Virus record (IMG/VR): IMGVR_UViG_3300030106_003644
Coordinates: 1-22,833 of that record
Reading direction: 5' to 3' (one strand)
From: a virus
Length of the DNA stretch: 22,833 bases
Shown: one piece after another, positions 1 to 22,833 of the stretch
Layout of the letters: every line of letters begins with the position of its first letter
Numbering within the stretch: the first letter of the stretch is position 1
Translations under genes and position numbers: made by a program
Notes under the pieces: model-generated
What the model saw: only the letters and a program-made list of their open reading frames with translations
Told to the model about the DNA's origin: nothing
The model's database searches: none

Positions 1-44
1 GTGGCATCATTGCTCTAGGTATGAAAGTCCTAGAGTCAGAATAA
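1..44 (+). CDS. 3' end of a rightward gene (partial)
   Basis: One frame is open from the window edge to a TAA at 42-44 and encodes the C-terminal residues GIIALGMKVLESE. The stretch is hydrophobic then charged, as in the tail of a small membrane protein, but 13 residues allow no family assignment. An intrinsic terminator follows at 79-109, which fits the last gene of a rightward operon. A 7-bp hairpin (13-19 with 29-35) lies within these codons. Another frame is open to 69, so the frame choice rests on the terminator position and is weak. Confidence 0.35.
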   Translation, partial: GIIALGMKVLESE

Positions 45-78
45 ACAATCCCCTAAGTTTTGATTTCTAATTATTTTT

Positions 79-109
79 TTAAAACAATAGTTTTTGTTTT
101 AACTTTTTT
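79..109 (+). terminator. Rho-independent terminator ending the rightward block
   Basis: A perfect 9-bp inverted repeat (TTAAAACAA at 79-87 with TTGTTTTAA at 94-102) encloses a 6-base loop and is followed by C and six T. The stem has little G+C, so termination may be modest. It lies between the partial gene at the left edge and the separately promoted gene at 201. Confidence 0.6.
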
Positions 110-170
110 AATAAACAAGATGATGTTTTTGCGTTTAAAATTATTCAACAAATTGAATATAAAATAATTG

Positions 171-179
171 TGATAGAAT
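171..179 (+). promoter_or_regulatory. Extended -10 promoter for the 201-407 gene
   Basis: TGATAGAAT is an extended -10 element (TGn followed by TAGAAT). The best -35 candidate, TTGAAT at 153-158, is only 15 bases away, so the extended element probably carries the activity. The expected start is near A186, which makes a very short leader beginning at the Shine-Dalgarno. The same core plus TTATC recurs before the putative small terminase gene (10507-10520). A small inverted repeat, ATTCAA/TTGAAT (143-158), lies just upstream and could be an operator. Confidence 0.5.
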
Positions 180-200
180 GTTATCAGGAAGGAGAGTAAT

Positions 201-407
201 ATGTTCAATAATATAGCAAGTCTTTTCTTGAGTAAAGAGAAGAAAGTATTACTTGATTTAGCAATGCACATAGTTCAGTCTTTGGATACCAAAGAAGAAA
301 GACTAGCAGCAGCAAATACAGTAATGGAAGCACTAAAAGATGGCAAGATTACAACTATAGAGTGGACCAAGATAGGCAAATCTCTAGGTGTATTTGGTAA
401 AAAATAA
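201..407 (+). CDS. Small conserved-type phage protein, function unknown
   Basis: 68 residues with ATG start and a strong Shine-Dalgarno (AAGGAG at 189-194). The protein has a short hydrophobic start (MFNNIASLFLS), a predicted helical middle, and a C-terminal segment DGKITTIEWTKIGKSLGVFGKK. That last pattern (DGKIT..EW.KIG..LG) recalls small proteins coded beside phage lysis or tail genes, but this is recollection and not a family call. It has its own promoter just after a terminator and stands alone before the putative small RNA, so it may be regulated apart from the late operon. There is no clear transmembrane helix or catalytic motif. Confidence 0.8.
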   Translation: MFNNIASLFLSKEKKVLLDLAMHIVQSLDTKEERLAAANTVMEALKDGKITTIEWTKIGKSLGVFGKK

Positions 408-440
408 TTTTACTGTTAAATTTTCTTTGCAGTCTTAAGG

Positions 441-449
441 TGTTATAAT
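441..449 (+). promoter_or_regulatory. Extended -10 promoter of the putative small RNA
   Basis: TGTTATAAT is a perfect extended -10 (TGn plus the consensus TATAAT). A -35 at normal spacing is absent (TTTTCT at 421-426; TTTGCA at 426-431 is too close). Transcription should begin near A456/A457, right at the base of the stem that closes on the terminator at 549-560. The sequence GGTGTTATAA here also occurs in the repeat array at 10302-10437. Confidence 0.6.
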
Positions 450-455
450 AAATTT

Positions 456-566
456 AAGGCACTAAACCATAACGTAATTAATAAGTATTCAACATTCTTT
501 TTTAATTCATAAACTTTTTTTTCATAAGATAAGTACGTTCTAATCCTTTGGTTTAGTGTCTTTTTT
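456..566 (+). ncRNA. Putative small non-coding RNA, 5' end paired with its terminator
   Basis: The stretch lies between a perfect extended -10 promoter and a T-tract and has no ORF with a ribosome site. Its 5' segment 458-469 pairs with 549-560 over 12 bp (one G-U). A second 6-bp helix (AACGTA 471-476 with TACGTT 534-539) continues it with a one-base bulge on one side and a nine-base bulge on the other. About 57 bases of U-rich, largely unpaired sequence fill the loop. Six T at 561-566 follow the closing stem at once. The expected product is about 110 bases. A closed stem with an open U-rich interior could bind a protein or mRNA, but no target was identified. It could instead be a large-loop terminator without independent function. 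Confidence 0.55.
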
Positions 567-570
567 ATTT
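549..570 (+). terminator. Terminator arm and T-tract of the rightward unit
   Basis: The 3' arm of the 12-bp stem (549-560) is followed by TTTTTTATTT. Its partner arm is far upstream at 458-469, giving a loop of about 79 bases with an inner helix. The tract abuts the A-run at 571-578 that serves the opposite strand, so the two transcription units end back to back. Confidence 0.55.
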
Positions 571-612
571 AAAAAAAATCTCCCCTCTAGCGAGTAAGAA
601 CTAGAGAGGAGA
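571..612 (-). terminator. Rho-independent terminator of the leftward operon
   Basis: A 12-bp inverted repeat (579-590 with 601-612, one C-A mismatch, G+C-rich core CTCCCCTC) encloses a 10-base loop. Read leftward it is followed by eight T (A-run at 571-578). It lies 91 bases past the stop of the last leftward gene (704) and is the strongest terminator in the window. Confidence 0.85.
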
Positions 613-622
613 CGAGTAAGAG

Positions 623-652
623 ATGAATAAGCCATGAATAAGTTATGAATAA
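623..652 (+). repeat. Three 11-base-period direct repeats of ATGAATAA
   Basis: ATGAATAA occurs at 623-630, 634-641 and 645-652, exactly 11 bases apart. Each copy starts a 3- or 4-codon ORF (MNKP, MNKL, MNN), and each stop TGA of the first two overlaps the next ATG. A Shine-Dalgarno-like AAGGAG follows at 656-661 without a suitable ATG. The same ATGAATAAG motif occurs in leaders of several leftward genes. The repeats sit between the last leftward gene and its terminator, on the other strand. Confidence 0.6.
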
Positions 653-703
653 CTGAAGGAGAACTCATTTGCATCTCAATATAATGCTACATTATTAGTG
701 TTA

Positions 704-973
704 CTATATCAAGGAAATAAAGACTGGTGTTGTTTCTCCAACATAAGAGCCGACTACATTAAATTCAAAGTATTCTACTGCTTCCTCATAATCCATGCCA
801 GTAGACATCAAAATGTTCAAGCATTTATTTCTATCATAAACTGCTAAAGTTTTATTGAACTGGTAACCAAAGCCTATCAATGCTTCCTCAAACCCAGTAG
901 CCATCAATGCTCCCTCAAATTCTTCCATCAAATCATCCCAATCCTCTTTGTTTATCCTGTTTGGTTTTACCAT
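704..973 (-). CDS. Conserved phage hypothetical protein
   Basis: 89 residues, the last gene of the leftward block. The C-terminal half (roughly residues 40-85: LAVYDRNKCLNIL, then GMDYEEAVEYFEFNVVG, then GETTPVF) matches the pattern of a small protein family common in phages, in which an FEFNV.G.....TP core is conserved. Its function is unknown to me. The start overlaps the end of the RusA-like gene by 7 bases, so translation is probably coupled. A Shine-Dalgarno-like AGAGG lies upstream inside that gene. The terminator at 571-612 follows its stop. Confidence 0.8.
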   Translation of the reverse strand: MVKPNRINKEDWDDLMEEFEGALMATGFEEALIGFGYQFNKTLAVYDRNKCLNILMSTGMDYEEAVEYFEFNVVGSYVGETTPVFISLI

Positions 974-1404
974 AATATCGCTACCTCTACTCTCTGGTCT
1001 CCTTGTTTACAGTAGACCTTTTGTATTTTCATTGACCAGACTTGATTATCATCTGCCCACATCCCTGCTTCTGTTAACCCATCAACGATTGGCTTTAATA
1101 AATTGTCTACATCTGGCTTCTTTATATGAGGTACTCCCACTAAACCTTCCTGCCTTTTTTTGGCCGTTGCTTTAGGCATAGGCATGAATGCTGTGGCCAC
1201 AATGGTTACTGGTGTACTTTCTTTTGCTGTAAGACCCTTAGAAGCGATTTCTGACACACCTACATCTTTTATTTTAGTCATCCATTTTCTTACTGTTTTA
1301 CTGTTATAAGACCCAAACCTTGAAAATCTTACTGACTTAGGTCTAGGCCAACCTACATCTTTAGCAGGTATCGTTAGAAAGTAATTTAGTTTAGTTTGTG
1401 TCAT
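967..1404 (-). CDS. rusA-like: RusA-like Holliday junction resolvase
   Basis: 145 residues, close to the usual length of RusA endonucleases (about 120-140), which cut four-way DNA junctions during recombination and replication. The diagnostic block is KKPDVDNLLKPIVDGL (residues 95-110), followed by AGMWADDNQV (113-122). D98, D100, K104 and D119 fit the positions of E. coli RusA D70, D72, K76 and D91, so the metal site looks intact. The N-terminal third has the expected pattern of a substrate-binding segment. It starts in an ATGA overlap with the upstream nuclease gene, so the two are translationally coupled. In phages the enzyme resolves branched DNA before packaging. The assignment is firm at family level; cleavage specificity is not shown. 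Confidence 0.92.
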   Translation of the reverse strand: MTQTKLNYFLTIPAKDVGWPRPKSVRFSRFGSYNSKTVRKWMTKIKDVGVSEIASKGLTAKESTPVTIVATAFMPMPKATAKKRQEGLVGVPHIKKPDVDNLLKPIVDGLTEAGMWADDNQVWSMKIQKVYCKQGDQRVEVAILW

Positions 1405-1784
1405 TTTAAATTTTTAAATAATGTAGACAGAGGTAACAACACTAAATCGCTAGTGTTATTATCTCCACCTTTTACTACTTTTGCAGTTTCATTATGAAAC
1501 ATTTTCTCTACTAGGTTTCTTAGTTTGTCTACTGGGAACACAACATGAGCAACATCCTCATCATTTATTTGTAAACAATGCCACCAGTAATCTGCTTGTG
1601 TAGTAGATAAACCAGATGGTTTTCCTCTGGAATTAATTTCTATTGCTATATTCCCAGACTTAAGCCACCCATTATTCTCCTCGCTTTTTATTTCTATTGA
1701 TTTATTTTTCAGTATCTTAGCAATTTGTTTCTCTCTAATCTGACCTAAAAGTAAATCATATTTGAAATCATTATTATATTCCAT
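1401..1784 (-). CDS. Probable PD-(D/E)XK family nuclease
   Basis: 127 residues. The layout fits a small PD-(D/E)XK nuclease: a leading helix with an acidic residue (E18 in GQIREKQIAKIL), the strand IEIKSE (E31, K33), then GNIAIEI with E49, then NSRGKPSGLSTTQADYW (51-67). The run SGL-ST-T-ADYW resembles phage proteins of this fold that may act on branched or damaged DNA. It lies immediately before the RusA-like gene with an ATGA overlap, and its own start has AGGAG at a good distance inside the preceding gene. The D/E..ExK arrangement is seen in the sequence; the nuclease role is inferred from fold pattern and neighbourhood. Exact substrate is unknown. Confidence 0.7.
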   Translation of the reverse strand: MEYNNDFKYDLLLGQIREKQIAKILKNKSIEIKSEENNGWLKSGNIAIEINSRGKPSGLSTTQADYWWHCLQINDEDVAHVVFPVDKLRNLVEKMFHNETAKVVKGGDNNTSDLVLLPLSTLFKNLK

Positions 1785-2004
1785 TTGTTACTCCTCTGAC
1801 TTTCAACTCCCCTCTGAGTTTTGTCATTTTATGCTCTAAGTCTTTCAAGTTACCAAGATACTTGTGTAACTCTTGCATCTGCTTTACTTGTACTCTTTGT
1901 ATCTCCCAAAGTGTGTCAAGTAAATTATCCTTAGTAGTCGTCAAGTCATAATCTATGTCTGAAAGTATTTCAGTTATTTCTTTATCTATTATTTCATGTT
2001 TCAT
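1774..2004 (-). CDS. Small coiled-coil protein, unknown function
   Basis: 76 residues from the ATG at 2004, chosen because AGGGAG at 2012-2017 sits 7 bases ahead. An in-frame ATG at 2037 would add 11 residues but has no ribosome site. The protein is highly charged and helical, with heptad-like leucine spacing through LLDTLWEIQRVQVKQMQELHK and KDLEHKMTKLRGEL, so a coiled coil is likely. Its end overlaps the start of the nuclease gene by 11 bases. Position between the possible ssDNA-binding protein and the nucleases suggests an accessory role in recombination or replication, which is inference. Confidence 0.75.
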   Translation of the reverse strand: MKHEIIDKEITEILSDIDYDLTTTKDNLLDTLWEIQRVQVKQMQELHKYLGNLKDLEHKMTKLRGELKVRGVTNGI

Positions 2005-2076
2005 TCTATTTCTCCCTCTGTTTAGAATACATTCCAAAGTTACTTGGACAGTTTGTTTCCCTGCGATTTGGAATGA

Positions 2077-2820
2077 CTAATCCCAACTAAAAGTTTCTTG
2101 TTCAACAGTATCATCAGTTACTTCAACTGCACCTAGTTCTTTTGCCTTAGCAACACTTGGACTATCATCTAAATCATCTATGCCTGCTATATCCTGTAAT
2201 GGATGTTCGTCTTGAAAGATTGGCTTTCCTTGTTTTGCCTTATCAAACTCGTGTTTCCAGTCTGTCAACCATTGTTTTTCTACGTCATCTCCAAAATGTT
2301 TACCAATCAAACCACTACCAAGTATAGTACTAAAGTTATTGAAACCCATGCCCATTAATATTCTTTCATCTACTGTGCTACCAGAGTTTTGTACTGGTTG
2401 CGTAGGTGTTGGTTGACTTACAGGAGCAGGTGCGTCAGATTTTTTTATTGCCCACGTTTCGTTTCCGTCATCTCCCTTGTAAGTCTGGACTAGAAAGTTT
2501 TCTTTTTCTTGGCCATTCTTATCAATGTAAATCTCATGTTTCAATTGCACAGAAACATAATCTCCCTGTGAAAACTTCTCTCCTGTATATGGATTGAAGC
2601 CACCTATATCTGTATTCCATGAGCCTTTCAAGTTCCATATTTTACTTGCATTGTCCTCGCTAAATGCAATGCCATACCCATACTTATCAAAAGTTCTTGA
2701 GATAGTTCCATTGACATACTCAAAGACTACTCTCTTTGTAGGATTGCCTTTTTTATCTTGGCCACTATTTAATCTTTTTACTTTTGGTGGCCATGTTAGG
2801 TCTGGTGATTGTAATTCCAT
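2077..2820 (-). CDS. Unknown protein, possible ssDNA-binding protein
   Basis: 247 residues; family not recognised. Three parts are visible. The N-terminal part (about 1-125) is rich in beta-type residues (VVFEYVNGTISRTF, DYVSVQLKHEIYI). A Pro/Gln/Thr linker (about 130-150) follows. The C-terminal part ends in a strongly acidic tail with aromatics (about 210-247, ending EQETFSWD). A beta-rich core with a flexible linker and acidic aromatic tail is the general plan of SSB and T7 gp2.5-type proteins, and its neighbours are a resolvase and a nuclease. No OB-fold signature was proven. Start has AAGGAG 9 bases upstream, overlapping the end of the regulator gene ahead. Confidence 0.75.
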   Translation of the reverse strand: MELQSPDLTWPPKVKRLNSGQDKKGNPTKRVVFEYVNGTISRTFDKYGYGIAFSEDNASKIWNLKGSWNTDIGGFNPYTGEKFSQGDYVSVQLKHEIYIDKNGQEKENFLVQTYKGDDGNETWAIKKSDAPAPVSQPTPTQPVQNSGSTVDERILMGMGFNNFSTILGSGLIGKHFGDDVEKQWLTDWKHEFDKAKQGKPIFQDEHPLQDIAGIDDLDDSPSVAKAKELGAVEVTDDTVEQETFSWD

Positions 2821-2822
2821 AT

Positions 2823-3041
2823 TTATTCTCCTTGTTCAAATGGATTTGTATTTGTTTTTTTATCTATGTTTTTTTCGTATAACTTATCTATAATCTGTGC
2901 TTTGTCATAAGTAGGATGAGACTCTCCTCTTACCCATCTCCTAATGGTCTCGTGTGCTCTGACACCAGTAGCATCTGCTAGTTCTGATGTTCCTATCTTA
3001 TCTTTCAAAGCGATTATTTTTTTTGTTGTTTCAGTTATCAT
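2823..3041 (-). CDS. Helix-turn-helix DNA-binding regulator
   Basis: 72 residues. Residues 17-40 (GTSELADATGVRAHETIRRW, then VRGE) fit a helix-turn-helix of the Cro/CI or XRE type: turn Gly at 26, recognition helix around 29-37, and the typical W.RGES.P ending. The rest is a short charged tail. The size fits a Cro-like or excisionase-like repressor. It has AAAGGAG upstream. No divergent partner repressor is present. Its binding sites may include the palindromes or GGGAAA sites near the leftward promoters or the array near 10.3-10.4 kb, but the sequence cannot show which. Confidence 0.8.
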   Translation of the reverse strand: MITETTKKIIALKDKIGTSELADATGVRAHETIRRWVRGESHPTYDKAQIIDKLYEKNIDKKTNTNPFEQGE

Positions 3042-3069
3042 TGTTTCTCCTTTCTAAATTTTTTTTTCA

Positions 3070-3309
3070 TTACACCCAACCTTCCATAGTTAGGTCTCCA
3101 TCCTCTAATTGAAGACCATCACTTGTTGTCCACCTCTGCAAGTCTTGTTCCCTATGCGTTGCCACTATACTATTCCCTGTTGCTTCCACTCGTTCCTTGA
3201 ATCTTTTGATAGCACCTTGTTCTCCCTCTGGAAAACTATGTTGCTTACCACCATTTTGGCTAAAGAACATATACTCATCTAGTGTGAATACTATTCTATC
3301 TAAACTCAT
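3070..3309 (-). CDS. Small hypothetical protein
   Basis: 79 residues, no family recognised. It starts MSLDRIVFTLDEYMFF, has a basic helix around GAIKRFKERVEATGNSIV, and ends acidic. The Shine-Dalgarno is weak (GGAA), but the start overlaps the TGA of the upstream zinc-ribbon gene (ATGA), so it is probably translated by coupling. No signal peptide or membrane segment is visible. Confidence 0.7.
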   Translation of the reverse strand: MSLDRIVFTLDEYMFFSQNGGKQHSFPEGEQGAIKRFKERVEATGNSIVATHREQDLQRWTTSDGLQLEDGDLTMEGWV

Positions 3310-3614
3310 TGTTTATTCCATTCTATTATTGCTAGAACATCATCTGCAAAATATTCATATCCTCTCATCTCGTCATCCCAGTCATCAATACTCTGCATAC
3401 CATTCTCTCTTGCTGTTTCTCTGTTTTTTTCTTTCACTTCGTCACAAGCTTCTTTTATATCATCTAAAGTTTTAGTCATTCTCTCTATTATTCCTACATC
3501 AGAATGATTGTACATATCCTCCTCACAAGGAGGACAAAGCCAGTTTATTCCTACCATCCTAGTATTATCTCCACCAACTTGACTAAGACACGCATCACAA
3601 ATTTCTTTACCCAT
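3306..3614 (-). CDS. Zinc-ribbon-like small protein
   Basis: 102 residues. C6-x2-C9 (CDAC) and C27-x2-C30 (CPPC) form a CxxC-17-CxxC knuckle typical of zinc ribbons that bind nucleic acid or protein. A charged helix follows (about 45-70), then an acidic C-terminus (DDWDDEMRGYEYFADDVLAIIEW). Function is unknown. Translation starts from the repeated AGGAGTAAGTAATG leader embedded in the last codons of the upstream gene, with a TAATG stop-start overlap, and it overlaps the next gene by ATGA. Confidence 0.75.
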   Translation of the reverse strand: MGKEICDACLSQVGGDNTRMVGINWLCPPCEEDMYNHSDVGIIERMTKTLDDIKEACDEVKEKNRETARENGMQSIDDWDDEMRGYEYFADDVLAIIEWNKQ

Positions 3615-4036
3615 TACTTACTCCTTATCTTTTCTAAATGCTTGTGTATGTATTTTGGTATTCTGTCATATCCATCTCTGTCAAACACCTTTTCTCTTGG
3701 AATTAATTCTCCATCAATAGTATATTCATCTATATAATCTTTTGGAATATCAAAATGACTTGGTAATGTTCCATCATGTCTTAGCCATTCCTCATCCCAA
3801 GTATCCCATCCCCATCCATCCTCTGGACCTACCCATCTTCGTCTAACTAATACAAACTCTCCCTTGCAATTTGCTTCTGGCTCTCCCTCTCGTGTTTTAC
3901 AATCATGATTTCTCCAATCCTCTATATCCCCTTTATCTAAGTCATCCCAATTTACACACTCGTGCAACTCTATTATCTCTCCATTTTCAGTATGGTAATA
4001 AAACCATTCATAAGTTATTTGACTACCTTTTTCCAT
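3614..4036 (-). CDS. Trp-rich acidic phage protein, unknown function
   Basis: 140 residues from the ATG at 4036, chosen because AAGGA lies 7 bases ahead; an in-frame ATG at 4060 adds MNRKKEIK without a ribosome site. The protein is acidic and aromatic-rich, with a cluster WVGPEDGWGWDTWDEEW at about residues 68-84 and a basic C-terminus (HKHLEKIRSK). Two or three cysteines are scattered and do not make a clear zinc site. No known family was recognised. Its last codons include the ribosome site of the next gene, and the stop overlaps that start (TAATG). Confidence 0.75.
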   Translation of the reverse strand: MEKGSQITYEWFYYHTENGEIIELHECVNWDDLDKGDIEDWRNHDCKTREGEPEANCKGEFVLVRRRWVGPEDGWGWDTWDEEWLRHDGTLPSHFDIPKDYIDEYTIDGELIPREKVFDRDGYDRIPKYIHKHLEKIRSK

Positions 4037-4107
4037 TTTAATTTCCTTCTTTCTATTCATTTATTTATTGAGCAGTTTAATCACTTGCTTAGGTAAACTT
4101 AATTATT

Positions 4108-4278
4108 CTATTTATGAGGTTGATTAAATTTCATCATCAATAAAAATAACTCATCAATGACTTTTTTTATTTCGTTTTTCATTTCTACTGCACCTGCTGT
4201 TGACCAACCAGTTAGTTTGAAGGTGTCGATATTTTCTAACATATCGATTACATCAGTTAAATCTAAAACTTTTTTCAT
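4108..4278 (-). CDS. Small hypothetical protein (56 residues)
   Basis: A 56-residue ORF with ATG at 4278 and AGGAG at 4286-4290, 7 bases ahead. The protein begins MKKVLDLTDVIDMLENIDTF and is predicted helical, with a GWSTAGAVEMK segment in the middle. It is the first gene after the promoter at 4338-4366, with a leader of about 53 bases. An upstream ATG at 4301 starts a nine-codon frame, including stop, that ends in an ATGA overlap with this gene, so a leader peptide could affect its translation. No family recognised. Confidence 0.7.
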   Translation of the reverse strand: MKKVLDLTDVIDMLENIDTFKLTGWSTAGAVEMKNEIKKVIDELFLLMMKFNQPHK

Positions 4279-4337
4279 TTTATTTCTCCTTTTTTATTCA
4301 TTTATTTTTACTGCAATCTTTTTGACTGCTCCTTAAC

Positions 4338-4366
4338 ATAATATCACACAACAACAACATTGTCAA
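4338..4366 (-). promoter_or_regulatory. Leftward promoter P1 (TTGACA-N17-TATTAT)
   Basis: Reading leftward, TTGACA (4361-4366) is 17 bases from TATTAT (4338-4343). This is close to a perfect sigma70-type promoter, with a start expected near 4331. It drives the 4278-704 gene block. Two TTTCCC sites 11 bases apart (4391-4407) lie upstream and match a pair near promoter P3. Confidence 0.8.
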
Positions 4367-4390
4367 ATCTTAGTTATAATAATTATTTTG

Positions 4391-4407
4391 TTTCCCAAAC
4401 ATTTCCC
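4391..4407. promoter_or_regulatory. Paired TTTCCC sites upstream of P1
   Basis: TTTCCC at 4391-4396 and 4402-4407 are direct repeats with an 11-base period, about one helical turn, starting 25 bases upstream of the -35. A matching GGGAAA/GGGAAT pair with the same spacing (10061-10077) sits upstream of P3 in the opposite orientation. The spacing suggests binding of a protein to one face of DNA. Confidence 0.45.
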
Positions 4408-4424
4408 AAAGATAAATTATAGAT

Positions 4425-4467
4425 AACATAACAACGTACTCTCTCTTAAGAGAGTAGTATGTTATGT
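4425..4467 (-). terminator. Long hairpin after the primase-helicase gene
   Basis: Outer arms AACATAACA (4425-4433) and TGTTATGTT pair over 9 bp; after a 3x3 internal loop an inner 8-bp stem (TACTCTCT with AGAGAGTA) closes on a CTTA loop. It begins 5 bases after the primase stop at 4472. Downstream sequence on the leftward strand is U-rich but not a clean T-run (TTATCTATAATTTATC). It may be a weak terminator, an mRNA-stabilising 3' hairpin or an operator for P1. Confidence 0.45.
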
Positions 4468-4471
4468 TCTA

Positions 4472-6505
4472 TCAAATATCATTTTCATTAATGTAATACT
4501 GTCCACCAGAATTTCTAATTTTATTTCTTGCTTCAAGTCTTTGTAATGTTACTCTCAATGTTGGTAGAGGTATGTCTGTTTCCTCTGATAGTTCCTCTCT
4601 GTTCATTGGTCTTGTTTTCAATTGATACAAAATTTTCTCTGGATTAGTTTGTTTTGCTGACAGGTTACTGCTCTTGTTCAAATCTCCAAAGTCATAACTT
4701 ATACTGACAGTGTTGTCCTCATCATCATTTACAAATGTAACTTCATATCCAACTGGTTTATGTACACCACCTGTATTGTTACCTTTTCTGTGATACATAC
4801 CAATTATGCTAGTGTTTCCATCTTGGTCATCATCTTTCTCTGCTGACCAAATGTTCCTAGATAGGTTGGTAAAGAACACACTACCATAAGCGTGAGTATC
4901 TGAGCCAGACTTAGTAATATGAGTAATACCAAGTGACGAAACACCTAAACTTCTAACTGCTTGATGGTAAGTTCTCGCACTCTCTGGACTGTTAGTATCC
5001 TCGTTACCACTAGCAACTACACTATCAATACAGATTAATTCTATGTTGTGCTTAGAAATATCTCTTTGTATCTCCTCTAAATGATTTACTAAAGGTGCAT
5101 CAAATCTCCTGTAAATTACAGGATGTAATAAATCTTTTTCTGTAAGACCTGCACCTCTAAGTAATCCATACATAATAGAATAAAACTCTTGCTCACTTGC
5201 TTCCCAGTCACAGAACATAACTGCACTCGGCTCTCTGATATAAAGGTTAGGTAATAAATTTTTCCCAGAAGCCTTTGAGAGTAATGTTGCTATTGCAATA
5301 GTAGATTTCCCAGTACCACCTGCTCCCATGATTAAGTTACTTTGGTTTTCTTTGACATATGGTTTAGCACTCCATCCATCTTGCGTGATTTCTGGCTTGT
5401 AAGTTCTCATGTCATGTCCTACTGATGATGTTTCTAAACTCTTATGTATCAGAATAAAAGTATTAGACAGTATAGATTTCCAATTTCTCTCTGCGTCTAT
5501 TGATGTAAGTTCTTTCCTTAAACTATCAACACTACTAGACGATAGCATATTGATACGTCTTGGTGCAGTAATTGGTGTACCCTCATCCTCTATCTCTATC
5601 TGACAACTTAGACTATCTCCTCGTTTTGTAATAGAAGTACAGTTTATTACTATACCTTGTTCTGGATATCTAAACACTCTCCTGTTTGCTATTGAAACTT
5701 CTACGATAGGTGTTTCTATTTCTTGGTTTTCATAATTCTCAAACGTCTGATACCTACCAGAATAAATACTATCTATCACTTGCATCAACTCAACTACTTC
5801 CATAGGAGGTGTACAATTACTCCTGTATTGTTCCATCAATGCTATCGCAACATCTTTACTGATGTTCTTACTTCTAAAATACCCTGCCAGTCTACTCGCC
5901 ATATCGTTTCTTTGACCCTCTCCTACCCCTCTAAGAGCATCCGACACCCATGTAGGTTGTTTGCTACCATTCATACTTTCAATGAAGTTCTGTGAACGTT
6001 TCTGTTTTACTTTATTCTGTTGAAATTCTGTAATCTCTGACCATTTAAGTATCGAAACTTCTTTACTGCTTGTATATTCTTTGCCATTTACAATGCTTGG
6101 AGGTGCTAAAACGTACCCACCATCTGCTCGGACATCAACTTTGTCTACAAGACCTGCAGTTTGTGATAAGTTTTCGTCATACTCAATATAAAAATGGTAA
6201 CCTCTTGGTGTTTTTACATACCTAGTCTTTGGTATTTCTAATCCTACCTCTTTCAGATTGGCAACTGCTGACTTATCATCTAAATCTATTACATTTATTC
6301 CAGATATTTTACCTGTTGCTATTCCAACATTTGCTTTTGGATATAGTTTGAACAGTTTTTCTACCATCTCGTAGTCATTGGTTGCTGACTTGCTACCATT
6401 TGGTTGAAGTGTGCTATCTTTTATTGGTACTTTGCTATTTGGCGATATTGCTAAGACACTAAAACCCTCTGCAATATACTGTTGTGCCATCTCTAAGTTA
6501 TTCAT
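4472..6505 (-). CDS. Primase-polymerase/helicase fusion protein
   Basis: 677 residues from ATG 6505, chosen for AAGGAG at 6511-6516; the longer frame to 6544 lacks a ribosome site and runs through a predicted pseudoknot. Residues 1-160 fit a bifunctional primase-polymerase (Prim-Pol) domain: VIDLDD (catalytic D74, D76) and VRADGGYVLAPPSI (125-138). Residues about 190-250 (GEGQRNDMASRLAGYF, ending DSIYSG) resemble a primase C-terminal domain. Residues 388-600 form a RecA-like ATPase with Walker A GAGGTGKST (394-402) and Walker B ICIDS (D494), like RepA-type hexameric helicases. Residues 624-672 look like a winged helix (TLRVTLQRLEARNKI). It should prime and unwind phage DNA at the fork. All main catalytic motifs seem intact. 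Confidence 0.9.
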   Translation of the reverse strand: MNNLEMAQQYIAEGFSVLAISPNSKVPIKDSTLQPNGSKSATNDYEMVEKLFKLYPKANVGIATGKISGINVIDLDDKSAVANLKEVGLEIPKTRYVKTPRGYHFYIEYDENLSQTAGLVDKVDVRADGGYVLAPPSIVNGKEYTSSKEVSILKWSEITEFQQNKVKQKRSQNFIESMNGSKQPTWVSDALRGVGEGQRNDMASRLAGYFRSKNISKDVAIALMEQYRSNCTPPMEVVELMQVIDSIYSGRYQTFENYENQEIETPIVEVSIANRRVFRYPEQGIVINCTSITKRGDSLSCQIEIEDEGTPITAPRRINMLSSSSVDSLRKELTSIDAERNWKSILSNTFILIHKSLETSSVGHDMRTYKPEITQDGWSAKPYVKENQSNLIMGAGGTGKSTIAIATLLSKASGKNLLPNLYIREPSAVMFCDWEASEQEFYSIMYGLLRGAGLTEKDLLHPVIYRRFDAPLVNHLEEIQRDISKHNIELICIDSVVASGNEDTNSPESARTYHQAVRSLGVSSLGITHITKSGSDTHAYGSVFFTNLSRNIWSAEKDDDQDGNTSIIGMYHRKGNNTGGVHKPVGYEVTFVNDDEDNTVSISYDFGDLNKSSNLSAKQTNPEKILYQLKTRPMNREELSEETDIPLPTLRVTLQRLEARNKIRNSGGQYYINENDI

Positions 6506-6517
6506 TTTATCTCCTTG

Positions 6518-6577
6518 CTTATTCATTTGATTAGGTATGGGCATGGACTAAATGAATAAGAAAAAAAATCCATGCCC
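6518..6577 (-). promoter_or_regulatory. Candidate H-type RNA pseudoknot in the primase leader
   Basis: In the leftward mRNA, stem 1 pairs GGGCAUGGA (6577-6569) with UCCAUGCCC (6547-6539), 9 bp. Stem 2 pairs CUUAUUCAUUU (6560-6550) with AAAUGAAUAAG (6528-6518), 11 bp. The strands alternate, so the two stems form an H-type pseudoknot with loops of 8 (all U), 2 and 10 bases. Its 3' end is one base before the Shine-Dalgarno (6516-6511). All pairs are Watson-Crick. The likely role is control of primase translation; a ligand or protein is unknown. Confidence 0.65.
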
Positions 6578-6593
6578 TGTAATATTGTTTGTT

Positions 6594-6905
6594 CTAGTTA
6601 AACCATGCCAACTGTTCTTTTTGTAATCTTAGTTTCTCCTCTGTGGGTATTTCTGCCACGCAGGTATCACATAATACATAGCCATCTACGATTGTGTAAT
6701 CATCTAGTACCATGTAGTCACAATCTTTTCCCTCACACTCCATCTCTCTACACTCGGCACATTGATAACCCTCTAACCCTATCCACTCCCCATCAACGTT
6801 CCTGTCTACAAACGCAGGTACTCTGTTTACAAACCTGCCACTACCGAAACTTGTATCCTGTCGGCAGTCCACACACTCGTTACCTATATCTATAACGTCA
6901 CTCAT
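6594..6905 (-). CDS. Cysteine-rich zinc-binding small protein
   Basis: 103 residues with eight cysteines: C11-x2-C14, C49-x2-C52, C57, C62 and C79-x2-C82. The spacing fits one or two zinc ribbons, resembling small phage proteins with paired CxxC knuckles. No catalytic motif is seen. It starts from the repeated AGGAGTAAGTAAATG leader, and that ATG overlaps the stop of the upstream 53-residue gene (ATGA). After its stop comes the leader of the primase-helicase gene, so the two are probably on one transcript. Confidence 0.8.
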   Translation of the reverse strand: MSDVIDIGNECVDCRQDTSFGSGRFVNRVPAFVDRNVDGEWIGLEGYQCAECREMECEGKDCDYMVLDDYTIVDGYVLCDTCVAEIPTEEKLRLQKEQLAWFN

Positions 6906-7063
6906 TTACTTACTCCTAACTTATTTGTTATTTCATCATACTCCTCATCATTGATATAAATAACTTTATCAGAGAAAATTGGTGTTTCCTCTCCAGTTTT
7001 ACTATCAACTAAAGCCACAGGTTTTATTGCATACTTTACCCAGTTTAATTTTTCTTTATCCAT
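6902..7063 (-). CDS. Small hypothetical protein (53 residues)
   Basis: A 53-residue ORF with ATG at 7063 and the repeated AGGAGTAAGTAAATG leader. The sequence runs MDKEKLNWVKYAIKPVALVD, then an acidic stretch with INDEEYDEITNKL. Its last codons (GGA GTA AGT AAA TGA) are at once the leader of the next gene, so the C-terminus GVSK is fixed by that ribosome site. The stop overlaps the next start by four bases. No family recognised. Confidence 0.7.
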   Translation of the reverse strand: MDKEKLNWVKYAIKPVALVDSKTGEETPIFSDKVIYINDEEYDEITNKLGVSK

Positions 7064-7073
7064 TTACTTACTC

Positions 7074-7250
7074 CTATCTTTCAACATTTTCAAACTGTTC
7101 AGTAACGTCTAAGTATCCGATTACATTCATGTCGTACCCTATGTCGCCTAATACATCATGTAAATCCTCTCCCCTAGACATAACTATTTTTATATATGTA
7201 TGACTTGGCTCTACTGGATTATTTATACTTATAATTCTAGTCTCGTTCAT
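7074..7250 (-). CDS. Small hypothetical protein (58 residues)
   Basis: A 58-residue ORF with ATG at 7250 and AAGGAG upstream. It has alternating beta-type residues (HTYIKIVMSRGEDLHDVL) and ends EQFENVER. The stop lies in the ribosome site of the next gene. No family or motif was recognised. It is supported by its ribosome site, tight packing and lack of any better reading in the interval. Confidence 0.65.
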   Translation of the reverse strand: MNETRIISINNPVEPSHTYIKIVMSRGEDLHDVLGDIGYDMNVIGYLDVTEQFENVER

Positions 7251-7261
7251 ATTTTTTCTCC

Positions 7262-7558
7262 TTAATTTTCTGCGTCATAAATCTTATCGTTTATGTCTTG
7301 TTGCCAACGTGCTTTGTCTTTCTCAAACTCTGCAATCCATCTATCTAATAATTCATGCAAGTCTTTTGCTTTCAAGTGAGAATGTTTTGTTCTGCTTACA
7401 TAGTCTGTGTTATACATAAACCTCAAACCCTGTTTACCACTTAACACTACTTGGTTTTCCCACTCGTCATTTATATTCTCCTCTGGAAATCCCTCGTCCA
7501 TAAGAAACTCTAAATCCTCTAAAGCATCTTTGACTGCAAACCTTATAAACTTTTTCAT
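7262..7558 (-). CDS. Small hypothetical protein
   Basis: 98 residues, starting MKKFIRFAVKDALEDLEFLM from an AGGAGTAAGTAAATG leader. Charged helices flank a central segment with aromatic residues (GLRFMYNTDYVSRTKHSH), and the C-terminal helix is acidic/basic with WIAEFEKDKARWQQDI. No family recognised and no signal peptide. It is packed closely between small genes of the same type, as usual in early phage regions. Confidence 0.75.
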   Translation of the reverse strand: MKKFIRFAVKDALEDLEFLMDEGFPEENINDEWENQVVLSGKQGLRFMYNTDYVSRTKHSHLKAKDLHELLDRWIAEFEKDKARWQQDINDKIYDAEN

Positions 7559-7569
7559 TTACTTACTCC

Positions 7570-7899
7570 TTATAATTCCTCGTAATGATTTGTTATCCCT
7601 ACTCTGTAATCTGATACACCATCATGGTCACTCAATCTTACATCATAAAGACGTTTACCTAATTGTTTTATTGTAATGTTCCACTCGCTATCTGGTCCAA
7701 TCATGTCTACAATATCTCTTGTTTTCTTGATTTCAAAACCACCTAACACTTCTGCATTATTCCAACCATCATTGTGTGAAGTTACTACTGCATACCTCCC
7801 AACATGGTCTGAAAACATTTGATTTAATTGTTCCAAATAATCATCCCATTCAAAATCATCACAATTATTTGTTATGTATAGTTCTTTTTGTTTACTCAT
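7570..7899 (-). CDS. Small hypothetical protein
   Basis: 109 residues beginning MSKQKELYITNNCDDFEWDD. It is acidic in the first third and ends with a patterned segment (LYDVRLSDHDGVSDYRVGI). No known domain was recognised. The start has AGGAGTAAGTAAATG, preceded by the AT-rich leader AAATAAATAAG also seen near 9945. A non-coding gap of 114 bases precedes it. Its TAA is immediately before the ribosome site of the next gene. Confidence 0.75.
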   Translation of the reverse strand: MSKQKELYITNNCDDFEWDDYLEQLNQMFSDHVGRYAVVTSHNDGWNNAEVLGGFEIKKTRDIVDMIGPDSEWNITIKQLGKRLYDVRLSDHDGVSDYRVGITNHYEEL

Positions 7900-8013
7900 T
7901 TACTTACTCCTTATTTATTTATTTTGTGGCGAATATACTTCCTCTTTTGTATATCTCTTACTTTGTTTTATACTTAACTCTGATTAATCACAGGAATAAA
8001 ACCACTTATATAT

Positions 8014-8247
8014 TTATTTTATTTTTTTGTATACGATTTTTATTTCGTATTCATTACGATTTGACTTGATTAATTTAGCCAATTCTGTTCTGTATTTTCT
8101 GAAATAACTTTTTGGAAATATCCAAGTATCAAGATAATCATCAGACTTTGCGTGCATATCTGTTACCCAATTAATTACTTCCCACATTTCATTGAAATCT
8201 TTTTGTGGTATCCAATTAGTTATGTCTATTTCATTTTCATTATTCAA
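8014..8247 (-). CDS. Small hypothetical protein with a TTG start
   Basis: 77 residues. The start is TTG at 8247-8245 with a strong AAGGAG (8254-8259) six bases ahead; no ATG in this frame competes. The protein has WIPQKDFNEMWEVINWVTDM near the N-terminus and a basic C-terminus (EIKIVYKKIK). No family recognised. It is the first gene after promoter P2, with a leader of about 25 bases. The non-consensus start could lower its translation compared with neighbours. Confidence 0.7.
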   Translation of the reverse strand: MNNENEIDITNWIPQKDFNEMWEVINWVTDMHAKSDDYLDTWIFPKSYFRKYRTELAKLIKSNRNEYEIKIVYKKIK

Positions 8248-8279
8248 TATTAACTCCTTATTTTTTTATTGATAATATA

Positions 8280-8308
8280 ATACTACACTATTATTGTTGT
8301 TGTGTCAA
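8280..8308 (-). promoter_or_regulatory. Leftward promoter P2 (TTGACA-N17-TAGTAT)
   Basis: TTGACA (8303-8308) is 17 bases from TAGTAT (8280-8285), reading leftward; start expected near 8273. An inverted repeat AAGTAC-TAAA-GTACTT (8307-8322) overlaps the outer edge of the -35, a good place for an operator. The promoter lies after the small membrane-protein gene and before the TTG-start gene. Confidence 0.75.
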
Positions 8309-8322
8309 GTACTAAAGTACTT
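8307..8322. promoter_or_regulatory. Operator-like inverted repeat at P2
   Basis: AAGTAC (8307-8312) and GTACTT (8317-8322) form a perfect 6-bp inverted repeat around TAAA and share two bases with the -35 box. A dimeric repressor bound here would block RNA polymerase. The HTH protein at 2823-3041 is a candidate, without direct evidence. Confidence 0.4.
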
Positions 8323-8325
8323 AGT

Positions 8326-8460
8326 TTAGCAACTGTTTCTTAATTTTTCTATTTCAATCAATGCCATTATCATAACTACTGTTACAAATATTGCACTCCA
8401 AAATGCAAGATGGAACATCAGTTTATAATTTGTTGTTGAATAATAATATTTTATGCTCAT
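8326..8460 (-). CDS. Small single-pass membrane protein (44 residues)
   Basis: A 44-residue ORF with ATG at 8460 and AAGGAG inside the preceding gene. Residues about 15-35 (MFHLAFWSAIFVTVVMIMAL) form one clear transmembrane helix, followed by a short charged tail ending LRNSC. The upstream gene's stop overlaps its start (TAATG). Small one-pass membrane proteins in early phage regions often act on host membranes or other phages, but no family was recognised. The terminal Cys is unusual and might permit a disulfide or metal link. Confidence 0.65.
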   Translation of the reverse strand: MSIKYYYSTTNYKLMFHLAFWSAIFVTVVMIMALIEIEKLRNSC

Positions 8461-8570
8461 TATTTATTCTCCTTATCCATATTTTTTATGTAATCAAGCC
8501 ACTCTTTTTTGCTTTGAAAATAAAACACTTTGTTTTTATGTTCTATTTTTGGTAATGTTTCTTTACTCAT
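8460..8570 (-). CDS. Small hypothetical protein (36 residues)
   Basis: A 36-residue ORF with ATG at 8570 and leader AGGAGTAAATAAAAATG. The protein is basic: MSKETLPKIEHKNKVFYFQS, then KKEWLDYIKN. Its stop overlaps the start of the membrane-protein gene, whose ribosome site lies in its last codons. No family recognised. Evidence is the strong ribosome site and the stop-start overlap. Confidence 0.6.
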   Translation of the reverse strand: MSKETLPKIEHKNKVFYFQSKKEWLDYIKNMDKENK

Positions 8571-8582
8571 TTTTATTTACTC

Positions 8583-8882
8583 CTAAACTGTTTCAGTTAC
8601 CCACTCATTTAACAATACTTCACACTCAAAACAATATTCTGGATATTCAAAAGATAAAAATGCGTCTTGTATACATGGATATATTCCATCAAATTTATCA
8701 TCATCTATAACATCATCAGAATATAAATTGTAATTATCATCATAATACAAATAACTTTTGCCATTGTAATATAATCTATGTTGACTAAATTTTTCTTTAC
8801 CTAATTTGTAACAGTTTTCATTACAAAATACTATTTGGTCACACTCATTTTTATTATCATCTAAATGTCTTATTACTATCAT
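8583..8882 (-). CDS. Cysteine-containing hypothetical protein
   Basis: 99 residues with C14, C20, C24 (CNENC) and C84-x2-C87 (CFEC), spacing that could bind one zinc. The middle is very rich in Tyr and Asp (YLYYDDNYNLYSDDVIDDD). It starts MIVIRHLDDNKNECDQIVFC from leader AGGAGTAAGTAAAATG; the preceding gene's TAA is part of that leader. No known family was recognised. Confidence 0.72.
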   Translation of the reverse strand: MIVIRHLDDNKNECDQIVFCNENCYKLGKEKFSQHRLYYNGKSYLYYDDNYNLYSDDVIDDDKFDGIYPCIQDAFLSFEYPEYCFECEVLLNEWVTETV

Positions 8883-8887
8883 TTTAC

Positions 8888-9187
8888 TTACTCCTTAATT
8901 ACTCTATTAGTTATTTTGTTTCTTAGTGTATAACCTATACCAGAATCAAAAACATTAACACTAATTGTTTTATAGTTTGAAAGATTTTCAACTGTTCCTA
9001 TATGTTTTGATGTTGTCATACTGTATACACTACGATAAATTTTCTTTTTCTTTCGGTCTGCTATTAGCAACGCATAAGAATATAATTTATCTCCTATACA
9101 ATGTAGACTGTTCCTATTTTCTATATATGATGTATCATTATTTATAAACTTTTTTATAAATCCATCGTTAGTATTTTCATACTTCAT
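8888..9187 (-). CDS. Small hypothetical protein
   Basis: 99 residues from ATG 9187, chosen because AAGAG lies at the right distance; an in-frame ATG at 9211 adds MNKKRVSK without a ribosome site. The protein is basic and beta-rich (SYALLIADRKKKKIYRSVY, NYKTISVNVFDSGIGYTL). No family recognised. The upstream ATGAATAAG is the same motif seen before the genes at 4278, 4036 and 6505. Its stop is in the ribosome site of the next gene. Confidence 0.7.
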   Translation of the reverse strand: MKYENTNDGFIKKFINNDTSYIENRNSLHCIGDKLYSYALLIADRKKKKIYRSVYSMTTSKHIGTVENLSNYKTISVNVFDSGIGYTLRNKITNRVIKE

Positions 9188-9264
9188 TTTACTTACTCTT
9201 TTCTTATTCATTTATTAGTTTTGTTAGACAGTTTTAAATCATGTCTAGGATTTATATCTTATAA

Positions 9265-9411
9265 TTATTTACCTATTAATTCTTTCATCTCTTGCTTATA
9301 CATTTTTATACTTTGTTTTTTGGTGTAATAATAATATGTTCGTCTTTCCCAATAATCATTTATTATGTCTGATATTACCCATGCACCATATTGATTTTTC
9401 TCTATAATCAT
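9265..9411 (-). CDS. Small conserved-type phage protein (48 residues)
   Basis: A 48-residue ORF with ATG at 9411 and leader AGGAGTAAATAAAAATG. The sequence MIIEKNQYGAWVISDIINDY, then YYYYTKKQSIKMYKQEMKEL, follows a layout I recall from small phage proteins (GAWV.S....Y....Y.YTK.EA...F..E). The match is from memory and gives no function. It is packed between the 9425-9733 gene and the 9187 gene. Confidence 0.65.
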   Translation of the reverse strand: MIIEKNQYGAWVISDIINDYWERRTYYYYTKKQSIKMYKQEMKELIGK

Positions 9412-9424
9412 TTTTATTTACTCC

Positions 9425-9733
9425 TTAAAAATCTTGTATTATTAATCTTGTTGTATTTGGTATTTCTATAACTTGTGTGCAATCTCTCACGTCATCAATA
9501 TTATTTATTATGTAATAATTATATTCTTTTTGTATCTCTTCCAAGTTTTCATACTCTGAAAAATCAACACATATGCCCACAACATCAAATTCTATTTGAG
9601 TATCTGTATCTTCTTCTAATTCTTCAAAGTAATTAAACAAAGATTGTAAACCTTCATAAGAGAAATTATCTTTGTATGTATCCCATTTTCGGAATGAGTC
9701 TACAAACTCTGTTTTTGTTATTGTTCTTATCAT
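9425..9733 (-). CDS. Conserved-type acidic phage protein
   Basis: 102 residues beginning MIRTITKTEFVDSFRKWDTY. The segment QIEFDVVGICVDFSEYENLEE (about 46-66) fits a recurrent pattern in small phage and plasmid proteins (.EFDV..IC.EF.EYE..EE....Y), whose role I do not know. It is strongly acidic. AAAGGAG lies inside the end of the upstream gene, and the stop of that gene is 2 bases before this ATG. It may be a small host-interaction protein, which is only a guess from location. Confidence 0.75.
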   Translation of the reverse strand: MIRTITKTEFVDSFRKWDTYKDNFSYEGLQSLFNYFEELEEDTDTQIEFDVVGICVDFSEYENLEEIQKEYNYYIINNIDDVRDCTQVIEIPNTTRLIIQDF

Positions 9734-9735
9734 TT

Positions 9736-9945
9736 TTATAACTCCTTTATGTATACTTTATGTTCAATATCAAAGTATTTTATTTTATTAGTTTTTATAT
9801 TTTGTACTTTGTAATATGTATATTTTGGGTCAATAATATCATCTACATAATTTAATAACTTATACATATTTTTAAGTTTTTTATCTGTATAAAATATATC
9901 ATTATTAGATATCTTATAAATTGATGTTTGTTTTATATTTGTCAT
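9736..9945 (-). CDS. Small basic hypothetical protein, first gene of the leftward block
   Basis: 69 residues, rich in Lys, Tyr, Ile and Asn (MTNIKQTSIYKISNNDIFYT, then KYTYYKVQNIKTNKIKYFDI). Such composition follows from the very high A+T here. It starts from AAGAGTAAGTAATG with an upstream AAATAAATAAG leader, 47 bases from the expected start of promoter P3. As the first gene after the divergent region it should be expressed early. No family recognised. Confidence 0.7.
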   Translation of the reverse strand: MTNIKQTSIYKISNNDIFYTDKKLKNMYKLLNYVDDIIDPKYTYYKVQNIKTNKIKYFDIEHKVYIKEL

Positions 9946-9998
9946 TACTTACTCTTTCTTATTTATTTATTCAGTAAACATTTATTACTGTTGATACC

Positions 9999-10028
9999 AT
10001 ACTACAACAATAACAATATATTTGTCAA
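9999..10028 (-). promoter_or_regulatory. Leftward promoter P3 (TTGACA-N18-TAGTAT)
   Basis: TTGACA (10023-10028) and TAGTAT (9999-10004) are 18 bases apart, reading leftward; start expected near 9992. It is the first promoter for the leftward genes beginning at 9945. Its -10 and -35 match those of P2 exactly, suggesting use by the same RNA polymerase early in infection. Confidence 0.75.
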
Positions 10029-10060
10029 ATATTATACTAATCAAATATAAATATTATCGT

Positions 10061-10077
10061 GGGAAATATTGGGGAAT
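10061..10077. promoter_or_regulatory. Paired GGGAAA/GGGAAT sites upstream of P3
   Basis: GGGAAA at 10061-10066 and GGGAAT at 10072-10077 repeat with an 11-base period, 33 bases or more upstream of P3's -35. The same spacing and core occur upstream of P1 (4391-4407) on the other strand. They are G-rich islands in very AT-rich DNA, which makes the match stand out. Confidence 0.45.
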
Positions 10078-10301
10078 ATTATTTATATGGGTAATAAAAG
10101 CGTGTTATTTTTATACTGTTATGGTGTCGATTTATTGGGATATCGTGGCATTATCACAAGCAACATTAATAATTATTTTAAGTGTTATATTTAACTTATT
10201 TTTAGTGTTTTTTTAGTGTTATAGTTAGACCGCCAATACCTGTGCCGTTACTGTTGTATATATATGTACCCTATTAGAGTGCTGAACTGTTTTGTAGTAT
10301 T

Positions 10302-10437
10302 TATAACAGTTATATAACAGGTGTTATAAGTGTTATAAAACAAGTGTTATAACTGTTATATAACAGTCCTAAAAGTGTTATATAACACCCCCTATATATA
10401 TATATATATATATAAATTATATTGTTATAACGTAACA
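10302..10437. repeat. GTGTTATA repeat and palindrome array
   Basis: GTGTTATA starts at 10321, 10330, 10344 and 10375, with two more at 10182 and 10216. The related TATAACAG occurs at 10302 and 10313. Two perfect 14-bp palindromes are CTGTTATATAACAG (10353-10366) and GTGTTATATAACAC (10375-10388). A degenerate palindrome TGTTATAACGTAACA is at 10423-10437. Some neighbours are 9 or 11 bases apart. The array lies between diverging operons, upstream of the terminase genes. It could be operators, iterons of an origin, or stacked extended -10-like elements. Confidence 0.75.
10393..10414. repeat. TA dinucleotide run
   Basis: Eleven consecutive TA units lie between the palindromes and the last degenerate palindrome. 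Such DNA melts easily and would suit an unwinding element of an origin or an open promoter region. It could also vary in length between genomes or be affected by assembly. Confidence 0.8.
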
Positions 10438-10506
10438 CTTATTGTTTAAGATAAGTGTTACTACTAATGCTTATATTAAAAAGAAAATTAAAAATAAAAG
10501 AAAGTG

Positions 10507-10515
10507 TGTTAGAAT
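10507..10515 (+). promoter_or_regulatory. Extended -10 promoter of the virion block
   Basis: TGTTAGAAT is an extended -10, followed by ATTATC. The upstream element of the 201-407 gene is nearly the same (TGATAGAAT followed by GTTATC). The -35 is poor (TTAAAA at 10488-10493). The expected start is at 10521-10523, at the first base of the ATG of the next gene, which lacks a Shine-Dalgarno, so the first message may be leaderless. Confidence 0.55.
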
Positions 10516-10522
10516 ATTATCT

Positions 10523-11098
10523 ATGGCAAAAAAACGTAGTGTAGTAGCAAGAACACCAGCAGAAAAATTTAGAGATAACATATTGATTGGTTATCCTGAA
10601 TGGCCTACATGGTCTAGGAAGCTTAGGCGAATATTTGTTTCCTTGCCGTCATATGGTGTTGGTAAAGAAGCGTTAGAGTCTATGTGTGAAGACTTTGAGT
10701 GGGATTTTGAAAAGACCAGTAAGTTGATAGATGGTAATGCTACTTTTACTAAAGCAGTAAATGATTTCATAGAAGATGGTTACAGGTACAGGACAGCTAT
10801 ACGTTATCCTAATTCTAAAAACCCATTACCGTTTGAGATAAAATGGAGCAAGTTACAGTTAGTGTATATGATGGAATCTGGTATCACCTCGTTTATCAAA
10901 GCAGAATTAGGTAAAATATCTGCTGTTGAAAACAAGTTGATAGAAAAGTCTGGCTTGTTAGAGATAGAACCATTGGTAAATGATTGGCAAAGTGATGGTA
11001 GTCACCAGCAAGCTGAGAAAAAAGTTGCTGTGCAAAACGTAGATATATCTGGTGAGTCTAGTTTATTTGATTTAGAAGCAAGCTTGAACGGAAAATAA
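10523..11098 (+). CDS. Putative terminase small subunit
   Basis: 191 residues from ATG 10523 (MAKKRSVVARTPAEKFRDNI). A longer frame from TTG 10442 adds a Lys/Asn-rich stretch without protein character and was not used. No small-terminase signature was recognised; the call rests on the position directly before the large terminase, with stop and start adjacent, and on size. A DNA-binding role is plausible from the basic N-terminus and from helix-rich residues 25-80, which include GKEALESMCEDFEWDFEKTS. The C-terminal part is acidic and may contact the large subunit. The start has no clear ribosome site but lies at the expected transcription start. Confidence 0.65.
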   Translation: MAKKRSVVARTPAEKFRDNILIGYPEWPTWSRKLRRIFVSLPSYGVGKEALESMCEDFEWDFEKTSKLIDGNATFTKAVNDFIEDGYRYRTAIRYPNSKNPLPFEIKWSKLQLVYMMESGITSFIKAELGKISAVENKLIEKSGLLEIEPLVNDWQSDGSHQQAEKKVAVQNVDISGESSLFDLEASLNGK

Positions 11099-12613
11099 AT
11101 GTCATATCAATACACACCATCTCCTTGGCAGCGTAAGTTTCATAATTCAGAAAGCAGGATAAAGGTTGTATGGGCAGGTCGTAGAGCAGGTAAAGGTAGA
11201 GCTGTACTTACTGAGCTAATGCTGGCCATAACGCAGGCTTCAAAGACTCCGTTTCTAGCAGACAAAGAAATGGCAGAAGCTGCTAACCTACCAGTAGGAT
11301 ATGACTTGACTAACACACTAGAACCTGCAATCCATATATGGGTAGTTGCACCTAACTTTGCACAGAGCAGACAAGCATGGAACGAACTAAAACAATTTAT
11401 ACCACCAGAACTTGTAGTCAAAAGAAAACAAGGACAAGGTGGTGGTCGTGGTGACGGATGGAGAGAAGATGCAAAGTCTGTATGGCTATATCTAAAAAGT
11501 CCTAACCTAGTAAGACGAGATGTCTATATTGAAATAAAATCTGCTGACGACCCTGAATCTCTACAGACTGCTGGGCCTGACTTTATTTGGATTACAGAGT
11601 CACAAGATATAAAAGAAGCTGCATGGAATAAACTAAGACCTATGCTTAACTCTGCTGGTAGACTAGGTAAAGGTTGTGTAGAAGGCATACCACCATTCAA
11701 AAGGTCTCATTGGTTTTCTAAACTTTTTAAATGGTCACAAGAAAATCCTAGCCAAGATTACGAATCCTTTCATGCAACAAGCTTTGATAACGTTTTCCTA
11801 TCACAAAAACAAAAAGAAGCTATCAAAGACGAAAAAGCAACTATGCCAGAAATTGTTTGGGATAGAATGTACATGGCTAAACAACCAGATGGTGGAGGTG
11901 GTTTCTTCAGACCTAGCAAAATACAAGAAGCTGCTATTGGAAAAGAAATATTGATGCCAGATTCTAGCAGAAGATATGTTGCTGGATTAGACTTGGGTAA
12001 GAAACAAGACTATACTGTATTTATAGTAAAGGATGCAGCTAGTAGAAAATCTGTATATGCTTTAGAAATGTCTGGTAGTGATTGGGTTAGTCAAATAGAA
12101 ACTATTAGTTCTGAAATAAATAGATGGAAAATAGGTGATATTAGAGTTGACTCAACTGGTTTAGGAGATGTAGTGTTTGACCACTTACTATCTTCTGGAT
12201 TACCAGTAACACCATTTAAATTTAGTGCACAAAGTAAATATCAATTATTCCAAAATTACTACATTGCACTAGAAAATGGTACTGTACATTTCCCAGAAAG
12301 TTGGGATACACTAAAAAGACAACTAGAAGATATAAGTATTAGACCTAGTGGAAATGGTTCATATGTGTTTTATAATGAATCAAGTGAGCATGATGATTGG
12401 GTTGATGCAGAGCTGTTAGCATTAATGGCTAGCGACCCACCAGGTTATGATGATGGTGAATATAAATATTTAGGAGCTATAAGTAGAATGAGACCTATAA
12501 GACCTACAGACTCTAGGAAACCGTCACGATTTATGCAAATGAGAAGACAACAAAAGACAAAAGAAAAATTACAATACTTAGAAGAAAACGAATTAATTAC
12601 TACAGAAATATAG
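11099..12613 (+). CDS. terL: Terminase large subunit (packaging ATPase and nuclease)
   Basis: 504 residues, the normal size. It translocates and cuts phage DNA at the portal. The N-terminal ATPase has a Walker A-like KVVWAGRRAGKGRA (22-35, K32) and Walker B DFIWITE (161-167, E167 as the catalytic carboxylate). The C-terminal RNase H-like nuclease has D298 (AGLDLGKKQDYTV), D351 (RVDSTGLGD) and D432/D433/D436 (HDDWVDAELL), which suit the three metal-binding acids. The Walker A has GKG instead of the usual GKS/T, an atypical P-loop found in some terminases. The ATG immediately follows the previous stop. Family assignment is strong. Confidence 0.93.
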   Translation: MSYQYTPSPWQRKFHNSESRIKVVWAGRRAGKGRAVLTELMLAITQASKTPFLADKEMAEAANLPVGYDLTNTLEPAIHIWVVAPNFAQSRQAWNELKQFIPPELVVKRKQGQGGGRGDGWREDAKSVWLYLKSPNLVRRDVYIEIKSADDPESLQTAGPDFIWITESQDIKEAAWNKLRPMLNSAGRLGKGCVEGIPPFKRSHWFSKLFKWSQENPSQDYESFHATSFDNVFLSQKQKEAIKDEKATMPEIVWDRMYMAKQPDGGGGFFRPSKIQEAAIGKEILMPDSSRRYVAGLDLGKKQDYTVFIVKDAASRKSVYALEMSGSDWVSQIETISSEINRWKIGDIRVDSTGLGDVVFDHLLSSGLPVTPFKFSAQSKYQLFQNYYIALENGTVHFPESWDTLKRQLEDISIRPSGNGSYVFYNESSEHDDWVDAELLALMASDPPGYDDGEYKYLGAISRMRPIRPTDSRKPSRFMQMRRQQKTKEKLQYLEENELITTEI

Positions 12614-12620
12614 GTAAAGA

Positions 12621-14546
12621 ATGGTTTTAGATTACGAAATAGACTCAACAGAAGCAATCAAAGTAGAAGCAGCAAATCCTACAGACGAGCCAGATATTAC
12701 ACTTCAATGGGTAAAAGAAAAAGCACAAACTGGTCACGAATTATTTAGAGAGTTTCGTAACAAAGCAGAAGAGCTAGATGACTTTTATTTAAACAACTTT
12801 GACTTTAGTGTTCCAGAAAACGGAACACTAATTAGACTGGGTACAGCACAGTCAGTAATAAATACTCTAGTTGCACACGTTAGTCCACAGTTTTTGGATA
12901 TATCTGTTCCACCACCTGGTGCACGAGGACAAGCAAGAGCAGAACTAATGGAAAAATTTTTGACAGGTGCACACCATATGGTAGAACAAAGAACACCTGT
13001 ATACAGAGAGATTACAAAACACGCTGGTCTTTATGGTATTGCTTGGGAGAAAATAGAGTTTACTGCAAATGAATGGAGTGATTTTCCAGAAGCACCACCA
13101 CATGAACAAGAAGCAAGTGCAGAATATAGAGAACGAATAAAAGAAGTATTAGATAAACGGTCTGTATCATGGCCCATAAAATCTGTAGCTGTAAATCCAC
13201 AAAACCTTATATGGGATTTGAATAATGGTACACAACCTAGATGGGTTATATATGAATATCAAGTAGATGCAGAATGGGTACAGGCTCACTTTCCAGAATG
13301 GAACGTATACAAAAAAGGTTACGTTACTTTCCAGGAAGTATGGACAGCTACTCAAGTAGGATACTTAGCAGATGACAAATGGGTATTAGAACCTAGACGA
13401 CATGGTTATGGTAAACTACCTTGGATTATGTACTGGCCACAAATGGGGTTAGATACTGGTAACTCAGAACCAGAAACTTTATACATGGGATTACTAAATG
13501 GCTCTATAGATATGTTACGAGCACAAAGTCAATTAGCATCACACTATATTGACATTGTAGGTAAATCAGCTTGGCCTACACTAGAATTTACAGGACCACC
13601 AGGAATTACAGAAGAAGTGCAAGCTGCTTGGGATGATACTCCAGGTGCAAAGAATATTAAACCACCACAGGTAAATGTTGGTGCATCACAAACACCAAGG
13701 CCACCTTCAGAGATTGGTATTGCAAAACAATTCTTAGACGAAGCAATTGAAGCTAATACTGTTCCTGCTGTTGCTAGAGGGCAAAGACCAACAGGTGCAG
13801 CATCTGGTTATCATACTGCTGTACTAGCTGGTATTGCATCACTTAACTTTGGTGCAGTAAAAGAAGCAATGGAACGTGGTTTACAAGATAAAGGTGAACT
13901 AATACTAAGAATAGTAGAACACGTTATTAATGATAAACTTACAGTATTCGGTAAAACAGAAGCTGGAGTTTTAGATGCTGCTATCAAGCCTACTGACATC
14001 AAAGGGCATTACGTCAACATTGTTCGTATTAACTCTGTTTCGCCAGAAGAACAGGAAAGAAGACTTAACCTGTGGGCAAACTTATGGCGTTCAGGATACG
14101 TTGATTTGGATACTGCTCTCAGAAAAGGTGGAGTTAGCAATCCATTAGAAGTTCGTGCTAAGATATTAGAAGAACAATTTATAAACTCGCCAGGTATTCA
14201 AGAACAGCTACAACAAGCAGCAGCATCAAGAATACCTACGATACAAAATATTATTGAAGCAGCAGGACAACAGTCACCACAAACAGGACCAACTCCTGAA
14301 CAAACTGCAATGAATATTTTAAATACACAAGGAGCTATGCAATTGCCTAATGCAGGAAATTTCCAACAAGGTAATCAAGCAGGTACAAGACCTAACAACC
14401 CAGGTACAGGAGTACCACAAACTACTAGACCTGTAATACCAGGTTCTATAGATGAAATGAATCAAACAGCTCGTGCTGTAGCAGGACCAAGAACTGGTAA
14501 TGTTAGAGTACCAGGAGCAGACATATCACCAGGAGCAAGAGGATAA
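12621..14546 (+). CDS. Portal protein
   Basis: 641 residues. The portal forms the ring at the capsid vertex through which DNA enters and leaves. Position right after the large terminase, size and sequence pattern agree: an N-terminal helical region (about 25-65), a beta-rich core (about 140-280), the segment LLNGSIDMLRAQSQLASHYI near residue 300, and the stretch around GQRPTGAASGYHTAVLAGIA (about 390-410) that resembles a portal stem/crown junction. The last 110 residues are Gln/Asn/Pro/Gly-rich and probably disordered. The ATG has a weak AGG site 8 bases upstream. The stop overlaps the next start (TAATG). I recognised no more exact portal subfamily. Confidence 0.85.
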   Translation: MVLDYEIDSTEAIKVEAANPTDEPDITLQWVKEKAQTGHELFREFRNKAEELDDFYLNNFDFSVPENGTLIRLGTAQSVINTLVAHVSPQFLDISVPPPGARGQARAELMEKFLTGAHHMVEQRTPVYREITKHAGLYGIAWEKIEFTANEWSDFPEAPPHEQEASAEYRERIKEVLDKRSVSWPIKSVAVNPQNLIWDLNNGTQPRWVIYEYQVDAEWVQAHFPEWNVYKKGYVTFQEVWTATQVGYLADDKWVLEPRRHGYGKLPWIMYWPQMGLDTGNSEPETLYMGLLNGSIDMLRAQSQLASHYIDIVGKSAWPTLEFTGPPGITEEVQAAWDDTPGAKNIKPPQVNVGASQTPRPPSEIGIAKQFLDEAIEANTVPAVARGQRPTGAASGYHTAVLAGIASLNFGAVKEAMERGLQDKGELILRIVEHVINDKLTVFGKTEAGVLDAAIKPTDIKGHYVNIVRINSVSPEEQERRLNLWANLWRSGYVDLDTALRKGGVSNPLEVRAKILEEQFINSPGIQEQLQQAAASRIPTIQNIIEAAGQQSPQTGPTPEQTAMNILNTQGAMQLPNAGNFQQGNQAGTRPNNPGTGVPQTTRPVIPGSIDEMNQTARAVAGPRTGNVRVPGADISPGARG

Positions 14547-14734
14547 TGGCAAAAAGCACACATCCATTAGAACTAGCATTTATGAAATTTGATGACACTA
14601 CCAAAAGATATTTAAAACAAGTATCTAGTAGTTTTCAAAACATAGATGGTATTCCTGAAGTACAACAACCAAAAAAACGTAGCAAAAAATCAATCTATAA
14701 TTATGGATTGAACACACCATTTGGGAGAAGCTAA
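14546..14734 (+). CDS. Small basic virion-region protein
   Basis: 62 residues. An N-terminal half with MAKSTHPLELAFMKFDDTTK precedes a Lys-rich segment PKKRSKKSIYNYG. AGGAG lies 12 bases upstream in the end of the portal gene. TAATG overlaps link it to the portal gene and to the next gene, so the three are probably made in fixed ratio. No family recognised; a head-completion, DNA-binding or connector role would suit the position but is not shown. Confidence 0.7.
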   Translation: MAKSTHPLELAFMKFDDTTKRYLKQVSSSFQNIDGIPEVQQPKKRSKKSIYNYGLNTPFGRS

Positions 14735-17124
14735 TGCCAGTTTTTAATATAACTTTAACAAGTAGCGAAACAGGAGATACTGTTCAACAAACAATAAATG
14801 CTGTAAATGGAGCAGCAGCTCGTAATATTGCTCAATCTCAAGCTCCAGATAATAGTTATAAAGTTGGAAGTATTGTTCCAGGTTCTGTAGAGCAACAAAA
14901 CCAAGCAAATTTAGGAAGAGATTTTTCTGCTTCTAATAGAGATTTATTATCAATAAATGAAGGATTTGGCACAGGTCCTTCTCCTTTTTTAAATCAAACT
15001 ACTACAGTAGATACTACTTCTACAGCACAAACATTTGATGAATATAATACTAATCAAATTAATAATCAAATTAATAGAAGCAGTAATGAAGAACTTGAAA
15101 ATTTAGGACTAAGTACTGAACAACAATTACCTATTGTTACAACAAGTATTACAAATCCTAATGCAGAAATTACAAATGGTCTTGCTTCTATAATGTCAGA
15201 TATAACTAATAAAATAAGATTTGAAGCAAATAAAAATACTGTTACTCCTATAAATCCAACAAACTATCAACAAATTAGTTCAAGTTTTATAACAAATCAA
15301 GCAAACATTTCTGATGCTGAAAGAGAACTTTATATTCAAGATTTGAAAACTAAATCTTTTGGAGAAAATTTTCCTAAAAGAAATCAGCAAATTGTTTTAC
15401 TAAATGATTTGATAGATAAAATAAATTTTGCGTCAGAATCTAGGCAAGGAGATGTTTCTCCTTATGTAAATCAATTGTCAGGTTTATTACAATCAGCAGA
15501 TACTACAGCTCAACAATATATTAGAAATGAAAATAATAATATACCTGAAAGTGGTAGGCAATATAACAATGCAACTTTATTTGGTTTAGCTCCAGATTAC
15601 TCAGGAGTATCTTTTGCTTCAGAACAAAGATTAAATAATTTAGATTTAGTTATAGATGAAGGAACAGGCCTACAAAAAGTAGAAGCTGTTGGGAACTTTG
15701 ATGACCCACCTAATCCGTTTGACCTTGAAACTAATTTAGCAGAAGATGAAGAAGATTTTGATGACCCAGGTCCTGACCCTACTCCTGACCCAGCTCCTGG
15801 ACCAGACCCTATTCCTCCAGCAGACCCTACTCCTTCTGTAGAACCAAGTGCAGAAATTTTAGCTTTGCAACAACAAATACAAGAATTGCAAAACCAATTA
15901 GCAACTCAAGCAACTCAAACACCAGGTGCACCTACAGCACAAACTATAGGAGACCCAGACTTTCAGGCATTTGTATTACAAAATCAAGATATTTTGTTTG
16001 GAGTTGATACTACTGGTAAGAGAGAAGTTACTCCTTTAGGTCAAACATTAATAGATAATTATTTTGATGTTAAAGCACAAGAAGCTCAAGATGAATTAGC
16101 TATACGTCAAGATGAAATTCGTAATAATCAAAATCTTAGTGAATTAGAAAAACAAATAGAATTACAAGAAGCTAGATTAGCAATAGAAGAAAGAATTGCA
16201 AATATACAAACAGGTGCAGATGCAATAATTTCTCAAAATCAATTAAATTTAGGTGCAGCACAAGCAGACGCAGATAGGGTAGCTAGAGAAAATATAGCTA
16301 ATATACAAGCACAGCTATCACCATTTTATGGGATAAATGAAATACAAAATGCTACTCAACAAGCACAAGCTAGAAGGCAAGCTCAACTTGCAGGAACAGG
16401 TGGAGTTTATGGTGCATTAGCAGCAGCAGTTCCTAGACAAGATGGACAAGACCCATTTACAGCTCAACAAATATTTCAAGCACAACGTGGTGGATTATCT
16501 GTAGGTCAACAACTTGAGTTAGCTAGAGCAGGTGGTAATCCATATGGTTTGACTGATGTACAAGCAATTGCTTTACAAAATAGTTTAGCAAGAGGTGGTT
16601 TAACTCCAGATGAACAAATAGCTTTAGCTAGGGCAACTGCTAATCCTTTTGGATTTACATCAGCTCAACAAATAGGATTGCAAGAAAGTTTAGCAAGAGG
16701 TGGCCTTACTGCTCCTCAACAATTTGCATTACAAACAGCATTGGCAAGAGGTGGATTGTCTGCTGAAGAAAGATTAGCAGAACAAAGATTAGGAATAGTT
16801 CCTGAATTATTTAGAGCATCTCCACAATCATTAGGTGCTTTATCTAGCGTATTGGGTGGTACTGCTAATCTAAGAAGTGCATTAAATCCATTTTTAGGAA
16901 CAAACTTTACAGGTGGAACAACTACTCAAGCAACAACACCTATGTCAACTCCTACTGTTGGACAATACCAACAACAAACTCCATTCCAACAAGGTGCAAC
17001 TCAAGCAAATCTTGCATCAACTGGACAAGATATAGAACAAGCAATTTTAGGAGTAACGCCACAAGGAGTGAATACTAATCCTGGGGGATTAGCTCCATTT
17101 ACAAGTACGCTAGGAACTTACTAA
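14734..17124 (+). CDS. Large virion-associated protein with linker and tandem repeats
   Basis: 796 residues; family not recognised. Residues 1-340 are Asn/Gln/Ser/Thr-rich. Residues about 343-372 are a Pro/Asp linker of PDPTPDPAPGPDP type. Predicted coiled coil follows at about 373-397 and 450-530. Residues 585-654 are two 35-residue repeats (RGGL..., LARA..NP.G.T..Q.I.LQ.SLA), then a 17-residue half unit at 655-671 and a degenerate one from 672. The C-terminus is Gln/Thr/Gly-rich. No hydrophobic signal or enzyme motif is seen. It lies between portal and a 1,640-residue protein, so an internal or ejected virion protein is likely. GGGAGA precedes the start, which overlaps the prior stop. Confidence 0.8.
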   Translation: MPVFNITLTSSETGDTVQQTINAVNGAAARNIAQSQAPDNSYKVGSIVPGSVEQQNQANLGRDFSASNRDLLSINEGFGTGPSPFLNQTTTVDTTSTAQTFDEYNTNQINNQINRSSNEELENLGLSTEQQLPIVTTSITNPNAEITNGLASIMSDITNKIRFEANKNTVTPINPTNYQQISSSFITNQANISDAERELYIQDLKTKSFGENFPKRNQQIVLLNDLIDKINFASESRQGDVSPYVNQLSGLLQSADTTAQQYIRNENNNIPESGRQYNNATLFGLAPDYSGVSFASEQRLNNLDLVIDEGTGLQKVEAVGNFDDPPNPFDLETNLAEDEEDFDDPGPDPTPDPAPGPDPIPPADPTPSVEPSAEILALQQQIQELQNQLATQATQTPGAPTAQTIGDPDFQAFVLQNQDILFGVDTTGKREVTPLGQTLIDNYFDVKAQEAQDELAIRQDEIRNNQNLSELEKQIELQEARLAIEERIANIQTGADAIISQNQLNLGAAQADADRVARENIANIQAQLSPFYGINEIQNATQQAQARRQAQLAGTGGVYGALAAAVPRQDGQDPFTAQQIFQAQRGGLSVGQQLELARAGGNPYGLTDVQAIALQNSLARGGLTPDEQIALARATANPFGFTSAQQIGLQESLARGGLTAPQQFALQTALARGGLSAEERLAEQRLGIVPELFRASPQSLGALSSVLGGTANLRSALNPFLGTNFTGGTTTQATTPMSTPTVGQYQQQTPFQQGATQANLASTGQDIEQAILGVTPQGVNTNPGGLAPFTSTLGTY

Positions 17125-20100
17125 ATGGTATCACCTTTTAATAGAGACAGAACCCCTTTTTCTCGTTCAAGAGAAGATTATAATACAAGAGCAAGAAGAC
17201 TTCGCAAGGAATATCAAGACCGTTTAAGAGAACAAGAAAGATTAGTTATAGAAGCTCAAGCAAGAGAAAGAGCTTTGGTAGCTGAACAAAATATTTTAAA
17301 TCCTCAACAACCTGTTGTTCCTTTGAATCAACCTGATTCTCCACCAAAACCATTTCCAGTTGTAGAACCTCCACAAGAAACAGCAGAGCCTATAAGTTAT
17401 TCTGGATTTGCATCTGGTGTTAGAGAAAACTTAGCAAATGCAGGATTGAGTGCTTTAGAATTTATAGAACCAGGAATTAACACAGCAGTAGGTATAGCTG
17501 CAAGATTTGTAAGTCCTGGAGAAACTGAGTTTGATAAACAACTTAAAATAGTAGAAGAAGAACGTGAAGCAGCTGGTAAACAAAGAGGACTTAGGGGATT
17601 TTTTGCAACAGGAACGGAAGCAGCTAGACGTGCAGCTCCTTTACAAAGAGGTGCAGAATATGGAGCTTCTCTAGCAACTAGTGTTATACCAGATGGTTTG
17701 TTTGGAATTGATTCAGATGAAGTTAGGAAAAAAAGAAATCAATATTTTAAAGAAGCTACTGGTAAAGAATGGACTCTTTTAAATTCTTTTATTGACCCAG
17801 TAGAAGATTTAAATGCAACTAAAAGAGCCTATAAAGAAACAGACCAACCTACATATGCAAAAGGAACATTAGAGTTTATATTTGACCCTTTAAATGTATT
17901 GCCAGGCATAGGAATAGCATCAGATATAAAAACAGGGTCTAAGGCTTTAAAAGGTTTAGCTAGGCTTTCTATAAAAACACCTGTTCAAGCAGTTACTAAA
18001 ACAGGTAAAATAGTTGCACAACCTAAAAAAGTTGCAGAAAAAACAAAACAAATTGCTAGTGATATAAAAAGTTATTATGATGATGTTGTAACTTATAATA
18101 CAAACCCTAGTGATTTATTGCGACAACGTATAGAAGAAAAAGGTGCAGACTTAGTAAAGGGTGGAGCTGCAATAGAATATAACACAGCAGCAGCAGAAGG
18201 AAGATTAGTTTCTAGAGTGCCAGGTGTTTATGATAATGTTATTCCTCTTATTGATGGTTATGACCACTTTGATAACATAACAGCAAATGTTATTTCAAAT
18301 CCAGATTTTGCAAAAGGATTATCCAGACCTTTGACAAGAGAACAATTTGATGCACAACTTGGTACATATAAAGAAACTGTAAAATACTCAGAAGATTTTT
18401 TTAGTGACGATAATATTATAAAAAGACGTGATAGATTTAGAGAAAAATTAGTAAAGAAAAATCAAGAAACTTTAAAACAAAATCAAGCAGCTAAGTTACA
18501 AGAGGGAATAAGAAAAACTTTTGACGGTATAGATAAAATAGGATTATCTTTTATAACAACTCCTTTTCGTACAATAGTAAATTCTATTGACCCTCAGATA
18601 TTAGCAAAAGTTGGAGATGCAACAGATTTAAAAACTAAATATTTAGAACACGCTCGTAACAAAGCTAATGCTTTGAATGCAGCTGGAATTAGTGTAAAAA
18701 ATACTATTACTAAATCTGGTGATTCTAAACGTGTTTTTAAAGACCAGATACAAGATTTTACAATTACACCTAATGAAGCAGATGCTGCAAGAATATATAG
18801 AGTATTAAAAGACCAACATAAAAATTCAGGATATAATGTAGCAGATTTAAATAAAACAATTGACCAAGGTACAAATGCTTTTTTAGAGTCAGATATAATT
18901 AGTGCTGTAGTAGATGTAAGAAAAGCTGTTAGAGAAGATATGGTAACTCCCATAGGAAAGCAACCAGTAGATGATTTAATATTTGATTTGAAACCAATGT
19001 TTAAAGTTGAAGGTAGTGAATACTTTAATTTTAAAACAGGAGCAAGAACAGAAAAAGGTAACTATGTTATTCAGAGAGCAAAAGCAGAATTTGAAAAAGC
19101 TAAATTATTAGCTGAATATGGTAACCCAATTGTAGCTGGTGGTAAAGTTCTATCAGGAAAAGCTTTAGCAGATTTTTATTTATCAGAAAAAGCTTATGCT
19201 TCAAGATATGTTTTAAATAAAACAGGTAATAAAGCATTTTCTAATAATAGTTTAGAAAAATCATTTAACAAAAATAGAAAATATTTAGACCCAGATAATA
19301 TATTTGAAGATATTATTAGTGGCGAAAGAAATATTATATATGCTAACCCAGAAGATGCTTTGAGTTTATCTTTTATTGGAGCTTATAATCAGTTGTCAGA
19401 TTCAGTTTTAAAATATGATTTGATTGATTTTTTTAATAAAAGTAAAGCAGCAAGAACTGAATATGGTGTATCAGTTGTTGAAAAAATAACATCACCTCAA
19501 AGTGGTTTTCAACTACAAGCAGATACTTTACCTGGTTATAAAATTGGAAACAAAGAAATTACATTAAAGAAAACAAAACCAAGCAATAGAAATGTTCCAT
19601 TAGAACAAACAGAAAGTCAAAAACTTTGGGATGGTTTGTTATTTCGTACAGAAAAAGATGCTGCAAAATTTGCAAATGATTTTGATTTAATTATTAATGC
19701 AAGTAAAGATGTTGTAGGTATGCCTGCTTTGATAAAAAATCAAATAAAAACAGGTACAGGTGTTTTAGGAGCACCTATATCTAAGGCAGGTGATATAACA
19801 AAAATTTTTCGTTTAGCTGGTACTGGTATTGATTTAGGTCTAACTGCAATATATGCACCAATAGTATTTGGTTTAGGTTCAGCAAAAATTTTAGGTGGTA
19901 TTGCAGCAGACAATCCTAAACTTATAACAGAAGGAAAAAATTTATATAAAGGTATTGCTAGAGCTACTGTTGATAGTATTGTTTCTCTTATAAATCCAGA
20001 TAGAGTATTAGCAAAAACTTATTCTCCTGCTAGACAAAAAACTTTAGCACTTATGAATAGAAATAATATGGGATTGGGGAGATTACAAGTAGAAGCATAT

Positions 20101-22047
20101 GAAGCAGTATCATCTAGCACAACTAAATGGGGTGGACAAGTAACCGAACCTATTAATTTTCCAGGAAAAACTAAATTAGGCAAATTGTTAAGAAAATTTG
20201 AAGGTAGTTGGTCTACATTTATAGATGAAATAAAAATTTCTACTTTTGAAGCATTGACATCAGGCTTAGATGAAATAGAAGATGCTATAAAAATAAGAGA
20301 AATAGCAGATTTTATAGAAAAAGGAACAGGAACATTAAGTTCTGAAGCAGTTGGTTTATCTAGTTTTCAAAGAAAAATAGAATCAACATTTATGTTTTTC
20401 TCTCCTAGGATGACTCGTTCTATATTGGGATTACTTAGTGATTCACTTACTAGAGGTGGAGAACGAGGTGCATTAGCAAGACAAGGAGCAATAGGAGCAT
20501 GGACAAGTTTGCAAGCTTATACTTGGGGAATAGGACAAGCTTTAGGACAAGATGTAAACTTAGACCCAACTCAACCACATTACTTACAAATAAAAATAGG
20601 TAATGATTGGGTAGGTCCTGGTTCACAAATAATTTCTTTGCCTAGGGCAGTTTATAGAATGGCAGCTGGACCAGATGATGTAGATGCTGTGTATAGAGAA
20701 ATAAATCAAGAGAATGAAGTTACAGACCAACCTTGGTTTCAATTTTTGCGAAGTAGAGCATTTACTGCACCAGCTGGTTCTATGATGTTAGAAGCAATAA
20801 GTAACGAAAATTATTTTGGTGAACCTTATGAAGGGTTGACTGATTTTGGAGAAGCACAATTAAAAAGATTTTTTCCTTTTTGGATGCAAGATGCAGTAGC
20901 AGGTGACCCTTATAAAACAGGATTTAGAGGAATAGCAGCTGAATTTGCAGGATTAAGAACAAGGCCACTTACTACTTATGAAAGAAGGCGTGACTTGCGT
21001 GACCAAGCAGTAACAGAAATGTTTCCAGAATTTTCAAGTTATTTAGATTTAGACCCAACAAGAAAAAAATTATTTAATGCTGAGTTAGAAAAAGAATTAA
21101 GTGATAAAATTTCAGCAGCAATATTAAGTGATTTAAAAGCAACTGATGAATTAATACAAATTGATAGACAAAATAAAGGTGGTAATTCTTCTCAATTAGA
21201 TGATTTTTATGAAATATTAGAAACAACTAGAGATGAAAAAGCAGAAAAAGTAGCAGAAACTTTGAATACTTATATATCAAGTGTTGCTCAATCTCCAGCA
21301 GATTTAAGAGCTTCATTGAATATAATAAATGCTGAATACTCATCTAAATACAAAGATATATATGAAGAAGGTGGTAAGTATTCTGATGCACATAATTATA
21401 TAAAACAATTAGAAAGTATAAATGATACTGAAAAAATAGAAGATATATGGATTAGTTCTTACTTAGAAAATGTTTTGTATAATTCAGAATGGGAAAAACA
21501 AACAGAACAAGGTATATCTTTTTATGATTATGACGGTAAAGCAGAAGCAGAAGCTTCTTGGATTAATCAATATGGTAATGATGCCTATGAATATATTCAA
21601 GAGTATTTAGTTGCAGGTAAAAATACTTCTCCTATAATACAAGAATTATATGATGCTAGAGAAAGGTTTTCTTTTTATTGGGATGGTGCAAAAGAAGATG
21701 CTATAAACTTTACAGCAAATAAATTAGGAAGACTTAAGTCAGAAGTTTCTCAATTATATAATGCTTACAGAACAGGTACGGTATCAGAAAAAGAAGTATT
21801 AAAAGAATCTGAGATAATAAAAGAAGTTACAAGTTATATTGCAAAATCTCGTAAAATTATGAGAGAGAATAATCCAGCATTAGATGGATTTTTATATAGA
21901 TGGGGGTATACTACTACCTTGGCAAACCCTCAAAATGATAGCCTTGAAGCTCAAACTTTATGGAGAAATAAAAGCCCTATATCATTGAACCAACCAGGAA
22001 ATTTGTATGACCAATATGCCACAATGGCAGAAAATGTTGTACAATAA
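17125..22047 (+). CDS. Giant virion protein, probably ejected into the host
   Basis: 1,640 residues, the longest gene here. The N-terminus (1-60) is highly charged and coiled-coil-like, then Pro-rich (65-90). Apolar segments occur at about 890-930 (LGLTAIYAPIVFGLGSAKIL). Residues about 1024-1250 include FEGSWSTFIDEIK, then DPTQPHYLQIKIGNDWVGPG (1147-1166) and FLRSRAFTAPAG. These recall the C-terminal part of large polyvalent phage proteins, which carry a DP....F..I+.G.....L.G..... pattern and are thought to be packaged and ejected; recalled, not searched. No protease, lysozyme or polymerase motif was found. Large size, apolar parts and position resemble T7-like ejection proteins in function only. 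Its ATG follows the previous stop directly. Confidence 0.8.
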   Translation: MVSPFNRDRTPFSRSREDYNTRARRLRKEYQDRLREQERLVIEAQARERALVAEQNILNPQQPVVPLNQPDSPPKPFPVVEPPQETAEPISYSGFASGVRENLANAGLSALEFIEPGINTAVGIAARFVSPGETEFDKQLKIVEEEREAAGKQRGLRGFFATGTEAARRAAPLQRGAEYGASLATSVIPDGLFGIDSDEVRKKRNQYFKEATGKEWTLLNSFIDPVEDLNATKRAYKETDQPTYAKGTLEFIFDPLNVLPGIGIASDIKTGSKALKGLARLSIKTPVQAVTKTGKIVAQPKKVAEKTKQIASDIKSYYDDVVTYNTNPSDLLRQRIEEKGADLVKGGAAIEYNTAAAEGRLVSRVPGVYDNVIPLIDGYDHFDNITANVISNPDFAKGLSRPLTREQFDAQLGTYKETVKYSEDFFSDDNIIKRRDRFREKLVKKNQETLKQNQAAKLQEGIRKTFDGIDKIGLSFITTPFRTIVNSIDPQILAKVGDATDLKTKYLEHARNKANALNAAGISVKNTITKSGDSKRVFKDQIQDFTITPNEADAARIYRVLKDQHKNSGYNVADLNKTIDQGTNAFLESDIISAVVDVRKAVREDMVTPIGKQPVDDLIFDLKPMFKVEGSEYFNFKTGARTEKGNYVIQRAKAEFEKAKLLAEYGNPIVAGGKVLSGKALADFYLSEKAYASRYVLNKTGNKAFSNNSLEKSFNKNRKYLDPDNIFEDIISGERNIIYANPEDALSLSFIGAYNQLSDSVLKYDLIDFFNKSKAARTEYGVSVVEKITSPQSGFQLQADTLPGYKIGNKEITLKKTKPSNRNVPLEQTESQKLWDGLLFRTEKDAAKFANDFDLIINASKDVVGMPALIKNQIKTGTGVLGAPISKAGDITKIFRLAGTGIDLGLTAIYAPIVFGLGSAKILGGIAADNPKLITEGKNLYKGIARATVDSIVSLINPDRVLAKTYSPARQKTLALMNRNNMGLGRLQVEAYEAVSSSTTKWGGQVTEPINFPGKTKLGKLLRKFEGSWSTFIDEIKISTFEALTSGLDEIEDAIKIREIADFIEKGTGTLSSEAVGLSSFQRKIESTFMFFSPRMTRSILGLLSDSLTRGGERGALARQGAIGAWTSLQAYTWGIGQALGQDVNLDPTQPHYLQIKIGNDWVGPGSQIISLPRAVYRMAAGPDDVDAVYREINQENEVTDQPWFQFLRSRAFTAPAGSMMLEAISNENYFGEPYEGLTDFGEAQLKRFFPFWMQDAVAGDPYKTGFRGIAAEFAGLRTRPLTTYERRRDLRDQAVTEMFPEFSSYLDLDPTRKKLFNAELEKELSDKISAAILSDLKATDELIQIDRQNKGGNSSQLDDFYEILETTRDEKAEKVAETLNTYISSVAQSPADLRASLNIINAEYSSKYKDIYEEGGKYSDAHNYIKQLESINDTEKIEDIWISSYLENVLYNSEWEKQTEQGISFYDYDGKAEAEASWINQYGNDAYEYIQEYLVAGKNTSPIIQELYDARERFSFYWDGAKEDAINFTANKLGRLKSEVSQLYNAYRTGTVSEKEVLKESEIIKEVTSYIAKSRKIMRENNPALDGFLYRWGYTTTLANPQNDSLEAQTLWRNKSPISLNQPGNLYDQYATMAENVVQ

Positions 22048-22088
22048 CAATAAAACAACACTATCTATGGATAGAAAGGTCTAAGGAC

Positions 22089-22833
22089 ATGGCAGAAGAA
22101 GTCAAACAAAATACACCAGAAAATACTGCACAACAAGTGCTTGCAGAAAATTCTACGGAACAACCACAAGAAGTTGCAGCAACTACGGAAGAACAACCAG
22201 CTGTTACCGAAACTCCAGACGTAACAAGTATTGTAAATAAAACATTACAAGACTTTATGGGTAAGGAACAAGGTAGACTGGCACAAGTGTCAGGACAAAA
22301 AATAGCAGCAGTTGAAAAATCTCTTGATAGTAAATTAGAACAATTGAACCAAAGATTAGAACCTTTGATGCAAATGGCTAATGCACAAGAAAGAGAAAGA
22401 CTTCTTAACCTTGACAATGAACAACTAGCAGAGATGGTATTAAAACAAAGGTCACAACCAGCTACGGCACAACCAGAACCTGTACAACAGGAACAACCAG
22501 TAGACCCTAATATAAATGCTTTAGCAACAGCTACACAGGACTTGATAACTCAAAACGGTCTTAATATGAATATTGAAGACTCAAGGTTGTGGGAAGGATA
22601 TACTCAAGGTATGTCTTTATTGCAGTCAATTGATTTAGCAAGAAAAAATATTGAGAAAATGAAAGGCTCACAACCTCAACAGACTCAACAACCTCAAGCA
22701 GCTACACCACCTCCAGCTACTCCTTCAACTCAAGGTGCTCCACAAAAAAGCGTAAAAACAATTAGCAGTTTGTCTGATGCAGCACAATTATTTGCAGATG
22801 GTAATATAAGCTCTACTCAATATAGAGAAGCCA
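22089..22833 (+). CDS. Scaffold-like protein, 3' end beyond the window
   Basis: Open from ATG 22089 (AAGGA just upstream) to the window edge, 248 residues visible. The N-terminus is acidic and low complexity (MAEEVKQNTPENTAQQVLAE). A predicted coiled coil follows (KIAAVEKSLDSKLEQLNQRL, then ANAQERERLLNL). There is a Gln/Pro-rich middle and a late segment SLSDAAQLFADGNISSTQYREA that resembles the end of phage scaffold or head-associated proteins. A scaffold before the major capsid gene is the usual order, so the capsid gene should lie next. Alternatives are a protease-less head protein or a capsid decoration protein. Confidence 0.7.
   Translation, partial: MAEEVKQNTPENTAQQVLAENSTEQPQEVAATTEEQPAVTETPDVTSIVNKTLQDFMGKEQGRLAQVSGQKIAAVEKSLDSKLEQLNQRLEPLMQMANAQERERLLNLDNEQLAEMVLKQRSQPATAQPEPVQQEQPVDPNINALATATQDLITQNGLNMNIEDSRLWEGYTQGMSLLQSIDLARKNIEKMKGSQPQQTQQPQAATPPPATPSTQGAPQKSVKTISSLSDAAQLFADGNISSTQYREA

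Follow-up and report, generated by a model that had tools for sequence, protein, structure and literature searches.

Organisation of the locus

The window is the whole stretch of DNA analysed here, 22,833 nucleotides of the IMG/VR virus record IMGVR_UViG_3300030106_003644. On its minus strand, a primase-helicase gene is preceded by a short stretch in which two pairs of complementary segments interleave. An earlier note on this DNA had described this stretch as an H-type pseudoknot abutting the ribosome site of that gene, and direct reading of the minus strand reproduced its arms, loop lengths and coordinates exactly, with both stems perfect and no base common to the two. The assignment of the gene was likewise borne out by Prim-Pol, PriCT_1 and AAA_25 domains. 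In sequence and geometry the element has the form of an H-type pseudoknot, namely two interleaved perfect helices of 9 and 11 bp with compatible loops of 8, 2 and 10 bases, the folding itself being predicted. Its parts are given below, where "cassette" denotes the unit shared with relatives and SD the Shine-Dalgarno sequence.

6578..6587, minus strand: 5' border of the cassette, CAATATTACA in the window and TAATATTACA in relatives
6569..6577, minus strand: stem 1 (S1) 5' arm, GGGCATGGA; direct reading; kept in 8/8 copies, the G to A change in L004 being compensated
6561..6568, minus strand: loop 1 (L1), U8; alignment; 7 to 9 U in relatives
6550..6560, minus strand: stem 2 (S2) 5' arm or "anti-box", CTTATTCATTT; invariant in every copy
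6549-6548, minus strand: loop 2 (L2), AG; direct reading
6539..6547, minus strand: S1 3' arm, TCCATGCCC; direct reading and relatives
6529..6538, minus strand: loop 3 (L3), ATACCTAATC; alignment; varies more than any other part of the cassette
6518..6528, minus strand: S2 3' arm, AAATGAATAAG; copy of a leader box also present ahead of the SD of other early genes
6517, minus strand: single C between the S2 3' arm and the SD
6511..6516, minus strand: SD of the primase gene, AAGGAG; direct reading
6505-6503, minus strand: primase ATG
4472..6505, minus strand: downstream gene, a Prim-Pol / PriCT_1 / AAA_25 primase-helicase of 677 aa

The U8 of L1 might, speculatively, form U.A-U triples or lengthen pairing with the boxes of other genes (AAATGAATAAGAAAA).

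Near-consensus leftward promoters were found at three places in the window (10028-9999, 8308-8280 and 4366-4338), and the stop codon of the primase gene is followed by a 44-nt hairpin (4468-4425, minus strand; -19.1 kcal/mol) without a clear U-tract, beyond which the last of these promoters lies. The positions of the promoters and of the post-primase hairpin suggest that the cassette is located within an operon. Searches at the cassette site found no terminator and no tRNA. A weak promoter match at the cassette (TTGGCA/AACAAT, 9/12) was rejected, its -35 element being unconserved and within upstream sequence that is exchanged between relatives. Three further roles were considered and set aside: a replication origin, since the GC-skew minimum lies instead near 10.0 kb; a frameshift signal, since the upstream genes terminate before S1 starts; and a start-codon switch, in which the anti-box would pair over 10 bp with AAATGAATAA (6507-6498), a weak option at -4.2 kcal/mol versus -7.2 kcal/mol for S2.

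The element is non-random and is predicted to fold as a pseudoknot

A single H-type pair of at least 9 + 11 bp occurs in the window compared to 0/100 dinucleotide shuffles, and pairs at 8 + 8 bp arose at a mean of 0.13 per shuffle. When the window and its kin (592 kb) were scanned for two-stem structures, only the element and its homologues fell below -20 kcal/mol, with the next candidates at -18 to -14 kcal/mol. The element between the two phage genes is thus a real, non-random RNA element.

Nested folding recovered S1 alone, lengthened to 11 bp by two additional pairs (-18.3 kcal/mol), an energy that is ordinary relative to shuffles (z -1.24). The pairing probability of S1 was 0.99-1.00 in three contexts, with the loop and the leader box otherwise largely unpaired. 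In a two-stem estimate, the pseudoknot reached -24.2 kcal/mol versus -18.5 kcal/mol for extended S1 alone, the estimate being a crude model that combines stacking with a single pseudoknot penalty of 9.6 kcal/mol. The element probably folds as a knot adjoining the ribosome site. The earlier note had also offered a switch between mutually exclusive stems; such a switch is not required, because S1 and S2 have no shared base, although the two extra S1 pairs do consume L1 and L2 bases.

Conservation of the two stems

The cassette is present in the window and in seven other IMG/VR records, giving eight copies and six distinct cassette sequences. Four of these records (L001-L004) encode a primase 96-97% identical to that of the window behind the same leader; the other three (L142, L143 and L144) were located by the S1 pattern with a free loop, and a loop-only search returned the identical seven records. 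In distant primase homologues (L078-L082, 34-53% identical), the leader element is absent. Cultured phages gave no match in blastn and only distant Prim-Pol matches in tblastn, and no primase relative was found in the bacterial genomes searched. The 11-nt arms also occur in L009 and L012, though in an unrelated context.

Among the five primase leaders (window and L001-L004), differences in the pseudoknot are either confined to L1 (U8 or U9) and L3 or compensated, while the primase genes of the same set have as many as 81 differences over 2034 positions. S1 is paired in 100% of cells across the eight records and includes one compensatory pair, a G-C to A-U change in L004; this single covariation was not significant on shuffling (87/500). 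S2 is perfect and unvarying in 5/5 primase leaders and paired in 97% of cells across the eight records. Each of the three further copies has lost 1 of the 11 S2 pairs through a change in the 3' arm, with the 5' arm unchanged and no compensation: L142 and L143 no longer have the terminal C-G pair, and an A-U pair has become A.A in L144. Across the six distinct sequences, nine S2 pairs are invariant and two are each broken in one distinct sequence, with S2 arm energies of -9.1, -7.5 and -6.1 kcal/mol among the copies. The L144 loop has an alternative partner, TAAATGAAGGAG, which is box-like and includes the SD (-11.9 kcal/mol; p=0.07 versus shuffled loops).

Since the five primase leaders are invariant in S2 and three copies lose a pair uncompensated, S2 is without covariation support. 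The comparison of homologous leaders that the earlier note had proposed, looking for compensatory changes in both stems, therefore gave one compensatory pair in S1 (L004) and none in S2. The note had named uncompensated changes in either stem as evidence against its structure, and the S2 changes in three copies are in part evidence of that kind. Its description of a structure ending one base before the SD holds for the primase copies and not for the others, in which the SD is farther away; the S2-to-SD distance differs between copies. Taken together, the aligned copies make it plausible that S2 is a real pairing, and at the level of sequence the pseudoknot arrangement is real and conserved as one unit.

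Exchange of neighboring genes around the element

The cassette precedes the primase gene in the window and L001-L004. In L142 the product of the gene after it matches Pfam PF00145 (E 1e-31) and is a C5 cytosine DNA methyltransferase; in L143 it is the same C5-methyltransferase, assigned through near-identical sequence to L142; and in L144 it is a 63-aa ORF for which a family search gave no match. The genes before the cassette are of at least four kinds, mutually unmatched in blastp, and each record has one copy. The sequence that the window has in common with L142 and L143 runs from AATATTACAG through AAATGAATAA and diverges shortly after, so the retained unit and the pseudoknot have identical borders. 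Relatives of the window genes 7899 and 4278 flank the cassette in L144 (judged by eye), which makes the slot comparable. From these comparisons, the element looks like a portable translation-control cassette rather than a private switch of a replication gene, and this cassette nature, with borders that match the pseudoknot and unrelated genes on either side, is what is newly seen here.

Constancy amid neighbors that are swapped on both sides also fits a recombination linker, or an mRNA processing or stability hairpin, that exerts no specific translation control and in which S2 arises incidentally from an inverted box copy. Variants of this explanation would assign the cassette a homology-patch role in gene shuffling or make it a barrier shielding mRNA ends. 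The loop can be read as the leader box TAAATGAATAAGAAAA in inverted form, and the first TAA of the cassette can serve as the stop codon of the upstream gene, as the TAA of the 5' border does in G003, G004 and G048. There is also a parallel in the promoter early stem-loops (PeSLs) of T4-like phages, small intergenic stem-loops that are retained while flanking genes are swapped and are reported to mediate gene shuffling among such phages (PMC4503421); the cassette likewise stays constant amid at least four upstream and three downstream neighbor genes. However, the name PeSL denotes a composite motif of an early promoter and a terminator-like stem-loop, whereas the cassette has no convincing or consistent promoter or terminator tail, occurs once per record and carries a loop antisense to the box. 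Furthermore, a linker needs neither the perfect conservation of the loop nor the loop-box pairing seen in nearly all copies. We regard this explanation as unlikely, while placing it ahead of the other rivals, which follow in the order trans regulator, autoregulation and ligand sensor.

A recurring leader box complementary to the loop

The S2 3' arm belongs to a motif, TAAATGAATAAG, located ahead of the SD of several leftward genes. Allowing up to 2 mismatches, six such leader-box sites lie on the minus strand of the window, starting at 9969, 9214, 7921, 6529, 4304 and 4063, three of which are as follows, each gene being named by its start position.

9203..9214, minus strand: box TAAATGAATAAG in the leader of the 9187 gene; a 16-nt perfect complement of the cassette loop
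4293..4304, minus strand: box TAAATGAATAAA in the leader of the 4278 gene
4052..4063, minus strand: box TAAATGAATAGA in the leader of the 4036 gene

In its full form, TAA-A-TGA-A-TAA, the box places stop codons in all three frames just ahead of the ribosome site. With at most 1 mismatch, and with gene starts assigned by a simple SD rule, seven of the cassette records had boxes at 5, 4, 4, 4, 2, 2 and 4 genes, and G047, whose contig terminates at the cassette, had none. Nor was any box counted in the 21 kin records that lack the cassette (~0.05 for the permuted motif). This co-occurrence of box and cassette is confounded by kinship, and the early arm is missing from several kin contigs. Bacterial genomes yielded ten scattered matches to the box pattern.

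The S1 loop is the antisense of the box, and its longest perfect run in the window is not with its own leader (11 nt) but with that of the 9187 gene (16 nt), with loop duplex energies of -14.0 and -18.9 kcal/mol, respectively. Runs of 15 nt occur at two genes in each of G001, G003 and G004. In G000, G001, G003 and G004, the runs between the loop and other leaders were matched by only 1 to 3 of 300 shuffled loops, while 13/300 equalled the run of G040 and 118/300 that of G048, which is no better than shuffled. These matches elsewhere open a trans reading, for which support is present in G000, G001, G003 and G004, weak in G040 and absent in G048.

On this reading, the loop, whether on the intact mRNA or on a processed fragment, would pair with other early leaders and tune a small regulon, with the cis pseudoknot as a resting or self-limiting state. 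Besides the longer and stronger matches, the entire loop is conserved, beyond the 11 nt that S2 requires, and boxes were found only in cassette-bearing records. Against this stand the shuffled-level run of G048 and the unexceptional one of G040, the ease with which an A-rich box and a U-rich loop pair, and the chance that the loop is held by its own S2. No separate small RNA is evident either, the three near-consensus leftward promoters being located away from the cassette. We judge action in trans by itself to be improbable, and a combined scheme, in which the cassette represses the following gene in cis plus several early genes in trans such that one leader coordinates an early-gene regulon, to be somewhat more improbable still.

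Possible masking of the leader box in cis

The explanation that we prefer, and put forward tentatively as one that may well prove wrong, is that the cassette is a portable mRNA unit in which the hairpin loop, acting in cis and perhaps in trans as well, masks the A-rich box ahead of the SD and thereby hinders translation of the following gene. The cassette would lie between cistrons in a leftward, presumably early, operon of an uncultured tailed phage. Its S1 hairpin, stable and 9-11 bp long, would display a 21-nt loop antisense to the A-rich leader box, and pairing of loop and box in cis (S2) would complete the H-type pseudoknot. The knot would then conceal an A-rich enhancer or standby stretch and crowd the ribosome site of any gene that follows, such that translation of this gene is lowered or delayed until S2 opens, whether by ribosomes coming from the upstream gene, by a factor or by temperature. 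The cassette would be retained while the genes flanking it change on both sides. In this scheme, the sequence, its conservation as one unit, the exchange of neighbors and the recurrence of the box are observed, simultaneous formation of S1 and S2 is predicted by the folding model, and the repressive effect and its release are what we infer.

A/U-rich sequences are known to act as translation enhancers (PMC2176067), and a precedent for the proposed action is the repression of yifK by GcvB, in which pairing with an enhancer immediately 5' of the SD silences translation (PMC3879156). GcvB is a separate, trans-acting small RNA, whereas the cassette has box and anti-box in one leader. The sign of the effect, lowering of translation or ribosome recruitment, is not fixed by sequence alone. 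The 5' pseudoknot of tisB mRNA, a standby site, can assist ribosome recruitment through 30S/S1 (PMC7708055); unlike the cassette, it promotes translation from ~100 nt away.

The precedent that the earlier note had invoked, autoregulation of T4 gene 32, fares less well than masking in cis. The gene 32 leaders of T4, T2 and RB69 resemble the cassette in having an H-type pseudoknot in a phage mRNA 5' of the ribosome-binding site of a replication gene, with A+U-rich sequence adjoining, and the T4 pseudoknot nucleates gp32 binding onto such a stretch together with the ribosome-binding site (PMC3014915, PMC535899). By analogy, the primase-helicase or a phage ssDNA-binding protein would bind the window pseudoknot and repress primase translation, and the element does stand ahead of a replication gene. 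However, the gene 32 pseudoknot is found 67 nt 5' of the start codon, whereas in the window a single base separates the knot from the SD, and the protein that binds the former is encoded by the gene under its control. An operator of that type stays with the gene for its binding protein; the cassette instead stands before three unrelated genes, two of which are a methyltransferase gene and a small ORF, and the genes behind which it lies are also unrelated and at least four in number, which makes autoregulation by the primase unlikely. Moreover, no Prim-Pol was found in L142, L143 and L144 (records that may be fragments), L142 has a separate CHC2-type primase plus an AAA_25 protein, and the distant primase homologues are without the element. 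We therefore consider gene 32-type autoregulation very unlikely. A 2010 review described the gene 32 pseudoknot as perhaps the sole viral pseudoknot that autoregulates translation (PMC3014915). A pseudoknot retained as a cassette amid changing genes, and linked to a recurring leader box rather than to a single protein, would put this fold to a different use and illustrate how gene control can survive gene swaps in phages.

A metabolite- or ion-sensing pseudoknot toggled by a small ligand is, by our estimate, marginally less credible again. The SAM-II, SAM-V and preQ1 riboswitches do share with the window element an H-type pseudoknot at the ribosome site and a U-rich first loop, but the element does not match their Rfam models, has longer stems (9 and 11 bp) and leaves the SD outside the knot. 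In the window, no Rfam family reached its gathering score, and this stretch matched none of the riboswitch families even at E up to 10; the downstream genes have no common metabolic theme. Finally, a translated uORF or attenuator peptide (ATGGATTTTTTTTCTTATTCATTTAG..., MDFFSYSFSPCPYLIK) with incidental repeats, suggested by a 16-codon frame that in the window starts within S1 and ends within the S2 3' arm, can be dismissed because the relatives contradict it, with the frame shifted by U9 in L001 and U7 in L144 and the ATG changed to ATA in L004 with its pairing preserved.

Other features of the window and its relatives

The divergent intergenic region at 10286-10398 contains dense nested inverted repeats on TGTTATAA/TTATAACA and a change of sign in GC skew, and is a candidate operator or replication origin. 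Within the primase gene, the first 150 coding bases (6505-6356) differ from close relatives at 27 positions, of which the first 60 bases account for only 2, compared to 58-81 differences over the 2034 positions of the whole gene; this 5' coding segment looks as if it had been swapped.

Upstream of the primase start in L078 (~3500-3620, minus strand) there is a different large hairpin, GTGGTAACGCAAG...CTTGTGTTACCAC (-30.6 kcal/mol), for which the only Rfam match stayed below threshold. Another possible H-type pseudoknot, with stems of 6 and 8 bp, occurs near the 3' end of a gene in both L108 (6398-6356, minus strand) and L137 (9822-9864, plus strand), where coding may explain it. In L142, a 294-aa frame without a family match (7240-8124, minus strand) overlaps nearly the whole C5-methyltransferase frame (7169-8176) in another reading frame. 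Lastly, the window encodes at 2820-2077 (minus strand) a protein of 247 aa whose C-terminal tail is acidic and for which neither Pfam nor PHROG gave a match; as a guess, it could be the ssDNA-binding protein of the phage.

Follow-up and report, generated by a model that had tools for sequence, protein, structure and literature searches.

A short stretch of DNA between two diverging gene blocks of a virus is filled with copies of one motif in both orientations, which raises the question of what such an array does. The initial annotation read it as a multisite operator, a replication-initiator binding array or both, and its candidates for reading the sites were a helix-turn-helix (HTH) protein and the Prim-Pol helicase. 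The sequence evidence presented here points the same way, but that reading had missed a 54-bp core beside the array, a helical spacing of the sites in relatives and a stem-loop where the Prim-Pol gene ends. Our preferred explanation, to which we give slightly less than an even chance, is that the repeats are iterons of a replication-origin and control hub in a tailed-phage lineage; the origin iterons probably also serve as operators.

Gene layout of the window

We analyzed 22,833 nucleotides (the window) of a 24,560-base virus record. The leftward gene block comprises a RusA resolvase (967-1404), a 247-aa protein with an acidic tail (2077-2820, minus strand), a 72-aa HTH protein (2823-3041, minus strand) and a Prim-Pol/AAA_25 primase-helicase with a winged-helix-like C-terminal end (4472-6544, minus strand). 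The rightward block holds a putative small terminase subunit (TerS; 10523-11098, plus strand), the terminase large subunit (TerL; 11099-12613, plus strand), assigned by Pfam and PHROG scans, and structural-type genes. The primase-helicase was assigned from alignment and Pfam matches to PF09250, PF08708 and PF13481. Its primase is of the Prim-Pol type (PF09250) and not Toprim, its helicase matched AAA_25 with no SF3 family in Pfam at E 0.001, and its C-terminal winged helix matched PF25213 at E 1.2e-4, under the gathering score. The HTH protein matched Pfam HTH_3 at E 1e-4, slightly below the gathering score, and the 247-aa protein, without a Pfam or PHROG match, may be SSB-like.

TerS was named from its position and has a predicted helix-turn-helix fold. 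Pfam and PHROGs gave no named family for it at E 0.001, and a PDB sequence search was also nameless. A fold search with the TerS model returned nothing at E 0.001; the weak matches were winged-helix regulators in the PDB and, in a viral library, a mixture including several proteins labelled small terminase subunit.

Three families, those of the primase-helicase, the 247-aa protein and TerL (in genome G023 at E 9e-4), occurred in all six long genomes. The HTH protein and TerS were each found in five of the six, and the HTH protein also in contig L196. In both G006 and G013, two neighboring ORFs match the 1640-aa protein of the window (17125-22047). Among isolates, TerL and Prim-Pol had distant relatives only, and none were found for TerS or the portal-like protein. 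No host was found: a TerL profile run against a genome collection gave 209 pattern hits and no relative. Among the papers listed in a narrow literature check, none dealt with this phage group.

A dense array of short sites between the gene blocks

The main array (10302-10388) contains nine exact GTGTTATA/CTGTTATA sites in both orientations, with the core motif TATAACA/TGTTATA, within 87 bases. They start at 10302(-), 10313(-), 10321(+), 10330(+), 10344(+), 10353(+), 10359(-), 10375(+) and 10381(-). Copies with one mismatch start at 10334(-) and 10422(+), the latter being the near-copy TTGTTATA (10422-10429, plus strand) within an AT tract. Two overlapping iterons form the perfect 14-bp palindrome CTGTTATATAACAG (10353-10366), and a second perfect 14-bp palindrome, GTGTTATATAACAC, occupies 10375-10388. 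Outlying iterons of repeat family D4 lie left of the core at 10182-10189 and 10216-10223, both on the plus strand. Dense repeats in both directions, two palindromes and nearby single copies had all been described in the initial annotation, and each was seen again here.

The density exceeds that of shuffled sequence. The window contained 56 sites with at most one mismatch; shuffles averaged 33.7 ± 6.2, and none of 100 reached 56. Likewise, the top 7-mer between the core and the TerS start occurred eight times (shuffle mean 3.1; 0 of 300 shuffles reached 8). Site spacing within the window's array was 9-14 bp and not strictly helical. The cluster comprises about ten sites of 7-8 bp that are probably bound by a protein.

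The position between divergent operons is what one would expect if the array were an operator only. A Cro/CI-like repressor, the HTH protein, would then control both operons and, at a second site, its own operon, and the origin would lie elsewhere. Sigma-70-like sites, on the other hand, were not in excess in the region (7 found, 9.5 expected). With the second-site and melting evidence described below, we judge this alternative unlikely.

Arrays in relatives keep their place and change their sequence

A TerL search of viral contigs yielded 42 loci, and the region upstream of TerL was scanned in 35 loci. The window's array was kept by four near-identical loci (L005-L008), and none of its sites occurred in the other 31, several of which have only a short upstream sequence. 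We then scored the interval from the core end to the TerS start with 300 shuffles in 25 loci, including the window and some near-duplicates. Each locus's own top 7-mer was significant in 22 of the 25 (21 at 0/300 shuffles and L024 at 1/300), and the arrays of L032, L033 and L035 were not significant in this test. For the initial annotation, relatives with the same gene order but without repeats would have spoken against its reading. The outcome was unexpected: the window's sequence is absent from most of them, but an array of another sequence stands at the same place.

The array types were TATAACA, AGTAACA, AGTGACA, TGTGACA, CGTGACA, TGCAACA, GGACAC, TTGGACA and TGGGACA, with ACA constant and the preceding bases variable. 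Among same-strand gaps below 40 bp, 54 of 84 measured 10-12 bp and 12 measured 20-21 bp, in a count for which the pattern was loosened by hand for some lineages. Spacing across relatives, which the initial annotation had proposed to compare, was mostly 10-12 bp. Five loci (L013, L014, L015, L016 and L030) share near-equal site positions and orientations and have A, T or C before GTGACA, suggesting that about ten sites changed together.

Hairpins with C-run/G-run arms and TTAA-like centers were also observed in or beside the main arrays of L017 (5480), L018 (1260), L025 (810), L027 (681), L035 (7061) and L169 (12539), with the local iteron on their flanks.

A 54-bp core adjoins the array

Left of the array, a core of near-constant length (10232-10285, plus strand) follows the pattern GCC(G/A)ATAC, a variable middle, ATGTACCC, five arbitrary bases and GAGTGCTGA. 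It was found in related TerS/TerL contigs, the strict pattern matching 23 of 36 rows. Of the 13 negative rows, six (L011, L022, L023, L037, L038 and L040) start beyond its expected place, L025 contains the core with relaxed matching, and visual inspection reveals diverged forms in L009, L042, L035 and L036; it is doubtful in L039, and L046 has a distant TerL. Most pattern hits outside the TerL family, estimated to be at chance level in so large a collection, were excluded.

Conservation begins abruptly at core base 1. Contigs L028 and L033 start exactly there, and L006 is 98.8% identical to the window from 10232 rightward, with no adjoining match leftward. Such an abrupt start is what one expects of a cut end or of a preferred exchange point, and contigs starting at core base 1 could also reflect assembly breaks at strain junctions. 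The near-complete contig of L020 (37,967 bases) has its break 103 bp to the left of the core, the L035 contig breaks elsewhere, and the G016 contig has no end near the core. As an element separate from the array, the core goes with the terminase and is a candidate terminase cut or recognition site.

As an RNA or tRNA-derived attachment site the core was rejected, with no Rfam match, no tRNA and no folding of the core. Contig L106, which starts with a core-like string, proved unrelated by tblastn. The G016 contig ends (L109 1-755 and L110 6417-7171) form a 755-base direct repeat with 90.6% identity, as if two strains had been joined. Tandem repeats of about 10 bp lie left of the core in L032 (about 2290-2450; CTTACCG-like) and in L039 (1525-1595; GCCAG-like), and three TGTACATT repeats lie left of it in L009 and L042.

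Arrays of several sites next to a conserved core are also found at attP and parS, and this likeness is what speaks for integrase arm sites, a partition site or a host-factor array. Pfam and PHROG scans, each of ten window proteins, revealed no integrase or ParA/ParB, and the absence of a relative in the genome collection means that no prophage was seen. A host-factor array would not be expected to differ in site sequence between close relatives, as these arrays do. We therefore consider this group of explanations highly improbable.

Only the core travels with the terminase genes

Our initial idea was a cosB- or pac-like array of TerS sites, with the core as the cut site. The TerS gene lies directly downstream of the array, the core goes with TerS/TerL, and the contig starts of L028 and L033 and the L006 homology from core base 1 fit a cut there. 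There is also a precedent: in lambda-like cos, according to PMC4669245, cosN is kept while cosB and the TerS recognition helix vary. The locus resembles the cos sites of lambda, 21 and N15 as described there in having a kept, cut-like core beside changing repeats, with terminase genes downstream, but here the repeats persist without a TerS homolog.

This last point comes from L169 (G023) and its sister L196, which carry the family Prim-Pol and HTH proteins, a very distant TerL and no TerS homolog. The core was absent from both in pattern searches allowing up to three mismatches, or up to two per half. A CGTTACA array nevertheless precedes TerL, with a cluster of five sites in L169 and up to seven in 200 bp in L196. 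These results indicate that the core follows TerS/TerL whereas the array does not, and they speak against a dependence of the array on TerS. GTGAA-N-TTCAC palindromes about 30 bp apart form a separate array left of the CGTTACA array (L169, 12008-12210; L196, reverse complement, 17370-17600).

G006 (L010) shows the converse combination, with core and array kept and a different replication module. In that module (L112, 4639-6602), a primase-like ORF, with a zinc-finger pattern recognized by eye, and a separate helicase take the place of Prim-Pol. The TerL of G006 is 92% identical to that of the window. G006 has no homolog of the HTH protein despite its array.

A stem-loop at the Prim-Pol 3' end carries array-like sites

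A 44-bp stem-loop lies at the 3' end of the Prim-Pol gene (4425-4468) and folds as single-stranded DNA at -13.3 kcal/mol (z -5.9). Both arms contain CATAACA, one mismatch off the array site, and it is the sole TTAA-centered hairpin with arms of at least 6 in the 24.5-kb record. All seven Prim-Pol-bearing sequences have a TTAA-centered hairpin no more than 75 bp from the Prim-Pol stop, the relatives being G021, G016 (where it lies inside the last codons of the frame), G013, G011, G023 and L196. Between the window (4434-4459) and L114 of G021, which are near-identical phages, the center of the stem-loop is exactly inverted.

We scored own array sites at the hairpin in six genomes with an untuned 7-mer rule; looser, genome-tuned motifs give a better-looking match. 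The sum of 14 was matched by 14 of 720 label permutations, and the sum of 5 for exact sites only by 42 of 720. The match was strong in the window, where 0.9% of random positions of the same genome reached it, and on the same measure in G006 (2%), G023 (1.4%) and L196 (1.2%), and weak in G016 (30%), G013 (16%) and G011 (12%).

The second site of G006 (L112, 7401-7470) lies directly upstream of the 247-aa-family gene, beside a 50-aa ORF named ribbon-helix-helix-like by eye. This placement, and small DNA-binding proteins near the second site in general (the HTH protein in five genomes, the 50-aa ORF in G006), would suit a repressor acting on its own operon, but a stem-loop at the primase end would be superfluous for an array that is an operator only. 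That a site with the array motif occurs at the Prim-Pol end, with some 6 kb between it and the terminase, argues against packaging sites.

The array adjoins an easily melted tract

The (TA)n tract at 10393-10443, a candidate DNA unwinding element, is less stable than any other 50-bp stretch in the window, as calculated from nearest-neighbor stacking energies. In five of 14 sequences, including the window, the entire sequence holds no 50-bp stretch less stable than the one adjoining the array, and in 13 of 14 the array-adjoining stretch is within the least stable 0.6%; the 14 sequences are of very unequal length, and intergenic DNA is AT-rich anyway. A melting minimum, too, would be superfluous for an operator. 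In the GC-skew analysis proposed for the region around 10.3 kb, the cumulative skew has its minimum at 10.0-10.5 kb, in agreement with an origin there, but this minimum coincides with the divergence of the operons, so that skew is inseparable from a transcription effect.

Candidate readers of the sites

The recognition helix of the HTH protein is identical in G011 and G013, both with NGTGACA sites, and in G023 and L196, both with CGTTACA sites, and differs otherwise. For the winged helix of the helicase the pattern is another: G011 and G013 have different versions, while G011 and L196, with unlike sites, have almost the same one. The comparison favors the 72-aa HTH protein as the iteron reader, in a set of sequences too few to prove covariation. 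A reader encoded in the left arm is also suggested by the arrays without TerS and by the second site at the Prim-Pol end.

TerS was evaluated first. Its predicted recognition helix (62-70), picked by eye, was rejected as the reader: it did not track the type of iteron (partial r -0.10), and L010 and L011 have the same iteron despite differing in this helix. Columns 8, 110 and 113 look better than this helix, but in the partial Mantel test the maximum over all windows was not significant (p 0.15). The residue in column 113 is enough to give iteron base -2, and the same holds for columns 8, 95 and 100 with base -1, compared with 0 of 228 variable columns of TerL. The TerS tree, unlike the TerL tree, places L030 with lineages of the same site type. 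Such agreement is what TerS-bound packaging sites would produce, but it could also arise if the adjacent array simply travels with the TerS gene. L039 could not be used to test the TerS rule blindly: the region downstream of its doubtful core is a simple AT repeat. Taken with the arrays lacking TerS and core, the Mantel and helix values weaken the idea of a TerS-binding, cosB-like array, and we consider it quite improbable.

A proposed origin and control hub

From left to right, the proposed hub would consist of the 54-bp core, about ten sites of 7-8 bp, an AT-rich melting tract and the terminase operon. The array would be covered by a DNA-binding protein of the phage, for which the 72-aa HTH protein, with its gene downstream of Prim-Pol, is the most likely candidate; the Prim-Pol helicase would be loaded, melt the AT tract and begin priming. 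The stem-loop with the same or nearly the same sites at the Prim-Pol 3' end would be involved as well, possibly providing a site for priming or loading. Bound between the divergent operons, the same protein would probably also set the transcription of both, and the core probably marks the packaging cut. We infer the identity of the binder, the start of replication at the array and the cutting of the core from sequence.

An origin is favored by the melting minimum and the primase-linked stem-loop, and an operator by the position between divergent operons; the two roles can coexist. G006, with an array, no HTH homolog and a different primase-helicase, weakens the origin reading and the role of the HTH protein in it. 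The origin reading is also weakened by the uneven hairpin match, the one-mismatch sites in the window's hairpin, the 9-14 bp spacing and the lack of a significant array in L032, L033 and L035. A more specific version is a two-site origin in which the HTH protein reads iterons both in the inter-operon hub and at the primase-end stem-loop, about ten sites co-change, at one place and in at least eight versions among relatives, and the hub carries the packaging cut element. We regard this version as possible but somewhat doubtful.

Comparison with known replicons

In satellite phage P4, a second site, crr, carries the same repeats as the origin, and the alpha protein is an SF3 helicase. At the P4 origin, the alpha protein binds repeats through a winged helix, as described in PMC4234260. 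Set against that description, the present locus is similar in its many short repeats, a primase-helicase with a winged-helix-like C-terminus and a possible second repeat site. It differs in that P4 alpha has a Toprim primase, whereas here the primase is Prim-Pol and the reader is probably a separate HTH protein.

PMC4234260 also describes, for RSF1010 oriV, RepC iterons, RepA helicase, RepB' primase and the ssiA/ssiB stem-loops. Iterons and primase-linked stem-loops are shared features, and a separate small iteron-binding protein is also proposed here. In contrast with RSF1010 as described, primase and helicase are fused here, some 6 kb separate the stem-loop and the array, and the core and terminase genes stand beside the array.

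Plasmid pRN1 and phage BIP-1 are presented there as having a winged-helix Prim-Pol protein with a stem-loop 3' of its own gene, and a stem-loop in that position is present here. The likeness extends to a Prim-Pol with a winged-helix-like end and, for pRN1, to an operon that also contains a small repressor gene. The helicase here is, however, AAA_25 and not SF3, and the pRN1 stem-loop spans about 100 bp, compared with 44 bp here. An iteron array is present here, whereas the pRN1 origin is described in that paper as having no iteron structure.

Implications

If the two-site origin is correct, each of the sister phages sharing a cell would respond to its own initiator alone, and replication, late-gene transcription and packaging would be coupled within about 300 bp. 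For Prim-Pol replicons of the pRN1/BIP-1 type, the motif recognized near the stem-loop is described as not yet identified in the figure 7 legend of PMC4234260; the genome-specific sites that flank some Prim-Pol stem-loops and also form the array offer a concrete motif to test. Moreover, these arrays, at one place and with different site sequences, are a natural series in which to follow how a protein and its ten DNA sites change together.
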